From: Eubacteriales bacterium mix99
Lineage (GTDB): Bacteria > Bacillota > Clostridia > Caldicoprobacterales > DTU083
Assembly (NCBI GenBank): GCA_038396605.1
Contig: CP121690.1
Coordinates: forward strand, 124,001 to 188,000
Reading direction: 5' to 3'
DNA: 64,000 bases
The position numbers were made by a program, and so were the translations under genes. Below, one piece after another: positions 1 to 64,000 of the stretch. The notes under the pieces were generated by a model, which saw nothing but the letters and a program-made list of their open reading frames with translations, was not told the DNA's origin and did no database searches. Positions within the stretch are counted from its first letter, which is position 1. Every line of letters begins with the position of its first letter.

Positions 1-902
1 ATGGCAAAATTGATCAGCGAATTGAACAGCCCGATTGCAGTGGAATAGCTGAAGTCCGCATCCTGTATGCCTCGCCTGTAAACATAGGTTGAAATGACAT
101 CCGCAGTTTTATAGGTAAGAGGATTATAAAGAAGGATAATCTTTTCGAAACCCACGGAAAACAGGGATCCAATCCGAAGAATCAGCATGATAATGATGGT
201 TGGCAGAATACCGGGTATGGTAATATATATGAGCTGTTTCCAGTTATTTGCGCCATCAATAGTAGCCGATTCATATAATTGGGCATCAATTCCTGCCAGG
301 GCAGCGATGTATATAATGGAATTCCAACCTGCATTCTGCCATACCCCTGACAGAACATAAATGCTTTTAAACCATCCGGGTTCTGCCAGAAAATGTACCG
401 CTTTTCCTCCCAGAGTCTTGATCAGGTAGTTAATGATGCCGGAGCTGGGGGAAAGGAAGGAAACCAGCATACCGGAAACAACAATTACGGATATGAAGTG
501 GGGCAGATACACGATGGTCTGGACGCTTCGCTTCATGAAATTGTTTTTTACAGAATTGATCATCAACGCAAGGATAACAGGCAGGGGAAACCCCACGAGA
601 AGATCATAGATATTGATCGTAATGGTATTGTAAATAAGACGCCAGAAATAAACCGAGTGGAGAAAGTCCCTGATGTGCCGCAATCCGGCCCATGGACTTC
701 CCCATATTCCCTGGTATGGATTATAGTCCTTGAACGCAATCAACAATCCGTACAGGGGCATATAAGCAAAAACGAAGAAATAAACAATTGTGGGCAGAAA
801 CAGGAGATACAGATATTTTGATCGGGACATATCTCTTGCAAATGTGCCGGATCTTCCAATCCTCCGTTGATTTTTCACATTTTTTACTGTGTTTTGTGCC
901 AT
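1..902 (-). CDS. LplB-type ABC sugar permease (3' end beyond window)
   Basis: Membrane permease of a CUT1 carbohydrate importer, one of two that form the translocation pore. The start at 902 reads MAQNTVKNVKNQRR. A first membrane segment (YLYLLFLPTIVYFFVFAY) and the family marker PLYGLLIAFKDYNPYQG follow. The ATPase-docking EAA loop is seen as YESATIDGANNWKQ, then IPGILPTIIM. The visible 300 codons end in STAIGLFNSLINFA, which in full-length relatives lies about 15 residues before the stop, so nearly all of the protein is present. It lies 124 bp downstream of the solute-binding lipoprotein gene and is probably co-transcribed with it. No ATPase gene is nearby; this subfamily normally shares an MsmX-like ATPase (known of the family). 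Confidence 0.93.
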   Translation of the reverse strand, partial: MAQNTVKNVKNQRRIGRSGTFARDMSRSKYLYLLFLPTIVYFFVFAYMPLYGLLIAFKDYNPYQGIWGSPWAGLRHIRDFLHSVYFWRLIYNTITINIYDLLVGFPLPVILALMINSVKNNFMKRSVQTIVYLPHFISVIVVSGMLVSFLSPSSGIINYLIKTLGGKAVHFLAEPGWFKSIYVLSGVWQNAGWNSIIYIAALAGIDAQLYESATIDGANNWKQLIYITIPGILPTIIIMLILRIGSLFSVGFEKIILLYNPLTYKTADVISTYVYRRGIQDADFSYSTAIGLFNSLINFA

Positions 903-974
903 TGCAGCCTCCGTTCCACCGCTTTTGCGCGGCTAATCTATATCAGATAAATAAATCCTTCATGCTTTTTATTT

Positions 975-1012
975 CTGCAAAGGCTCCCAGAGCCTGCCGG
1001 AAGCCTTTGCAG
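975..1012 (-). other. Intercistronic hairpin between binding protein and permease
   Basis: A perfect 11-bp inverted repeat (CTGCAAAGGCT at 975-985 and its complement at 1002-1012) with a 16-nt loop sits between the SBP stop and the permease start. On the transcribed strand it is followed by AAATAAAAAG rather than a U-run. It therefore looks more like an mRNA-stabilising or processing hairpin, or a leaky terminator that gives more binding protein than permease, than a full terminator. Its role is inferred. Confidence 0.55.
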
Positions 1013-1026
1013 TGCGAATTATATTT

Positions 1027-2688
1027 TCACTTTGCATTCCAATCATTCATGGCTTTCTGATATATCTTAATGACTTCATCAATTCCCATCTTCTGAACCT
1101 TTTCCACGTATTTGTCCCAATCAGATATCGGCTGCTTCCCTACGATAAAGTTGGTGACAGATTCATTGACATAGGTGTTGATATCGGTCATAAGCTGCTT
1201 TCTTCTGTCATTGTCCTTCTGTGAGAAAGAAAGTCTTGGCGGCAGGGGTTCCACCAAAGTTTCCGATGTCAGAATATCGGTCTTGGCAGTTCTGACTTCC
1301 TCCGAATCCCTCTGCAGGGTAAGATCAGAAGGCAGCCAGACAGTAGGCCATATGCTCCTTCCGGGCGTCAGGGAGCCCCAGGCTTCATCCACCGTCCTGC
1401 CGTCCGGATTTTTCAGAATAAAGTCTGTCCATTGAGGCTTTCCGTCCACCATGGTATAGCTTTTGCCTTCCTCGCCCCACATCTTTGCCTGACCTTCTTC
1501 ACTGTACCAGTAATCCGCCCATTTCACGGTTTCGACAGGATGCTTATTGTCCCTTGTAACAACAAATCCCTGCGGAAGGGCACTGGGGTCCGTTATCGTA
1601 TGGAACTGGTCGCCATGCGGGCCTTTTGCCACCGGCGCAACGTTTAAGTGAAATTCAGAATCGCCGTTCATTTTTGCGGTATCGTTCATGGTGATCAGAT
1701 CGCCGCCAAATACTCCTCTGGTAGCGCCCACAAGATTCTGCGTCATCTTTGCCTGAAAAGCCTTATTGTCATTTGTTACGATTTCCGGATCAATCAAGTC
1801 CTCCTGATAGAGTTTGTTCAGCCACTCCACCATTTCCTTATAACGGGGCTCTATAGGCGAATAATGTACCTTTCCATCCTGGGGATAAAGCTTTTCAGCA
1901 GAATAGAATTTCCCTTCAAATGTCTCGCTGTTTCCGTTATCGTGCATCCCCCATGTCATGGCAAACTTCATCAGGTCACCGATCCCATCCCCGCTGAAAG
2001 GAAGTTCGTCCGGTTTCCCATTCCCATTGGGGTCCTTTTCCTTAAACGCTTTCAACACTTTATACCAGTCTTCCGTCGTTACCGGCATATCGAGATTGAG
2101 TTTTTTAAGCCAATCCTCCCGAATGATCAGCACGTCATTTCCCCAACGCTCCCTGTAAACAAACGGCATACTGTAAACCTTGCCGCCGGTACCGGTGATC
2201 ACTTTCTTTGCATCGGGGAACTCATTTATTACTTTCTTCAGATTCGGAGCATTTTGATCAATCAATTCATTGATATCAATCAATGCACCCTGCTGCCCAT
2301 ACTTTTCGATGTCATCCGCCGGCATTGCAATGATCGCATCCGGAAGTTTTCCCGATGACATAACCAGGTTGTATTTGCTGGTAAAGTCTGCCGCCGCAGG
2401 CGTATTCCACTTGATTTTTATATTGGATTTCTTCTCATAATCCTGCAAAACCGGCATTTTTGAATAATCAGTATCATACATGACCAGTGGTTTCATGATT
2501 TCAAGCGTAATCGTCTTGTCCGAGATTGGAAAGCCACTATCCCCTGCTGCCTGGTTTGTTTCCTGATTTCCTGCCGGTTGCTTTGTACCGCTTGTCTCTT
2601 TTTTACCGCAGCCGGCAAAGACGGCCAACCCCAGAACACAAACCGCAAGAGCTGCTGTGATGAATCGGACCGAATGCCATCTTTTCAT
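1027..2688 (-). CDS. Extracellular sugar-binding lipoprotein (SBP family 1, LplA-like)
   Basis: Lipid-anchored receptor of a CUT1 importer, 553 aa, typical for the LplA/YtcQ group (about 540-560 aa). I chose ATG 2688 because GGGGAGGA lies 7 nt before it and it starts the signal peptide MKRWHSVRF...; the lipobox VFAGC puts the lipidated cysteine at residue 27. A Gly/Thr/Gln-rich linker follows. Family segments include EKDPNGNGKPDELPFSGDG and the C-terminal KNPDGRTVDEAWGSLTPGR. It lies between an AraC-type sensor-regulator (upstream) and an LplB permease (downstream). Its C-terminal third closely resembles the SBP remnant at 28329-28944, so the two loci are paralogous. The ligand cannot be read from sequence. 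Confidence 0.93.
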   Translation of the reverse strand: MKRWHSVRFITAALAVCVLGLAVFAGCGKKETSGTKQPAGNQETNQAAGDSGFPISDKTITLEIMKPLVMYDTDYSKMPVLQDYEKKSNIKIKWNTPAAADFTSKYNLVMSSGKLPDAIIAMPADDIEKYGQQGALIDINELIDQNAPNLKKVINEFPDAKKVITGTGGKVYSMPFVYRERWGNDVLIIREDWLKKLNLDMPVTTEDWYKVLKAFKEKDPNGNGKPDELPFSGDGIGDLMKFAMTWGMHDNGNSETFEGKFYSAEKLYPQDGKVHYSPIEPRYKEMVEWLNKLYQEDLIDPEIVTNDNKAFQAKMTQNLVGATRGVFGGDLITMNDTAKMNGDSEFHLNVAPVAKGPHGDQFHTITDPSALPQGFVVTRDNKHPVETVKWADYWYSEEGQAKMWGEEGKSYTMVDGKPQWTDFILKNPDGRTVDEAWGSLTPGRSIWPTVWLPSDLTLQRDSEEVRTAKTDILTSETLVEPLPPRLSFSQKDNDRRKQLMTDINTYVNESVTNFIVGKQPISDWDKYVEKVQKMGIDEVIKIYQKAMNDWNAK

Positions 2689-2827
2689 CCAACGTTCCTC
2701 CCCATACATTTTATATTCTGCTTTTCCTGAACCATTGAGACGGCGCCATCTCTTTTCTTCAATATATATTGGAAATGGATTTTTGAAAAGAAACAATTTC
2801 CGTTCCGCTTTAACATTTCATTCCGTT

Positions 2828-5209
2828 TTATGAAATCGAAGTACCTGCGGGATGGTCCCTTCCGCACTTCTGTGAAATGCTTCCACTCAATCGGTACTGT
2901 GTGGGAGTCATCTTCTCATAGCGTTTAAATACACGCGTAAAGTTGTATACACTGTTATACCCTGTTGCGCCAGCAATGTCGGACACAAGCATTTCCGTCT
3001 CACACAGCAGATGCTTCGCCTTTGCAAGTCTTTGCTTGTTTACATAATCTGTGAATCCACTGCCCGTCCGCTCCTTGACCAACTTACTGATATAGGAACC
3101 TGAGACGTGAAAATGTCCAGCAACGTTTTCCACCGATATTTCATTATCCATGCTGTGATGCCCAATATACTCCACAATTCTTTGCTTGAAATCACAATTC
3201 TTTTGATTCCTGGCATCACGAATGCGTTCACATGTATTAAAGTAGAAGCTGCATGCTTCTTCATAGACTTCCGTCAGCGATTTCCCCCTCATGAGTCCGG
3301 CAAAGTGTTCCTCATATCCAAAGTCCGTTATTCCCAGTTCATCCAGGGCCTTCCGTGTTGTGTTGATAATGTCAAAATAAGTGCATCGAACCACCTCAAT
3401 CGGAACCGGCCGGGTTTTAATCTGTTCCACAATGGCACCAAGCATCTTCCTGATGGAATCAAAGTCCCCCACCCGGAGGAACTGCATCAGCTGTCTTTCC
3501 TGATCGAACGTATAATAGCATCCGGCCACCCTGCTTTCGCAGTTGTACAGTTCTGCATAGTTGATCACTGTACTCTTTCCATCGATCAGCCGATAACTCA
3601 AAGCATATTCCGCCTGCTGATAGGCAGTCCGTATCCGGGACACTTCCCCCTGGATATCACTGATCGCAGCCGTAATGGATATTCCGAAATCGGAGTACAG
3701 ACAGGCGCGCAGCTGATGCGCTGCACTTTTCAGGGCCTTTCTGTCTGCATCGGGATCCTTGTTGTCGAACGCCACCAAAACCGCATCTTTATCCTTCCCG
3801 AGACGCACGGCATACCCCCGTCCAAGCGCCGAGCCAATCTCCTCCGCCCTGGCTGCCAGGGAAAGATGGATTACATTCCGCTCCGGCTCCCCTACCGCAT
3901 CTTCTATCTCCTCATAACTGTCAATACTGGTAAGGAGAACCCCGCAGGCATTGAAATTCAGTTGAACGGAAAGGAAGTTTGCCATGGCGGCAATGGATTT
4001 CCCATCCTGCATTTCTCCTGTCAGGAGCTTACGGAAAAAATCATTACGTATAATTGGCATATGCTTTTCCAGCTTGTCCCGAAGAGAAGCATTTTCCCGA
4101 ATCATACACACTGCGGCATCATTTATGAAATTCCACTCATTGCTGATCGTCTCCTGCCCTTCCATGTTCTGTCCCGACAGCAAGGTATCCGTAATATTCC
4201 GGATATTCCGATAATTCCTTCTTGAAAATTTAAATGCTGCCCAGCCACCGATGATCAGGGCCATAAACATGACAAAAATAAATATTTTTTGATAATCCCT
4301 CATTTTTAGCTGTATCTGCCTGGCAGGCATGGCTGCAACATATTTCCAGCCCATAATATCCGATTGGATATAGGAAAGGATGAACTTCCCCTGTTCGAAA
4401 TTTGTTATTCCATTTTGAAGATCCCCATCCTGATCCTGAATGAAAGCCATGGATTTATGAACTGCCTTATCGGCTGCCTTCCTGTAGTCCCGACTGTTGT
4501 TCAGCCCGCAGGTAAATATTCCCCTGTTTTTTGAATCCAGAATGTACACATAGCCACTGTACTCTCCCAACACTTCATGAAGGATCTGCCGCACAGAGTC
4601 TTCCCGGATGGTTACAGCAAGAGTCGCCGTATACTGATAATCAGCCTGGACCGGCAGCGGCTGTACATAGGATATGAGATTTGTCCGGGTTCCGTTCACG
4701 TAAGCCGGCCGGGAAGGGATAACCGTCAGAGAAGCAATACTGTTGATGCGGTCTGTAAAGCTGCCCTGCGGCGAATCCTGCCACACACAAATATACTTTT
4801 CAAATGTATTATAACTGTATTTGCCTTTATCACTCAGTACAACATCTTTCTCTCTCAGAGCAAGATAGATATTCTCAATCATACCATTGGATATTTTATA
4901 ATCTTCCAGCTCCTGAATTCCGTTGTAAACCGATGGATAGTTCTCCATTTCATTTCCATCCGCCGGGGAAAGAAAAGGCTGCAGATTCCGATTCGCTGAT
5001 ATCTGATAAGAGATTCTGCTCAAATCGCTGAACCGGCTGTCCAATATTTCACTGGCCTGCGTCAACATACTGGTTGTTGAGTGAATGACTTCTTTTCTGA
5101 GTCTTTTGGAGAAATCCGTAACAATCATAAGTCCAAGCAAAGTGGCAGGTATCAGCAGGACAGCCAGATAGGACATAATCGACTTCCTCAGTACTTTGGA
5201 TTTTACCAT
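2828..5209 (-). CDS. Membrane-anchored AraC-family sensor/regulator
   Basis: One-component regulator of 793 aa: a membrane segment near residues 10-32 (MSYLAVLLIPATLLGLMIV), an extracytoplasmic sensor region to about 300, a second membrane segment around 304-325 (IFIFVMFMALIIGGW), a cytoplasmic linker, and a C-terminal AraC double helix-turn-helix (about 690-785; HVSGSYISKLVKERTGSGF and SDIAGATGYNSVYNFTRVF). Start 5209 is preceded by CGGAGGC at 5 nt. It probably senses a sugar outside the cell and activates the SBP/permease genes just downstream. The linker segments MPIIRNDFFRKLL and KSIAAMANFL closely match the regulator at 29594, so these two are the nearest paralogues in the window. A short inverted repeat (ATTTCAT/ATGAAAT, 2815-2836) overlaps the stop. 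Confidence 0.92.
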   Translation of the reverse strand: MVKSKVLRKSIMSYLAVLLIPATLLGLMIVTDFSKRLRKEVIHSTTSMLTQASEILDSRFSDLSRISYQISANRNLQPFLSPADGNEMENYPSVYNGIQELEDYKISNGMIENIYLALREKDVVLSDKGKYSYNTFEKYICVWQDSPQGSFTDRINSIASLTVIPSRPAYVNGTRTNLISYVQPLPVQADYQYTATLAVTIREDSVRQILHEVLGEYSGYVYILDSKNRGIFTCGLNNSRDYRKAADKAVHKSMAFIQDQDGDLQNGITNFEQGKFILSYIQSDIMGWKYVAAMPARQIQLKMRDYQKIFIFVMFMALIIGGWAAFKFSRRNYRNIRNITDTLLSGQNMEGQETISNEWNFINDAAVCMIRENASLRDKLEKHMPIIRNDFFRKLLTGEMQDGKSIAAMANFLSVQLNFNACGVLLTSIDSYEEIEDAVGEPERNVIHLSLAARAEEIGSALGRGYAVRLGKDKDAVLVAFDNKDPDADRKALKSAAHQLRACLYSDFGISITAAISDIQGEVSRIRTAYQQAEYALSYRLIDGKSTVINYAELYNCESRVAGCYYTFDQERQLMQFLRVGDFDSIRKMLGAIVEQIKTRPVPIEVVRCTYFDIINTTRKALDELGITDFGYEEHFAGLMRGKSLTEVYEEACSFYFNTCERIRDARNQKNCDFKQRIVEYIGHHSMDNEISVENVAGHFHVSGSYISKLVKERTGSGFTDYVNKQRLAKAKHLLCETEMLVSDIAGATGYNSVYNFTRVFKRYEKMTPTQYRLSGSISQKCGRDHPAGTSIS

Positions 5210-5358
5210 AAAAGCCTCCGTTCCATGCTGTATCACAGTGCGCCATCCCGGCATTTGTCATCCGTCGGCCCTGCATCAGGCAGCCATTCATCTCTCATAA
5301 GACGTACAGATAACAAACAGAATAAGTAAAAAGCAGGAACGAAAGAGAGCATCCGCTA

Positions 5359-7458
5359 TCAGGACTCTGTCACTTTTTCATAGGCATACAACGCATATTG
5401 AAAGTTCCCCGTGAGACAGAACTCCATCCGTCCTGCCCCGTCTGTCTTCGCCATTCTGTCCTCTCCCTGTCCCATCAGTCGGTGCAGTTTGATTTCCCTG
5501 TCTTTCATTTTCCACAACGCATAGGAATGGCGCTCGCCATCCTTTCGTTCTTTCAGAATCAGAAGATATCCCTTTCCGTCTCCTGTTATGGACTGAAAGC
5601 CCGTCCATCCCGTTCCCGAAGGCTCCTCCCCAATGGGCAGGACAATGCCGGAAAGGATATCGGACTGATAGTTCCGATAAATGGGGATCATCCGCTCCAG
5701 AGTATTCCGGGATGCTTTGTCCAGTCCGGTGAGAGTCATCCATGCCAGCGGATTGGAAAACATGGTAACCGCAAATGCATATTCCATTCCGCAAACGGAT
5801 GGTGCCAGCGCATCGCCCGAATAGAGCTCCCTGTTTCTGTTCACGTTTAAAAACTCCGTCTGCAGACGGAAGGTGGGATAATACCCGGAAAGCATCCAAA
5901 GGTTCCGTAAGGTCCAATGAGGGTAATAATTATGCCAATCGGTATACCTGTTCTCCAGAAACAGGCTGGCATATTGGACTCTTCCATAATATCCATTCCG
6001 CGTTTGCGCCGTTACATCCAGATTGAGTATCACCTTTCCGTCGGTTTCCTCCGTAACTTCTCTCATCATGCGGAACAGATTCTCTTCACCCTTTTTCGAG
6101 CGGATATGAATTGCGTCCAGTTTAAATGCCTTGATCCCATATTCCCTGTAAAGATTGACCAAAGTATCGGCATCTTTTCTCCAGTTGCAAAAATCATCCA
6201 GAGAATCCGGGGAGAACCACAGGCCAAGATCCATGTTTCCGCTTTTCGCCTGCTCTGCAACGGGCTGCAGGCCTTTGGGAAAGCCCTTTCCGTTTACATG
6301 CCAGTAATTTGGATTGGAACGATAATATCCCTCGATCCCTCCCTGTGCCGAAACAGTGGATACGCCTTCCTGCCAGCCGGCATCGATCTGATAACAGCTG
6401 ATCCTCAAAGACTCCGCCAGGGACAATTCCTTTCGCATAAAATCCTCATTGATGATGACGGATTTGGAACGATCTCCCCAGGTATTGCACATGACGAACG
6501 CATCCCGCTCCGGGTTGTATCGGTGAATCGCCCGATGGTACTGCTGGAGAGCCAGAATGGCATCCTCGCCGTCCCCTTCCCACAGGACGACGGCACTGCC
6601 ATAGGTCGTCATGGTCTGGGCTTTCCTCCACTCCTCCGCAGATATCCCCCCGCCGGATGTAAGAATATTGTTGCCGCAAATTTCAAAGTCATGGGTCACG
6701 CCGCCCTGATAGGCCACCGGCGTCGGGCCCTCCTTTACTGCAAGAAACCCATCTTCGTGCATCGAATCCTTTACAAATAAAAGGTTTCCCGAAAGATGCG
6801 ATTTTTCATTGCTGTAAAGCAGCCCTTCCTGCGAGGAAACCAGATTGTTATGATGATCCGTTGCATCCTGAAAGCACACCGATTTCCACTTGCAATGGAT
6901 TGGCAAACCCGGAAGCACATCGATATACCCTTCTCCATTGGATTCTTTTTCAAACAGAGTTTCATACATTCCGGCAATTCCCGGCCTTTCCTGTTTGCCA
7001 CGGCTGCCTGCGCAATGGCCGGAGGCAATCGGGCTTTTCTTTTCCAGAATAATGGAGTTCCGCAGAATCGGCAGTCCGGGATAAATGATATGGCGCCATA
7101 TCGCCTTCCACGAGTGGTATTCCAGCTCAACATCGATCACAAAGTGAGGAACAGCAAATCCGAAATCATCATCCGTATGAGTCGTTATCGTACAATCCAC
7201 GGGCTCTTCCGCCGTTCCGGAAGCCTTCCCGGAATTGGGTATGGTTTCTCCCGCTGATGCCGATTTTCCTACAGATAACCATCCCGCAGGGGTTGGATCG
7301 GAGAACCATTCTTTCTCCATCCTCTTATTTCGGAAAGACAGGCTTCGGGGAACCTCCCCCTTCATCTCCCAGGACCGTTCGATCCGGTTGTTTCCTATCG
7401 TAAGATTGCTGCCGTCAAATGATACATAGCAATCCTCATATGTTTTGACAAAATTCAT
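5359..7458 (-). CDS. GH36-like glycosidase (alpha-galactosidase-related)
   Basis: A 699-aa cytoplasmic protein with no signal peptide. An N-terminal beta-rich region is followed by a TIM barrel with clan GH-D features: MCNTWGDRSKSVIINEDFM, YQIDAGWQEG, GLWFSPDSLDDF, and the probable nucleophile strand GIKAFKLDAIH (Asp in FKLD). A second conserved Asp in FLENRYTDWHNYYPH may be the acid/base; this is inference, since classical GH36 enzymes carry the acid/base in an SCSGGGGR-D motif that is absent here. The start is supported by AGGGAGGTAG 10 nt upstream. It lies between two AraC regulators and is likely to hydrolyse an imported oligosaccharide. Substrate is unknown; alpha-galactoside is only the best family guess. 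Confidence 0.78.
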   Translation of the reverse strand: MNFVKTYEDCYVSFDGSNLTIGNNRIERSWEMKGEVPRSLSFRNKRMEKEWFSDPTPAGWLSVGKSASAGETIPNSGKASGTAEEPVDCTITTHTDDDFGFAVPHFVIDVELEYHSWKAIWRHIIYPGLPILRNSIILEKKSPIASGHCAGSRGKQERPGIAGMYETLFEKESNGEGYIDVLPGLPIHCKWKSVCFQDATDHHNNLVSSQEGLLYSNEKSHLSGNLLFVKDSMHEDGFLAVKEGPTPVAYQGGVTHDFEICGNNILTSGGGISAEEWRKAQTMTTYGSAVVLWEGDGEDAILALQQYHRAIHRYNPERDAFVMCNTWGDRSKSVIINEDFMRKELSLAESLRISCYQIDAGWQEGVSTVSAQGGIEGYYRSNPNYWHVNGKGFPKGLQPVAEQAKSGNMDLGLWFSPDSLDDFCNWRKDADTLVNLYREYGIKAFKLDAIHIRSKKGEENLFRMMREVTEETDGKVILNLDVTAQTRNGYYGRVQYASLFLENRYTDWHNYYPHWTLRNLWMLSGYYPTFRLQTEFLNVNRNRELYSGDALAPSVCGMEYAFAVTMFSNPLAWMTLTGLDKASRNTLERMIPIYRNYQSDILSGIVLPIGEEPSGTGWTGFQSITGDGKGYLLILKERKDGERHSYALWKMKDREIKLHRLMGQGEDRMAKTDGAGRMEFCLTGNFQYALYAYEKVTES

Positions 7459-7588
7459 AGTATACTACCTCCCTGTCATTTATTATACCTTCAACCGGTC
7501 TGTCTTTCCTTCGCTTATTCTGCTCTGCTATTGATGAATTCTACAAAAGTGATTTTCGTTCAGGAATATTGCATTTTGTCAAAAACTT

Positions 7589-9940
7589 TCAGGAGTCCAT
7601 GCTTTCCTGCATCATTGCATTCATACGATATGTTTTCGGAGTCATGCCATATTTGCGCTTAAATCGCTTAATAAAATACACGGAACTGTTGAAACCCGCT
7701 TCGCCGGCAATCCGCTCAATCGTTTCCCCGCTGTTGATCAAAAGCTCTGCGGCAAGTTCCAGCCTGGCATTGTTCACATATTCCGTATAGTTCAGCCCAA
7801 CCTGCTCCCGGAACAAACGGCTGAGATAATTTGGACTGATATGAAACGTATCCGCCAACACTTCCAGAGATATGGATTCGCTCAGATGCTGCAAAATATA
7901 GTCTGTCATGCTTTGCAGGATATCAGAATACTGGCCAGCGTGATTCTGTCTCTGCAGATTCACATAATAGCGGATTCGTCCGCAAATCCAATCCTGAAAG
8001 CAATCGATATCTGTGCACCCAAAAAACTCATCATAAATTTTCCCATTGGCATGGTTGCCCCCCGGATAAATGCGCAGAATAAACCGGGACAGAGCGGAGA
8101 CAGCGGAAAAAAGCTGTGCCCTGCAATGTGCCGCGGTATATTGACCGGATTTGCATTTCTCCACCAGCTTTAAAATATCGACCGTTGCGCTCTCTTCGTC
8201 AAAGGAATCCAGATGCTTTCTGAAATCATCCGGAAAACGTGCCGGGATCCCGCTGTCTGCTTTGCATTCCATCGTCAGAATCCGTTCGGCTTTCAGATAG
8301 GGCTCGTCTGTCAGGAAGAAAAAATAGGGTTCACATATACTGTTCTGCTGATAGGCCTCGCTCAGTTCCAAAATATCCGTTACGCAGGAGCTGACACTGA
8401 GATTCGGAGGAACCTGACAAAATCGGAAGCATATCCGGCTGATTTCCCGCATCCAGTCATCCTGACGGCTCTTTGCACTTGCCGGCAGATTTACAATCAG
8501 CGTCAGGGAGCGATCGTTGTTTTTGGTGCCGGCAAGGACAATTTCACTGCTTTTGTACTCATGATAACAATTCAGCAGCCCATAAAGAAGCACCACTTTT
8601 TGTTCCGTTTGAAGCGTACGGAAAATCTTCTGCGGAACAGATACTCCCACAACACAAAAGTACGGATAAGGAAAGGAAAGGTGCAAAAGATCCAGTTTCT
8701 CACGAATTTCATTCCGATCCAGCTTTGGCTCATAAAGAAGCGTCTGCAGGAAACCATCCCGTATCAACGAAAAGTTTTCATCCATCATATTCTCCAGGGA
8801 AGAAGCATGGGAAGAGAGATTCTCCATAACCTCATGAATATACGCATACTCATCTAGGCGCCGTTTCTCCTGTAGGACACTCCCCGAATACTCCCGGGCA
8901 GGCTCAATCAATTGCCGCAGGGGACGGTACAGGCGGTCCGAAAAAAACTTGGCCAGTAAAAAACCGACCAGCAGCACACTGAGCTCCACCAGACTTACCA
9001 TATGTCGGACTCTGTTTGCCTGTTCATAAAAAACATCGAGTGTCGTAACGGACATCAGGATATAATCTTCCTGAAAGGGACGGGAAACAAGAACGGAATC
9101 CACCCCGTCCACCTTATACGTCTCAATATATTCCGATTGTCCGATATCATTCAGCTTATCCTGATACAGGTTGGTAAAATCAATGGGTTTGCCAACAGAC
9201 GCAATTGGCCTGCCCAGTTTGTCAATTAAATAATAGGACGTCTGCTGTGTTTGATATTCCTGCAGCAACCTGCTGATTGCGACGGTATTCAATCGGATTT
9301 GAAAAACCCCTTTGCACTTTTCGCCGAAAGCATTGAAAGGGTAAGCTCCGCAAAGGGCAATGGATGCATCTTCCATTTTCTTTCCCGTTTCAGATGAAAT
9401 CTGTATCGGGGTATACTTCCAAAACAATGAACTCTTCCCATGCACAACCTGCTCTATCCCATCCAGCGATAGATTATCCGACCAGGTATCATTTAGCCAG
9501 TTGGCACCTCCACTTGTGGAAAGAACCACATTGGCCGTTTTGCTGTATACAGAAACGTCCCGAAAGGTTTCCGGCATACTGGAGACTGCTGCGTGCAAAG
9601 AGGAATACAACCGATAATACAATACAGACTCGCTTGGCCTGGTTTTAACTGAATGATGAAAAAAGTCCTTCAACTCCGGATACAATACCGGATTGCTGAT
9701 AAAATCCACATAAAGACGATTGGCAGGCCGAAACAAACGCTGCTGCATTTGTATGCCTATCTGTTTCAATTCAGCCTGACGATTCTTTCGAACCTGATCG
9801 CCGTAGACTTTCACAAAGGCATAAGTGATAATTCCATTGAGAGAGGTAATCAGCAAAACGATGACAGCAAAGGAAAGTATAATTTTTCTATAAGCCAATC
9901 CATATTTCCTTCGGCTTTTTCTCCTGAACTTCCCCTGCAT
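7589..9940 (-). CDS. Membrane-anchored AraC-family sensor/regulator
   Basis: A 783-aa regulator. Of two nearby ATGs (9946, 9940) I chose 9940: GGAGGAGG abuts the first directly but lies 6 nt from the second. A basic N-terminus (FRRKSRRKYG) precedes a membrane segment (IILSFAVIVLLITSLNGIITY); an extracellular sensor runs to about 310, then a second membrane segment (SLVELSVLLVGFLLAKFF). The AraC DNA-binding domain occupies about 675-775 (FHISPNYLSRLFREQVGLNY; IAGEAGFNSSVYFIKRFKRK). The SBP terminator lies immediately upstream, so this gene has its own transcript start. It may govern the importer at 10064-13731 or the GH36-like gene downstream, which starts 130 bp after its stop. Confidence 0.92.
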   Translation of the reverse strand: MQGKFRRKSRRKYGLAYRKIILSFAVIVLLITSLNGIITYAFVKVYGDQVRKNRQAELKQIGIQMQQRLFRPANRLYVDFISNPVLYPELKDFFHHSVKTRPSESVLYYRLYSSLHAAVSSMPETFRDVSVYSKTANVVLSTSGGANWLNDTWSDNLSLDGIEQVVHGKSSLFWKYTPIQISSETGKKMEDASIALCGAYPFNAFGEKCKGVFQIRLNTVAISRLLQEYQTQQTSYYLIDKLGRPIASVGKPIDFTNLYQDKLNDIGQSEYIETYKVDGVDSVLVSRPFQEDYILMSVTTLDVFYEQANRVRHMVSLVELSVLLVGFLLAKFFSDRLYRPLRQLIEPAREYSGSVLQEKRRLDEYAYIHEVMENLSSHASSLENMMDENFSLIRDGFLQTLLYEPKLDRNEIREKLDLLHLSFPYPYFCVVGVSVPQKIFRTLQTEQKVVLLYGLLNCYHEYKSSEIVLAGTKNNDRSLTLIVNLPASAKSRQDDWMREISRICFRFCQVPPNLSVSSCVTDILELSEAYQQNSICEPYFFFLTDEPYLKAERILTMECKADSGIPARFPDDFRKHLDSFDEESATVDILKLVEKCKSGQYTAAHCRAQLFSAVSALSRFILRIYPGGNHANGKIYDEFFGCTDIDCFQDWICGRIRYYVNLQRQNHAGQYSDILQSMTDYILQHLSESISLEVLADTFHISPNYLSRLFREQVGLNYTEYVNNARLELAAELLINSGETIERIAGEAGFNSSVYFIKRFKRKYGMTPKTYRMNAMMQESMDS

Positions 9941-10011
9941 TTTCATCCTCCTCCAAATATACCCATATACTCAGAATGGAATGTTGTATACCTTTATTTC
10001 ATTATATGATG

Positions 10012-10051
10012 GAAAAAAAGGAAGCATTCCCGCAACAGCAGACATGCTTCC
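10012..10051 (-). terminator. Rho-independent terminator after SBP gene
   Basis: On the minus strand GGAAGCAT, a 16-nt loop, ATGCTTCC and then seven T's. It begins 12 bp after the stop of the SBP gene at 10064 and closes the operon that starts at 13731. Confidence 0.9.
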
Positions 10052-10063
10052 TGATAGCAGACA

Positions 10064-11734
10064 CTATTTCATGGTTTTCCACCATTCATTGGCTTCTTTC
10101 TCCAGCTTTTCATAACCGGACTTTTTATATTCCTCCACGAAAGTATCAAAATAGTCCACAGGCTTGTCACCGGTAATGATGGCAATATAGGCCTCGTCTT
10201 CCATTTTGTCGAGCTCGGTCTGATACGTTCCCGCGGAAGGCAGGGCCACAAACAGCTCGCTTCGGATCAGATCTTTGTCATACTTGTTCTCAACCGCCCA
10301 GTCATAAAGGTATTTGTTCTGAAGTTTATCGTAGCTTGAAAGCAGGAATGGCTCCAGGACGGTGGCTGCTCCGACACCGGACAGTGTTTCATCCGGCTTC
10401 TTATTCTTCTCTTTCCATGCATCAAAGTCGCTGACCGGTACGCCATCTTCATTAAAATGCCACATTTCATCCTTGATACCGCTGCGGGATTCAAAATAAT
10501 GATCGGTATCGGAAGTCCAGTATTCATACATCGTCATGATTTTCGCCATTTTATCCAATTCGTCTTCCAGTTGGATTCCAAAGCCCACCTGATGGGGGTG
10601 CTGCAGGGGGTCCCCGCGGGATCCGCATTTGCCATCCGGTCCGGTTACCGGAGTGCCATGCACCAGCTCACTGCCTATACCAGGGAACTTCTTTTCCAGC
10701 TCCTGATAGTTCGTGGCGGCAATCACAGAGGATTTCCCCGTGGACTCATTCAATGGCCCCAGGTCGGGATTCCAATGATAATAGCACCCGTGGCCGGAAT
10801 ATCCGATTCGCCCTTCGTCAAAGGCATGGGTAATTGCCCAGTATCCACCCTTGTTTTCCCCGGTGATGAACTCCGGATCGATGATTCCGTCTTTATACCA
10901 CTTGGCCAGCACTGCCAAAGCTTCTTTCATTTCAGGCTGAATGGAGGAGTATACAAGTTTACCGTCTTCCTCCACCCATTGCTTTCGCTCATAGCCAAAG
11001 GCTCCATATACCATATTCAGCCCGGAGGTGGAAAAGCCATAGGTATCCCTTTTTCCGTTTCCATCCGGATCCTCATTGGCAAACTTATACATTAAATCCT
11101 GGAATTCATCCAGTGTGGCGGGAGCGGAACTTACGCCTGCCTTTTTCATCCAGTCCCCGCGATAGACGATGGGCTCATGGAACTGATTGTGAAAGTAGGT
11201 CCCTATCGGAATGCCGTACTGCTTGCCATCCACCTGACCTTGCAGCAAGACCTTTTCGTTGTCCGCCTTCAGGGCGGCTATTGTTTTTGGCATATATTTT
11301 TCAAGCATTTCCGGTGGAATTTCCGCCAGCAGCTGCTGATCCACATAATTCGCAAAATTTGCAGGGGAATTGCAGTAAAGAAGATCCGGGATCTCATCTC
11401 CGGCGAACTTGGTAGACAGGACCTCATTCCATTCATTGGAATCAATATTCCAGAAATCAATCACAACATTGAATTCTTTCTCCCATTTTTCAAGCATGAC
11501 CGGATCCTCACTGAGAGGGTTGTTTTGTGCGCCGATCCAGGAGATGGTATATGTTTCATCCTTTGGAGCAGCAGGGTCCTTTTCTTCTTTTCCTGACGCT
11601 GACTTTCCGGAGGAATCCGGTGTCTTTGTGTTTTCCTTCGTGGGACCTGTAGTCTTGCTGCACGCCACTATGGACACCATCAAAACTGCCGCAAGAACCA
11701 TTTCGGATATGACCTTGATGAGCTTTTTGTTCAT
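10064..11734 (-). CDS. Extracellular sugar-binding lipoprotein (SBP family 1)
   Basis: A 556-aa substrate receptor. The start at 11734 (MNKKLIKVISEMVLAAVL) has AGGAGG 6 nt upstream; lipobox SIVAC gives lipidated Cys25, followed by a charged Lys/Glu/Ser linker (GKEEKDPAAPKDE). The body has family features such as FANEDPDGNGKRDTYGF. It is the last gene of an LplB-LplC-SBP operon (13731 to 10064) and is followed at once by a strong terminator. Aromatic-rich stretches (YYHWNPDLGP, HYFESRSG) may line the sugar site (inference). The ligand is unknown. Confidence 0.93.
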   Translation of the reverse strand: MNKKLIKVISEMVLAAVLMVSIVACSKTTGPTKENTKTPDSSGKSASGKEEKDPAAPKDETYTISWIGAQNNPLSEDPVMLEKWEKEFNVVIDFWNIDSNEWNEVLSTKFAGDEIPDLLYCNSPANFANYVDQQLLAEIPPEMLEKYMPKTIAALKADNEKVLLQGQVDGKQYGIPIGTYFHNQFHEPIVYRGDWMKKAGVSSAPATLDEFQDLMYKFANEDPDGNGKRDTYGFSTSGLNMVYGAFGYERKQWVEEDGKLVYSSIQPEMKEALAVLAKWYKDGIIDPEFITGENKGGYWAITHAFDEGRIGYSGHGCYYHWNPDLGPLNESTGKSSVIAATNYQELEKKFPGIGSELVHGTPVTGPDGKCGSRGDPLQHPHQVGFGIQLEDELDKMAKIMTMYEYWTSDTDHYFESRSGIKDEMWHFNEDGVPVSDFDAWKEKNKKPDETLSGVGAATVLEPFLLSSYDKLQNKYLYDWAVENKYDKDLIRSELFVALPSAGTYQTELDKMEDEAYIAIITGDKPVDYFDTFVEEYKKSGYEKLEKEANEWWKTMK

Positions 11735-11810
11735 ATTGATCCTCCTCTTAAATATATTATCTTTTATGAAACGGAAACACAAGATGTATTTCCAAAAAGT
11801 TCTATGGCAA

Positions 11811-12683
11811 TTACCCCTTGAGGGATCCCACGATCACTCCTTTTACAAAATACTTTTGAATAAACGGATAGGCAAGCAGAATCGGTAAGGTGGCTACAAT
11901 GGTAGTCGCTGCTTTTACAGCCTCCGGCATATAGGTTCCGGTATCCATGGTTCCGGTGAAGTTCATATACTGGGAAGTCCCTTCAATTACAATATGGCGG
12001 AGAATCAGCTGAAGCACCTGATTGCGCGGCTCCGTAATGTAAATCATGCAGTCAAACCAGGCATTCCAGTGTCCCACAGCATTCCACAGGGATATAGTGG
12101 CAATAATGGGAAGCGAAATGGGAATCACGATCCGGAGCATGATCTGGATATCATTTGCGCCGTCAATCTTGGCGGACTCCTCCAGTTCATTGGGAATTCC
12201 CATAAAAAAGTTGCGCATAATCGTCAGATTATAGGCGCTGCAAAGCCCGGGCAGGATCATGGCCCAGAAGCTGTTATAAAGTCCAAGGCCCTTCATGAGA
12301 AGATAGCTCGGAATCAATCCTCCGGAAAAAAACATGGTAAATACAATGAAGCCGGTCCATAATCTCCGATTCGGGAACCATGGCTTGGATAACGCATAGG
12401 CCCCGGAAGTGGTAACGAGCACAGATAGCACAGTACCTACAACAGTACGCAATATGGTATTCCGAAATCCGCTCCAGATATAGGAATTTTTAAAAACAGT
12501 AGCATACGCTGCCGTTTCAAATTCTTTCGGCAGAAAACTGATGCTCGCTGAGTTTCCCAAAGATTGAAAAATCAAAAACAGGAACGGATAGAGCGTCGTG
12601 AAGCTCAGCAGGACCATAATAAAACCGTTCACACACTCAAATGTAATTTCGCCTTTTGCCCGGCGTCTGCTCAGATATGCCAT
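11811..12683 (-). CDS. LplC-type ABC sugar permease
   Basis: A 290-aa CUT1 permease of the MalG/LplC half. The membrane segment GFIMVLLSFTTLYPFLFLIF is followed by SLGNSASISFLPKEF and an EAA loop EESAKIDGANDIQIMLRI. The C-terminus YPFIQKYFVKGVIVGSLKG is the group's signature ending. The start is preceded by AAAGGGGAAAGG. It lies between the LplB partner (upstream, 55 bp gap) and the SBP (76 bp gap), forming one operon. Confidence 0.94.
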   Translation of the reverse strand: MAYLSRRRAKGEITFECVNGFIMVLLSFTTLYPFLFLIFQSLGNSASISFLPKEFETAAYATVFKNSYIWSGFRNTILRTVVGTVLSVLVTTSGAYALSKPWFPNRRLWTGFIVFTMFFSGGLIPSYLLMKGLGLYNSFWAMILPGLCSAYNLTIMRNFFMGIPNELEESAKIDGANDIQIMLRIVIPISLPIIATISLWNAVGHWNAWFDCMIYITEPRNQVLQLILRHIVIEGTSQYMNFTGTMDTGTYMPEAVKAATTIVATLPILLAYPFIQKYFVKGVIVGSLKG

Positions 12684-12738
12684 GAACCTTTCCCCTTTCC
12701 TTTTCTATTCGCATAGAAACGTATAACTTATCTGTAAT

Positions 12739-13731
12739 CTACCATATTCCATATTCATTGACTCGATTCGCTGCAAAGTTTGCAAGGAAAACAAGGGCAA
12801 ATGAAATCACATTCCGAAACAGACCAACCGCCGCAGAAAAGCTGTATTTCATATCAACTAGACCTACCCGGTAAATATAGGTACCCAGTACATCGCCTAC
12901 ACTGTAAACCGCTTTATTGTATAAATTGAATATCTGGTCAAAATCATCCCCGACAATCCCGCCGACGGAGAAAATAAGCATAATGGTAATCACAGGGACC
13001 ATCTCCGGCAGGGTGATGCTCCACATCTTTCGAAAACGCCCGGCACCATCTATATCTGCTGCATCATATAGCTGAGGCGATATTGATGTGATGGATGCCA
13101 GATATACGATAGACCCCCAGCCAAATCCTTTCCACATGGAGGTAACCACCAATACACTGCGAAACCATTTTGGATCACCCAGAAAAAAGATGGGATCCAT
13201 GCCCAGGTTCTTTAAAATGACATTGATCGGTCCGGCGGAGGGCGATAAAAATTGTATAAACAATCCGCCAAGGACAACCCAGGAAACAAAATGCGGTAAA
13301 TAACTGATGGTCTGCACCGTCTTTTTGAACTTTTGCTGCCGTATTTCATTCAGAAACAGAGCAAACAAAATCGGGGCAGGAAATCCGGTAAGAAGTTTGT
13401 AAACACTGATAATCAGGGTGTTGCGGAATACCTCTCCGAAACTTTTAATGGAAAAGAGCATCCTGAAATTTTCCAGGCCCACCCAGGGGCTTTTAAAGAT
13501 CCCCAATCGGAACTTATAGTCTTTGAATGCTATGATCACACCGGGCATCGGTCCATAACAAAAGATAGCGAAAAAAAGGATAGCCGGCAACAGCAATAAT
13601 ACAAGATAACGGTTTTTCCAATAATTATATAATATACCGGACTTCTTTTCCGGAGCAGGGGAAGGCTTCACCAGATCTGTTGAGGATTGATGACCAGCTT
13701 CCCGCGCTGCTATATTGGAATTTTGTGTCAT
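12739..13731 (-). CDS. LplB-type ABC sugar permease
   Basis: A 330-aa CUT1 permease. ATG 13731 (MTQNSNIAAREAG) is chosen because GGAGGGGG lies just upstream; the frame is open for 36 more codons but without a ribosome site. Markers: YLVLLLLPAILFFAIFCYGP, GVIIAFKDYKFRLGIF, EAA loop YDAADIDGAGRFRKMWSI, C-terminal FLANFAANRVNEYGIW. First gene of the LplB-LplC-SBP operon ending at 10064. The hairpin terminator of the preceding operon lies 160 bp upstream, so a promoter should lie in 13740-13890; I did not find a convincing -35/-10 pair there. Confidence 0.94.
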   Translation of the reverse strand: MTQNSNIAAREAGHQSSTDLVKPSPAPEKKSGILYNYWKNRYLVLLLLPAILFFAIFCYGPMPGVIIAFKDYKFRLGIFKSPWVGLENFRMLFSIKSFGEVFRNTLIISVYKLLTGFPAPILFALFLNEIRQQKFKKTVQTISYLPHFVSWVVLGGLFIQFLSPSAGPINVILKNLGMDPIFFLGDPKWFRSVLVVTSMWKGFGWGSIVYLASITSISPQLYDAADIDGAGRFRKMWSITLPEMVPVITIMLIFSVGGIVGDDFDQIFNLYNKAVYSVGDVLGTYIYRVGLVDMKYSFSAAVGLFRNVISFALVFLANFAANRVNEYGIW

Positions 13732-13892
13732 GGGTAACCCCCTCCATTTTAGTAACTTAAATGAAATTGTTGATCGGATACGGTATTTAGAGAATAACAG
13801 AATGCTCCGTGAAGAACAATAGAAATATTCTACGATCATAGAAGATTTTTAATATTACCGCAAATGACCTCCGAAATAATCATCTTGCGTTC

Positions 13893-13926
13893 CAAAAATG
13901 CAAAAGTGGGAGCATGCTCCCACTTT
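13893..13926 (-). terminator. Rho-independent terminator (perfect palindrome)
   Basis: AAAGTGGGAGCA/TGCTCCCACTTT is a perfect 24-bp palindrome (13903-13926) followed on the minus strand by TTTTGCATTTTT. It lies 15 bp after the stop of the SBP gene at 13941 and separates two tandem importer operons. Confidence 0.88.
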
Positions 13927-13940
13927 CCGACTCCTGCAAA

Positions 13941-15626
13941 CTACTTTGCCGTTTTTTGATACCTCTTGTATGCTGTGTTGTAAATCTCAAGCAGTTCGTC
14001 CAGGCCGGCCCGTTTGATTCCCTTCACAAAATCATTGAATCGATCAAGGGATTCCACACCCATGATGAATTTATCGATCATGGGATCCTTAAAGGTATCG
14101 ATTTCGGCAACCAGCTGATTTTTCCTGGAAAGCTCCTTTTCCGTAAAGTTCAATGTAGGAAGCGGTGCTTCCACCATGCCGGGTTCCCGATATATTTTCC
14201 ATGCCTCCACTGTCCATGGGTCTGCGTCGGCATGCGCCTGAAAATGGCAATCCCACCCCATTTGATAGGGAAGTGCCGTTGTCAGCAGGCCATCGTTTAC
14301 TCTTGCGGCTTCCGGATCCAATCCATCCGGATTATGAGTAACATACTCCGTATAAACCGGTTTCCCATCTATCATATTATAATGCTTTCCCTCTATCCCA
14401 TACGAGATTAACCGTGTGCCGTCTTCCGTAAAGCAATAGTTAAACAGCTTCATGGTTTCTTCCGGATACTTGTTGGTGATGCTGATTGCCATCCTGGGCT
14501 GAATCATTCTTCCCGCTGTATTGGTGTCCTTAAACTGCGCTCCGCTTTTGCTCTTCAGCGGTGCCATGGGCATGAATTTATAGCTGGAATCCAATTTCTG
14601 CAATCCGTTATTTGCTGCTCCGATGCCACTGGCAGGCCATACAAACATCAAACCCGCCTGGTTGCCGGTGGCTCTTGCCAGCCACTGATCGTTCGTGGAA
14701 GTCAGATAATCCTCTTCCAGCAGTTTTTCACGATAAAGCTTGTTCAGATACGAAAGTCCTTCCTGATAGTTGTTTTCCACAGGGCCGTATTTGATGGTGT
14801 CATCTTTGGGATCCACATGCAAATTCATGTGCGCATCAAAAGCATTGATGAGCGGAATAATCCTGGCTGTTTTGCCACCCTGGCCTGCAACCAGCGGAAT
14901 CTCATCCTGTTTCTGATTGCCGTTGGGGTCCTGTTCGCGAAAAGCCTTCAACACATCATACAGCTCGTCTGCGGTTTCCGGCATCTTTTTGTCCAGTTTT
15001 TCCAGCCAATCCACCCGAATTGCATAAACAGCTCCAATGGCATTGGAAGAGGAAAACAATGGTATGGTGTAGACGTTTCCGTCCCCCGCTGTTGCCTCTC
15101 CCCATCCGCTTTGCTTATACGGCAGTATTTCACCGGGCAGCGGATCGTCCAGCTGTTTTTTGATATCGGGAGCGTACTTTTCAATCAGATCCTGCAGCGG
15201 AATAAAGGCTCCTTCCATCCCATACTTGTTGATCGCCTCCCCATTGGAAAATCCTAAGATATCCGGGAGCTTATCCGATCCCATGATCAGATTGAACTTT
15301 TCCAGCGGATCCGTTAAGGGGAGCAACTGAAAATCCAGATGAATGTTGGTTCTCTTTTCCATCTCCTGATATACCGGCATGTCATTCCCGACCTGTCCAC
15401 CAGTCCATTCCGGAGTCAGGATGGATAATGTAATCTTCTTATCCGTTATATAGCTTGATGATTTCCCCTTTTCCTTTGTATTGTCTTTTTCATCAGAAGC
15501 AGGTGTTCTCCCTGCAGTGGAATCGCCCCCCTTGCCTGAATTTGTCTTGCTGCACCCGACGACAGATATCACCATCCATAACGAAAGGATAATGCAGCTG
15601 AGTTGAATAATCCTCGTTCTTTTCAT
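13941..15626 (-). CDS. Extracellular sugar-binding lipoprotein (SBP family 1)
   Basis: A 561-aa receptor whose signal peptide MKRTRIIQLSC... ends in the lipobox SVVGC (Cys25). A Gly/Ser/Asp/Lys linker follows. SBP family 1 signatures are REQDPNGNQKQDEIPLVAG and, near the C-terminus, HNPDGLDPEAARVNDG. It is the third gene of an LplB-LplC-SBP operon starting at 17549. The C-terminal FNDFVKGIKRAGLDELLEIY is shared in pattern with the SBPs at 1027 and 28329. AAGGAGGAGTGAGGA precedes the start. Confidence 0.93.
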   Translation of the reverse strand: MKRTRIIQLSCIILSLWMVISVVGCSKTNSGKGGDSTAGRTPASDEKDNTKEKGKSSSYITDKKITLSILTPEWTGGQVGNDMPVYQEMEKRTNIHLDFQLLPLTDPLEKFNLIMGSDKLPDILGFSNGEAINKYGMEGAFIPLQDLIEKYAPDIKKQLDDPLPGEILPYKQSGWGEATAGDGNVYTIPLFSSSNAIGAVYAIRVDWLEKLDKKMPETADELYDVLKAFREQDPNGNQKQDEIPLVAGQGGKTARIIPLINAFDAHMNLHVDPKDDTIKYGPVENNYQEGLSYLNKLYREKLLEEDYLTSTNDQWLARATGNQAGLMFVWPASGIGAANNGLQKLDSSYKFMPMAPLKSKSGAQFKDTNTAGRMIQPRMAISITNKYPEETMKLFNYCFTEDGTRLISYGIEGKHYNMIDGKPVYTEYVTHNPDGLDPEAARVNDGLLTTALPYQMGWDCHFQAHADADPWTVEAWKIYREPGMVEAPLPTLNFTEKELSRKNQLVAEIDTFKDPMIDKFIMGVESLDRFNDFVKGIKRAGLDELLEIYNTAYKRYQKTAK

Positions 15627-15708
15627 GCGTCCTCACTCCTCCTTGTTTTTTATACAACAATCCTGCCGGAACAGGATCTGTTGGCAAACAGCGGCGGCTT
15701 CCAAAGCG

Positions 15709-16587
15709 CTAGCCTTTGATTGCTCCCACCATAACCCCTTTTACAAAATATTTCTGCAGGAAAGGGTAAATAAGCAAAATAGGTACCGTTGAAACGATAA
15801 TGGTGGCATAACGCACCGATTGCCCCACGACATCCCGACCCTGGGTCAGCTCCTGCAACATTTCATTCTGATTGTATTGGATCAGAATTTTACGTAAATG
15901 CATTTGCAGGGGATACAGCTTCTGATCATTCAAATAAACCAAAGCGCTGAAGTAGCTGTTCCAATGAGCAACTGCGTAGAAGAGCACCATAACGGAAAGA
16001 ACAGGAAGGGACAGGGGCAAAAAGATTCTTGTCATAATCCGGAGCTCGGAACATCCGTCGATGGTGGCTGCTTCATGCAGGCTCTGCGGGATGCTTTCAA
16101 AAAAAGTACGCATAATAATCAGATTCCAGGTGCTGATCCCCGCGGGAATCACAATTGCCCATCTGGTATCGATCAATCCCAGTTTTTTTACCAGCAGATA
16201 GGATGGTACTAGGCCGCCGCTGAAAAACATGGTAAATGCAATAAACATCATAACCTTGTTTCTGCCGCTGAAGTTTTTACGGGAAAGGGGATATGCGGTG
16301 AACGTTGTCAGGACCATATTCATTGTCGTCCCCACCACCACATACCATATGGTGTTTCCGTAACTGCTCCATACTGCCTTTTCCTCCAGGACAATTTCAT
16401 AGGCGTCGGTATTGAAGCCTTTGGGAAAGAGCCATATTTCTCCACGGCCAAGAGCAGCCGAATTGCTGACGGAAGCGCTGAAAATGAAAATGAACGGGTA
16501 CAGAGCAACAATTGCAACCAATGCAACGAAGATATAGTCAATAATATAAAATATCCTGTCGCCAATCGATAATCTATTTTTCACCAT
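15709..16587 (-). CDS. LplC-type ABC sugar permease
   Basis: A 292-aa CUT1 permease. ATG 16587 (MVKNRLSIGDRI) has TAGGAGGA 6 nt upstream and is preferred to an in-frame ATG six codons earlier. Features: YIFVALVAIVALYPFIFIFS, EAA loop HEAATIDGCSELRIMTRI, ending YPFLQKYFVKGVMVGAIKG. It starts 11 bp after the LplB gene stops, showing tight operon coupling. Pairs with the permease at 16599 and the SBP at 13941. Confidence 0.94.
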   Translation of the reverse strand: MVKNRLSIGDRIFYIIDYIFVALVAIVALYPFIFIFSASVSNSAALGRGEIWLFPKGFNTDAYEIVLEEKAVWSSYGNTIWYVVVGTTMNMVLTTFTAYPLSRKNFSGRNKVMMFIAFTMFFSGGLVPSYLLVKKLGLIDTRWAIVIPAGISTWNLIIMRTFFESIPQSLHEAATIDGCSELRIMTRIFLPLSLPVLSVMVLFYAVAHWNSYFSALVYLNDQKLYPLQMHLRKILIQYNQNEMLQELTQGRDVVGQSVRYATIIVSTVPILLIYPFLQKYFVKGVMVGAIKG

Positions 16588-16598
16588 TTCGATTCCTC

Positions 16599-17549
16599 CT
16601 ACCATAAGCTTACTTCTGTAACTCTTTTACTGATGCGATTTGCAGCGATGACAAATACAAAATTGATGGCGGACTGAAACAGACCCACTGCTGTACCAAA
16701 GCTGTATTCGCCGCTCAGGATCCCTCTTCGGTATACATAGGTATTGATCACATCTGCTGTCTCATAAGTGGATGTATTATACATCAGGATAATTTTTTCG
16801 TATCCAATGGACAGAATATGACCCAGATTCATGATGAGCATGATAATGATGGTAGGTAAAATGCCAGGAATGGAGATATGCCACAGTTGCTTCCATTTAT
16901 TCGCACCATCTACAATGGATGCCTCATATAACTGGGTATCGATTCCACTTAATGCTGCAAGATATATTATGGATCCCCAGCCAGCTTCCTGCCATATCCC
17001 GGAAATAATGTACAAGGGCCGGAACCACTCCGGTTTGATCATAAAATTGATGCTCTTCCCTCCCAGCTTTCCAATCATCAGATTCACAATTCCACCGACA
17101 GGAGAAAGAAAATTGGTCAGCATACCAACCACCACAACGGTCGATACAAAGTGCGGCAGGTAGCTGATGGTCTGCACTGTTTTCTTGTACCGGGAATGCT
17201 GGATCTCATTCAATAAGAGCGCCAAAATAATTGGCACCGGAAAGCTGAACAAAATATTATAGATGTTCAGCAACAAGGTGTTTCGGATCAGTCTCCCGAA
17301 AAACTGTGAATGGAAAAATTGTTGAAACCACGTGAGTCCCACCCATGAGCTCCCTGTAAATCCTTTAAAAGGAGAAAAGTCCTGGAATGCAATGACTAGC
17401 CCGAACATAGGCGCATAGGCAAAAATCAGGTACCATAGGATTCCTGGTAAAACGAGAAGCCATAAGGCTTTTTCCTTCTTTAAGGTATCCATCCATTTTT
17501 TGGTTCGCTGATGTTTCTCGACTGGTATGATCTGTGATCGATCGATCAT
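16599..17549 (-). CDS. LplB-type ABC sugar permease
   Basis: A 316-aa CUT1 permease. Markers: LWLLVLPGILWYLIFAYAPM, GLVIAFQDFSPFKGF, EAA loop YEASIVDGANKWKQLWHI, C-terminal ISKRVTEVSLW. A run of seven G's (GGGGGGGAG) serves as ribosome site. First gene of the operon 17549-13941. The AraC regulator at 17845 lies directly upstream on the same strand with a 295-bp gap, so it is the probable controller. Confidence 0.94.
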   Translation of the reverse strand: MIDRSQIIPVEKHQRTKKWMDTLKKEKALWLLVLPGILWYLIFAYAPMFGLVIAFQDFSPFKGFTGSSWVGLTWFQQFFHSQFFGRLIRNTLLLNIYNILFSFPVPIILALLLNEIQHSRYKKTVQTISYLPHFVSTVVVVGMLTNFLSPVGGIVNLMIGKLGGKSINFMIKPEWFRPLYIISGIWQEAGWGSIIYLAALSGIDTQLYEASIVDGANKWKQLWHISIPGILPTIIIMLIMNLGHILSIGYEKIILMYNTSTYETADVINTYVYRRGILSGEYSFGTAVGLFQSAINFVFVIAANRISKRVTEVSLW

Positions 17550-17844
17550 TTGGAGCTCCCCCCCATTATTATTTAATTTTACGTTCCATCCTCTTATTAT
17601 CCATTATATTGAATGCTGAAATGAATTCCCATCTGCTTTTCTTTACTTTTTTGAACATTACATGATATTCACGGCAGTAAATATACTTTTTTATTTCATT
17701 TAAACCATTATATACCATATAAAACATTGCACAGGTATCCCCAACCAGGATGTTTACAAGAAATGCTCCGGAGAATGACAGAATGAATCAACTCATTAAA
17801 TTTCTTTCACAGCCCTGGCGTATGGTATCTGCAACAGATCCTTA
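17550..17844. promoter_or_regulatory. Regulatory gap upstream of importer operon
   Basis: 295 bp, AT-rich, between the regulator stop and the permease start. On the minus strand it holds two TATAAT boxes (ATATAATGG contexts, near 17610 and 17707) but no well-matched TTGACA at 17 nt from either. Weak -35 elements are what one expects of AraC-activated promoters, but this is inference. No hairpin terminator was seen after the regulator. Confidence 0.35.
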
Positions 17845-20154
17845 TCACTGTCCCTGCTCCGGATTCAGGAAACAGGATGCATTGCGATATTGGTTTGGCG
17901 TGCTGCCTTCCCTTCTTTTAAAGGCACGGATAAAACTGTTTATGCTTGTATACCCCACCTCTTCCGCTATTGCGCCAACGGACATGAGATCCGATGAAAG
18001 AAGCCTTTTTGCATGATTCAGCCGGATTTGATTGAGAAGTTCTCCAAAACCCATGCCGAATTCCTGCTTGATAAACCGGCTCAAATAGGAAGAGGAATAT
18101 CCAAGTGTACCTGCGGTCTGTTCCAGAGAGATTCCCGGATCAGTATAATTGTTTTCAAGATAAGATTGAAAATGCTCTTTCAGTGCCCGATTACGGGAAG
18201 TCTTATTACTTTGTACATATTCACAGGTGGTGAGATAAGCGCGATAGACATCGTCCATCATCTGCTTTGCATTGCGGTATCTGCCCAGATCAAGGACCTG
18301 TTCCGCGGTTTGGTGGAATATGACTTCAAAATCGATACGCATATCGCTGCAGGCCTTAATGATCACACCGATAAAATTATAGAACAGGCAATACATATAT
18401 TGAGCGGAAACCACGCAGTTGCTGTCCTTAATATCATTGAAATACTCATCCAGCAGTCTGGTACAGTTCCTGATATCCCCGGTCTTTACCGAATTCAGCA
18501 GGGGATTGTCGGAATAAACCGGAATGTTCAGCGAGCGGAAGATATAATTCCGGATATCCGCATAGTACACGACAGAGTCTCTTCCCTTCAAGAAGCAATA
18601 TTCCAGGGATTCCTCCGCTTCCTGACAGGAAGAATATATATCATCCACGCCTTCATAAATACTTCCTATGCCAGTATAAAGCAAGATGTCGAAATGTCTG
18701 CCCAGGCTGCCTGCCAAACTTCTGATCTGTTCCACAATGCGCGCTTCCCCGGACAGCCCGGTGTTCAGTACAATGCATAAACGTCCCTTTTCATCCTCAA
18801 AGGTATCAATCCGGCACTCACGGAGATAAACAGAGACCAGTTTGTTCAATGTACGGTCAACTTTCCTTATCCATTGGGCTTCCTCCTCCACATCCACCAG
18901 AATCACACAGAAATGCGGATAGGGAAAGACCGGCTCCCAATCCTTTTCAGAATAAGAAGATGCCTTTCCGGAACAAAAATTCTGAAGGGTGACTTTTTGA
19001 AGGCAGGCATCCCTTTCGTCCCTGTCCCGCAGCATTTGTTCCCGTTCTGCCCGTATACCCTGAATGGTATGCATGGCAATATCGTATTCATTTTCAGAGC
19101 TCCCACTGTCCTCTGCAGATTTACTGAACAGTTGTTTCATTTCCGCTATCAGCAAAGCCCAAGGCCTATAACTGGAATCTGCCATGAGAAGGGACAGAAA
19201 AATTCCGATGGAAAGGCCAATCATTGCAACGGCAATGGCATTGTTTCGTATTTTTCCGATGCGCAGCAAAATCTCTTTCATGCTGAAAGATGTGATGAAG
19301 GTCCATTGATTTACCCTGGATCTGGAATAACAGAAGACCATATTGGGCTGATCGGGAAGATCCATGACAAAGGAGCCGCTGTCCTCCTTCCCGATATTCT
19401 GAAAAATCATCTGACTCAGTTTCTTGCCCTCCGGTTCAGAGAATAGGATATTCCCCTCCCTGGATAAAATCATGGTCTGATGGTTGAAAGATTCATCCGT
19501 CTCCCCGGTCAATGCCTGAATATCCTTGCCATCAATCAGCATAATGACATTTGCCAGCACGTTGGGATCTCCAATGGGAACGGTCTGAAGATAAGTCACA
19601 TATTCTCCGTTCCAGGAACCATGCCCTTTTATTTTCTGTATAGGAAGGCATCTGTTATAAGCATATCCGGACATCATTTTCTTTGCTTCAGACGGCTGCA
19701 TTCCCTCATACTGCAATACATTTTCAAAAAAATAATCGGAAGGGTATACCCCATCCCGTGTTACCACAGAAGAACTCTGGATCAGGTAAACGGCTATCAG
19801 ACTGACAAAATTGTTTCCTGCACTGCAGCTTTTGATATAATCCGATAAATCCCTGATATAGTAGCGGGATGTATTATCCAGCGGAGCCTCTTTATAGAGA
19901 AACTCTGTAACTTTCTTATTGGAACTGATTTGTACGGACAGATTATGCATCTCCTGCATCCTTTCCTCTACGGCTACCTGAATGGTGTTGGTCCGCAGGG
20001 AATCCGTCTGAATGGCTTCCTCCCGGAACAGATTGATCACGGGGATATATAATGTCAGTACAACGAGAGCAGGAATGAGGGCAACAAGCATAAAGGACAG
20101 AAGATATCTTTTCCGTAGTCCGGCGTTGGCAGCAAAGTTTCGCATATCATACAC
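17845..20154 (-). CDS. Membrane-anchored AraC-family sensor/regulator
   Basis: A 769-aa one-component regulator. Membrane segment 1 is YLLSFMLVALIPALVVLTLY; an extracytoplasmic sensor follows, then segment 2 near residues 303-328 (AIAVAMIGLSIGIFLSLLMA). The AraC domain is at about 660-755: TLGYSSSYLSRFIKQEFGMG and IAEEVGYTSINSFIRAFKRR. Two starts are possible: ATG 20154 and ATG 20145, both served by GAGGAG. It precedes the LplB-LplC-SBP operon and probably activates it in response to an external sugar. Low-complexity acidic residues in the linker (SKSAEDSGSSENEYD) are unlike its paralogues. Confidence 0.92.
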   Translation of the reverse strand: MYDMRNFAANAGLRKRYLLSFMLVALIPALVVLTLYIPVINLFREEAIQTDSLRTNTIQVAVEERMQEMHNLSVQISSNKKVTEFLYKEAPLDNTSRYYIRDLSDYIKSCSAGNNFVSLIAVYLIQSSSVVTRDGVYPSDYFFENVLQYEGMQPSEAKKMMSGYAYNRCLPIQKIKGHGSWNGEYVTYLQTVPIGDPNVLANVIMLIDGKDIQALTGETDESFNHQTMILSREGNILFSEPEGKKLSQMIFQNIGKEDSGSFVMDLPDQPNMVFCYSRSRVNQWTFITSFSMKEILLRIGKIRNNAIAVAMIGLSIGIFLSLLMADSSYRPWALLIAEMKQLFSKSAEDSGSSENEYDIAMHTIQGIRAEREQMLRDRDERDACLQKVTLQNFCSGKASSYSEKDWEPVFPYPHFCVILVDVEEEAQWIRKVDRTLNKLVSVYLRECRIDTFEDEKGRLCIVLNTGLSGEARIVEQIRSLAGSLGRHFDILLYTGIGSIYEGVDDIYSSCQEAEESLEYCFLKGRDSVVYYADIRNYIFRSLNIPVYSDNPLLNSVKTGDIRNCTRLLDEYFNDIKDSNCVVSAQYMYCLFYNFIGVIIKACSDMRIDFEVIFHQTAEQVLDLGRYRNAKQMMDDVYRAYLTTCEYVQSNKTSRNRALKEHFQSYLENNYTDPGISLEQTAGTLGYSSSYLSRFIKQEFGMGFGELLNQIRLNHAKRLLSSDLMSVGAIAEEVGYTSINSFIRAFKRREGSTPNQYRNASCFLNPEQGQ

Positions 20155-20303
20155 TCCTCTCTGTCCGTTTTGGAATGGCCTCAGGGATCAGGAACATATT
20201 CTGCTTATATTATAATATAATCCCGAATAAACGGACAGATTGAATTTTTCATGTATCCATTGACTCTCCAATGCAATGCCATAAAGGCAGCTCAAAGCAG
20301 GAA

Positions 20304-20349
20304 TGAAAAAAGAGGCTGCAGCAATCTCATTATATCCTACAGCCTCTTT
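20304..20349 (-). terminator. Rho-independent terminator of aminotransferase/amidohydrolase operon
   Basis: On the minus strand AAAGAGGCTG, a 21-nt loop, CAGCCTCTTTTTT. It lies 92 bp after the stop of the Gfo/Idh gene at 20441 and closes the operon 24376-20441. Confidence 0.85.
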
Positions 20350-20440
20350 GCAAGACTCATCACTTTCGTTCTGTATGTCCCTGATTTCATGTCCCTGATT
20401 TCGCCTTTCCCGGAACGCAGGACAAGGCAATTACAGGCTT

Positions 20441-21475
20441 TCATGGAAGGAAGACCGGCTTTCCTGTCCGGGACGATTCATAAATAGCCGTAATGATCTC
20501 GATCGCCTTTCTGCCTTCATAAGCATCCACCGAAGGCTTTCTGTCCTCCCGGATGGCATGAACCATATCGCTGATCTGCTTTCTGTGCCCTTCGATGCCA
20601 AAATCGGTGGGGTTCCGCTCCGATTGATACTTTTTGCCTTTCGGACCGGCAAGAATCCCTTCCGGCGCTTCCTGTCCCTCGATCTCCCATTTGACAATGC
20701 TGTCTTCCTGCAGGGCAATGGTTCCATGGGTTCCGTTGACCTCCAGCACCCGCGGGAATCCCGGATAGATCGACGTGGTTCCCTGTATGGTGCCCACAGC
20801 ACCATTTTCAAATTCCAACACAGCCGCCGCGGAATCCTCCACTTCGATGTCCCTTGCCAGTGTTTTGGCATAGGCAAAAACCGACTTCACATCGCCCATA
20901 ATATACTGAAGCAGGTCAATCCCATGGATTCCCTGGTTCATCAGCGCTCCGCCCCCGTCCATGGCCCAGGTCCCTCTCCAGCTGCTGCTGTCGTAATATT
21001 CCTGGGAACGATAATATTTCATATACAGGTTTCCCATCACCAATTTCCCGGGCAATCCCTGATCCACGGCATCCTTCATCCTGGATACCGCCTCGGTGAA
21101 CCGCAGCTGGGAGATCACCGTAAGCTTGACATAATTCCTGTCACAGGCACGGATGATCTGATCCGCCTGTTCAAGATTCAGGGCCATGGGCTTTTCCACG
21201 ATAATATGTTTGCCGGCATCGGCTGCCTGTACTGCCATGGAAGAATGCAAACCGCTGGGAGTACAGATGCAGACGACATCGATGTCCCTGCACGCGAGCA
21301 TCTGCTCATAGGTATCAAAGGCAACAATCCCGAACTTCCCTGCAAACTTTTCCCTGGAATCCTGATTTCGATCCGTGGCTCCCACCAGGACAATCCCTTC
21401 GATCCCGGAAATAGCCCTGGCATGCCATTCCGATATGACGCCGCATCCCACAATACCGAATCCGAGCTTTTTCAT
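20441..21475 (-). CDS. Gfo/Idh/MocA-family oxidoreductase
   Basis: A 344-aa NAD(P)-dependent sugar or cyclitol dehydrogenase. The Rossmann start is MKKLGFGIVGCGVISEWHAR; the catalytic motif HIIVEKPMALN (EKP) is intact; the C-terminal alpha/beta domain has SWRGTWAMDGGGALMNQGIH, where the GGG-x(6)-H pattern carries the catalytic His. Last gene of a four-gene operon with a DegT aminotransferase and two amidohydrolases. In known pathways (for example NtdA/NtdC for kanosamine) a Gfo/Idh enzyme makes a keto-sugar that a DegT enzyme aminates; a similar division of labour is plausible here but is inference. Confidence 0.9.
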   Translation of the reverse strand: MKKLGFGIVGCGVISEWHARAISGIEGIVLVGATDRNQDSREKFAGKFGIVAFDTYEQMLACRDIDVVCICTPSGLHSSMAVQAADAGKHIIVEKPMALNLEQADQIIRACDRNYVKLTVISQLRFTEAVSRMKDAVDQGLPGKLVMGNLYMKYYRSQEYYDSSSWRGTWAMDGGGALMNQGIHGIDLLQYIMGDVKSVFAYAKTLARDIEVEDSAAAVLEFENGAVGTIQGTTSIYPGFPRVLEVNGTHGTIALQEDSIVKWEIEGQEAPEGILAGPKGKKYQSERNPTDFGIEGHRKQISDMVHAIREDRKPSVDAYEGRKAIEIITAIYESSRTGKPVFLP

Positions 21476-21512
21476 TGGATTGGCCTCCCTCCTTTCCTCA
21501 CTTCAATCTTTT

Positions 21513-22322
21513 TTAATCTTTGCTTCCGCCCTCTGCCCTTTGATCCAGAATGCGCTGCATATTCCCGCCGAAAATATCCTTTTTCTCCTCTTCCCCGATC
21601 TCTGCCATGCCTACCCTTCCAAAAGTCGGCCGGGGGTCCAGGAAAGGCATATCTGTCCCAAACAACACTTTTTTGGAGCCGATTTCCCTTACAAACCACT
21701 CCACATTGCCTTCATAGGCAGTGGAAACCGCGACATCCACATAAACATTGGCATGACGGCCGGCCACCTCCAGGGCATATCCCATGGAGAGTACATCCCC
21801 GCCGGCATGTGCCATAATGAACTGTGCATCCGGGTACCGATCGGACAGCCGATCAACATCCGCAACATTTTCTCTTCCCCATATGTGGATAAGAATCGGC
21901 AGTTTCCCCTTTTGCGCCGCCTCAAATGCGGCCGTGTAATTCGTGTTATCCACTGCCGAACCGTGGCAGGAAGGATGAAGCTTGATGCCGATAAATCCTT
22001 TCACCGGCAGGCACCTTCGAATCTCCTGCTCCATATCTTCCGGATAATTGGGATTCACGGTCACATAGCCCAGAAACCGATCCGGATAACGGGCTACGGC
22101 ATCCATTACCATATCGTTTCCAAAATGATAATCCGGTCCGATGGAGGAGTGGGCGGTTACACAGACCTTGTCAATGCCAAGCCGGTTCATCCCGGAAAGC
22201 ATCCCTTCTGCGGAAGGATCCGGGATATGAAAGGCTTTCCACAGCCCGATATGATTATGGCAATCGATAACAGGAATTTCATGAAGGGGCAGCCCTTTTT
22301 TCACATAATCCGCAATGCTCAT
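21513..22322 (-). CDS. Amidohydrolase_2 family metal-dependent hydrolase (all ligands present)
   Basis: A 269-aa TIM-barrel hydrolase of the ACMSD/amidohydrolase_2 type. The expected metal ligands are present: HxH in IDCHNHIG (about residues 20-25), His in PILIHIWGREN, His in QFIMAHAGGD and Asp in VLFGTDMPFLDPRP. Its ATG overlaps the stop of the upstream amidohydrolase gene (ATGA), so the two are translationally coupled. The upstream partner lacks all these ligands, suggesting an active/inactive pair. Possible reactions are hydrolysis of a lactone, amide or ring, or decarboxylation; the sequence does not decide. Confidence 0.88.
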   Translation of the reverse strand: MSIADYVKKGLPLHEIPVIDCHNHIGLWKAFHIPDPSAEGMLSGMNRLGIDKVCVTAHSSIGPDYHFGNDMVMDAVARYPDRFLGYVTVNPNYPEDMEQEIRRCLPVKGFIGIKLHPSCHGSAVDNTNYTAAFEAAQKGKLPILIHIWGRENVADVDRLSDRYPDAQFIMAHAGGDVLSMGYALEVAGRHANVYVDVAVSTAYEGNVEWFVREIGSKKVLFGTDMPFLDPRPTFGRVGMAEIGEEEKKDIFGGNMQRILDQRAEGGSKD

Positions 22323-23080
22323 GCCTGCCTCACTCCCTTCAGCAGATTCTCCAGATTTTTATAGGCGATTTCCCGTTTCTCCTCTTCGCTGATTTGCGCG
22401 TAGTTTATCATGCTCACTGCCCCGGAGCCGGAGAATACCGGCATTCCGCTTCCGAATATCAGCCGTCGGGCGCCGAACCGCCTGCAGATTGCTTCGATTC
22501 CCCCGTATACTTTGTATCCGTATGTCTCCAGAAACAAATGATCGTGCTTTTCCAGCATGGCATACAGATTCCGGTCAATCCGATAATTCACATTTGTCAG
22601 AATGACATTCAGCTGCGGATGCCGGCTGAGCAGTTCCTGCAGATCATTCCAGGCAGTCTGCTCCATACCAAGAAGCAAAGGAACTCTTTGCTCCTCCAGC
22701 ATGCCATATAACCCGCCGCAGTTCCACTCCGCCATACTGTATGTCTGATCCGCAGCGCCGGGAAACATAGTAACCGCCTGAATCGCATTTTCCTTCATCC
22801 GTCTTGCCAGCTCATCCGGTTCAGGAAACTCCCCGGTATGATGAGGCATGACAGCCCACACCGGAATCAGGGAAGGAATCCCCTGAACCGCTTCCATCAG
22901 CATCTGATTCCCTGCCTCCGGATTGTATTCCTGCGCCATGCTATGATACACCAGTGCCTTTTCAATCCCGCAGGACTTCATCTTCCTTATCAGGTCTTCC
23001 TTCTGATAAAAGGAACCGGGATATCGGATACTCCGCATCCCAAAGGAACAATGGCAGTCAAAAAATTTCAATGAATCCAT
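22319..23080 (-). CDS. Degenerate amidohydrolase_2 paralogue (metal ligands lost)
   Basis: A 253-aa protein with the amidohydrolase_2 fold pattern but none of the metal site: the HxH position reads FDCHCSFG, the beta-5 His region reads PLLLGMEQTAW, the beta-6 region NVILTNVNYRID, and the final GTD becomes LIFGSGMPVFSG. The reading frame is intact and it overlaps the following active paralogue by 4 bp, so it is maintained rather than decaying. It may be a scaffold or regulatory partner, or a metal-independent enzyme. The cysteine in the x position of HxH is shared with the degenerate paralogue at 27237. Confidence 0.82.
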   Translation of the reverse strand: MDSLKFFDCHCSFGMRSIRYPGSFYQKEDLIRKMKSCGIEKALVYHSMAQEYNPEAGNQMLMEAVQGIPSLIPVWAVMPHHTGEFPEPDELARRMKENAIQAVTMFPGAADQTYSMAEWNCGGLYGMLEEQRVPLLLGMEQTAWNDLQELLSRHPQLNVILTNVNYRIDRNLYAMLEKHDHLFLETYGYKVYGGIEAICRRFGARRLIFGSGMPVFSGSGAVSMINYAQISEEEKREIAYKNLENLLKGVRQA

Positions 23081-23116
23081 TCCCCTTTCTCTTCTTCCTC
23101 TGGTCCATAGCCCTTT

Positions 23117-24376
23117 TTATACCAGGTGCCTCATAACCTTACGGACTGCCGTCACCACATCCTCCACGTCCCGGTCGGTAAACGCCGGGCTCAGGCTGAT
23201 CGAGGCAGATCTCGGCATGATGTTCCATGCATTCGGACACATATCCCTGGTATATTCAATTTCCTCATCGAATTGGTTAAACGGGAACCCCTTTTTGTCC
23301 GCTGTCTTCTTGTCAAAAATCTGAGGCATCATATAAATCGGCTCGCCGTTATACAAAAGACCGGTGGAGATTCCTTCCCCGTTCATTGCCTCCCGGAACT
23401 TTGCAGCAATTTCCGTATCCGGCAGGAGCAGAATCAGCGCATTGCCCGCGTCTCCCTTTTCATCATTGATCCTTCGGAACCCAATGCCGTCAATATCCCT
23501 GATCTGTTCCTTGATTTGATATTTGATCCGATGCATGGAGCTCACAATATAATCCATCTTCTTTACTTGCTCGAGAGCGACCGCGCCGGTAATCTCGCTC
23601 ATCCTGTAATTTTGCCCGATGAACACATCATCCGCTGCGTTTTTGGACAGAAAGCCTTCTTTTTCCCGGAACATTCCCTGGTCATGATATCGGACTGCCC
23701 TTTCATACAGCTTTGCATCCTTTGTGGTCACCGCTCCCCCGTCTCCGGTGGTCAGAATCTTGTTGATCTGCAGGCTGAAACAATTGATTTCCCCAAAGGT
23801 ACCGGAATATTGATCCCGATATTTGGAACCGCAGGACTGCGCCACGTCTTCGATCACCATTAGATGATACTTCTTTGCAACCTCCATGATCCGGTCCATC
23901 TGACACGGATTGCCGAGGATGGGTACGGGCATAATGGCCTTTGTGTATTTGTCCACCACTTTGCCGATGGAATCCGGATCGATGTTCATGCTTTCATCAA
24001 TATCCGCAAATACCGGAACGGCTCCCGCGCATACGACAGCTCCCGCTGACGCAATAAAGGTACAGGCCGGAACGATCACCTTGTCTCCGGGGCCGATACC
24101 CGCCGCTTTCATGGCTACAATAAGGGATGCGGTTCCTGATGTTACGCCCAATGTATATGGATTGCCTATTTTTTCAGAGAATGCTTTCTCAAATGCCCTG
24201 GCTTTCCCCAGTACATGAGGGCCGTAATAACGATAAGGCGATTTGCTGTCGATCACTTCCGTCACCGACCGCTTCTCTTCCTCCCCGTAAACACTGGCTC
24301 CGGGATAGGGCATCGGCACAGGCGTCTTGCGGACCGGCTCCCCTCCATCAATGGCTAATTTATTCGGATCCGACAT
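23117..24376 (-). CDS. DegT/DnrJ/EryC1/StrS-family PLP aminotransferase
   Basis: A 419-aa sugar or cyclitol aminotransferase. Start 24376 (MSDPNKLAIDGGEPVRKTP) follows AAAGGGG; the frame is open 13 codons further but without a ribosome site. Features: VTSGTASLIVAMKAAGIGPG (phosphate-binding region), DVAQSCGSKYRD (PLP-contacting Asp region), and Schiff-base Lys in SLQINKILTTGDGGAVTT. First gene of the operon that continues with two amidohydrolases and a Gfo/Idh dehydrogenase. A TATAAT box lies about 55 bp upstream of the ATG, with no good -35. Not clearly assignable to biosynthesis or catabolism. Confidence 0.9.
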   Translation of the reverse strand: MSDPNKLAIDGGEPVRKTPVPMPYPGASVYGEEEKRSVTEVIDSKSPYRYYGPHVLGKARAFEKAFSEKIGNPYTLGVTSGTASLIVAMKAAGIGPGDKVIVPACTFIASAGAVVCAGAVPVFADIDESMNIDPDSIGKVVDKYTKAIMPVPILGNPCQMDRIMEVAKKYHLMVIEDVAQSCGSKYRDQYSGTFGEINCFSLQINKILTTGDGGAVTTKDAKLYERAVRYHDQGMFREKEGFLSKNAADDVFIGQNYRMSEITGAVALEQVKKMDYIVSSMHRIKYQIKEQIRDIDGIGFRRINDEKGDAGNALILLLPDTEIAAKFREAMNGEGISTGLLYNGEPIYMMPQIFDKKTADKKGFPFNQFDEEIEYTRDMCPNAWNIMPRSASISLSPAFTDRDVEDVVTAVRKVMRHLV

Positions 24377-24886
24377 ATGGACAATCCCCTTTCTATATAC
24401 TTTGTATACTTCCATACTTCTGATTATCTTCCTTTATTATACCTCCGGATTTCCCGGATTCCTTTGCATATTTTTCATTTGTATTGACCATTTCTATAAA
24501 TATTCCGGCGATCTTTCTTCCATTTAACGGATAGTTGTACTTCTCTTACAGAATCTACCTTTTTTCGGTTGCAATTTGCAAAGAAAACATATATGATATA
24601 GATAGCAGGATAAATAGAAGAAAACCATAAAGTAAGTGAGACATCCATCCAAAATAAGTTTTCATCAGAATTATGGCCATCGCTGCTGTTTTAAGCAAGA
24701 TCGTCCTGGAAGACACCTGATTTATTTCCATCAGTATCTGTATGCCATGGCAGAGCCTGGCGCTCTGCAGACTGCAGGACATTACGATATAATCCATTTA
24801 TTTTTGATTCCGGTGGAATGGAAACTAGGGAATATTTCTATATTTTTGTTTCCTTTCCCGGACCGCATACGGCAGCCCGGAATACG
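24377..24886. other. Gap with no recognisable gene
   Basis: About 510 bp between the divergent aminotransferase operon and the ATP-grasp remnant. The right half probably once carried more of the ATP-grasp gene, but I could not recover a recognisable stretch in any plus frame. Short open frames exist on both strands; none resembles a known family. The left 60 bp carries a minus-strand TATAAT (ggTATAATaaagg) that may drive the aminotransferase operon. Confidence 0.4.
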
Positions 24887-25123
24887 AAAAGCATTAAGAT
24901 AATTACAGAGGAAGTGTGTGGTGACAAATGTGAAGGCAAGGATCCGCATTTCCGCATTATCGGTTGGGATTTTTCCGTTGATGAGTTGGGAGATCCTGTG
25001 CTGATCGAATACAACGGTGCCCCCGGAATGAACCAGATCAGCCGCGGCCCGCTTTTCGGGGACCTGACCGAACCGGCTTTAAATACGATATTTTTACATG
25101 CAGATGAGTTACGGAATATTTGA
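24887..25123 (+). pseudogene. C-terminal remnant of a sugar-transfer-associated ATP-grasp protein
   Basis: The last 78 codons match the end of ATP-grasp enzymes of the sugar-transfer-associated type: DPHFRIIGWDFSVDELG, then DPVLIEYNGAPGMNQI (metal-binding Glu and Asn of ATP-grasp) and GPLFGDLTEPALN. The N-terminal roughly 250 residues expected for the family, including the ATP-binding lysines and the Gly-rich loop, are missing, and the frame upstream carries no family pattern. It lies 47 bp before the opine-dehydrogenase-like gene, suggesting the two were once an operon, perhaps joining an amino acid to another group. Identification rests on remembered family motifs. Confidence 0.6.
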
Positions 25124-25170
25124 GTTGCAGGGCAACTTCAAATAAATACAAAACCAGAAAGGATGGTACC

Positions 25171-26304
25171 ATGAATATTTCTGTTTTAGGTGCAGGCAAC
25201 TGCGGGACATCGGTCGCTGCGGACTTGAGCCGTCGGGGCCATGAGGTGACATTGATCAAAACATCCCATGCCATGCACGATCAAAATTTCAATGCCCTTC
25301 TGAAAAATGGCGGTATGGTAAAAATTTGCGAAAAGGAAAAAACGACAACGGTCAAAATAAGCCACGTTACCAGGGACCTCTCCCGCATCAGCGAAAGCGA
25401 TCTGATACTCATTCTGATCCAGACCAATTACCATGAAGATCTGATCCGGCACATCAAGCCATATCTTCATGATGGCCAGATCCTCCTGATCAATCCGGGC
25501 TACCTTTCCACGGCTTATGTCCTGAAGCATTGCCCGAACATCGATCTGACCATCTGTGAGGCGCAGAGCGCTTTTATTGATTGCCGGATCAGCGAACCGG
25601 GCGAGATCAGGGTTGGCTTTCGAAATGTCCGCAATCCCATCGGAATCTATCCGGCAAAGCATGCCAGGAAAGCAAAGGATACGCTGAATACACTGGGATT
25701 TCCTTTTGTCTATCTCCCCTCTGTCCTCGAAGCCGCCCTTCATAATCCCAATCTCATTGTCCATACAGTGGGAGCTGTTATGAGTATCCCCCGTATTGAA
25801 AAAACCAATGGGGAGTACTGCATGTATCATGAGGTTTTCACCCCCGGTGTCTGGCGCATTCTTGAGTCATTGGACGGGGAAAAAATGGATGTGATGGAGA
25901 GACTGGGGTGTGAACGTCTTTCCTATGTGGAAGCCTGCAAGTACCGGAACACCCTGGATGACACCAGAGACGCCAAGGAGGTTTTCTTTTGGTACGCCGC
26001 CATGCCTACACGGGCAAAGGGACCGGTTACAGTGGACTCCCGATATATTTCAGAGGATGTGCCACAGGGACTTGTGCTGCTTGAAACTCTGGGGGAAAAG
26101 TTCCGGATCGGGACCCCCATCTGCAGCTCCCTGATCAATATGGCCTCCGCAGCGCTGGGACGCGATCTGAGGCTGGAAGGCAGAACATTGGACCGTCTGG
26201 GGGAGGATATCGTAAAGCGCATTATCAGGGATAAAAAAGGCGGTTCCAGGCTGCGTCTGCCAGAGCAGGCTCCTTATGGAACTGCAAGCGAATCCACACT
26301 GTGA
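25171..26304 (+). CDS. Opine (octopine/nopaline)-dehydrogenase-like oxidoreductase
   Basis: A 377-aa NAD(P)-dependent enzyme. ATG 25171 follows AGAAAGGA; the Rossmann fold begins at once (MNISVLGAGNCGTSVAADLS). The helical C-terminal domain carries AALHNPNLIVHTVGAVMSIP, the conserved HNPN/His region of opine dehydrogenases that holds the catalytic His, and a long central helix VMERLGCERLSYVEACKYRN. Opine dehydrogenases condense or split an amino acid and a 2-oxo acid. It stands between an ATP-grasp remnant and a pair of amidohydrolases, and opposite an aminotransferase operon. The C-terminus RDKKGGSRLRLPEQAPYG is basic and unremarkable. Substrate unknown. Confidence 0.82.
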   Translation: MNISVLGAGNCGTSVAADLSRRGHEVTLIKTSHAMHDQNFNALLKNGGMVKICEKEKTTTVKISHVTRDLSRISESDLILILIQTNYHEDLIRHIKPYLHDGQILLINPGYLSTAYVLKHCPNIDLTICEAQSAFIDCRISEPGEIRVGFRNVRNPIGIYPAKHARKAKDTLNTLGFPFVYLPSVLEAALHNPNLIVHTVGAVMSIPRIEKTNGEYCMYHEVFTPGVWRILESLDGEKMDVMERLGCERLSYVEACKYRNTLDDTRDAKEVFFWYAAMPTRAKGPVTVDSRYISEDVPQGLVLLETLGEKFRIGTPICSSLINMASAALGRDLRLEGRTLDRLGEDIVKRIIRDKKGGSRLRLPEQAPYGTASESTL

Positions 26305-26476
26305 TGCCCACACGATAACGCGTACCCGCCGGAAACGCAGCGGAATTTTCTCCATGGCAAAAGCCATTTTATAGCAGGACTGTCATAAAAAATATCAAGG
26401 AAAAAGCATACCATGCAAACAATCCGGGTGATTTCTGATATATAATGATAGCAACAGAGCAGAAAGGAGTTTTGCC

Positions 26477-27211
26477 ATGCTGATTGACGTACATGCTCAT
26501 ATCTGGAAGGGAAAATATGAGCAGGATAAACGGAATATTGTAAAAGCCTGCAGGTTATATGGTATTTCACGGATATATATCTCCGGACTGGGCTCTCAAC
26601 AACCGGATGAACAGGAAGTAAAAGAAGTGAATGCCGAAGTGCATCAGTTTATGAAGGAAGAAAAGGACCTGGTAAGAGGGTACTGTTCCATAAACCCGGC
26701 AAATAAAAATTGCCTGGATACCCTGAAACAGGGTATTGAGGAATATGGAATGTCCGGAATGAAACTTTGGGTTGCCACATTTTGCGATGACCCAAGGGTA
26801 TACCCATTGATTGAACAATGCATCCAATATGATGTTCCCATTCTGATTCATGCTTTTCATAAAGCCGTAGGCCAGCTCCCTTTCGAATCCCATAGCTGGA
26901 ATGTGGCGAATCTGGCCCGAAGATACCCGGAAGCCCGGATTATCATGGCCCATATGGCCGCGAACTGCTACACCGGGCTGAAACCGATCCGGGATCTTGA
27001 CAATGTCTGGACCGACTTCTCGGGGACCATCATCCGTGGGGAAGATATCAACTACGCAAAGGAAACCATCGGGGCAAAGCGGATCCTGTATGGCACAGAT
27101 ATGCCGGGGGCCTCTCCGCTGGTCTGCATGGGCCAGGTGGAGGAGGCAGATCTGACTCCGGAGGAAAAGGAACAGATTTTCTATAAAAATGCCATGGATC
27201 TATTCCAATAA
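26477..27211 (+). CDS. Amidohydrolase_2 family metal-dependent hydrolase (all ligands present)
   Basis: A 244-aa TIM-barrel hydrolase with a complete metal site: MLIDVHAHIWKG (HxH), PILIHAFHKAVGQ, RIIMAHMAANCYTG and ILYGTDMPGASP. AAAGGAG lies 7 nt before the ATG. It is followed 25 bp later by a paralogue without these ligands. This is the same active-plus-degenerate arrangement as at 21513-23080, here on the other strand and with the active member first. Together with the opine dehydrogenase upstream it may form a plus-strand operon ending at the terminator at 28084. Confidence 0.88.
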   Translation: MLIDVHAHIWKGKYEQDKRNIVKACRLYGISRIYISGLGSQQPDEQEVKEVNAEVHQFMKEEKDLVRGYCSINPANKNCLDTLKQGIEEYGMSGMKLWVATFCDDPRVYPLIEQCIQYDVPILIHAFHKAVGQLPFESHSWNVANLARRYPEARIIMAHMAANCYTGLKPIRDLDNVWTDFSGTIIRGEDINYAKETIGAKRILYGTDMPGASPLVCMGQVEEADLTPEEKEQIFYKNAMDLFQ

Positions 27212-27236
27212 GGGCAAAGCATTGGAGGAGTGTTTT

Positions 27237-28001
27237 TTGAAAGCCATAGATATGAACTGCTATATCGGAAACTGGCCTTTTCGGAGGCTGCGTCGGAACA
27301 GCATGGAGGATCTGAAACGCATTCATGCGGAAAATGGTATCGAATCCGGCTATGTCTCTTCCCTGAACAGCATCTTTTACAACGATCCCTATGAAGGGGA
27401 AAAAGAGCTTCAGGAAGCCCTGACGGGGACATCCTATCAGCATGTCATGACGCTGAATCCCCTTCTGCCGGTATGGGAGCAGGATATACACAGGGCAGAA
27501 AAGGAAATGAATATCAGGGGAATCAAAATATTCCCGGGATACCATGGATACTCTTTACAGGAGAAATCGGCTGATAGGCTGTACCGGGCCTTGGAAAGCT
27601 CCGGACTGCCCCTGCTTGTTGTTGTCCGGATGGAAGACGAACGGTTGAACTACCTCATGACGCCAAGACAGCTTTCTGCAGAGGAAATCTGCAGTTTTAT
27701 CCGGAAACACGACGGAGACGTCCCCATCGTCCTGATCGGCATGCTTGCCGCAGAGCTCATGACATGCGGGGATGCCATCCGGAAAGCCCGGAATGTCTAT
27801 TTCGATACTTCCGGACTTCGCAACTTTTTCGATACGGAAAACCTGGTGGAAACCTTTGGAGCAGACAAAATTCTTTACGGCTCCCAATTTCCGCTGTATT
27901 GTTTGAAAAGCTCTTTCCTTATGACAGATAAGGCGCGAATCGATGAAAAGGACAGGGAAAAAATATTTTGTGGGAATGCCCGGCGCCTGATGCCGGAGTA
28001 A
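27237..28001 (+). CDS. Degenerate amidohydrolase_2 paralogue (metal ligands lost)
   Basis: A 254-aa protein if it starts at TTG 27237, which has GGAGGAG 6 nt upstream; an ATG at 27189 in the same frame would overlap the previous gene and has no ribosome site. The metal positions are all changed: AIDMNCYIGNWPFRR instead of HxH, PLLVVVRMEDER, VPIVLIGMLAAE, and KILYGSQFPLYC instead of GTD. The fold pattern is otherwise kept. It is the counterpart of the protein at 22319, with which it shares the D-x-[HN]-C-x-[FI]-G start. Function unknown; a structural partner for the preceding hydrolase is the simplest idea. Confidence 0.82.
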   Translation: MKAIDMNCYIGNWPFRRLRRNSMEDLKRIHAENGIESGYVSSLNSIFYNDPYEGEKELQEALTGTSYQHVMTLNPLLPVWEQDIHRAEKEMNIRGIKIFPGYHGYSLQEKSADRLYRALESSGLPLLVVVRMEDERLNYLMTPRQLSAEEICSFIRKHDGDVPIVLIGMLAAELMTCGDAIRKARNVYFDTSGLRNFFDTENLVETFGADKILYGSQFPLYCLKSSFLMTDKARIDEKDREKIFCGNARRLMPE

Positions 28002-28083
28002 GGAATACCTGTGCAGGTAAATCAATACAGACGCGTGCTGCCAACGGATATCTGAAATAAAACAGACATCAGATCATATATGA

Positions 28084-28126
28084 CAGTGCCGCGACCCTGT
28101 CTGGGTCACGGCGCTGCTTTTCATTT
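28084..28126 (+). terminator. Rho-independent terminator after amidohydrolase pair
   Basis: A 14-bp stem with one mismatch (CAGTGCCGCGACCC with GGGTCACGGCGCTG), a 5-nt loop, then CTTTTCATTT. It lies 83 bp after the stop of the degenerate amidohydrolase gene. Confidence 0.8.
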
Positions 28127-28283
28127 GATGCATACCCGTATGCCAATACTCCTATTCATTACTGTTTGGATATTATCTTTTCCGGTATTCCTCCGATACT
28201 CTTCCTTCTACCATTTCAGCTGCTTCAGGAACTCTGTATTTATGGAACTGTCGTACCGGATCCCGGCAGAACCGGAAAGCCCT

Positions 28284-28318
28284 AAAAAAACGGGTCGCTT
28301 CCCCGCCGGAAACAACCC
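28284..28318 (-). terminator. Rho-independent terminator after the SBP remnant
   Basis: On the minus strand GGGTTGTTTCC pairs with GGGAAGCGACCC (including G-U pairs) and is followed by GTTTTTTT. It lies just after the stop of the broken SBP gene at 28329, so the old operon end is still in place. Confidence 0.85.
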
Positions 28319-28328
28319 ACTTTTCGGT

Positions 28329-28944
28329 CTATCTCTTTTGCCATCTGTCATAGGCATCCTGGTAGATCCCAATCACCTCATCCATTCCCATGTGGTTCAC
28401 TTCCTGTACGTAACTGTCCCACTCCGTCATTGGCTTGTTGCCGATGATGAAATTCACCAGGGATTCATCCACATAAGTTTCAATGTCGTTCAGCTTCTGA
28501 CTGATGACATCGTTTTCCTTCTCGGTAAAGGACAATCCGGGAACCATGGGCTGAACAAACTGATCCTGGTCACGATATTGCTTTCTGCCTTCCTCCACAT
28601 AGTCTTCCACGGTTGACGAAGTCAGGCTCCAGGGCTGAAATATCGCAGGCCATGTGCTTCTTCCAAAAGTCACTGCTCCCCGGGCTTCATTCATCGTCAG
28701 TCCGTCCGGATTCTTCAGCACAAAGTCCGTCCACTGCGGTTCTCCCTTGTCGTCAATGGTATAAGTTACGTTTTCCACACCGTAGACATAGGTCTGACCG
28801 ACTTTACCATACCAATAATCTGCCCACATGGCAGTTTCCTCCGGGTGTTTGTTGGAAGCGGATATGGCCATGGCGTTGGGAACGACCTCATTATCCGGCC
28901 ACATATGGAATTGATCTCCATAAGGTCCCTTTATAATGGGGGCT
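28329..28944 (-). pseudogene. C-terminal remnant of a sugar-binding lipoprotein
   Basis: The last about 205 codons of an SBP family 1 gene, starting in EAPIIKGPYGDQFHMW and ending GIYQDAYDRWQKR. Strong similarity to the last third of the SBP at 1027 (KGPHGDQFH, WADYWY, QWTDF-LKNPDG, GRS-WP). The signal peptide, lipobox and N-terminal lobe are missing. Upstream it abuts the head of a permease gene in a different frame (junction about 28944-28955), so it cannot be translated as part of that protein. A product made from an internal ATG would have no export signal. The frame shows no other damage, suggesting a recent deletion. Confidence 0.88.
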
Positions 28945-29491
28945 TCCCGTACTTTGGATCCGCAAGGAAATGAATCGGCTTTCCCCCGAACATTTCAATC
29001 AGATGGTTGATCATGCCTGTGCTGGGAGACAGGAAGGAGATCAGCATGCCGCAAATTACCACTACGGAAATGAAGTGAGGCATATAAACAATTGTCTGAA
29101 TGCCGCGTTTCAGGCGATTTCCCTGGATTTCATTGATCAGCAGTGCCAGAAGGACTGGTATGGGAAATCCCACCACCAGATCATAAAGATTAATCAGTAT
29201 GGTATTCCGTACCAGACGCCAGGCATAATGAGATTCGAAAAAAGCCCTGAAATGCTTCAGGCCAGCCCATGGGCTGCCCATTATCCCCTTATAGGCATTG
29301 AAATCCTTAAAAGCAATGGTCAAACCATACATGGGCAGATAATGAAAGATAAAGAAATATACAATCACCGGCAGAATCATCAGATACAAATACCTGGAAT
29401 CATACAGACGCTTCATGGAATACGAAACCCGTCCTGTTTTTTGAACTCCGCCCTTTCCCATGCGGTTTTTTTCGGTTGCCGCTTCCCTCAT
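28945..29491 (-). pseudogene. N-terminal remnant of an LplB-type permease
   Basis: About 180 codons of an LplB permease starting MREAATEKNRMGKG (GAGGAG and AAAGGG upstream), with YLMILPVIVYFFIFHYLPMY, GLTIAFKDFNAYKGI and INHLIEMFGGKPIHFLADPK. It stops exactly where the SBP remnant begins; the EAA loop and last membrane segments are lost. Past the junction the frame runs a few codons (GKPPL) to a stop. Because full-length neighbours have the order LplB-LplC-SBP, the simplest history is a single deletion of roughly 3 kb that removed the permease tail, the whole LplC gene and the SBP head. Confidence 0.88.
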
Positions 29492-29593
29492 GCCCTTTCC
29501 CCCTTTCTCCTCTTAGAATATTTAACCAGAGAAAAACACGTTTTGTAAAGTGACAATCGGTGTTCTGCCTTAACAAATTATGCATGGGAAAAT

Positions 29594-31960
29594 TTACAAA
29601 GAATTGGAACCCGCTGCCCGATGAGGAATACGGTAATTGGTCGGGGTAATCCCCTCATATCGCTTGAACACCCTGGAAAAATTCTGCAGGCTGTTGTAGC
29701 CTACCCTTTCAGCAATCACAGCCACCGTCTGATCGGTATGACTCAGCAGAAATTTTGCCTGCTGAATCCTGGTCTGATGGATATAATCTGTAACCGAACA
29801 GCCAAGGTAGTCCTTCATATATCGGCTCAGGTAAGACGGAGAAATGGAAAACCGATCGGCAATGCCTGCAACGGAAAGCATGCTGTCGCTATAATTTTCC
29901 TTGATATATTCCGCTACTTCGGATGCCAGCTCCGTATTTTTGGACAGCCTCGCTTCCCGAATCTGAGTGCACAGTCTTTTATAAAATGCAGATACGGAAC
30001 GATATATCTGATCCAGCGTTCCCATCCGGCTCAATTCCTTCAGAAATGTTTCCACGTCTGCATTCCCGATATTGATCTCATCCGCTGCCTTCACTGCGGT
30101 ATGAACGATATCATAATAAACATACTGGATGGAAGGCAGATCATATGGCTTGCTTTTCAGAATCGATACCACTTCATCCAGCACTTGTTGAATCTCTTCG
30201 TACTCTCCGGTTTTGATATAATTCACAAGATCTCTTTCCTGTTGAAAGGAATAGCTGATTCTCTTCTCCCGTCTGCCGGAGATCTCATCATAACGGATAA
30301 TACTGTTTTCGCCCATCAGGATTCTGTACTCCAAAGCGTCAGCCGCTTCCTGATAGGAATCGCTCAGACGGATCAAATCAGGGCAAAGACCTCCCACACC
30401 AATCGTAACCGTAAAGCCCAGATCCTTTTTCACTGCCTGACGGATGTGAACAGCCGCCTCCCGCAGCGAGTCGGAGGGTGTCCCGTGGCCCGGCGGATCC
30501 ATTCCGATGACAATATCCACCGTATGTTCCTGATCCTCCAGCACATACACGAAATTTTCCTTCTCCACGGCATTTTGAATCAAATCCGCCATGGCCGTCT
30601 GCAGGACTTCCCGGATAGGTTCGCTTTTTCCGGATTTCTCCGATCTATGTCCGGACTGCGCATCTTTAAAATGGGGCATCTCCGGGTGATCCACAGCAAG
30701 AATCAGAACTCCATAATACTTTTTGTCCAGCTCAAGTCCCATAAACCGAAGCATCTCTTCAATACTTTTCTCATCCGGAATCCCGCCATGGATCAGCTTC
30801 CGAAAGAAGGAATTCCGGATTACCGGCATCTGTTGCACGATCCTTTCCTGCAAATTCCGGTTTTTCTCCACATAATTCACAATGGTCCGATGAATCCATT
30901 CCCACTCACTGGGGTATTCCGCTTGCTGTGCACCCGGGGCGGAATCCTTCTCATAATATTGAATGCTGTGCAGAATCCGGTCGATATTCCGATAATCCTT
31001 CCCGGACAAATAAAGGATAATCAGAATGCCGCAAAGCAGCGTGAGCTGAATAATCCAAACCATTTGCTGCTGAATGGCGTTTACCCTGGAGAGTACCTTT
31101 TTAGAAGGGATAATGGATACATAGTTCCATCCGTTGTCTTCGGACCGGACAAAAGAAACGATATACCCATCCTTTGATATGGAATCCCTGTCTTTTTTCG
31201 GATCTTCCACAGCGGACAAAAAGGCCGCTTTCTTCTTCCCGGATAATGGATCCTGACGGAACGCATGGCTCATAATAATTCCGGTCTCATCCAGAACATA
31301 GGTATAGCCGCCATATTTCTCCAGCAGCGTTTTCATGGGCTGCTTGAAATCCCGCTGATCAGCAACCATCACCAGAGCAGCTTTCGGGGAAACGCCCTGT
31401 ATCGGCAGGGCCTGGATATAACAGATCACATCCGTCTTTCTTTTGTTGTAAATGACACGATGAAAGGAAGCAACATTTTTCCCGTTTCCTTTTCGTATCA
31501 GCTTTTTGAATTCCGGATTATCCGCATCCTGAACCCGGAAAACAGAATTGTGAAATGTGAAAAGATCATACTTGCCGGAGTCCCCGATCACAACATCCTG
31601 ATCCGGAAAGATGAGAAAGATATTCTGAATAATCGGATTTGCATTTTTATATTTACTGAGCTCCTTCACTGCATTGGTAAAATAGGGATAAGGGGAAAGG
31701 GATCCTACGCGATCCCGGGACAGCAAACAGGAAATATGCCGATTTTCCGTTAAATGAACGGTTAACCGCTCCAGGCTGTCCAGATAGTCATCGGCGGTAT
31801 CCTTCGTCTGCTGCAACACCTTTGTTGTGGAACTCATGACTTCTGCTTCAAATTCCCTGATAAACTGAAAATATATAAAATAACTGATTACCATAATGGG
31901 CAGGATCAAAACAATCAAATAAGAAAACAAATACCTGAGAAACGCTTTTCTTCTGATCAT
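29594..31960 (-). CDS. Membrane-anchored AraC-family sensor/regulator (orphan)
   Basis: A 788-aa regulator. ATG 31960 (MIRRKAFLRYLFSYLIVLIL) follows AGAGGTGAGGA and opens directly into membrane segment 1; the longer frame upstream has no ribosome site. Segment 2 lies near 297-318 (QMVWIIQLTLLCGILIILYL). The AraC domain is at about 682-780 (FSISPSYLSRYMKDYLGCSV; IAERVGYNSLQNFSRVFKRY). The linker MPVIRNSFFRKLIHGGIPDE mirrors the regulator at 2828. The importer genes it should control are the remnants at 28329-29491, so it is either an orphan or acts on another importer. Confidence 0.92.
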   Translation of the reverse strand: MIRRKAFLRYLFSYLIVLILPIMVISYFIYFQFIREFEAEVMSSTTKVLQQTKDTADDYLDSLERLTVHLTENRHISCLLSRDRVGSLSPYPYFTNAVKELSKYKNANPIIQNIFLIFPDQDVVIGDSGKYDLFTFHNSVFRVQDADNPEFKKLIRKGNGKNVASFHRVIYNKRKTDVICYIQALPIQGVSPKAALVMVADQRDFKQPMKTLLEKYGGYTYVLDETGIIMSHAFRQDPLSGKKKAAFLSAVEDPKKDRDSISKDGYIVSFVRSEDNGWNYVSIIPSKKVLSRVNAIQQQMVWIIQLTLLCGILIILYLSGKDYRNIDRILHSIQYYEKDSAPGAQQAEYPSEWEWIHRTIVNYVEKNRNLQERIVQQMPVIRNSFFRKLIHGGIPDEKSIEEMLRFMGLELDKKYYGVLILAVDHPEMPHFKDAQSGHRSEKSGKSEPIREVLQTAMADLIQNAVEKENFVYVLEDQEHTVDIVIGMDPPGHGTPSDSLREAAVHIRQAVKKDLGFTVTIGVGGLCPDLIRLSDSYQEAADALEYRILMGENSIIRYDEISGRREKRISYSFQQERDLVNYIKTGEYEEIQQVLDEVVSILKSKPYDLPSIQYVYYDIVHTAVKAADEINIGNADVETFLKELSRMGTLDQIYRSVSAFYKRLCTQIREARLSKNTELASEVAEYIKENYSDSMLSVAGIADRFSISPSYLSRYMKDYLGCSVTDYIHQTRIQQAKFLLSHTDQTVAVIAERVGYNSLQNFSRVFKRYEGITPTNYRIPHRAAGSNSL

Positions 31961-32050
31961 GAAATCCTCACCTCTGCCGTGTTTTTGGGGGATGTAGGAC
32001 AACCTGGGTTGTCGTATCCAGAGGACTGGTATACAGAATCCGGTTCCATC

Positions 32051-32095
32051 AGAAAAACAGAAATGCCGATTTTGATAGTCTGCAAAAATCGGCAT
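32051..32095 (-). terminator. Rho-independent terminator after amidohydrolase gene
   Basis: On the minus strand ATGCCGATTTT, an 11-nt loop, AAAATCGGCAT, then TTCTGTTTTT. It separates the operon ending at 32195 from the regulator starting at 31960. Confidence 0.85.
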
Positions 32096-32194
32096 AATCA
32101 GTCATTCTTTTCCTCTTAAAAATAACCCCTGTTGTAGAGCCCTGGTTCCATAAGCCTCCGCTCTTTTTTCCGCTCCCGTTGGTTTCCAATTCGT

Positions 32195-33052
32195 CTAAAG
32201 CACCAACTTCTGCGCATTCCCTGAATAAATCTTCTGAAGGACTGCGTCCGGCAATCCAAGCCCGTTCAGAAACTCCTGATGGATATTGTCGAAATAATCC
32301 CTCCCGTAAAGAATTCGGTCCTGAAACTCCACAAGAAATTTTTTGGCAAACTCAGAATCCCGTTTCAGGGCATTGCATCCGGAACCTGCGGAAATATCAC
32401 AGTACAGATTGGGATAAGTGTGCAGCATATCGATCAGCTTCCCGCCCGGTACAACCTTTCCGGTGGGATATGCGGTCTTATTGTACTGATTGTCTCCGGA
32501 AATATGTGCCCAGAAACCCGGCGCATGCCCCAGAAAAATCGTTCCCGGACAGGCCCGTATGGCTCGTTCGAAGGCATCGATCCCTCCGCCGTACCACCAG
32601 TTCGGACGGGGATACCGGCTTTTGGCGGGAAACTCATAGTCGATATGAACCACTACCGGCAGACCTCTCTCTCCGCAAAACTGATACATACGGATCGCAT
32701 CCGGATTGTCGTACATCATGCGCAGCTTGATCTCGCCGCAAACCCGCACTCCATAAATGCTGACAGCCGCCTGAAGCTGATCGATGGCCTCCGGCCGCCT
32801 GGGGTCGGGAGCATATCCCAGAATGAATTTTTCCGGTGCACGCTCGTAGTAGGAAAGGCACCGGCTGAAAGGCACCGGTCCATGAGGCCCCACTTCCGGA
32901 GTGCAGCTGTAGTAGCTGGGATCATACTCATCTGCAGGAGTCTCCCAGCTGAGCAGCCAGGTCTTATCAATGTGATATCGTTTCATATTATCCAGAAACC
33001 GGGACAGATCGTGTCCGTGCCAGTCGGGATGATTATGGGCGTCAATGATCAT
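32195..33052 (-). CDS. Amidohydrolase_2 family metal-dependent hydrolase
   Basis: A 285-aa TIM-barrel hydrolase with intact ligands: MIIDAHNHPDWHG (HxH), LPVVVHIDYEFP, TIFLGHAPGFWAH and ILYGRDYFDN (Asp). Its ATG overlaps the stop of the aminotransferase gene (ATGA). Unlike the two other amidohydrolase/aminotransferase neighbourhoods here it has no degenerate partner. Aromatic residues after the HxH and around RPNWWYGGGIDAF may form the substrate pocket (inference). Third gene of the AraC / DegT / amidohydrolase operon ending at the terminator at 32051. Confidence 0.88.
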   Translation of the reverse strand: MIIDAHNHPDWHGHDLSRFLDNMKRYHIDKTWLLSWETPADEYDPSYYSCTPEVGPHGPVPFSRCLSYYERAPEKFILGYAPDPRRPEAIDQLQAAVSIYGVRVCGEIKLRMMYDNPDAIRMYQFCGERGLPVVVHIDYEFPAKSRYPRPNWWYGGGIDAFERAIRACPGTIFLGHAPGFWAHISGDNQYNKTAYPTGKVVPGGKLIDMLHTYPNLYCDISAGSGCNALKRDSEFAKKFLVEFQDRILYGRDYFDNIHQEFLNGLGLPDAVLQKIYSGNAQKLVL

Positions 33053-34299
33053 AGCTTTTTCCCTTGATAATATTGTGCCACTTTTCTGATGGCCTGCACG
33101 GTTTCCTCCGCGTCCTCTTCCGTATAGAACTCATTGACCGAAATCCGAACCGCCGTATCCAGGATTTCCTCGGCCACCGGGCACAATCCCTTGTAATACC
33201 GGACATCCTTTCCATAATACTTGCAGTCAAAAGGACATTTTGTTCCATTATAGGCATTCCGATTCAGGAACATATCGTATTCATACACACAAGCCGGAAT
33301 ATATCCCGGCTGATTGGGCACCCCTTCCGCTGCCAGAGCCTTTGAGAATTCATCCCGGCTGACTCCCGCTTCCCTTTCATTGATGCGGAACATATAGAAC
33401 CAATACGAGCTCTTGTTCCCTTCCTCTATTTTGGGAATGTAGATTCCAGGCAGATCCTTGATTCCTTCACTGATCCGGGTCCCATATGCATTTCTCTGTT
33501 CACAGATGAACGAAAGCCGGTCCAGCTGAGCCAGGCCTACTGCCGCCTGCAGTTCACTCATGCGATAATTGGGGGCAAGGAATTCAATTCTTCGTGTTGC
33601 CGCCGGATCTTTCGAGAACCGGTTGTAGTTCTTGTCTGCAAAGCGGAACGCCCGTTCAAAAAGATCCTGATCATTCATAATGCACATGCCGCCGTCCCCG
33701 GAGGAAATATGCTTGTAATCATTCAGGCTGAAGCATCCGATGTCACCGATTGTCCCCACCAGTTTTCCCTTGTAATAGGTGAGGTAGCTCTGGGCACAGT
33801 CCTCAATGACCCTGACATTGTGTTTCCTGGCAATGTCCATAATGGCGTCCATATCTGCTGCGTTTCCGGCCAGATGAACCACAACAATGGCTTTTGTTTT
33901 GTCTGTGATTTTTTCTTCCACGGATTTGGGATCCAGGTTATAGGTATGAGGATCCAGATCGGCAAAGATCGGAATGGCATTCTGATACAGGATTCCAATG
34001 ATCGATCCCATATCGGTAACCGGAGAAGTGATGACTTCGTCTCCCGCCGTGATCCCCAGGGCACCAAGAGCCACATGAATCGAAGCAGTGCCGGACGATG
34101 TGGTGACACAATGCTTCACCCCATACATATCCGAAAACCTCTCGCAGAATTGCCTTGCTTTGTTTCCGGACCAGTAAAACAAGGTATTCTGGTCCAGAGC
34201 CTCCTTCAGATAGCGAAGTTCTTCATCTCCGAACCGTTTTCCGGATCCATACGGTGTCTTTTTCGTCTTTTCCCCGCCCAATAAAGCCAGCTTACTCAT
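33049..34299 (-). CDS. DegT/DnrJ/EryC1/StrS-family PLP aminotransferase
   Basis: A 416-aa sugar or cyclitol aminotransferase. ATG 34299 (MSKLALLGGEKTKKTPYGSG) overlaps the regulator's stop by 4 bp and follows GGGAGGA. Motifs: VTTSSGTASIHVALGALGI, EDCAQSYLTYYKG, and Schiff-base Lys in SLNDYKHISSGDGGMCIM. It is a second, diverged DegT protein relative to the one at 23117, with a different C-terminal part (CPFDCKYYGKDVRYYKGLCP). Translational coupling on both sides ties regulator, aminotransferase and hydrolase into one pathway. Confidence 0.9.
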   Translation of the reverse strand: MSKLALLGGEKTKKTPYGSGKRFGDEELRYLKEALDQNTLFYWSGNKARQFCERFSDMYGVKHCVTTSSGTASIHVALGALGITAGDEVITSPVTDMGSIIGILYQNAIPIFADLDPHTYNLDPKSVEEKITDKTKAIVVVHLAGNAADMDAIMDIARKHNVRVIEDCAQSYLTYYKGKLVGTIGDIGCFSLNDYKHISSGDGGMCIMNDQDLFERAFRFADKNYNRFSKDPAATRRIEFLAPNYRMSELQAAVGLAQLDRLSFICEQRNAYGTRISEGIKDLPGIYIPKIEEGNKSSYWFYMFRINEREAGVSRDEFSKALAAEGVPNQPGYIPACVYEYDMFLNRNAYNGTKCPFDCKYYGKDVRYYKGLCPVAEEILDTAVRISVNEFYTEEDAEETVQAIRKVAQYYQGKKL

Positions 34300-35270
34300 A
34301 ATAAATCCTCCCTTTGAATGATTGGCGCTTTTTTTTCCATTCCATTTCCCCGGCAAATCTTTCGATAGGACAATGGAGGAATTCCAATTTGCTTTTTAAA
34401 AACCCTGTTAAAATGGTTTACGCTGTTAAAACCGATCTCATAACTGATATCCAGCACTTTTTTATCTGTCTCTTTCAGCAGCTGAAGTGCTTCGGAAATC
34501 CGATAGTCATTCAGGTATTCCGTAAATGTTTTCAAAGTGATGCTCTTAAAAAGATGACTGAAATAGGAGAAGGACAATGCAGATACTTTTGCGACCTCCT
34601 CCACTGTCAGATTGTCCGCATAGTGCTCATTGATGTAATGGATGGCCGTCAGAATCGCTTCCCTGTGGCGGTCATAAATCGTCTGCGTTTCGGACCCTTC
34701 CAGGTTCGTGGTGAATTCCCGGCCCACCAGAACCAGCAGCCGAAGAAGAAGGGATTTGATCAGCAGGATATAGCCCGGCTTCTTTTGCCGATATTCCTGA
34801 AACACCTCGTTCAGAATGGTCTCCACTTCAATCTGCAGCCTTCCAATCAGATTCAGCCTTGGCCTCACCATGTTCTCGCTGACCAGGAACGGTTCGATAT
34901 ATGCAAAGTCCAGAAACGATTCTGCATTCTCTATTTTGTCCATATTCTGATTGATAAACTGAGGTAAAAATTCAAATTCGTAAATTTGGGCAGAACAGTT
35001 CTTCGGCGCGGTGATCTTGTGGGGAATATAGGGCGGGATCACAAAGATATCACCTTTGATGATCTCAAACCTGTGATTGTTGATCACATGCTCCGCCTTT
35101 CCCTGGTAAACATAGTTTATCTGCATATACTCATGCCTGTGAAGCTCTTTTTCGGAATTTTCCAACCGGTATCTCGCTATAAAAAACGGCAGATCCCCGT
35201 TTGGGTTTTCACTCATTCGATACATCGGTATATTCTTATACTTTTCGTTATCCAGATCAACCAGTCTCAT
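34296..35270 (-). CDS. Cupin-AraC transcriptional regulator
   Basis: A 324-aa cytoplasmic regulator of the classic AraC layout: an N-terminal cupin (ELHRHEYMQINYVYQGKAEH; GDIFVIPPYIPHKI) that binds a small effector, and a C-terminal double HTH (ALSFSYFSHLFKSITLKTF; SYEIGFNSVNHFNRVFKKQ). TAGGAGGG precedes the ATG. It starts 45 bp after the glutamate dehydrogenase gene with no terminator between, and overlaps the aminotransferase gene by 4 bp. It likely autoregulates its operon in response to the pathway's substrate. Confidence 0.92.
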   Translation of the reverse strand: MRLVDLDNEKYKNIPMYRMSENPNGDLPFFIARYRLENSEKELHRHEYMQINYVYQGKAEHVINNHRFEIIKGDIFVIPPYIPHKITAPKNCSAQIYEFEFLPQFINQNMDKIENAESFLDFAYIEPFLVSENMVRPRLNLIGRLQIEVETILNEVFQEYRQKKPGYILLIKSLLLRLLVLVGREFTTNLEGSETQTIYDRHREAILTAIHYINEHYADNLTVEEVAKVSALSFSYFSHLFKSITLKTFTEYLNDYRISEALQLLKETDKKVLDISYEIGFNSVNHFNRVFKKQIGIPPLSYRKICRGNGMEKKAPIIQREDLL

Positions 35271-35315
35271 ATGCCGCCCTCCTATCGCCGTCTTCCCATT
35301 TGGGCCTGCCTTTGC

Positions 35316-36572
35316 TTACGGGAAAACCGCACGGATTTTTTTGGCTTTTACGATTCGGTCCAATGCAACCATGTAAGCGCCCATTCGCAGGGATGCATTC
35401 TTTTCAGCAGCCTTCTGCCATACCTCATTGAATGCCCGGATCATGATTTTCTGCAGTGTTTTATTGACTTCGTCCTCGTCCCATGTTAAAGACTGGATAT
35501 TCTGTACCCATTCAAAATACGATACCACCACTCCGCCGGCATTTGCAAGAATATCGGGAACTACAATGATGTTTTCGGAATTCAGTATTTTATCCGCCTC
35601 TGAAGTCGTCGGGCCATTTGCTGCTTCCACGATGATCCTGGCTTTTATGGATCCTGCCACCTCTTCCGTGATTTGGTTCTCCATGGCCGCAGGAATCAGG
35701 ACATCCACATCGCTTATGAGAACTTCCCGGTTTGTGATATGCCGCACGCCATCTTCCCGGTAATCTTCTATCATTTTACCGGTCTGCAGAAATGCCGACA
35801 GCTTTTCCACGTCCAGGCCGCTTTCCTGATAAATCCCGCCTGTCACATCGCTGACCGCCACGATCCTGCAGCCTTCCAGATACAATTCTCTGGCTGCGGC
35901 TCCGCCGACATTACCCATTCCCTGTATGGCAATGGAAGCTTCGGATACCGGAATCCCCTGCCTCTGCAGGATTTCCTTTGTCATCAGCATGACGCCGCGT
36001 CCGGTGGCATCCTTTCTGCCCAGGGAACCTCCGATTTCAACCGGCTTGCCGGTAACGACTCCGGGAACGGTATATCCCTTGAACATGCTGTAAGTATCCA
36101 TAATCCAGCCCATGATCTCCGGATTGGTGTTGATGTCCGGCGCCGGAATATCCTTCTCCGGACCGATCAGGGGAAGAATCATAGCGGTATACCTTCGCGT
36201 AAGCCGTTTGAGCTCCCCATGGGAAAGCTCCCTGGGGTTGACCTTCACCCCGCCTTTTGCTCCTCCGTACGGGATATTGACCACTGCACATTTAAAGGTC
36301 ATCCACGCAGAAAGCGCTTTCACTTCATTCATGTCCACATCTTCGTGATAGCGGATCCCGCCTTTGCAAGGGCCTCTGGAACTGGAGTGCTGTATCCGGT
36401 AGCCCTCAAATACCCGGATCGATCCATCGTCCATCTCCACCGGAATGGATACCTTCAGCTCCCTTTCCGGATATTTCAGTACTTCGTAATCATCTTTTTC
36501 CAACCCCAACAGGTCAGCCGCTTCCTCCATCGACTTCAGCATATCCTCATAGGGATTGTATTTTTCACCCAT
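35316..36572 (-). CDS. gdhA: Glutamate dehydrogenase (Glu/Leu/Phe/Val dehydrogenase family)
   Basis: A 418-aa enzyme catalysing reversible oxidative deamination of glutamate to 2-oxoglutarate and ammonia. Substrate-domain motifs: FEGYRIQHSSSRGPCKGGIR, NIPYGGAKGGVKVNP (catalytic Lys) and DIPAPDINTNPEIMGWIMD; the NAD(P) fold is SIAIQGMGNVGGAAARELYL. I prefer ATG 36572 (MGEKYNPYEDML), with GAGGGGG 12 nt upstream; an ATG seven codons earlier has a poorly placed ribosome site. It sits beside an NfnAB-like complex and an alcohol dehydrogenase. A TATAAT box is seen about 20-25 bp before the GTG-rich leader, without a clear -35. Confidence 0.93.
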   Translation of the reverse strand: MGEKYNPYEDMLKSMEEAADLLGLEKDDYEVLKYPERELKVSIPVEMDDGSIRVFEGYRIQHSSSRGPCKGGIRYHEDVDMNEVKALSAWMTFKCAVVNIPYGGAKGGVKVNPRELSHGELKRLTRRYTAMILPLIGPEKDIPAPDINTNPEIMGWIMDTYSMFKGYTVPGVVTGKPVEIGGSLGRKDATGRGVMLMTKEILQRQGIPVSEASIAIQGMGNVGGAAARELYLEGCRIVAVSDVTGGIYQESGLDVEKLSAFLQTGKMIEDYREDGVRHITNREVLISDVDVLIPAAMENQITEEVAGSIKARIIVEAANGPTTSEADKILNSENIIVVPDILANAGGVVVSYFEWVQNIQSLTWDEDEVNKTLQKIMIRAFNEVWQKAAEKNASLRMGAYMVALDRIVKAKKIRAVFP

Positions 36573-36670
36573 ATTAATTATGAGCCCCCTCATTTCCTAG
36601 TGATGGCTTTATTATATCGAAAATCGTTGTAAAAGTCTTTGCAAATCTTATTTTATCATTGATGAATTGT

Positions 36671-36721
36671 ATAAAAAAGCTGCCATGCAGGACAAAATAA
36701 ATCTTGTCCTGCATGGCAGCT
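36671..36721 (-). terminator. Rho-independent terminator after nfnB
   Basis: A perfect 17-bp stem (36678-36694 with 36705-36721), a 10-nt loop, then six T's on the minus strand. It lies 27 bp after the nfnB stop; one of the strongest terminators in the window. Confidence 0.93.
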
Positions 36722-36747
36722 CTACCACTTTCCCTGGCCGGAATCGA

Positions 36748-38199
36748 TCAGGCCCGATCCGGGTCTGCTTTTTCCGTCAGATATTCATCAATTGCCTTTG
36801 CCGCTTTCTTCCCGGCGCCCATGGCAAGGATCACCGTTGCGGATCCGGTTACGGCATCTCCGCCGGCATACACTCCCGCAAGGGATGTGGATCCTGTATC
36901 TTCGTCTGCAATAATGCCGCCCCATTTCTGGGTTTTCAGCCCTTCGGTGGTGGACTTGATCAAAGGATTGGGGGAAGTGCCGATGGCGATGATGACACAG
37001 TCCACGTCCATCCGGAAATCGGATCCTTCCCTGGGAACAGGCCGCCGTCTTCCGGACGCATCCGGCTCTCCCAGGTCCATTTCCACGCACTTCATGCCAT
37101 TTACAAAGCCTTTCTCATCGGACAGCAGTTCGGTGGGATTGGTCAGGAAATGGAATGCAATTCCTTCTTCCTTTGCATGCTCCACTTCTTCCGCCCGGGC
37201 AGGAAGCTCCCTGGCAGAACGCCGGTAAACAACGCTGACTTCCTTTGCGCCGAGACGTTTTGCACACCTTGCCGCATCCATGGCAACATTGCCGCCGCCT
37301 ACCACAGCCACCTTATTGGCTTTCAGAACAGGGGTCGGGGAATCCTCCCGGTATGCCTTCATCAGGTTTACGCGGGTCAGGAATTCATTGGCGGAATAGA
37401 CGCCCTTCAGATTCTCCCCCGGAATATTCATAAACCTGGGCAGTCCGGCTCCCGAACCAACATAGATCGCTTCAAACCCATAATCCTTCCGAAGCTCCTC
37501 AATGGTCAGGATTTTGCCGATAACCATATCCGTTTTGATATGAACGCCCAGCTCCGTCAGGGTATGCACTTCTTTCTGCACAATGGCCTTGGGCAGACGG
37601 AATTCCGGGATCCCGTAGGACAATACCCCGCCGGTCAGATGCAGCGCTTCAAATACGGTGACATCGTAACCCATCCTGGCCAGCTCTCCTGCACAGGCCA
37701 GTCCGGACGGACCGGAACCGATCACCGCCACCTTGTGCCCGTTGGAAACCGGTTTTTTTGGTTTGGCAGTGCTGTGGGCATTGTGCCAGTCCGCTGCAAA
37801 ACGTTCCAGTCGCCCGATGGCAACCGGCTCGCCTTTCTTTCCCCGTATGCATCTCTGCTCACACTGGGTCTCCTGCGGGCAGACCCTTCCGCATACGGCA
37901 GGCAGAGTACTGGAATCTGCCAGGACCTCATAGGCTTTTTCAAAGTCGCCGTTTACAATCTCCCGGATAAAAGCCGGGATATCAATCTGAACCGGGCAGC
38001 CGCCGACACATGGCTTATTCTTGCAATGCAGGCAGCGCCTTGCCTCATCCATTGCCTGTTCCTTTGTATAGCCCAGCGCAACCTCTGAAAAATTTCCGCT
38101 CCGGACCTTTGGATCCTGGGTGGGCATCTCATTTTTCCTGGTGGCCATATTCGGCTTTGGCCTGGATGCATTCAGGCTGGTCTTTGTCATATCTGCCAT
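36748..38199 (-). CDS. nfnB: NfnB-like large subunit / NADPH glutamate synthase small-chain-like
   Basis: A 483-aa flavoprotein. The N-terminus carries two cysteine clusters for [4Fe-4S] centres (CLHCKNKPCVGGCP; CGRVCPQETQCEQRC). Then comes an FAD fold (VAVIGSGPSGLACAGELARM) and an NADPH fold (VAVVGGGNVAMDAARCAKRL), with the C-terminal YAGGDAVTGSATVILAMGAG. Length and layout fit both NfnB and GltA-type small chains; the partner gene directly before it (nfnA-like) favours NADH-dependent reduced ferredoxin:NADP+ oxidoreductase, which bifurcates electrons in anaerobes. The ribosome site AAGGAGGTGGAG lies inside the end of nfnA; the genes abut with no gap. Confidence 0.85.
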   Translation of the reverse strand: MADMTKTSLNASRPKPNMATRKNEMPTQDPKVRSGNFSEVALGYTKEQAMDEARRCLHCKNKPCVGGCPVQIDIPAFIREIVNGDFEKAYEVLADSSTLPAVCGRVCPQETQCEQRCIRGKKGEPVAIGRLERFAADWHNAHSTAKPKKPVSNGHKVAVIGSGPSGLACAGELARMGYDVTVFEALHLTGGVLSYGIPEFRLPKAIVQKEVHTLTELGVHIKTDMVIGKILTIEELRKDYGFEAIYVGSGAGLPRFMNIPGENLKGVYSANEFLTRVNLMKAYREDSPTPVLKANKVAVVGGGNVAMDAARCAKRLGAKEVSVVYRRSARELPARAEEVEHAKEEGIAFHFLTNPTELLSDEKGFVNGMKCVEMDLGEPDASGRRRPVPREGSDFRMDVDCVIIAIGTSPNPLIKSTTEGLKTQKWGGIIADEDTGSTSLAGVYAGGDAVTGSATVILAMGAGKKAAKAIDEYLTEKADPDRA

Positions 38200-39042
38200 T
38201 TACTCCACCTCCTTTTCAAAAAGCCTGCATGTCTCTTCATACGCTTTTCGTTCAAACGGTTTATACATATCCGCACGCTGCATGGCTTCGTCAAAATCCA
38301 CCTGATGTCCGTCGAAATCCGGACCGTCCACACAGGCAAACTTTGTTTCCCCGCCTACTGTAAGGCGGCAGCCTCCGCACATCCCCGTGCCGTCTATCAT
38401 GATCGGGTTCATGCTGACCACTGTTTTGATGCCGTATTCCTTCGTCAGCCTGCACACGAACTTCATCATGATAATGGGTCCGATGGCGATGACTTCATCA
38501 TACTTCTCACCGTCTTCAATCAGTTTCTTCAAAGCGTCGGTGACCAGGCCCTTATTTCCGTTGCTTCCGTCATCCGTCATCACAACGAACTGATCCGATA
38601 TCTCCGAAAACTCCTTTTCCAGAATGATCAGGTCTTTGGACCGGAACCCAACAATGGAATGAACCACGGCACCCTGCTCATGAAGCTTTCTTGCAACCGG
38701 CAGCGCAATGGCGCATCCTACGCCGCCCCCCACAACGGCAACCTTTTTCAGGCCCTCTGTCTCTGTTGCATTTCCCAGAGGTCCGACAAAATCCGCCAGG
38801 GAATCTCCTTCTTTTTTCTGATCCAGAGCTTCGGTGGTGCCGCCGACGATCTGATAGATGATGGTAATCGTTCCCTTTTCCCGGTCGTAACCGGCAATGG
38901 TAAGCGGGATCCGCTCCCCGTCCTGATCCACTCGCAGAATGATGAACTGACCTGGCTGCGCCTTTTTTGCAATGAGCGGGGCTTCGATCTCCATCCTGCC
39001 GACTGTGGAGTTCAATTTTTCTTTTTTACGAATTTGGAACAT
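38200..39042 (-). CDS. nfnA: NfnA-like small subunit (FAD/NAD, 2Fe-2S)
   Basis: A 280-aa protein of the sulfide dehydrogenase/PyrK-like family. FAD-binding front: GQFIILRVDQDGERIPLTIA; NAD-binding part: VAVVGGGVGCAIALPVARKL; C-terminal [2Fe-2S] cysteines: GTGMCGGCRLTVGG, then KFACVDGPDFDGHQVDFD. With NfnB it is expected to couple ferredoxin and NADH oxidation to NADPH formation in the cytoplasm (known of the family). The start ATG 39042 has GAGGAAA just upstream. The alcohol dehydrogenase terminator lies immediately upstream, so the pair is transcribed on its own. Confidence 0.87.
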   Translation of the reverse strand: MFQIRKKEKLNSTVGRMEIEAPLIAKKAQPGQFIILRVDQDGERIPLTIAGYDREKGTITIIYQIVGGTTEALDQKKEGDSLADFVGPLGNATETEGLKKVAVVGGGVGCAIALPVARKLHEQGAVVHSIVGFRSKDLIILEKEFSEISDQFVVMTDDGSNGNKGLVTDALKKLIEDGEKYDEVIAIGPIIMMKFVCRLTKEYGIKTVVSMNPIMIDGTGMCGGCRLTVGGETKFACVDGPDFDGHQVDFDEAMQRADMYKPFERKAYEETCRLFEKEVE

Positions 39043-39074
39043 CCATTTTCCTCTTTTCCCGGTATAATTTCAGA

Positions 39075-39114
39075 TATAAAACAGAAGGCTGCTCCCCTCT
39101 GATCGAAAGCAGCC
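39075..39114 (-). terminator. Probable terminator after alcohol dehydrogenase
   Basis: On the minus strand GGCTGCT, a 14-nt loop, AGCAGCC, followed by TTCTGTTTTAT. A modest stem and broken T-run; it lies about 60 bp after the stop at 39176. Confidence 0.6.
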
Positions 39115-39175
39115 CTGACATATTCTGCTTAAAAGCCAATTCCCTGAAGCTACATTCCAGGAGTCTGCCTTTTAA

Positions 39176-40357
39176 TTAAAAGTCAACCTTCCTGCCATAA
39201 TAGATGCAGCGGAACAGCTTTTCCACTTCCGCAGGTGTGACCGGTCTGGGATTGGAACCGGTGCAGGCATCCCCGACAGCTGTTTCCGCAATCTTCGCAA
39301 CTTTTTCGTTGAATTCCTTTTCTTCTATGCCAAATTCCTTCAGGGTCCTGGGAATGCTCAGTTTGGCATTGTATTCATTGATCTTGTCGCAGAGCTTTTC
39401 CATCAGCTCCTGCTCATTTGCACCGGTGAGACCCACCGACCTGGCAATCTCCGCATAGCGTGCCAGTGCTGTTCCGTCCTTTGCATTGTACTGAATCACA
39501 TAAGGCAGGTAAATCGCATTTGCGCAGCCATGTGGAATATGGCCGGTTGAAAAAGCGGCGCCTGATTTATGTGCCATGGAATGAACGATACCCAACAGCG
39601 CATTGGAGAACGCCATTCCTGCCAGACATTGTGCATAATGCATCTGCTCCCTGGCCTTTTTATCGCCACGGTAGGAATCCGGAAGATAATCAAATACCAT
39701 ATGAATCGCTTTCAGCGCCAGCGGATCCGTAAAGGGGCTGTGCAGCGTGGAAACATATGCCTCAATGGCATGGGTCAGTGCATCCATGCCGGTATGCGCC
39801 GTCAGCCTGGGCGGCATGGTTTCTGCCAGCTGGGGGTCCACAATGGCGATGTCCGGGGTAATGTTGAAATCAGCCAGAGGATATTTTATCCCTGTGGAAT
39901 AATCCGTAATGACGGAAAACGAAGTGACCTCCGTCGCTGTCCCGGAAGTCGATGGAATTGCCACGAATTTAGCCTTCTGCCGCAGCGTCGGGAAATGAAA
40001 CGGTTTGCACAGATCTTCGAATTTCGTATCCGGATACTCATAAAACGTCCACATGGCTTTCGCTGCGTCAATGGGAGAGCCGCCGCCCATGGAAATAATC
40101 CAGTCGGGTCCAAACTCCTGCATTTCCTTTGCACCGCGCATCACGGTTTCCACAGAAGGATCGGGCTCCACGCCTTCGAACAGCTTCACCTCAATCCCTG
40201 CTTCCTTCAGATAATCCAGTGCCTTGTCAAGAAAGCCGAAACGCTTCATGGATCCTCCGCCCAACACAAATGTCGCCTTTTTCCCCTTCAGGGTTTTCAG
40301 GGTTTCCAGGCTTCCCTTTCCGTAATAAATATCCCTTGGTATTGTAAATCTTGCCAT
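39176..40357 (-). CDS. Iron-containing alcohol dehydrogenase
   Basis: A 393-aa group III alcohol dehydrogenase reducing aldehydes to alcohols with NAD(P)H. Motifs: ISMGGGSPIDAAKAMW (nucleotide site), MDALTHAIEAYVST and HSMAHKSGAAFSTGHIPHG, whose Asp and His residues hold the iron. Length is normal for the family (380-400 aa). AGGAGGGAA precedes the start, and a canonical promoter lies 106 bp upstream. It stands with nfnAB and glutamate dehydrogenase in a fermentative redox block. Substrate (ethanol, butanol, 1,3-propanediol or a lactaldehyde-like sugar product) cannot be told from sequence. Confidence 0.93.
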   Translation of the reverse strand: MARFTIPRDIYYGKGSLETLKTLKGKKATFVLGGGSMKRFGFLDKALDYLKEAGIEVKLFEGVEPDPSVETVMRGAKEMQEFGPDWIISMGGGSPIDAAKAMWTFYEYPDTKFEDLCKPFHFPTLRQKAKFVAIPSTSGTATEVTSFSVITDYSTGIKYPLADFNITPDIAIVDPQLAETMPPRLTAHTGMDALTHAIEAYVSTLHSPFTDPLALKAIHMVFDYLPDSYRGDKKAREQMHYAQCLAGMAFSNALLGIVHSMAHKSGAAFSTGHIPHGCANAIYLPYVIQYNAKDGTALARYAEIARSVGLTGANEQELMEKLCDKINEYNAKLSIPRTLKEFGIEEKEFNEKVAKIAETAVGDACTGSNPRPVTPAEVEKLFRCIYYGRKVDF

Positions 40358-40462
40358 TTATGCTTCCCTCCTGATTTAATTGGTTCGTTTATCCTTTGAT
40401 ACCGCTTTTTGATGTCACTTCTTCTGATGCCGTTCGACATTATATATACTTTTACTGTTATA

Positions 40463-40491
40463 ATTTTAACAATAAAAACCCATTTTGTCAA
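40463..40491 (-). promoter_or_regulatory. Sigma-A promoter of alcohol dehydrogenase
   Basis: On the minus strand TTGACA (40486-40491), 17-nt spacer, TAAAAT (40463-40468). A perfect -35 and a 5/6 -10 at ideal spacing, in AT-rich DNA. The expected start near 40456 gives a leader of about 100 nt before ATG 40357. Confidence 0.75.
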
Positions 40492-40537
40492 ATCCAAAAA
40501 GTATGGAACATGTATTTTTCCGGCTGTCTGCAGGATC

Positions 40538-41344
40538 TTATGCGGACTCTTCCCCCTTCGCCTTTTTTCCCGAAGCCGGGATCACATATTTCTCCAGAGC
40601 CACGGCAACTCCTGCCTCCAACGCAGGCGCTGTCACATCATCACACAGTTCCTTGATCCGGTCCGGAGAATTGCCCATGGCGATGCTGATGCCGGCGAAC
40701 TTCATCATATCGATATCATTTTTGCTGTCCCCCATGGCAATCGAAGCGCTTCGGCTCCACCCCAGCCAATCCAGTACCGCCTTCATCCCGCTGGCCTTAT
40801 TACAGCCCTTTCGCGCAAACTCATAGTAATTCTCATGCTGCCAGCATACAAAATCGTCCGCCAGCATTTTCCTTTCTTCTGCGGTCATCCTTCCGTCCAC
40901 CGAAAACTTGGAAATCCTGCTGTCCGGATAGCGCACGGAAAAATCATCGCTGCTCCGGATCATGGTCTTTCCCTTCGGATCGCGGGGATGGATATAAAAC
41001 ATCCTCGTTTCCCCTTCCACATGACATTGGCTTTCAGTGGTCAGATAATGTCCAACCAGCATCTTCAGCTGCCTTTCCGTGAAGGTGACGCTGCGCAAAA
41101 TTTCGTTCCCGTAACGCACATAGGAACCAATTCCTGCAACAACCCCGTCAAACCGGATGCTCTCCATAATCTTTTCCGGAATAAAGGAATAAGCCCGTCC
41201 GGTATTGAGAAATACCTTGTTGCCCAGTTTCCTTGCCCGGGCGATGGCATCAATATTTTTTTGCGGCAGAACCCCCCTGCTCATCAACGTATCATCAATA
41301 TCAAGAAAAACTGCATATCTTCGGCTGCCCATTGTCCCATTCAC
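40538..41344 (-). CDS. HAD-superfamily (Cof-type) phosphatase
   Basis: A 268-aa hydrolase. HAD motif 1 is VFLDIDDTLMSRG (nucleophile Asp), motif 2 is FLNTGRAYSFIP, motif 3 includes the Lys of GCNKASGMKAVLDWLG, and motif 4 is IAMGDSKNDIDMM. The C2B-type cap lies between motifs 2 and 3. Such enzymes dephosphorylate sugar phosphates or cofactors. Two starts are possible (41344 and an ATG four codons later); AGGAG lies 12 nt before the first. It is monocistronic and divergent from the deacetylase gene. Confidence 0.88.
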   Translation of the reverse strand: MNGTMGSRRYAVFLDIDDTLMSRGVLPQKNIDAIARARKLGNKVFLNTGRAYSFIPEKIMESIRFDGVVAGIGSYVRYGNEILRSVTFTERQLKMLVGHYLTTESQCHVEGETRMFYIHPRDPKGKTMIRSSDDFSVRYPDSRISKFSVDGRMTAEERKMLADDFVCWQHENYYEFARKGCNKASGMKAVLDWLGWSRSASIAMGDSKNDIDMMKFAGISIAMGNSPDRIKELCDDVTAPALEAGVAVALEKYVIPASGKKAKGEESA

Positions 41345-41464
41345 TCCAAAATCTCCTGTTCCTTCCTGTGCCTTTGGCCTGTTCCCAATTCCTTCCCCTG
41401 GATCCGTTATCTGAATTCATTGGAAAGGAAATCAGTGAAAGCAGATCCTTACGGATCCGTTTCC

Positions 41465-41518
41465 CTACATATAATACTTGCATTCCGGTAATACGTCAAG
41501 TAAACTGGTATTATGTAG
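41465..41518 (+). promoter_or_regulatory. Promoter framed by an inverted repeat, upstream of deacetylase
   Basis: TTGCAT (41478-41483), 17-nt spacer, TAAACT (41501-41506), 52 bp before the deacetylase ATG. The promoter is bracketed by CTACATATAATAC and GTATTATGTAG, an imperfect inverted repeat (41465-41477 and 41508-41518) that could be a repressor site. The promoter match is moderate and the operator idea is inference. Confidence 0.5.
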
Positions 41519-41557
41519 CATTCTTGCTGCAAATACTTTTCCACAGGAGGCATCGGT

Positions 41558-42451
41558 ATGGAACGCTGTCTTATCATCAATGCGGACGATTATGGGGTCA
41601 GCCTGTCGGCGAATCAGGCAGTGGAGCATCTGTTCGACGAGGGGTTTCTTACCTCCGCCACCCTGATGACACCCTGCCCATGGGCAACGGAAGCCCTGCA
41701 CCGGGCAAAAAACAATAAAAAAATGCGGGTAGGGCTGCATCTGACCTTCAATGCAGAATATCCCCTTTACAAATGGGGACCGGTTTGCCGGAACCGAACG
41801 GTTGGTTCTCTTCTGGATGAGAATGGATTTTTTTATGATAAGGTACCACCGCTGCTGCAGACTGCAAAGTCAGAGGACATCACGGCAGAAATGGAAGCAC
41901 AATATGAATTTATGACACGACAGGGTATCCGGCCGACCCATATGGACAATCACATGGGCAGTGTATATGGATTAAACGGCAGGCCCTTTCTGAAAGAAAC
42001 CTTCGCATTCTGCGCGAAACACCATCTCAATTTTCGCCTGCCGCGGTCCGCAAAAAAATTTGCCGGACTGCCTGAAGAGCTGAAAGATGCGCTTTCAGGC
42101 ATTGAGGCGGAAGTGGATGGGCTTGGAATCGGCATCCCGGACGATCTTTTCTCCCATCCGAATGCCCTGACGCCCAATGATACCTACGAAACCGTCCGGG
42201 ATTATTATCTGAACCGGATCCGCAGTATCGACCCCGGGATTACGGAAATGTTTCTGCACCCGGCCAGGGAAACAGAGGAACTGAAAGCCATCTGCGGCAG
42301 CTGGCAAAAACGGGTATGGGAATACCGGCTCATGCTGGACGACACAGTCTTCCGGGCCATTGAATCTGAAGGAATCCGCCTGGTCGGCTGGACCGATGCC
42401 CCTTTCAAAACCGATAAAAAGCATGTACGAAATAAAAAGCAAAGCTGGTAA
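41558..42451 (+). CDS. ChbG/HpnK (YdjC)-family carbohydrate deacetylase
   Basis: A 297-aa metal-dependent deacetylase. The family fingerprint is complete: LIINADDYGVSLSANQAVEH (catalytic and metal Asp pair), VGLHLTFN, PTHMDNHMGSVYG (metal His pair) and a C-terminal FLHPARETEEL. Members remove an acetyl group from chito-oligosaccharides or related amino sugars in the cytoplasm. AGGAGG lies 8 nt before the start. It lies just downstream (convergent) of the importer operon 46257-42706, sharing the terminator region, so it may act on sugars imported there. Confidence 0.92.
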   Translation: MERCLIINADDYGVSLSANQAVEHLFDEGFLTSATLMTPCPWATEALHRAKNNKKMRVGLHLTFNAEYPLYKWGPVCRNRTVGSLLDENGFFYDKVPPLLQTAKSEDITAEMEAQYEFMTRQGIRPTHMDNHMGSVYGLNGRPFLKETFAFCAKHHLNFRLPRSAKKFAGLPEELKDALSGIEAEVDGLGIGIPDDLFSHPNALTPNDTYETVRDYYLNRIRSIDPGITEMFLHPARETEELKAICGSWQKRVWEYRLMLDDTVFRAIESEGIRLVGWTDAPFKTDKKHVRNKKQSW

Positions 42452-42619
42452 ATAACCCGCTTAACCGGCTCATGCACTGCTGTAAAAGCCTTCCCTGTGC
42501 AAATGATACTTCCGGACAAATGCACTTCCGTATGGATCTTTGATTTGCTGATAAGCTTTTTCCCGTAATGTATGATCCGGGGCATAGTCGAGTTCCGCCA
42601 ATATATCACTGCGCTTTCC

Positions 42620-42678
42620 GGAAAAACAAGTCCGGTTACACTTGAAACACCTGGCAGGCATTTCAAGTATAACCGGAC
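42620..42678 (-). terminator. Terminator between convergent deacetylase and importer operon
   Basis: An 18-bp stem with one mismatch (42630-42647 with 42661-42678), a 13-nt loop, and TTGTTTTTC on the minus strand. On the plus strand it is followed by ATTTATC, so it may also slow the deacetylase transcript. Confidence 0.85.
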
Positions 42679-42705
42679 ATTTATCTATGCGACGGCGTGT
42701 GGCAT

Positions 42706-43599
42706 TCAGCCTTTCACGGCCCCTATCATCACACCCTTCACAAAATACTTTTGAAGGAAGGGATAAATGCACAAAACCGGTACCGTTGTAATTACAATGG
42801 CCGCATATTTAATTGTCTCCGCAAACTGATTGATCTGGTCGTCCTCCGTAGCAGCCGAATTCAGAATATTGGAGTTTGCAATCAGGACAGCCCGCAGAAC
42901 ATTCTGTATGGGCAGCTTTGGATTATCCTGGATATACAGGGACGCGGGAAACCAGCTGTTCCAGTGGCCAACGCCGTAGTACAGAAGCAGAACGGCAACG
43001 GTCGGCATAATCAGCGGAAAGATAATGCGGAAAAGGATGGACAGATCATTTGCCCCATCGATATAGGCGGATTCCGCCAAGCTGTCCGGCAGCGCTTCAA
43101 TCGCTGTTTTGCAGATGATCGCATTGTAAACACTCATCGCACCCGGAAGAATCAACGCCCAGAGGGAATTGTAAAGGCCAAGGGACTTTACGTTCAGATA
43201 CCCGGGAATCATGCCGCCGCTGAAAAACATGGTAAACATAATGATCATCATAACGGGCTTTTTGAAATAAACATTTTTGGATGACAAAAAGTATCCGCAG
43301 AATAACGTCATTATGATATTGAGTGGCAGCGATGCAACCAGAATAAACAGGATGTTCCTGTAACCGCTTAATAAAAGCGGATGGCTGAAAGCCAGTTTAT
43401 ACGCCCCCATGGTAAATCCCTTTGGCCGCCACAACACACCGGGGCTTGCCAGCAGCCTGACGTTATCGCTGATGGAAGCGCATACTACATAGTACATGGG
43501 ATAAAGGGTTACAAAAGCCAGAAGAATCATTACAATACTGTTTACGACTTCAAATATAACATCCCCCGTACCTCTTTGATTCAACTTGTTTTTCGCCAT
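42706..43599 (-). CDS. LplC-type ABC sugar permease
   Basis: A 297-aa CUT1 permease. Segments: NSIVMILLAFVTLYPMYYVV, PGVLWRPKGFTMGAYK, EAA loop AESAYIDGANDLSILFRI, ending YPFLQKYFVKGVMIGAVKG. AGGGGG lies upstream of ATG 43599. Last gene of a SBP-LplB-LplC operon; note that this order (SBP first) differs from the operons at 10064-17549 (SBP last). A bidirectional-looking hairpin follows. Confidence 0.94.
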   Translation of the reverse strand: MAKNKLNQRGTGDVIFEVVNSIVMILLAFVTLYPMYYVVCASISDNVRLLASPGVLWRPKGFTMGAYKLAFSHPLLLSGYRNILFILVASLPLNIIMTLFCGYFLSSKNVYFKKPVMMIIMFTMFFSGGMIPGYLNVKSLGLYNSLWALILPGAMSVYNAIICKTAIEALPDSLAESAYIDGANDLSILFRIIFPLIMPTVAVLLLYYGVGHWNSWFPASLYIQDNPKLPIQNVLRAVLIANSNILNSAATEDDQINQFAETIKYAAIVITTVPVLCIYPFLQKYFVKGVMIGAVKG

Positions 43600-43611
43600 T
43601 CCTTTTTCCCC

Positions 43612-44568
43612 CTAAAACAAACTCAGTTCGGTCGTTTTCCTGCTGATAAAATTGGACAGGAGCAGGAATGCCACATTGACCAATGAATTGAACAGCCCCA
43701 CCGCCGTACTATAGCTATAGGCCGCATTCAAAATACCCTTGCGATAGGTATAAGTCGATAGAACATCCGCCACATCGTAAATTCCCTCATTATAAAGAAG
43801 CAGGATTTTTTCATGACCTACGCTTAAAATACTGCCCATGCGAAGAATAAACAGAATGACGATGGTGGGCAGAATACCGGGTACGGTAATATGAACCATC
43901 TGTTTCAACCGTCCTGCTCCGTCTATTCTTGCCGCCTCATATTGTTCCTGGTCAATACTGGTCAGAGCCGCCAGATAAATAATGGAGTTCCACCCAATGT
44001 TCTTCCAGATATCCGAAATAATATAGATGGGATAAAAATACTTGCTGGACATCAGAAAATTCCGGGCCTTTCCGCCAAATGCCACTGCCAGCTGGGAAAC
44101 CAGTCCGTCATACTGCACATAGGTTCTCACCAGCGAACACACCACTACCATGGATATAAAGTATGGCATATAGGTAATGGTTTGGATACCGCGCTTGAAC
44201 CAGTTTACCCGGATTTCATTCAAGAAAAGGGCAAGGAGAATCGGAGCAGGGAATCCAAATAAAATACTCAGCCCGCTGATGGAAAAAGTATTCTTTATCA
44301 GTCTCCCGAAATAAATGTCATTAAAAAAATTCCTGAAATGTTTCCATCCCACCCATTTACTTGCCCCTATTCCCAAAGCTGGGCGATAATCCTTAAATGC
44401 GATGATTATGCCGTACATGGGCTTATAGGCAAATAAAACCAGATAAACAAGAACCGGCAGTATGATCAGATACTTATACTTATTGAGCTTAAAATCCCGC
44501 TGCAGTGTATGACTCAGAGTTCTCTGCCCGGTTGCCCGGCCGGATGCCGCCAAATTTCCATTTGCCAC
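43612..44568 (-). CDS. LplB-type ABC sugar permease
   Basis: A 318-aa CUT1 permease starting with GTG 44568 (read as MANGNLAASGRA), with AAAGGAGA about 9 nt upstream. Markers: YLIILPVLVYLVLFAYKPMY, GIIIAFKDYRPALGIG, EAA loop YEAARIDGAGRLKQMVHI, ending ISRKTTELSLF. It lies 51 bp after the SBP stop and 12 bp before the LplC gene. Confidence 0.94.
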   Translation of the reverse strand: MANGNLAASGRATGQRTLSHTLQRDFKLNKYKYLIILPVLVYLVLFAYKPMYGIIIAFKDYRPALGIGASKWVGWKHFRNFFNDIYFGRLIKNTFSISGLSILFGFPAPILLALFLNEIRVNWFKRGIQTITYMPYFISMVVVCSLVRTYVQYDGLVSQLAVAFGGKARNFLMSSKYFYPIYIISDIWKNIGWNSIIYLAALTSIDQEQYEAARIDGAGRLKQMVHITVPGILPTIVILFILRMGSILSVGHEKILLLYNEGIYDVADVLSTYTYRKGILNAAYSYSTAVGLFNSLVNVAFLLLSNFISRKTTELSLF

Positions 44569-44619
44569 CTGAATCGTCTCCTTTCCATGTCAACATTTCT
44601 TCCATAATATTCAAGAGCA

Positions 44620-46257
44620 TTAACGGGCCAGGAACCGATCATAAGCCGCCTGATTTGTTTTCAAAACTGTAGGAAGGCCCATATCATCCAGCTTTTTCAC
44701 AAATTTATCATAGGAATCCAGAGATTCTTCACCGGTCATGTATTTTACGGCTGTCTCCGACACATAGGTTTGTATGGAGCTGACCAACTCATCCAGAGCA
44801 TTGCTCTCTTCGGTCGTCCGGGTTACTCCGTTGGGTAAGACCCACTTCGCAGTAACCTTCTCATTGGGATAAAACCAGGTATCATTTGCTTCAATTGCCA
44901 CCGGTTCATTCTTCAGGTACAGTAACTTGGTTAACTGGATACAGGAACCGTTCCAAACCGAACCGCCGTATTTGGAGATTGCATTGTTCAGCCCGTCAGG
45001 ATCCTTGGTCACCAGATCCAGATAAGCCGGTTCCCCTTTATCATCATAATCCCAGGATTCACCCTGCTTCCCGAAATTCCAGAATAGATTACCTTCGTCG
45101 GTATAGGCATAATCCAGTACCCGCATGGCGGTCTCCAGTTTTTCATCGGGGCAGCTGGTCGTTATGGCTGCGACAGTGCGCCCAATTCCATATCCGCCGT
45201 ATACCATGGACAGGGTTCCATCATCCCCTGTGGGATACTGCATTCCGACCCATTTTGCACCGTTGCCTGCTTTTTCAGCATCTGTGACCCAGTTGGACAA
45301 CTGCCCCATGGAAGAATAGGCAAGGCCGGTCAAGCCGTTCAATACCTTGGTGCGGACTGCCTCATCATCATTGGTGGTGATGTCCTGATCGATCAAGCCG
45401 GCTTCCCACCATTCATGAAGTTTTTCCATATAATCTTTCCATTCCGGCTGGGCCTGAGCAAGCTGAACCTTTGCATCGTCATCAACATACAGCTTATAAT
45501 CCGCCAGGGTATACGCTCCGAATGCGCCACTGATCGCAGAAGCTTTTACGCGGCTCCATGGGCCGCTGAATACGGCATTGTATTCCTTGTTGAATGTCTT
45601 CAGAATGTTGTCCCAATCGGAAATTGTCTTCGGAGCCTCCAGGCTCTGTGCATCCAGCCAATCCTGCCGAATTAAGGGACCCTGATAGGTAGCGTTCCAG
45701 CCGCCGTCTTCCTGGAAAAGGCCATAGCCATAATACTTGCCGCTGTCCGTTTTCATATGCTTATCATACATCTCATTGGATGTGATAAAGGAATAATAGG
45801 CGGGAGAGTTCTTTTCCAGATCATCTGACAGGTCACGAATAATACCTTCTTCCATATAACGTTCGATGTCTGCCATAATGGAATGATAAATAATATCCGG
45901 CAGGGTCTCGCTGTTCAGCATCAGGTTAAAAGCCTGATTGGCATCGGTCCCGGCTGTCGGAAACTGCCAGTTGATCTTTACGCCCACCATATCCTGCAGA
46001 TTTTTGTGAAATGGCGATTCTTCCGCTGTGGCATACGCCTCATTCAGAGTATACCCTTGGCCTACCCACCAGGTAAGCTCAGTATCTTTTTGATCCATAG
46101 GATATCCGGTAAACTTCTCCGGGCTTTTGCTCCCGTCTTTTGCAGACTTTTTATCGGCAGTGTTATCCGAAGTGCCACCGGTACTCTTGCCACAACCAGT
46201 GAAAATCGTAAAACCCATCACAGCGATAAGAAGAAAAGACAGCACCTTTTTTGACAT
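44620..46257 (-). CDS. Extracellular sugar-binding lipoprotein (SBP family 1)
   Basis: A 545-aa receptor. AAGGAGGT abuts an ATG at 46263 but lies 6 nt from ATG 46257, which I take as the start. Signal peptide MSKKVLSFLLIAVMGFTIF, lipobox FTGC (Cys22), then a Ser/Asp/Lys linker. The lobes carry YPMDQKDTELTWWVGQGY and VTKDPDGLNNAISKYGG. Many exposed Trp residues suggest a carbohydrate ligand (inference). First gene of the operon and divergent from the AraC regulator at 46642, which probably controls it. Confidence 0.93.
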   Translation of the reverse strand: MSKKVLSFLLIAVMGFTIFTGCGKSTGGTSDNTADKKSAKDGSKSPEKFTGYPMDQKDTELTWWVGQGYTLNEAYATAEESPFHKNLQDMVGVKINWQFPTAGTDANQAFNLMLNSETLPDIIYHSIMADIERYMEEGIIRDLSDDLEKNSPAYYSFITSNEMYDKHMKTDSGKYYGYGLFQEDGGWNATYQGPLIRQDWLDAQSLEAPKTISDWDNILKTFNKEYNAVFSGPWSRVKASAISGAFGAYTLADYKLYVDDDAKVQLAQAQPEWKDYMEKLHEWWEAGLIDQDITTNDDEAVRTKVLNGLTGLAYSSMGQLSNWVTDAEKAGNGAKWVGMQYPTGDDGTLSMVYGGYGIGRTVAAITTSCPDEKLETAMRVLDYAYTDEGNLFWNFGKQGESWDYDDKGEPAYLDLVTKDPDGLNNAISKYGGSVWNGSCIQLTKLLYLKNEPVAIEANDTWFYPNEKVTAKWVLPNGVTRTTEESNALDELVSSIQTYVSETAVKYMTGEESLDSYDKFVKKLDDMGLPTVLKTNQAAYDRFLAR

Positions 46258-46641
46258 TTTCATACCTCCTTGTGCTTGTGTTTTCCAGTAGAATTCGGGC
46301 AGATCGTTCCGATTCCTCCCGGTTGATCAGAACGTAAACTGATCTGAACATAAGAAGATTAGCATAGAACCGCATTCCCTGTATATGGACAGTTTCCGGC
46401 GCGATTGATATACAATGGGAATTTTCTCATTTTGAAATTGATAAATGGATGCATGATTGATGATGCATTGCGAAATATACAAATTATATCATATATAGAT
46501 AAATAAGTTATTTCTATTGCACTTTGACTATTATATAATAATATTAAATAGCGTTTTACGCTTTTTATTGTTTGTTAATGCTATTATTTTTATCGCTTTC
46601 AAATTCTGAGGCAAAATAATATCCCCCGGAGGTAATACAGG
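46258..46641. promoter_or_regulatory. Divergent control region of importer operon and its regulator
   Basis: 384 bp, strongly AT-rich in the right half. It holds an inverted repeat GATCAG-N8-CTGATC (46325-46344), about 70 bp before the SBP start; a small AGCGTTTTACGCT repeat near 46550; several TATAAT-like boxes on both strands; and the cre-like site listed separately. No -35/-10 pair with proper spacing is convincing, in keeping with activator-dependent promoters (inference). No riboswitch pattern was recognised. Confidence 0.45.
46588..46602 (-). promoter_or_regulatory. Candidate cre (CcpA) site
   Basis: On the minus strand TTGAAAGCGATAAAA matches 14 of 15 positions of the catabolite-responsive element WTGNAARCGNWWNCA; the missing base is the C before the final A. 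It lies 40-54 bp before the regulator's ATG, where CcpA could repress it. A single site found by eye. Confidence 0.4.
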
Positions 46642-48948
46642 ATGAGCAGGAACACAGGCACCGGAAAGAAAAGCGTATTGCTTCGCTTTTTTCTGTCCTA
46701 TTTGTATCTCCTTGTTTTTACGCTGTTGATCAGCTCCCTATTTCATCTTCAAACAGCAAATATATTGAAAAAGGAGAATAACAGGGCAAACAACGCGATT
46801 TTGAAGCAATTCAGCAATGCATTGGAAGACAAGTTCCTGTCCATGTCCGAATTGGCCGTCCAGGCTTACATTGGAGCCCAATCGGAGCTTCAAAGCCAGA
46901 ACAATCTGTCATCCTATGAAAGATATCGGATCTGCAAAAACCTGAATCAACTGAATACAGCGGCACAGACAAATATAGAAAACCTATTTATCTACTATTC
47001 GGAGCAGCGCTATATTGCAGGGTTAAAAAGCTCCGTTCCGGCCGATATCTTCTATGAAGCGTACTACCGTAAAAATGGGTTCTCCATGGAGGAATGGAAC
47101 AATGCCCTGCGAACCTCAAGCGGCTTCACGGCTTTTCCTGCCAAAACCGGCGCCATAAGTATCGCTTTTGTTTACTCGCCGTTTCAGCAGGGAAAAAAAG
47201 AACGGGACAAGGTATTTGTATGCTTTAATCCATCCAGACTCCGAAGTATATTGTGCAACAGCAAATGGGAGAGCAACGGAGCATTTCTTGTATTCAACGG
47301 CAACGGTAATCTGTTGACGTCCACGGATTCTGCCTACAATGATATGAATCTGAGATCGTATTTTGACAGGAACGGCTTTTTCGATATGAAACATGACGGA
47401 AAAGAATACACCTGTAAGATTATTCAATCCGCAAAAACAGACTGTTATTACGCATCCGTAACACCAAAAGCGGTTGCTGTGAAACCGGTTACGGATTTCC
47501 GAAACAAAGTATTGCTGTTCAGCGTATTGCTTTTCTGTGTCGGAATGTGGATTGCCTATATCCTGTCCAGGCAAAACTATGCACCACTGAAAAAATTGAT
47601 TGACTGGGTGGACGAAAAAGCCATGTATGATCCGAAAAGCTTTGAGACAGGAAACGAAATTGATATATTGGAAAAGGTATTGCAATTAAGCTTCCAGGAT
47701 CAGGAAAATTTAATTGTGCAGATCCAAAACAAAAAAAAGGACTTGCTGCAATCCTCCATTCGCAATCTGCTCTGTGATACGTCTTCCCCCACACAGGGAA
47801 ATTCCATACAGGATATCTTTGCAAAAAATGATATTCCTCTCCTGTCGGATCAATATGCTGTCATCCTGATCAATACGGATGAAAAATACAGCCATCCCGC
47901 AGTGACAGAAGCATTGGACACCGGAAATCTTTTTACGGCAATGACAACCAATACAATGGATAAATTGTCTGGAAATGACTTTCAGGGTTTCGTTGTACCA
48001 ATGGACAAAGAGCAATGTGCACTGCTCATAAACTTTGCCCCATTAATCCGGGAAACAATCATGCAGGAGACTTTGCTGTTCATTGCAAGGGAAGTAAAAA
48101 CATCCCTGAAATCAAGCTTTGGAATGCCCCTGACGATCAGTCTCAGTAATATACATACGGAAAATGAAGAAAATGATGGCATCCAACAGGCTTTCCAGGA
48201 AGCCCAATACGCAATGGAGTACCGGTTGACCATCGGATTCAACCAGATTATTCCCTATCAGGAGAAACAAGAGGACGGTTCAATCTATACTTTTTCCTTT
48301 CAAACCGATCATTTTATCAGTCTGTTTCTCAAAGAGCCCAGGAGCTCCGGGGAAATCGGCCAATTTGTTTCCGCACTTTTTACCAATAAGAATATTGATT
48401 CCCATGTTTCCCCTGGCATTGCAAAGGATTTCATCTACGATGTTTCCGGAAGCCTGTCCAAAGCAGTAACTGAAAAAATGATGGATGCCGATACGGAATG
48501 GAAGAAGGGAATCTTTTATCGCTTGCTGCAATGTGATACCTTGACCCAGTTCCGCAGCGAACTCATCGATATTTTGAATAAGTATCAGGAATATCTGCAC
48601 AAAAAGCCTGAATTATATTCTGTCGGGGCACAGATAAAAACTTTTATCAGCCGGAACTTTTCGGATCCTGCTCTCAGCCTGAACGCCTTAAGCAGTGAAT
48701 TCAACCTTTCCACATCCCACCTGTCCCGAACGTTCAAGGAAACAAACGGCATCAGTATTTCAGACTATATCAGCATATGCCGGATCACTCATGCCAGGGA
48801 GCTGCTGAGAGATTCGGATAAGACCGTCCAGCAGATTGCGGCAGAAACGGGCTTTTTGAGCAGCAGTGTATTTATCCGGGTATTTAAAAAAGCAGAGGGA
48901 GTTACGCCGGGCTCTTACCGTAAGCTGGAAAATCAGAAACGGGCCTGA
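46642..48948 (+). CDS. Membrane-anchored AraC-family sensor/regulator
   Basis: A 768-aa regulator and the only one of its type here on the plus strand. Start supported by CGGAGGT. Membrane segment 1 is FLSYLYLLVFTLLISSLFHL; segment 2 near 289-312 is VLLFSVLLFCVGMWIAYILS. The sensor between them contains FYEAYYRKNGFSMEEWNNAL. The AraC domain is at about 665-763: FNLSTSHLSRTFKETNGISI and QIAAETGFLSSSVFIRVFKK. Divergent from the SBP-LplB-LplC operon, whose activator it probably is. Confidence 0.92.
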   Translation: MSRNTGTGKKSVLLRFFLSYLYLLVFTLLISSLFHLQTANILKKENNRANNAILKQFSNALEDKFLSMSELAVQAYIGAQSELQSQNNLSSYERYRICKNLNQLNTAAQTNIENLFIYYSEQRYIAGLKSSVPADIFYEAYYRKNGFSMEEWNNALRTSSGFTAFPAKTGAISIAFVYSPFQQGKKERDKVFVCFNPSRLRSILCNSKWESNGAFLVFNGNGNLLTSTDSAYNDMNLRSYFDRNGFFDMKHDGKEYTCKIIQSAKTDCYYASVTPKAVAVKPVTDFRNKVLLFSVLLFCVGMWIAYILSRQNYAPLKKLIDWVDEKAMYDPKSFETGNEIDILEKVLQLSFQDQENLIVQIQNKKKDLLQSSIRNLLCDTSSPTQGNSIQDIFAKNDIPLLSDQYAVILINTDEKYSHPAVTEALDTGNLFTAMTTNTMDKLSGNDFQGFVVPMDKEQCALLINFAPLIRETIMQETLLFIAREVKTSLKSSFGMPLTISLSNIHTENEENDGIQQAFQEAQYAMEYRLTIGFNQIIPYQEKQEDGSIYTFSFQTDHFISLFLKEPRSSGEIGQFVSALFTNKNIDSHVSPGIAKDFIYDVSGSLSKAVTEKMMDADTEWKKGIFYRLLQCDTLTQFRSELIDILNKYQEYLHKKPELYSVGAQIKTFISRNFSDPALSLNALSSEFNLSTSHLSRTFKETNGISISDYISICRITHARELLRDSDKTVQQIAAETGFLSSSVFIRVFKKAEGVTPGSYRKLENQKRA

Positions 48949-48950
48949 TA

Positions 48951-48982
48951 GAAAAAAACAGCGAATCTGCATATTATTCGCT
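48951..48982 (-). terminator. Rho-independent terminator of the nine-gene operon
   Basis: On the minus strand AGCGAAT, a 9-nt loop, ATTCGCT, then GTTTTTTT. It lies about 85 bp after the aldolase stop, right behind the convergent regulator gene. Confidence 0.75.
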
Positions 48983-49057
48983 TCCACCAGGGTAATTGAT
49001 ATTTGAATGGGCATCTGTGTCCAGGGTCACGGAAGATCACTCATGCCAGGGGTCACC

Positions 49058-49083
49058 AGCGGGTAGTTATAAAATTACCCGCT
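49058..49083 (-). other. Hairpin across the aldolase stop codon
   Basis: AGCGGGTA (49058-49065) and TACCCGCT (49076-49083) form a perfect 8-bp stem whose 10-nt loop contains the stop codon of the aldolase gene. There is no T-run. It may protect the 3' end or help termination at 48951. Confidence 0.4.
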
Positions 49084-49747
49084 TCTGTGGAAAGATATCA
49101 TAACATGATTCAGCATCCTTTTTGAACTGATTTACAGATTGTTCCGTCAAAGGATGATACATCATCTGGTCAAACAGCTCCGGACGGATGGTGACGGCAT
49201 GGGAACCAGCTATGCTGACATGATAAATCTGATCGACATTCTTAAAGCTTGCTGCCAGTATCTGCGCTCTCAGCCCATAAAAATGGAATAAATGTACCAG
49301 ATCCGCGACAACATCCACTCCATGGGATGAGATATTGTCCAGCCGGTTTACATACGGAGCGATATAATCCGCACCTGCCCTGGCGGCAAGCAATCCTTGC
49401 TGCTGGGTAAATATTGCTGTTGCCGTTACATGAAAATTCATCTCTTTCAAATGGCGGATGGCTTTGATACCCTGCGGTGTAGCAGGTATTTTTACATAAA
49501 AGTTGCCGCCTGCCAAATCCCGTAAATGCAAAGCTTCCTGGATGATATCTTCTGCTTTATCACTGATCGTCTGCACATGAAGCATTTTTTCCTCACCGAT
49601 CACACGTCGGATTTCCCGGATCAGTTCTCTGAGCTTGAAATTGCTCTTTGATACAATGGTTGGATTTGTAGTTACTCCTTCTATAGGATACAGGTCTGTC
49701 AGCCGTTCTATATCCTTGATATTTGCTGTATCCAGCAAATAGATCAT
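49067..49747 (-). CDS. Transaldolase-like / fructose-6-phosphate aldolase-like enzyme
   Basis: A 226-aa class I aldolase of the TalC/FSA group (215-225 aa typical). The start MIYLLDTANIKDIERL and GVTTNPTIVSKSN are classic; the Schiff-base Lys is in FYVKIPATPQGIKAI; the active-site Tyr region is YIAPYVNRLDNISSHG. FSA-like enzymes cleave or form ketose phosphates using dihydroxyacetone, glycolaldehyde or hydroxyacetone as donor (known of the family). Last gene of the nine-gene operon, so it probably performs the final carbon-carbon cleavage. AGAGGGAA precedes the ATG. Confidence 0.9.
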   Translation of the reverse strand: MIYLLDTANIKDIERLTDLYPIEGVTTNPTIVSKSNFKLRELIREIRRVIGEEKMLHVQTISDKAEDIIQEALHLRDLAGGNFYVKIPATPQGIKAIRHLKEMNFHVTATAIFTQQQGLLAARAGADYIAPYVNRLDNISSHGVDVVADLVHLFHFYGLRAQILAASFKNVDQIYHVSIAGSHAVTIRPELFDQMMYHPLTEQSVNQFKKDAESCYDIFPQKRVIL

Positions 49748-49817
49748 TTTTTATTCCCTCTTCCCTGTTTGTACCTATATATTTTTACTGTAAAAATTAT
49801 GATCATTGTACAGGATT

Positions 49818-50768
49818 TCAACGCGCAATAAACTCCTCACGAACACGACGCACCGCGTCGATCGCCTCTAAATGCCGATATTTGACTGCTTTCACGGTAG
49901 GCCGCCAAACCGTTTGAAGAAATCCTGTCAGATCTTCAGCATTGCAGGTCTTGCTGCAATAGTTGACGGTACCTTCAAAATTCCACTGGCAGCTCCAGTT
50001 GCTGCCGGCAGGGACCTGTTCATAGCCGTGCTCATCCAATATGTTATATGCCCTCACCCATTCACTATCGCGATCAAAGGCCCCGCCGTAATACCAGTTG
50101 CTCTGCAGGAATTCTTTCGGCATCCTTTCCAAAAACTCTTTTTCATGATTCCAGATCCGATCGGACCAGAACCAGGGACGGGCACCATTTTTCTCAGCCG
50201 CTTTGGCGTAAAAGAACAAATCATCCCACCACTGACCCCCGTTGCGTACCAGCGCATATCGATAGCTGGACTGATGCCCATAGGTCTCCTCATCCATGCC
50301 GAGATGAAAATAAGCCGGCTTGTCAAACAATTCCGCAACTTCATCCATCAGATCCCGGCATACATTATAGTACTCCCTGCTTCCCACACACCGGGCATAC
50401 TTACCCAGCCACTCGTCATGGCAGGCGGAAAAATTGAGCTTGGGGACAGGAGCGATGCCGTTCTGCCGAAGCTTTGCCAGCATCCCGCCGAACTCCTCTT
50501 TGCTCAGGGAACCTTCCACGGCAAGTTCCGGATGGGATTCATAACGGATCCCTTCTCCCAGATCGATGACAAGGGTATTGATCCCCGCTTTTCGCATTTG
50601 GTTCGTTAGCAATTCCCATATGTCCCGGTCAAAGCGCAGCTTATCGCTGGCATTGAAATAATCCTCGGCATAGCCATCCGACAGGGACCGGTATTCGGCA
50701 TCCTGTTCCGCCCACATGTTATAGCCTATATGAATCAGATAAGCCCACATCAAATCCTTCTTCCGCAT
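49818..50768 (-). CDS. GH20-like TIM-barrel protein (putative glycosidase)
   Basis: A 316-aa protein without signal peptide. It resembles the catalytic barrel of family 20 hexosaminidases: GINTLVIDLGEGIRY, PVPKLNFSACHDEWLG, and the Asp-Glu pair in AYFHLGMDEETYGHQSS, which matches the catalytic DE of GH20; then ARPWFWSDRIWNH and a Trp-rich end (NWSCQWNFEG). It lacks the extra N-terminal domain of true GH20 enzymes and is much shorter. It could be a cytoplasmic glycosidase for the operon's substrate. GGGGAGAAGG precedes the start. Family assignment is by motif only. Confidence 0.62.
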   Translation of the reverse strand: MRKKDLMWAYLIHIGYNMWAEQDAEYRSLSDGYAEDYFNASDKLRFDRDIWELLTNQMRKAGINTLVIDLGEGIRYESHPELAVEGSLSKEEFGGMLAKLRQNGIAPVPKLNFSACHDEWLGKYARCVGSREYYNVCRDLMDEVAELFDKPAYFHLGMDEETYGHQSSYRYALVRNGGQWWDDLFFYAKAAEKNGARPWFWSDRIWNHEKEFLERMPKEFLQSNWYYGGAFDRDSEWVRAYNILDEHGYEQVPAGSNWSCQWNFEGTVNYCSKTCNAEDLTGFLQTVWRPTVKAVKYRHLEAIDAVRRVREEFIAR

Positions 50769-50857
50769 AAATCCTTCTCCCCTTTATTCTTTTTTGGTTT
50801 ATCAAAAATGAAACTGCCCGTGCTTCGATAAGCCGCCAGCTTCGGCAGGCAGTGCAT

Positions 50858-51358
50858 TCACCCGGCGTCGCCAATAATCATTACCTGTACCGTCCGTTCC
50901 CGGGCACGTGTCTGGTCAAAATCAATAAAGTATATAAATCCATATTCTCCCAGATCCAATTTCCCGTCGATCATCACCACGGTCACGTTCCTTCCGATAA
51001 TGGAGGAACGAATATGGGCATCCGTATTATGGCATCCCCGGGCGTCCTCCCCATGTTCTTTCGCAAATTTCAGGGCTTTGGGGCCGGGATGCAGATATAT
51101 TCCCTCCCTGCAGCATGTGGGGACAAGATTCTCCATCACGTCCACCAGATCCTGCTGCAGCGTCTCCAGCCCTGTCACAGACAGATCAAAGGCGCATTCC
51201 TGCGTAATGACGCTGCAGGTCGTATGATGGGAATAAACAACGACTATGCCGTTTCGGATGCCGGATCTTGCCGCAATAACCCTGGTTTGAGCGGTCACAT
51301 TATGGAATGTGCAGACCCGGTTGTTGGATTGTACCGAAAAAGTTTCCCGATATACCAT
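50858..51358 (-). CDS. UPF0047/YjbQ-family protein, divergent
   Basis: A 166-aa YjbQ-type protein. The active-site motif VVVYSHHTTCSVITQEC is present, with a distal HNTDAHIRSSIIG and DGKLDLGEYGFIYFIDFDQT. In common YjbQ proteins the last region reads LGTWQ; here the Thr-Trp-Gln is replaced by Glu-Tyr-Gly, and there is an insertion HPGPKALKFAKEHGEDARGC before the conserved N-x-D-x-H. E. coli YjbQ has weak thiamine-phosphate synthase activity, but the real role of the family is unknown. One of two paralogues in this operon. AAGGAGA lies 6 nt before the ATG. Confidence 0.85.
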   Translation of the reverse strand: MVYRETFSVQSNNRVCTFHNVTAQTRVIAARSGIRNGIVVVYSHHTTCSVITQECAFDLSVTGLETLQQDLVDVMENLVPTCCREGIYLHPGPKALKFAKEHGEDARGCHNTDAHIRSSIIGRNVTVVMIDGKLDLGEYGFIYFIDFDQTRARERTVQVMIIGDAG

Positions 51359-51446
51359 GTAAATCTCCTTCCCACCGCCGGCACCGGCGGCGCAAACCGA
51401 TGAGAGAAAACGTTTTTCAAGCCGATCCCTCCTGTTGCCAAATGGA

Positions 51447-52157
51447 CTATCTGTCCTGTCTTTTCAGGTCATCCGCAGCCCTTCGGACTGCCCCGATCAT
51501 CTCGTCGATCATGGCGATGGGGTCCTTTGCCTGCATAATGCCCGATGCTGCTCCGGCAGCTTCGGAACCGGCCATGATAAAATCATATACCTGCTGCCCG
51601 TTGGTGATACCTGCTGCCTGTTCCACCAGAATATCCGGGTAGATGGCCTTGATGGATCGGATGGATTCCCGGACATAGCCCATATCGCTGACGCCGCTGC
51701 CGGCGCCGCCGATCAGCTCCGTCGGCTCCGGATTGATGATATCCGGATGCAGCTGTGCGATGGCCCTGGCCTCGGCAATGGAATCCGCGCAGGCAAAAAC
51801 CAGGAAATCCAGTTCTCTGGCCCGGTCCATGGTTGCCCTGACCGCAGGCAAGGCCATGGGCTTTTCGCAGTGATTGACCACAACTCCCCTGGCGCCGGCG
51901 GCCTTCAGCCCCTCCGGCAAAATATCCGCCATGCCGCGTCCCGGACGGAGCGTATCCATATAGGGGGCCAGGAGGATCACATGTTTCGTGTTCTCCGCCA
52001 CCATGCGGATTTCTGTGGAAGGTGTAGTAAACAATACATCGATATCATACTTTTCCGCGGCGGCGTCGGCCGCTTTTGCATACTCCAGAACCGTATCGCC
52101 ATAAATATAATTTTTGGTTCCAATCTCAAAATAAGGTGTTCGGATTACAGGTTTCAT
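51447..52157 (-). CDS. Triosephosphate-isomerase-like sugar-phosphate isomerase (archaeal-type)
   Basis: A 236-aa TIM barrel close to the short, archaeal style of triosephosphate isomerase. Candidate catalytic residues: Lys in YFEIGTKNYIYGD, His in GVVVNHCEKPM (archaeal TIM has NHSE), Glu in NPEPTELIGGAGSGVSD (archaeal EPPELIG), and phosphate-binding VEQAAGITNGQQ and AAGAASGIMQAKD. Sitting between an FGGY kinase and an FSA-like aldolase it is unlikely to be the housekeeping enzyme; paralogues of this kind act on tetrulose phosphates in erythritol-type pathways (known). An isomerase of a short ketose phosphate is the best inference. Confidence 0.8.
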   Translation of the reverse strand: MKPVIRTPYFEIGTKNYIYGDTVLEYAKAADAAAEKYDIDVLFTTPSTEIRMVAENTKHVILLAPYMDTLRPGRGMADILPEGLKAAGARGVVVNHCEKPMALPAVRATMDRARELDFLVFACADSIAEARAIAQLHPDIINPEPTELIGGAGSGVSDMGYVRESIRSIKAIYPDILVEQAAGITNGQQVYDFIMAGSEAAGAASGIMQAKDPIAMIDEMIGAVRRAADDLKRQDR

Positions 52158-52252
52158 ATCATTTTTTACCTCTCATTATTATATCATTCCTATCGGTTTC
52201 CTTCTGTCTTTTCGTTCCCGTTTGTATGAACTCCGGCAAAGCAATAACCGTT

Positions 52253-53290
52253 TTACCGTGGCACTCGGCCGAAAACCTCTCTTGCGTTGTTCCGGAAGAT
52301 ATCTTCCTTATCCTGCCGGGTTAAGTGCGCTTTTTCCATCTCACTGAGCATATTATGGATCTGCTCATAGACATAAAAGGTATATCCCGACTCCGTTTCT
52401 CCGGATTCATGATGATTCCTGTTCCACATAAAATTTTCCCTGGCGAGGTTGATATAGGAAGTCTCCGTCCATTTTCTGCGCCCATGCCATAAAAAGATGG
52501 GCTCGTCCGTCCCGAACAGGATGCGCTTCGGACTTAAGAATTGCAGAGCCATCCGATGCACTTCCGGATTCAATACCGCCGCGGTGTCAAAATAAAATCC
52601 GTGGATATCCCCGCCCATTTTCCGAATGGCTTGTTCAAAGAAATATGGCGTGAAGCACCGGCCAAAATGGGCAAGCACCATGTTCAGATCCGGATATTTC
52701 CGGCGGATTTCCTTCAGTTCCCGGATGTTGGCGTCATCCGGCATTCTGCCTGCCCGGGGCAGATGCATCACAACGGGCAGGCGCAGCTTTTCTACCAGTG
52801 CCAGCTGAGAATGGGGCATAAACTGAAAAATGCCGATATCCGCCCCCTTCTTCCCGGAAACCATGTCCGGATAAGGCTTTACCCCGGAAAAATTCTTTTC
52901 CGTCAATTCCCGCTCCAGGTATTCGACGGAATATTCGGGCTTGATGCACATCAGACCGTATGCGATTTTACCCGTGTCCGCGCAGCGGGAAACATAGTCG
53001 TTATTGGCCTCCATATGCACCTCGCGGATCGGAAAGGGGAAAGCGGTCAGGCTCCATTTCTGATCCGGGAAAAGCGTATCATAATAATACGCCGCATCTT
53101 CCGCCGTCATATGCATGCCGCTTTGCAGTGCCCAGTCGTCCCGAATACGTTCCCCGGGTACATCGGCAATATGCTCCGGCAAATTGATATGGGTATGGGC
53201 ATCGATAAATTCCCGGGGCATTCTATCCTTCAGATGCTCCTCGTAGAATCTTCGGTCCCGCTCCGTATAGTGAAAATAATCGTATCGCAT
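52253..53290 (-). CDS. Amidohydrolase_2 family metal-dependent hydrolase
   Basis: A 345-aa hydrolase, longer than the other amidohydrolases here because of an N-terminal extension (DYFHYTERDRRFYEEHLKDR). Metal ligands are intact: EFIDAHTHINLPEHI, LPVVMHLPRAGRM, NMVLAHFGRCFTPYF and RILFGTDEPIFLWHGRR. AAGGAG precedes ATG 53290, 18 bp after the kinase stop, in the middle of the nine-gene operon. It may open a lactone or release a side group from the substrate; the reaction is not predictable. Confidence 0.88.
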   Translation of the reverse strand: MRYDYFHYTERDRRFYEEHLKDRMPREFIDAHTHINLPEHIADVPGERIRDDWALQSGMHMTAEDAAYYYDTLFPDQKWSLTAFPFPIREVHMEANNDYVSRCADTGKIAYGLMCIKPEYSVEYLERELTEKNFSGVKPYPDMVSGKKGADIGIFQFMPHSQLALVEKLRLPVVMHLPRAGRMPDDANIRELKEIRRKYPDLNMVLAHFGRCFTPYFFEQAIRKMGGDIHGFYFDTAAVLNPEVHRMALQFLSPKRILFGTDEPIFLWHGRRKWTETSYINLARENFMWNRNHHESGETESGYTFYVYEQIHNMLSEMEKAHLTRQDKEDIFRNNAREVFGRVPR

Positions 53291-53308
53291 GGAGAATTCT
53301 CCTTCCGT

Positions 53309-54769
53309 TTACCCAGCTGATCCTTCCGAATCGTTTTGCATACCATCCCGCATCTTCCGGAATTTTGTATACTTTTTCTCATAATACGGCAGATTCTCCG
53401 GAATCGGTTCATACACATGCTCCACATGAGTGATCGTCTTTGCTGCGGTTTCATATCCGTCATACCAGCCCAGGCCGCAGGCGGCAATCATACCGGCGCC
53501 GACGGCGCACAACTCCGTCTGGTTCAGACGAAGGACCGGAGTCTCTGTAATATCCGATATCATCTGGCACCATATGCGGCTTTTAGCAGCTCCGCCCACC
53601 AGGATAAGCCGGCGGACGGCGAACCCGTTATTGGCAAAATCCTCCAGCCCACGTTTTGCGCCGAAAGTCACGCCTTCCATGATGGCCCTGGCAAAGTCAA
53701 ACCGGTCGTGGGCCAGGGTAATGCCGGTAAACGCGCCCTTGGCTTTCGGGTTCCAGATGGGATACGCCGCTCCCGCCAGGTAGGGATAAAAGCACAGATC
53801 CTCATCCTTACGCTTTGCGACTTCCCGGTCCATCTCTCCAAAATCCTCCCGAAGGAAATGATTCCGATACCATTGCAGGGACCCGCCGGAACAAATCAAA
53901 GACGCCAGTGAACCGTAAAGCCCGTCGACGGGGTGTTTGCCTGCCGCGATAAAGCTTTTTGTTTTCAGGGGCTTTGTGCCGACTCCCAGCAGTACCCATG
54001 CCGTACCCGCAGAAAGCAGCATGTCCCCCTCATGGACGGCGCCGGCTCCGACGGCGGCGCAATATTGGTCGTGCAGGCCATTAAAAACCGGAATGCCGGT
54101 TTTCAGTCCCATAAGATCCGCAGCGTTTTTACAAAGCTTTCCCACTTCTGCGCCGGAGGGCAGCACCGGCGTCAGTTCCTGTTCGCGGATACCGGATGCC
54201 TCCAGTATTCTACTGTCCCAGCACCCGTTCCCGATGTGATACAGCTGCCGCATTGCGGCATTGGTGGGATCGATCACAGCACTGCCGGTAAGGAAACGGT
54301 TCATGAATTCCAAAGTGGAAAGAAACGAAGACGCCTTCCCATACCGGGGCTGTTTCTTCATATGCATGATTTTAGCGGCATCCAGGGAAGGATTGGCCTT
54401 CCAGCCCGTCGCCCCATAAATATACTCGTTGGAAAGCTTTCTCTCCAGCTCAGCAGCTTCCTCAACCGAACGGCTGTCCATCCAGGTCAGGGCGTTTCCG
54501 ATGGTTTTGCCGTCCCGATCCAGGGCCACCGTGCTAGCGCCCTGTGTGGACAGAGAAATGGCTTCCACCTGACTGCCGCCAATCCCTCTCAGAGCTTCCC
54601 GCACTGCCGCCGTGGCGGCCTCCATCCAATCCTCCGCCCGCTGCTCCATATGGCATCCGTTACTGAAAAGCTTCAATTCCCGGCTGCCGGAAGCGGCAAT
54701 CCGCCCGTCCCTTGCCAGGATAAGAGCCTTGACACAAGTTGTTCCGATATCCAGTCCGATCACAAACAT
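53309..54769 (-). CDS. FGGY-family carbohydrate kinase (xylulokinase-like)
   Basis: A 486-aa ATP-dependent sugar kinase. The ATP-domain start MFVIGLDIGTTCVKALILAR is used as translation start because GGGAGGA lies 6 nt upstream. Other features: NALTWMDSRSVEEA, catalytic Asp in FNGLHDQYCAAVGAGAV, LSAGTAWVLLGVG and RRLILVGGAAKSRIWCQMIS, the last being the ATP-binding FGGY signature region. Expected to phosphorylate a ketose, alditol or related polyol after import, supplying the isomerase and aldolase encoded downstream. Confidence 0.92.
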   Translation of the reverse strand: MFVIGLDIGTTCVKALILARDGRIAASGSRELKLFSNGCHMEQRAEDWMEAATAAVREALRGIGGSQVEAISLSTQGASTVALDRDGKTIGNALTWMDSRSVEEAAELERKLSNEYIYGATGWKANPSLDAAKIMHMKKQPRYGKASSFLSTLEFMNRFLTGSAVIDPTNAAMRQLYHIGNGCWDSRILEASGIREQELTPVLPSGAEVGKLCKNAADLMGLKTGIPVFNGLHDQYCAAVGAGAVHEGDMLLSAGTAWVLLGVGTKPLKTKSFIAAGKHPVDGLYGSLASLICSGGSLQWYRNHFLREDFGEMDREVAKRKDEDLCFYPYLAGAAYPIWNPKAKGAFTGITLAHDRFDFARAIMEGVTFGAKRGLEDFANNGFAVRRLILVGGAAKSRIWCQMISDITETPVLRLNQTELCAVGAGMIAACGLGWYDGYETAAKTITHVEHVYEPIPENLPYYEKKYTKFRKMRDGMQNDSEGSAG

Positions 54770-54846
54770 AGATTTCCTCCCGTTAAGCATGGGCTTTCAT
54801 TCACCGCCGTCTTCCGCATCATAGTCTCACCCGCTGTGAGTGAATT

Positions 54847-55803
54847 TTAAAGGTCCTGATTCCGGATCCCGTTGTACCAGCTGCCAAACGGCCTGGCAAT
54901 GGCTTCGCTGACATAGCAGACGCCTTTCCCCAGGCGCATGATGGATGCGGGGCATTCCATGGAGATCGGGCCATACAGTTCGATTCGGGAGATCATCCTC
55001 TGCCAGGAGTCCCCTCCCGGATTGCAGAAGGTATGGATTTCAAATCGTTCCCTGGCATTGATGATATCCCTGGGACCGATGGTCACCGCTCTGGGAGGCA
55101 CCGCCCAAACGTCGCCGGAAGCTCCCATAGATGCGAAAAGAGAGTTTTCACAGATCGTAAGAGGTGTCTCAGTGGTGAGACGGGATCCCAATTTACAGAA
55201 TTCCTCCAGGGAATCCGCCTGGAACTCCTTCGCTCCGGGATCGATAAACGCCGTATGCCCCGGCCAGCCGGTAGCGGAATAAACCACATCGGCACCTCCG
55301 TCGCCGCATTCCTCGATCATCCGGGAATAAACATCGGTTCCCTTGTTTTCATCGGTAAAAACATGCCAGTGATCTTCGGAAGGACGAAGATCCTCGCGGA
55401 TATTTCCGTAAAAATGGTTGCGGAACGAATAACCCAGACCCGCGCCGTAGGTCAGGGGCGCAACATTCCCCTCCCCGTCCGCCCATTCGTCCATGGCGAA
55501 AGCATCCACATTGCGGCAGCTGACATTGTACCGGTTGATCGTTTCCGCCACAGCGGAATAGACTCCTGGCCACTGATTCGGAAAAATCATGGTCAGATGC
55601 CTGTCCATGACGTCACTCAGATAGATCCGGTGAAAAATATCCTGTGCCAATACCAGCGTGGGGTCCAGCACCACTTTGACAGAAAAACCGTTTTCGTTGG
55701 TATATTCCATCTCCTCCCGCTTGATCCCCCGCACTCTCTCCAGCATTTCCACATCTCTGGAAGGCAGCCAGGATGCCGGTTCAAAGACAAATTCCTTCTT
55801 CAC
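54847..55803 (-). CDS. NagB-like (glucosamine-6-phosphate deaminase-related) protein
   Basis: A 318-aa protein with GTG start 55803 (AAGGAAGG upstream). It follows the NagB pattern: NVDAFAMDEWADGEGN (MDEY region with the general-base Asp), SATGWPGHTAFIDPG in place of GxGADGHIAFNEPG, and PRAVTIGPRDIINARE. It is longer than NagB (about 245-270 aa). The Asp before GH (D141 of E. coli NagB) is Pro here and the Glu of NEP is Asp, while the His is kept. So it is likely an isomerase or deaminase of another sugar phosphate, or a lactonase-like relative. Third gene of the operon, after a 132-bp gap. Confidence 0.78.
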   Translation of the reverse strand: MKKEFVFEPASWLPSRDVEMLERVRGIKREEMEYTNENGFSVKVVLDPTLVLAQDIFHRIYLSDVMDRHLTMIFPNQWPGVYSAVAETINRYNVSCRNVDAFAMDEWADGEGNVAPLTYGAGLGYSFRNHFYGNIREDLRPSEDHWHVFTDENKGTDVYSRMIEECGDGGADVVYSATGWPGHTAFIDPGAKEFQADSLEEFCKLGSRLTTETPLTICENSLFASMGASGDVWAVPPRAVTIGPRDIINARERFEIHTFCNPGGDSWQRMISRIELYGPISMECPASIMRLGKGVCYVSEAIARPFGSWYNGIRNQDL

Positions 55804-55935
55804 TTTACCTTCCTTCCTTTCTGTACCATTTTCATTCTTTCTCCGTTGCTTTTGTCAGAAATCATGATAATACCGCAAAGCCCCGGCCCGCCGAAACGAT
55901 AGGACGGCAGGTCCGCCTTTCTGCGGCAGGATTTT

Positions 55936-57264
55936 TCAGGCATTCCCTTCCTGCTCATGGGCACCACACCAGCGCAGCAGGAACAAAGCAAGGGCTTTGC
56001 AGTGTTCCCGCAGTTCTTTCTGCTCCACGAATTCGTCGAATTGATGAGCGCCGCCATAGAGCCTGAAATCCCTTACCAGACCGAAATTTAAGCTTACCGG
56101 CGATCCGTACTTCAGAAACACTGACAGGTCGGAGAGACAGGCACCGGAGATCCTGACCGGACTTCCGGATACTTCTTCCGCTGCCTGTTTCAAAGTCTGC
56201 AGGGTTTCCTCCTCATCGGGAAGGGACAGGCAATGAAAAAACCGGGTCAGTGGATAAAATCCGCCGGTTCGGACGCCCATCCGTTCCAATCTTCCCCGGA
56301 TCCGGGCAGTTGTTTCCTCCAGCTCCTCCTTGATTTCCTCCTGTGGTTTGTCCGTATAAAACACAAAACTCAGCTTGCCCTGTTCCAGATTGCAGCCGAT
56401 GCCTCCGTCCCCTGCCAGAAATTCATAGAACCGAAATGCGGAGCGCTCCATATCTGTTCCGGCAAAATAACGGTTCGCCTTCAATTCCGCATATCTATTA
56501 TTGATAAATAACCGCAATTCCTCCCGCACGACCAGCAGCGCATCCACTGCCAGCGTGGAGGAATCTTGCGGCTGCAGCGCTTCCACACTGATTTCCATAA
56601 TCTGCCCGCCCATGGAACAACTCCAGATTTCATAGTTGCCGCCGTCCGTATTGACAATGGCATCGCAGCGGTGCTTCAGACTCGCCCCCAGTGCACCGTT
56701 GCCGCCGCCGTATTCTTCATCGCAGTATGCCTCCAGGACTACATCGTTTTCCAATTCAATCCCGCACTCCCGAATTGCCCGCAAAGCGATAACCGAGCTG
56801 GCAATTCCGAATTTGTTGTCGTTGGCTCCACGTCCATAGATCCGGCCATCCCTGATCACTCCGCCAAAAGGATCCACGCTCCACTGCGCCGGATCCCCCG
56901 CTGGCATGACATCCGTATGCGATGCCAGCATAACCCTTTTCGTACCATGAGGGGCATGGTACACTGCGCTGAAGTTCGGCCGCCGGTCCGTGCCGCGGCC
57001 GGGCAGGTATCCGGAGCTTTTCGTAACACCGGGTACATGATCGGGATAATATTTCTCCGTCTGCAGGCCCAGGCTCCGGAATTCGTCCATAATCAGGCCT
57101 TCACATCTCTCCTCATCCCCGTGACTGCTGTAGTTGACGGAAGGAATCCGTATCAGGCGTGACAATAGATGATCCAGATTCTCTCCATGCCGATCGATGT
57201 AGGATAGGACCTTTTGTTCCATATTCTTCATTTTCTTTATCATCCCCTCATTAAAAAACGTCAT
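55936..57264 (-). CDS. M20-family metallopeptidase / deacylase
   Basis: A 442-aa ArgE/DapE-type dizinc hydrolase. Metal ligands: His and Asp of LASHTDVMPAGD, bridging Asp in GRGANDNKFGIASS, catalytic Glu pair in LEAYCDEEYGGGNGALG, and the C-terminal His of YGGAHQFDEFV. The dimerisation lid lies between about 220 and 340. The start is uncertain (57264, or ATGs 57243 and 57231 near GAGGGG). In this sugar operon it may remove an N-acyl or amino-acid group from the substrate rather than cut peptides (inference). No signal peptide, so cytoplasmic. Confidence 0.88.
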   Translation of the reverse strand: MTFFNEGMIKKMKNMEQKVLSYIDRHGENLDHLLSRLIRIPSVNYSSHGDEERCEGLIMDEFRSLGLQTEKYYPDHVPGVTKSSGYLPGRGTDRRPNFSAVYHAPHGTKRVMLASHTDVMPAGDPAQWSVDPFGGVIRDGRIYGRGANDNKFGIASSVIALRAIRECGIELENDVVLEAYCDEEYGGGNGALGASLKHRCDAIVNTDGGNYEIWSCSMGGQIMEISVEALQPQDSSTLAVDALLVVREELRLFINNRYAELKANRYFAGTDMERSAFRFYEFLAGDGGIGCNLEQGKLSFVFYTDKPQEEIKEELEETTARIRGRLERMGVRTGGFYPLTRFFHCLSLPDEEETLQTLKQAAEEVSGSPVRISGACLSDLSVFLKYGSPVSLNFGLVRDFRLYGGAHQFDEFVEQKELREHCKALALFLLRWCGAHEQEGNA

Positions 57265-57302
57265 AGCGGCCCCTTTTTCTGAATACCCGTCCGATTGTCC
57301 TT

Positions 57303-57923
57303 CTACTTTCGCTGCTGCAAATCAAATTGTTCCATATAAGTTTTTTCTTCTTCCGTGTATTTGCGCGAAGTATTGACCACTTCCCCGTTATTCCACCTGC
57401 GGTCTTCCACCTCTTCCGTTGTACCCATAACGGTGATATTCAGCTGCCTATGACGGGCGCGGACCTGATCCCAATCCACAAAATAAATATGGGCGAATTC
57501 TCCGCCGTCCAATTCCCCGTCCTTGATGGTTAAGGTTTCGCTGCGGCCGAAGAATGCGCTGCGCAAATGTCCGTCCGTGTTCATGCTGGTATAGTCGCCG
57601 GGTTCGTTGACATATCGGCCAAACTGTGCATGAATGGGACCGGGATGACGATATTGATGTTCTTCAGTGAAATCAGGGATCAGCTTACGCATAATATCCA
57701 GAAGATCATGCTGCAGATATTCCAGATCAAAAGAATCGATATCATGGGAACATTCCTGTATCATCACACTGCAGGTAGTATGATGGGATGCAATACAGCA
57801 GGTGCCATTCTTTATACCGGAAGCTTTTACGATCTCCATCACTTCTCTGGAAACGTCGTGAAAAGTGGGAATCCATCCTCTGGACTGGAGTTCGAGCTCT
57901 TTTTGGTACACTTTAAATTCCAT
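57303..57923 (-). CDS. UPF0047/YjbQ-family protein with C-terminal extension
   Basis: A 206-aa paralogue of the protein at 50858. Core: CCIASHHTTCSVMIQECSHD, MNTDGHLRSAFFGRSETLTI and DGELDGGEFAHIYFVDWDQV, with Glu-Phe-Ala replacing the usual TWQ. A C-terminal extension of about 40 residues (EEVEDRRWNNGEVVNTSRKY...) is charged and not seen in ordinary YjbQ (about 135-140 aa). First gene of the nine-gene operon, 148 bp behind a near-consensus promoter, with CGGAGGA before its ATG. Having two diverged copies in one operon suggests a heteromeric enzyme or two related steps. Confidence 0.85.
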   Translation of the reverse strand: MEFKVYQKELELQSRGWIPTFHDVSREVMEIVKASGIKNGTCCIASHHTTCSVMIQECSHDIDSFDLEYLQHDLLDIMRKLIPDFTEEHQYRHPGPIHAQFGRYVNEPGDYTSMNTDGHLRSAFFGRSETLTIKDGELDGGEFAHIYFVDWDQVRARHRQLNITVMGTTEEVEDRRWNNGEVVNTSRKYTEEEKTYMEQFDLQQRK

Positions 57924-58303
57924 ACTTCATTCCTCCGGATTCATTATATAATGATATAATACATGTCGGATTGGCGATCTGGATTGACAGGCCGCCGATG
58001 CAAACGCCGATTGGGTATGACGGCAATGGTGGCCCGGACAAAAAGGATCCTGTTGCTTTGTGGATGATATTATTATAGTCAGATAAAACGCGAAAGTCAA
58101 CTATATCTTTTAAATATTTATATATTGCTTTTCTTAACAGGATATTATACGATATATGAGACAATGCATCGTATTTATTCTTAAAAAGAAAATATTATTA
58201 TCTTATATCGGAAAAGCTATTCAAAGCCAGTCTGCGGAAAAGGCCCTGTCAAAAGGGTAAATTCAGTGCTTTGAGCTTTCATGAAAACGGAGGTCATGGT
58301 ATA
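57924..58303. promoter_or_regulatory. Divergent control region of the nine-gene operon and SIS/DeoR genes
   Basis: 380 bp, very AT-rich between 58080 and 58215. Contains the minus-strand promoter listed separately, palindromic ATTATATAAT stretches near 57945-57962, and plus-strand TTGCTT / TATACG elements near 58127-58152 at sub-optimal spacing. DeoR-type repressors bind repeats in such regions, but I could not single out an operator. Confidence 0.45.
58072..58100 (-). promoter_or_regulatory. Sigma-A promoter of the nine-gene operon
   Basis: On the minus strand TTGACT (58095-58100), 17-nt spacer, TATAAT (58072-58077). Near-consensus with ideal spacing; start expected around 58065, giving a leader of about 140 nt before ATG 57923. 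Such a strong promoter fits control by a repressor, and a DeoR gene lies on the other side. Confidence 0.78.
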
Positions 58304-58921
58304 ATGAAAAAAGAGGCTTTACTTCAGGCAAAGGCCGTATATGAAATCGAATCGGAGTGCATTCGGGAGATGCGGGCTGTTTTTGATGAAGAGCCGTTCG
58401 CCAAAGCGGTGGATGTATTGGCAAAGGCGGCACGGATCGGAACAACCGGCTGCGGGCATTCCGGCATCATGTGCCAACATCTGGCCCATTTATTATGCTG
58501 CATCGAGCGGCCTTCCCGGTTTATCTCACCGGCTGAGGCGGTGCACGGGGCTTTGGGATTTTTACAGAAAGGCGATGTCATGCTCTTTGCCTCCCGCGGA
58601 GGGAAGACAAAGGAATTGCTTCCGATCATGGATATATGTAAGGCAAAGGGCGTTACAAGAATAGTGGTAACGGAGAACCTGGAATCACCGATGGCCCGGA
58701 ATGCTGACATCGTTTTAAAGCAGTACGTGAACCGTGAAACCGATCGATATAACTCCCAGGGCACGACATCTTCCACAGCGCTGTGCGTAATCTTTCATAT
58801 GCTTCAGACGGCGCTGATCGAAGAAACCGGATACAAAAACGAACAATTTGCCCTGATCCATCCGGGCGGGGCTGTTGGAGAACGATTAAATCAAAAGAAA
58901 GAGGAAAGCCGGCAAGGATGA
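58304..58921 (+). CDS. SIS-domain sugar-phosphate isomerase-like protein
   Basis: A 205-aa protein of the KpsF/GutQ arabinose-5-phosphate isomerase type without CBS domains. Start 58304 follows GGAGGT. Motifs: IGTTGCGHSGIMCQHLAHLL, RPSRFISPAEAVHGALGFL, DVMLFASRGGKTKELLPIM (sugar-phosphate loop) and NSQGTTSSTALCVIFHMLQ. Ends LIHPGGAVGERLN, typical of the group. It probably interconverts an aldose and ketose phosphate for the divergent catabolic operon. Followed by the DeoR gene after 78 bp. Confidence 0.88.
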   Translation: MKKEALLQAKAVYEIESECIREMRAVFDEEPFAKAVDVLAKAARIGTTGCGHSGIMCQHLAHLLCCIERPSRFISPAEAVHGALGFLQKGDVMLFASRGGKTKELLPIMDICKAKGVTRIVVTENLESPMARNADIVLKQYVNRETDRYNSQGTTSSTALCVIFHMLQTALIEETGYKNEQFALIHPGGAVGERLNQKKEESRQG

Positions 58922-58999
58922 TAATAGGCGGGCTAATTGGGATACAGGGTGATATCCGGGATCTCATGATTCATTATTTTATGGGCGGAGGGTACAAAT

Positions 59000-59776
59000 A
59001 TGGCTACAGAAAAACTGAAAATCGATACGCGCAGAAATAAAATTATAGAGATTTTAAATCGGGACGGGCAGGTACGTGTATCACAACTGAGCAAAAAAAT
59101 GGGCACGACCATGGTTACCATCCGAAGTGATCTGGATGCGCTGGAAAAAGCAGGATATCTGGAACGTATACAGGGCGGCGCAGTACAAACATCGTTCAAT
59201 AATTATAATCTGGAATTTTTACGCAAGAAAAAAGAGCATTCGGAAGCTAAAAAAAGAATAGCAACCGCAGTTTCGGGATTCATTCATGACGGAGACACCA
59301 TATTGATCAATTCCGGAACCACAACCTATTACACAGCTATCGAGCTGAAAAAACATAAGAATCTGAATATCGTTACCAATTCCCTGACTGTGGCAATTGA
59401 GCTGGGATCCTGCCCCTCGCTCAAGGTCATTTTACTGGGTGGAGAAACCAATTCGCAGGATTCCTTCACTTATGGCAACGATGTGTTGGAACAGCTGAAG
59501 CGGTATAAAGCCAATTATGCCATTCTCTCCATAGACGGGGTCTGTCCGGAGGAAGGTGTTGCAGCAATTCATGCAGAGGAAGCAATGGTCGACCGGATGA
59601 TGATGGAGCGCGCCAAGGAGACGGTCATTGTGGCGGACAGTCAGAAACTGGGCAAAGAAGGATTTGTCTATGTCTGCGATTTAAAGGACATCGATAAACT
59701 TGTCACGGAGAAAGGGGCGGAGCCCGGTATTGTCAGGCAGATACGGGATGCAGGCATCGAGGTGATATCAGGCTGA
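59000..59776 (+). CDS. DeoR-family transcriptional repressor
   Basis: A 258-aa repressor. The N-terminal winged helix is complete (KIIEILNRDGQVRVSQLSKK; TIRSDLDALEKAGYLERIQG). The C-terminal DeoR sensor domain has TILINSGTTTYYTAIELKK and VADSQKLGKEGFVYVCDL, the phosphosugar-binding features. It likely represses the divergent nine-gene operon and its own transcript until a pathway sugar phosphate accumulates. GGAGGG lies 8 nt before the ATG. Confidence 0.93.
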   Translation: MATEKLKIDTRRNKIIEILNRDGQVRVSQLSKKMGTTMVTIRSDLDALEKAGYLERIQGGAVQTSFNNYNLEFLRKKKEHSEAKKRIATAVSGFIHDGDTILINSGTTTYYTAIELKKHKNLNIVTNSLTVAIELGSCPSLKVILLGGETNSQDSFTYGNDVLEQLKRYKANYAILSIDGVCPEEGVAAIHAEEAMVDRMMMERAKETVIVADSQKLGKEGFVYVCDLKDIDKLVTEKGAEPGIVRQIRDAGIEVISG

Positions 59777-59839
59777 CAGGCTTTCATTACCGGCACAGCA
59801 GCTCCTGTAAAAAGGCGGGTTGGCATGAATAATCCTCTC

Positions 59840-60433
59840 CTATATGTCATGCGTCGTGGTGCCATCATAGACCGATGGCAGCAGAGCCGCAGGATCCTCC
59901 CGATTTATCTTCTTTAAGATCTCCTGCCAGCGGCTTATATGGTTTTCATGCACAATGCAGGGAACAAAGCCCAACCGTATATAGGTCTTAATGGCAGGGA
60001 TGCGAAAATCATCCGTTCGCAGCACCATTCTGGAAAATCCCTCTTTCCTGGCTTGCTCCATGGCTGCCAAACTCACGTAAAACCCCAGGCGATGCCCGGA
60101 ATGCTCCGCCATTGCTCCGACCATATGCAATACCGCACAGTCCGGGGGATAATCCGAAGTAACCCAGGAGGCAGCGGTAGCAACGGGTATGTCCTTACCA
60201 TCCACCACGAAAAGAACCCTTTCCGGCCGATAGGCTTTATCCTCTGTCATCATACGATAGGAAAATGTTACTTGAAAGGATTCCGTTATAATCCTTTCCC
60301 AGGCTTTGTCGTCACCCGGGCCCTCGCTCCGGATCCCATATGGTTCCGGGACAGTCCGCTCCGGAAGATGATCTAGATGAGAGTACAGCATCATCAGCGG
60401 TGGTTTCTTTATCTCGACAGATCCGTTTGACAT
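59840..60433 (-). CDS. GNAT-family N-acetyltransferase
   Basis: A 197-aa acetyl-CoA-dependent transferase. The GNAT core is in the second half: VATAASWVTSDYPPDCAVLH (strand 4), an acetyl-CoA loop GHRLGFYVSLAAMEQARKEG and GFSRMVLRTDDFRIPAIKTY with IRLGFVP. The usual Q/R-x-x-G-x-G/A loop is altered to HRLG. The gene starts 1 bp after the stop of the Gfo/Idh gene; its ribosome site GGAGGGAA lies within that gene's end, so the two are coupled. It may acetylate an amino sugar made or used by the neighbouring dehydrogenase (inference). Confidence 0.82.
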   Translation of the reverse strand: MSNGSVEIKKPPLMMLYSHLDHLPERTVPEPYGIRSEGPGDDKAWERIITESFQVTFSYRMMTEDKAYRPERVLFVVDGKDIPVATAASWVTSDYPPDCAVLHMVGAMAEHSGHRLGFYVSLAAMEQARKEGFSRMVLRTDDFRIPAIKTYIRLGFVPCIVHENHISRWQEILKKINREDPAALLPSVYDGTTTHDI

Positions 60434-60434
60434 T

Positions 60435-61562
60435 TCAAATTCCCTCCATTTTATCCGGCCACTGCCTTGGATCCGGTACAGGAAGCCAAATCCCCTCCTG
60501 CTGTATCGACTCCTGACTGATCAGTCCTGGCAATGTCATATCCAAAGAATCGTAAATATCGATGGGTACTCGCTTTCCCTCATAAATCGAGTCAATAAAG
60601 TCCGTCATGACCAAAACATCCGAACCGCCATGCCCGAAGGATTCCTCTTTGACGCTGATATCCCGCCACAGCTTCGGCATGTACTTTTCTTCAAACCTGA
60701 CGAGGGGATCCCATCTATCCTTTTCGCTTTCCCCGGTTACCCAAATCCGGCTGACCTTCTGGTCCTCCCCTGTATACCTTTCTTCATAGGCCGCCCCCGT
60801 CCCCTGCAAGACATAGTTTAGGCAATACGGGCGCGGCGAAGAAAGATCTGTCCGTATTTTGGCCAGACTTCCTCCCGCCGTCCGGCACAACATCACTGCG
60901 CTGTCATCTCCGCCGATATCCCTTCCTGTAAGATCCTGATTATGTCTTCCGGTACCCGTACAGCAAACATATTCCACCCTGTCCCCCGGCATCCAACTTA
61001 AGATTGGACCCAGGCTGTGGGTTCCATAAGTGATTCCCCGTGTTTCGAATTGATATTTACGCCTCCAGGGAGTTTCATACAGCAGATTGCGGCAGTCATG
61101 AAGATACTCCCCTTCCGCATAAAAAACCTGCCCAAATACTCCTTCCCGTACCATTTCCCGTATGATCATGCAAGGCTTTCTGTAGTTGCAGTTTTCCCCC
61201 ATCATATACTGCGCACGGGATGACCGGCACGCTCTCAATAGCTTTTTGCATTCCTCCAGGGAAACAGCCGCAGTCACTTCACTGAATACATTGACGTTCC
61301 TCTGCAGGGCTTCGATGGACTGGCTGACATGCAATGGCATTGGGGTCCCGATAATGACAATATCCAAATTCCCTTTTTCCAGCATCTCGATATAATCCGT
61401 ATATCGGTCCACTCCGTCTATCCCGTCCAGCACCTTGTCCAACGCTTCCCGATTCAAATCGCAAGCTGCTGTCAGTACCGCTTTGCCGCTTTCCCGAAAG
61501 GCGGAAAGGAAAGCGGACGGACGGCCGGCCGCACCGACAATCCCTGCTTTCAGTTTTTCCAT
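60435..61562 (-). CDS. Gfo/Idh/MocA-family oxidoreductase lacking the EKP lysine
   Basis: A 375-aa NAD(P)-dependent oxidoreductase. Rossmann start: MEKLKAGIVGAAGRPSAFLS. Where the family normally has EKP this protein has NVFSEVTAAVSLEECKKLL, so the catalytic Lys is replaced. The C-terminal domain has RRKYQFETRGITYGTHSLGP, placing a conserved His at about 198. The form SEVTAA is, from memory, shared by a subfamily and so is unlikely to be a sequencing error. Coupled to the GNAT gene downstream. Confidence 0.85.
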   Translation of the reverse strand: MEKLKAGIVGAAGRPSAFLSAFRESGKAVLTAACDLNREALDKVLDGIDGVDRYTDYIEMLEKGNLDIVIIGTPMPLHVSQSIEALQRNVNVFSEVTAAVSLEECKKLLRACRSSRAQYMMGENCNYRKPCMIIREMVREGVFGQVFYAEGEYLHDCRNLLYETPWRRKYQFETRGITYGTHSLGPILSWMPGDRVEYVCCTGTGRHNQDLTGRDIGGDDSAVMLCRTAGGSLAKIRTDLSSPRPYCLNYVLQGTGAAYEERYTGEDQKVSRIWVTGESEKDRWDPLVRFEEKYMPKLWRDISVKEESFGHGGSDVLVMTDFIDSIYEGKRVPIDIYDSLDMTLPGLISQESIQQEGIWLPVPDPRQWPDKMEGI

Positions 61563-61671
61563 AAATTCTCCATTCTGCCGCTATAAGGCGGCACAAATAA
61601 AAATGAAAATTGGTACAAAGCATTCCGTATATTCCAATTCGCCCCACGAACATACTGCATTTCAAAATCCT

Positions 61672-62112
61672 TTAAAGCTTTCTCGTAAAGCAGCGCATAT
61701 CCACACAGGGAATTCCGTTTTCCAAAATGGTCTTCGGGTAATTATCGGTAAAAAAACTTGGTATCGTATGGCTGTACTGAAAGCCCAGTGACAAATAAAA
61801 GCCTTCTGTTTGAGAAGTAGTACCAACCAGCATATAGATATACTTTCTCGAGGCAATACGCATAAGCTCTTTCATTACCCGGGTTCCGATCCCTATTCCC
61901 TGCAATGGCTTTATGACTGCAATATTCTTAAGCTCACATCCTCCGTCTTCCAGGGGATACAGTACCGCCACGGCGGCCGTAATCGCTCCATGCCGGCAAA
62001 TGTACAGATCCCCATCGGTTAAATAACGCTCTATCATCTTGACACAGGGATCCGCCAACAAGAGGATACTCATATAATCTTCTTTGCCACATTCAATTTT
62101 CTGTAGCTCCAT
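61672..62112 (-). CDS. GNAT-family N-acetyltransferase (small)
   Basis: A 146-aa protein. ATG 62112 (MELQKIECGKEDYM) follows AGGGAGA; an earlier in-frame ATG has no ribosome site. The acetyl-CoA motif is VIKPLQGIGIGTRVMKELM, preceded by AAVAVLYPLEDGGCELKNIA and followed by MLVGTTSQTEGFYLSLGFQY. Substrate unknown. It is probably a monocistronic unit, lying 110 bp before the Gfo/Idh gene. Confidence 0.88.
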   Translation of the reverse strand: MELQKIECGKEDYMSILLLADPCVKMIERYLTDGDLYICRHGAITAAVAVLYPLEDGGCELKNIAVIKPLQGIGIGTRVMKELMRIASRKYIYMLVGTTSQTEGFYLSLGFQYSHTIPSFFTDNYPKTILENGIPCVDMRCFTRKL

Positions 62113-62186
62113 AAGCAATCTCCCTGCTCGAAAAGCCAGCACATCGCTGTCGAAAGAACGGCTTCCCGGGAATGATTTCTACCAGC

Positions 62187-62225
62187 AATTTTATAATAGA
62201 AAATATAGCTTTCCTTTATAAAATT
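62187..62225. promoter_or_regulatory. AT-rich inverted repeat upstream of the small GNAT gene
   Basis: AATTTTATAA (62187-62196) and TTATAAAATT (62216-62225) form a perfect 10-bp inverted repeat in the 197-bp gap between the GNAT start and the permease stop. It could be a protein-binding site or a weak hairpin; its role is unknown. Confidence 0.3.
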
Positions 62226-62309
62226 ATTTGCCAGTTCATACGTCTGTATTGTATATTATCCTGATATAAAAATCAATATATTAGTATTTGAAAAACATCA
62301 TTATCGTAC

Positions 62310-63218
62310 TCACCCTTTAATGGCTCCAATCATGACACCTTTCACAAAGTATTTCTGAACAAAGGGATACATAATCATAACCGGCAGCGAAGAGACGACG
62401 ATCAGCGAATACTTGAGCAAATCCGCCATTCCCTGTTTGGCTTGTTCCAACTCCGGATCAACAACCTGACTGGCATCAATGGTATTGGCGATCAGGATTT
62501 CACGAAGTATAATCTGCAATGGAAAAAGCTTTCTGTCATTCAAGTACAGGAATGCATTGAAATACGCATTCCAATGCCCAACCGCATAGAATAATGTTAT
62601 GGTCGCCAGTATCGATTTGGAAAGCGGCAAAACAATACTGAAAAAATATCTTGTATCACTGCATCCGTCAATCTGACTGGCATCCAATAAGTCGGAAGGA
62701 ATTGTGCTTTGAATGAAAGTACGGGTAATAATCAGATTGTAAACAGAAATGGCACCGGGTACGATCATCACCCAGGGAGTGTTGATCAAATGCAACTGCT
62801 GCATCAGAATATAACCTGGAATCATGCCGCCGCTGAATATCATGGTAAATGTGAAAAGCAGCATGAAAAAATCCCTGCCTTTCAAGTCCTTTCTCGACAA
62901 CGGATAAGCGCCGATCATTGTCATAATAACATTCAGCGCCGTACCGGCAAATGTATAGAAAAAGGTATTGAGATAGCCCCCAACAATATCCTTGTTCCTG
63001 AAAACAGCCTGATAACCCTCCAGACTGAAATCCACAGGCCAGAGTACCACCCGGCCGGATGCCACTGCAGACGGCGAGGAAAAGGACGCCGATATAATAT
63101 AAACAAGTGGATACGCTACAATGACCAGCAACAATAACATAATCACATTCACAATGGTATAATAGGTCCGGTCTCCCTTTGAAAGCCGGAATCCGGAACT
63201 TCCTTTTACTGCATTCAT
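62310..63218 (-). CDS. LplC-type ABC sugar permease
   Basis: A 302-aa CUT1 permease. Segments: IVNVIMLLLLVIVAYPLVYI, ASGRVVLWPVDFSLEGYQ, EAA loop LDASQIDGCSDTRYFFSI, ending YPFVQKYFVKGVMIGAIKG. AAGGAGG lies 8 nt before the ATG. It follows the LplB gene by 12 bp. No terminator was recognised after it before the GNAT gene at 62112. Confidence 0.94.
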   Translation of the reverse strand: MNAVKGSSGFRLSKGDRTYYTIVNVIMLLLLVIVAYPLVYIISASFSSPSAVASGRVVLWPVDFSLEGYQAVFRNKDIVGGYLNTFFYTFAGTALNVIMTMIGAYPLSRKDLKGRDFFMLLFTFTMIFSGGMIPGYILMQQLHLINTPWVMIVPGAISVYNLIITRTFIQSTIPSDLLDASQIDGCSDTRYFFSIVLPLSKSILATITLFYAVGHWNAYFNAFLYLNDRKLFPLQIILREILIANTIDASQVVDPELEQAKQGMADLLKYSLIVVSSLPVMIMYPFVQKYFVKGVMIGAIKG

Positions 63219-63230
63219 ATCCTTGCCTCC

Positions 63231-64000
63231 TTACCAAAGCCGGTTATCGCTGACCCGTTTGCTGAATGAATTGACCAGGCAGATCAAAGCAAAATTGATC
63301 GCCGAGTTAAACAGGCCAATCGCCGTAGCATAAGAAAAATCCTGTGTGCTGGATGCAATACCCACCTTGTAAACATAGGTGGAGATTACTTCACTGGCAC
63401 GCAGATTCAGACCATTTTGCATTAAAAACACCTTTTCAAACCCAACATTCATAATCTGTCCGGAATTCAAAATCAGCATAATGGTTGCTGTGGGAAGAAT
63501 ACTTGGGAAATCAATGAATCGCACCCGCTGAAATCGGCTGGCGCCATCGATTTCAGCTGCCTCATGCAATTCACTGTCCACGGAAGCCAGGGCAGAAATG
63601 TATATAATGCTTCCCCACCCGAGACCCTGCCAGACGCCGGACCAGACATACAAATGACTGAAGGCTTTCGGCATACCAATCAGATTGGGAAGATCCGATC
63701 CGGCCAATGCCCGGTAAAGCATACCAAAAAGTCCAATACGCGGATTGATCATCTGAAGTACCATCCCCACAAGAACTACTGTGGATATAAAATGCGGAAT
63801 ATAGGTAATCATTTGAATACTTCGCTTGAATTTATAGTTGCGCATGGAATTCAAAAGCAGGGCAAAAATAATCGGTATTGGAAATCCGGCGATCAGGCTG
63901 TACAAAGAAACCCGAATCGTATTTTTCAGGACCCGTTCAAACATATAGGATTTAAAAAATTTCGTAAATTGATCCAATCCAACCCAGGGGCTTCCCCAAA
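63231..64000 (-). CDS. LplB-type ABC sugar permease (5' end beyond window)
   Basis: The C-terminal 256 codons of a CUT1 permease; the frame continues past the window edge through WGSPWVGLDQFTKFF, which in relatives lies about 50-60 residues after the start. Visible: SLYSLIAGFPIPIIFALLLN, EAA loop HEAAEIDGASRFQRVRFI, ending SFSKRVSDNRLW. Together with the LplC gene it is part of another importer operon whose upstream part is not seen. Confidence 0.93.
   Translation of the reverse strand, partial: WGSPWVGLDQFTKFFKSYMFERVLKNTIRVSLYSLIAGFPIPIIFALLLNSMRNYKFKRSIQMITYIPHFISTVVLVGMVLQMINPRIGLFGMLYRALAGSDLPNLIGMPKAFSHLYVWSGVWQGLGWGSIIYISALASVDSELHEAAEIDGASRFQRVRFIDFPSILPTATIMLILNSGQIMNVGFEKVFLMQNGLNLRASEVISTYVYKVGIASSTQDFSYATAIGLFNSAINFALICLVNSFSKRVSDNRLW

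Follow-up and report, generated by a model that had tools for sequence, protein, structure and literature searches.

Enzymes of the amidohydrolase_2 family (PF04909) share a metal motif composed of HxH, His, His and Asp. The metal ligands of human ACMSD, a decarboxylase whose fold family also includes γ-resorcylate decarboxylase, are named in PMC9021598, and the ACMSD monomer is described there as inactive, since an Arg that binds the substrate comes from the neighbouring subunit (see also PMC11650718). Dead homologues that support an active partner are described elsewhere. In Trypanosoma brucei, AdoMetDC is active as a heterodimer with its catalytically dead paralogue prozyme, through allosteric relief of autoinhibition according to PMC5201418, and in Pseudomonas aeruginosa an inactive dihydroorotase homologue, pseudo-dihydroorotase, is reported in PMC7053772 to be needed by its partner ATCase for activity. 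Our literature search found no description of intact/ligandless amidohydrolase_2 pairs such as those presented here.

The window, a stretch of 64,000 nucleotides from Eubacteriales bacterium mix99, carries two such pairs. Pair 1, on the reverse strand, consists of A (21513..22322), an intact amidohydrolase_2 proposed as the catalytic subunit, and B (22319..23080), a ligandless paralogue proposed as the pseudo-subunit; the two genes share a 4-bp ATGA overlap (22319-22322). Pair 2, on the forward strand, consists of the intact C (26477..27211) and the ligandless D (27237..28001), with the same proposed roles and a gap of 25 bp between them (27212-27236). The start codon of D is a TTG at 27237, and an in-frame ATG lies at 27189. 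The original prediction had described the pairs, frames, coordinates, overlap and spacing as we found them. All four proteins scored above the Pfam gathering cut-off of 26.4 bits for PF04909 (A, 113.5; B, 33.6; C, 79.1; D, 53.1), and B, C and D matched no NCBIfam family at E 0.01. When the five ligand positions of all four proteins were typed on one HMM, A and C read HHHHD, B read HSGNG and D read NYVGQ. The claim that every metal ligand had been lost therefore holds for D (5/5) but not for B, which reads DCHCS, keeps the first His of HxH and so has lost four of the five.

Single-chain models, made for B and D, predicted an amidohydrolase_2 TIM barrel in both cases (pLDDT 85), and their top PDB fold matches were barrels of this type. 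The B model matched 3cjp with Z 23.3, 3irs with Z 23.2 and Pseudomonas fluorescens ACMSD (4ifk) with Z 20.3; B and D thus belong to the same fold family as ACMSD and γ-resorcylate decarboxylase (2dvt/3s4t). Against PDB sequences, the B-type profile A2 gave 3irs as its top match (E 6.4e-14) and profile A3 gave 3cjp (E 1.4e-5), with no close PDB relative by sequence found with either; phmmer returned one match for B (E 0.36) and a lowest E of 0.0025 for D. No relative was found in the viral contigs searched with profile A3. By fold and sequence, B and D are PF04909 members without the ligands of the known type of metal enzyme, ligands that A and C possess.

We typed 72 ligandless domains from 29 genomes (including that of mix99) and four plasmid records, the matches fetched and typed being the stronger ones; the pair count and the trees were restricted to domains that filled at least 170 HMM columns. 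An intact paralogue was adjacent or fused in 68 of the 72 (57 adjacent pairs, of which 25 overlap by 4 bp, and 11 single fused proteins), all with intact reading frames. The other four are truncated by a contig end where the partner would lie; in one case the first 123 residues of the partner are still present. Since the pairing recurs in 68 of 72 domains and contig ends cut the rest, the pattern exceeds chance. Unpaired matches that were fetched and typed read HHHHD or had partly unreadable ligands. The original prediction had proposed asking whether the degenerate proteins always sit beside an intact paralogue, and had named widespread lone homologues as evidence against a partnership; the counts bear out the former, and inside the ligandless clade no such lone homologues were found among the fetched matches. 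A genome searched later (G595) contained three further pairs.

Fused pairs occurred in both bacteria and haloarchaea, and fusion order matched gene order in both main types. Class B genes are ordered dead-intact, and all seven fusions of this class are dead-N/intact-C; class D′ genes are ordered intact-dead, and all four fusions, which are annotated haloarchaeal CDSs, are intact-N/dead-C, a layout repeated in three further haloarchaeal CDSs; WP_276256065.1 and WP_224270999.1 are examples of haloarchaeal fusions. Because in related genomes the ligandless look-alikes adjoin, or are fused with, a working partner, we consider it probable that each operon encodes one obligate two-part enzyme, a heteromeric metal-dependent amidohydrolase_2 in which an intact barrel does the catalysis and a ligandless sister barrel accompanies it. 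Fusions of successive enzymes are common, and adjacency and fusion would also suit two enzymes of successive steps, so that the ligandless protein could work independently, as an enzyme or a binding protein with a new metal-free chemistry, in the preceding or the following step, the genes being mere pathway neighbours. The conserved polar residues that follow beta strands in class D and D′ ligandless proteins (H103, Y105 and others) could form a pocket of their own. However, at the thresholds applied class B showed just one conserved polar column that its partners do not share, fusions of this pairing exist in either order, and the partner in the typed loci is an amidohydrolase_2 whereas the other neighbours vary between loci; we therefore consider separate enzymes unlikely.

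Loss of ligands also occurs outside the paired clade. BB4693-like proteins (PDB 3irs) resemble B in being its top PDB profile match and near-closest fold, and their plasmid-borne relatives are also without most metal ligands. Unlike B, they group with unpaired intact members (99/95), outside the dead clade, and no second family member was seen near their genes in the four of four regions read, of 130 records matched. In genome G523, the match L112 adjoins a run of three consecutive ligandless genes, and an intact gene follows about 1 kb beyond; this trio, which is not part of the 72, fell among unpaired intact members and outside the dead clade in a quick tree (95). In the wider family there are also solitary intact members, which presumably work without a partner. 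The window itself holds a third amidohydrolase_2, unpaired (32195..33052, reverse strand), and a relative lies close to both pairs in L231.

In a 96-row tree from which two long rows (L177 and L088_5857) were omitted, the ligandless domains formed one clade (96/93), indicating that the ligandless state most likely arose a single time. This tree disfavours convergent ligand loss in two lineages, although an AU test did not reject a separate origin for the B type (p=0.221). The earlier reasoning, that independent decay would not leave two maintained copies with the same replacement, is probably wrong, because B and D share one clade.

Ligandless and intact partners have mirrored histories. Across 43 pairs, with four unpaired domains kept out of the classes and the mirror trees, the Mantel correlation was 0.76, a value equalled in 0 of 5000 shuffles, and the two trees had 20 of 40 splits in common (shuffled mean 0.18, maximum 2). 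The dN/dS of dead genes was 0.084-0.149 in four unsaturated comparisons, three of which involve one and the same set of three genomes, that of intact genes was 0.055-0.100 in five comparisons, and the conservation of the ligandless proteins was near that of their partners. Two broken copies would fit a view of the ligandless genes as decaying copies carried beside their parents: a truncated gene of 122 aa adjoining an intact one in G594, and a fusion broken into pieces of 169 and 162 aa on contig 56 of G309. Yet dN/dS near 0.1 and a spread over bacteria and archaea rule decay out, as do, on their side, the intact frames of the 68 pairs and the mirrored trees. The heteromer with a dead subunit that the original prediction had suggested thus has strong comparative support: the genes are adjacent or naturally fused, in either order, their trees mirror each other, and the dead copies are under purifying selection. 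The physical complex and its reaction are inferred.

We propose that, after a gene duplication, the metal site disappeared from one of the copies, and that this ligandless copy replaced the second protomer of an ACMSD/resorcylate-decarboxylase-type dimer. ACMSD is a homodimer, whereas the present partners, only one of which has the metal ligands, come from two genes that have stayed side by side or become fused. The pseudo-subunit would keep the dimer together and may put residues into the active site of its partner, a step that we advance tentatively and for which three residues are candidates. B Arg170 (22571..22573, reverse strand), after beta6, is conserved as Arg in 25 of the 28 ligandless domains of class B, against 2 of 28 partners. 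Counted from the beta6 position whose ligand was lost, it lies at +7, whereas ACMSD Arg239 lies at +11 from His228, so Arg170 is no more than a candidate counterpart of that trans-acting Arg; the D types are without an Arg170 counterpart. D His103 (27543..27545, forward strand), after beta4, is His in 17/17 class-D, 17/17 class-D′ and 16/28 class-B ligandless domains. D Arg195 (27819..27821, forward strand), after beta7, is Lys or Arg in 17/17 class-D ligandless domains and is not kept in class D′.

A compatible variant of the heteromer is that the complex is real and the pseudo-subunit works purely through allostery or folding, contributing no residue to the active site of its partner. Prozyme-AdoMetDC (PMC5201418) and pseudo-dihydroorotase-ATCase (PMC7053772), as described there, provide precedents, and we regard this variant as a real possibility, though not the expected outcome; the position of the dead-specific B Arg170, D His103 and D Arg195 just past beta strands, the expected trans site, speaks weakly against it. 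The AdoMetDC system is similar in combining an active with a dead paralogue, which in our putative heteromer co-occur in 68 of 72 cases, and differs in enzyme and organism. The partner of pseudo-dihydroorotase is an unrelated enzyme, ATCase, whereas in the present pairs the partner is paralogous and active, both members belonging to PF04909.

The Cys at the x position of HxH, originally noted in both ligandless window proteins, is real, and it recurs in 14 of 17 class-D ligandless domains, as a marker of new Cys-based chemistry might. However, it is present in 26 of the 64 paired ligandless domains having a residue there, in 0 of 17 of class D′, and also in 6 of 68 intact partners. Conservation thus speaks against the suggested Cys chemistry, which we consider very improbable.

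A DegT/DnrJ/EryC1 aminotransferase gene (23117..24415) lies 36 bp upstream of B, and a Gfo/Idh/MocA oxidoreductase gene (20441..21475) lies 37 bp downstream of A, both on the reverse strand with pair 1. DegT genes were found at 15 of 61 pair loci versus 0 of 20 control loci, and Gfo/Idh/MocA genes at 10 of 61 versus 1 of 20. The controls, used for this comparison and for standalone intact members only, were picked for looking unpaired, so that partner absence there is by selection; they were also longer (mean 16.8 kb, versus 12.0 kb for pair loci), so that this bias runs against the observed difference. The context, which comprises the aminotransferase, the Gfo/Idh/MocA dehydrogenase and sugar ABC transporters, points to sugar or amino-sugar catabolism. 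Scans of 20200-28400 gave six promoter-like sites, below the shuffle mean of 12.0, and ten terminators versus 8.2 in shuffles, no clear excess, and neither set entered the interpretation; across the window, neither Rfam at gathering scores nor a tRNA scan gave a match.

More broadly, it is conceivable, and we put it forward with some reserve, that some proteins of Clostridia, Actinomycetota and haloarchaea whose sole annotation is "amidohydrolase family protein" represent one half, or the fused whole, of a composite enzyme, in which one barrel would provide the metal, its ligandless sister would provide essential substrate-binding residues, and the site would exist only at the interface. This asymmetry would have arisen once from a homodimer and been kept through a change in gene order, repeated fusion and spread between bacteria and archaea. 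If the heteromer is real, what is annotated as an "enzyme" would amount to half an enzyme, and this branch of a large family, as yet uncharacterised, would not be assayable gene by gene. The residues named above are available for mutation. The pairs, which range naturally from separate genes to fusions of either order, would also allow study of the transition from a symmetric dimer to a catalytic/dead division of labour, and the ligandless paralogues in such operons would be parts, not debris.

The window, from a genome of 3.13 Mb in one contig, holds two pairs of PF04909 (amidohydrolase_2) genes, each joining an intact ("live") member to a ligandless ("dead") one. In pair 1, on the minus strand, the dead gene B (22319-23080) comes first and is followed by the intact gene A (21513-22322), with a 4-bp overlap (ATGA) at the junction. 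B is preceded at a distance of 36 bp by a DegT-type aminotransferase gene (23117-24415), and A is followed after 37 bp by a Gfo/Idh/MocA oxidoreductase gene (20441-21475); because of these short gaps and the B/A overlap, the four genes look like one operon. Pair 2, on the plus strand downstream of an octopine-dehydrogenase-like gene, consists of intact C (26477-27211) and, 25 bp further on, dead D (27237-28001). Typed on one HMM, the five metal-ligand positions (HxH/H/H/D) read HHHHD in both A and C, HSGNG in B and NYVGQ in D. The genes, their overlap and spacing and the ligand readings agree with the original prediction of two operons that each carry an intact and a ligand-losing amidohydrolase_2, but its statement that the paralogues had lost every metal ligand holds for D and not for B, where one His remains. 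Cys occupied the x position of HxH in 26 of the 64 paired ligandless domains that have a residue there. Elsewhere in the window, a 70-residue stretch lacking a front part (24911-25120, plus strand) resembles the end of the sugar-transfer ATP-grasp family PF14397, with a score (26.3 bits) short of the 31.4-bit cut-off, and looks like a gene remnant. A short solute-binding-protein-like piece (28329-28904, minus strand) adjoins a short permease-like piece (28931-29491, minus strand), an arrangement that would fit an internal deletion within an ABC transporter operon; these resemblances were judged by eye, and neither piece gave a Pfam match at 0.01.

The search for relatives of D covered 13 genomes from the family, and that for relatives of both B and D covered 291 from the class and 299 from the phylum, mostly drafts of Clostridia and their phylum; plasmid records were searched as well, and through these alone were other phyla represented. 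Stronger matches were fetched with their flanks, family members were typed with one HMM, and pairing was judged on the fetched matches. The counted set (the window and loci L085-L089 and L125-L184) contained 72 ligandless domains from 29 genomes, including the source genome, and four named records (Subdoligranulum variabile, Nonomuraea gerenzanensis, Halomontanus rarus and Haloprofundus salinisoli). An intact partner was fused, or adjacent on the same strand, in 68 of the 72; in the other four (L137, L144, L170 and L173) the contig edge was reached on the expected partner's side, and in L173 the first 123 residues of the partner were still present before it. Among the fetched matches of the paired clade, the question raised with the original prediction, whether the degenerate proteins always sit beside an intact paralogue, was thus answered affirmatively apart from domains cut by a contig edge. 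Partners read HHHHD in 64 of the 68 pairs and HHDHD in four, every one a fusion, while the dead domain kept no ligand in 54 pairs and one in 14. The HHDHD form, with Asp for the beta5 His, occurred in the fused proteins L135, L149, L169 and L171 and in L141, which is cut by a contig end, and may reflect a change of metal site. Genomes seen after the counted set added three pairs in G595 and one in G589 (proteins the same as in G292). Damage was seen at two loci. The dead gene of G594 has an open frame of just 122 residues, with an intact partner alongside, and on contig 56 of G309 (L236:3832-4902, plus strand) a fusion is broken, a 169-aa front of the dead domain and a 162-aa end of the live domain lying in separate frames. 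Large expansions of paralogous live/dead pairs and fusions were seen in G023 (L125, L126, L136, L137, L153, L169) and G061 (L129, L130, L134, L135, L138, L139, L142, L170), which share genus code g25.

Single fused proteins accounted for 11 of the 68 pairs. In pairs of class B the dead gene precedes the intact one (21 adjacent pairs) and 7/7 fusions are dead-N/intact-C; in class D' the intact gene comes first (13 adjacent pairs) and 4/4 fusions are intact-N/dead-C. The latter are haloarchaeal, each annotated as a single CDS, "amidohydrolase family protein", and the same form recurred in three further haloarchaeal records (Natrononativus, Natronosalvus and Halosolutus). Class D, with 17 pairs including C/D, has the order intact then dead and no fusions. 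Since fusion order tracks gene order in both of these classes, the two components were fused on more than one occasion, always keeping the order of their genes. We regard this as the strongest evidence from sequence that the products function together.

Ligandless members were also found outside the paired clade. BB4693-like proteins (PDB 3irs), which group with unpaired intact members in the tree, matched 130 records, and none of the four regions read from these had a family partner; two of three such genes (L185-L187) read DFRIRPP/DFRLRPP in place of HxH. Three consecutive ligandless genes in G523 (L235:1821-5629, plus strand), which have an intact family gene some 1 kb away, likewise group with unpaired intact members. 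Because these genes lie outside the paired clade and behave differently, ligand loss by itself does not imply a partner, and pairing is a property of the paired clade.

In the main tree, built with the ligand motifs omitted, a single branch set all 43 dead domains apart from the rest (support 96/93; recovered in 98% of 200 bootstrap trees) and persisted with more rows at varying support (96/83, and 85 in a quick tree). A larger quick tree placed 70 of 71 dead domains on one side, the exception, L102_1498 (HHENH), being a separate partial ligand loss. An AU test did not reject the alternative that class-B dead domains group with class-B intact ones (p=0.221), so the evidence favours one origin without proving it. 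Dead and live distances correlated at 0.76 over 43 pairs, at 0.66 for dead-first (n=21) and at 0.86 for intact-first pairs (n=22), with 0/5000 shuffles as high in each case, and 20 of 40 splits were common to the dead and live trees (shuffled mean 0.18, maximum 2). These matching trees indicate that the halves were co-inherited through several classes. Other tandem pairs, HHHHD with HHENH (L102/L237), HHHHD with HHHHN (L095) and HHHHD with HHHHD (L110), are possible intermediates toward a dead partner.

Among near relatives, dN/dS was 0.084-0.149 for the dead gene (four unsaturated comparisons, three among the same three genomes) and 0.055-0.100 for the live gene (five comparisons). Mean column information of dead versus live halves was nearly equal in classes B (2.08 vs 2.13) and D' (2.57 vs 2.66) and lower for the dead half in class D (2.36 vs 2.76). 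By these measures the dead genes are maintained.

DegT aminotransferase genes were present at 15 of 61 pair loci versus 0 of 20 loci selected for being unpaired intact members, and Gfo/Idh/MocA dehydrogenase genes at 10 of 61 versus 1 of 20. ABC transporter permeases, heparinase-like genes (four loci) and SIS-domain genes (three loci) also recurred beside pairs. From these neighbours, our guess is that the pair enzymes act in sugar or amino-sugar breakdown. The window has a third, unpaired amidohydrolase gene (32195-33052, minus strand), overlapping by 4 bp a second DegT aminotransferase gene (33049-34356, minus strand). Because in G595 both pairs stand back to back with 191 bp between them, and this third amidohydrolase has a relative nearby, the two operons of the window may belong to one pathway.

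Heteromers of an active enzyme and a dead paralogue are known from AdoMetDC-prozyme (PMC5201418), and within the amidohydrolase superfamily an inactive dihydroorotase forms a heteromer with ATCase (excerpts of PMC7053772). No description of an active/dead pair within amidohydrolase_2 was found in searches of the open-licence PMC literature, which covers a minority of subscription papers and no bioRxiv preprints.

Structure prediction on six-row alignments, with rows taken from the window's proteins and those of L009, gave complete barrels for B and D (pLDDT 85 for both; pTM 0.88 and 0.87), closest among solved folds to gamma-resorcylate and dihydroxybenzoate decarboxylases, 3cjp, 3irs and ACMSD, all amidohydrolase_2 proteins. 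According to excerpts of PMC9021598 and PMC11650718, and to the title of PDB 4ifk, the ACMSD monomer is inactive because a neighbouring subunit provides one substrate-binding Arg. Counting Lys and Arg as one, we called a polar column dead-specific if it was conserved in 80% or more of the dead halves and in fewer than 30% of partners. The sole such column in class B was Arg170 of B, which lies 7 residues beyond the position of the lost beta6 ligand; Arg occupies it in 25 of 28 dead domains and in 2 of 28 partners. Position 195 is Lys/Arg in 17/17 dead halves of class D and is not conserved in class D'; His103 is found in 17/17 dead halves of class D, 17/17 of class D' and 16/28 of class B. B Arg170, D Lys/Arg195 and D His103 directly follow beta strands, at the substrate-binding end of the barrel. 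These positions, taken with the neighbour's Arg in ACMSD, lead us to a tentative guess, which we hold at somewhat less than even confidence, that the ligandless pseudo-subunit would supply residues that complete the active site of its intact partner.
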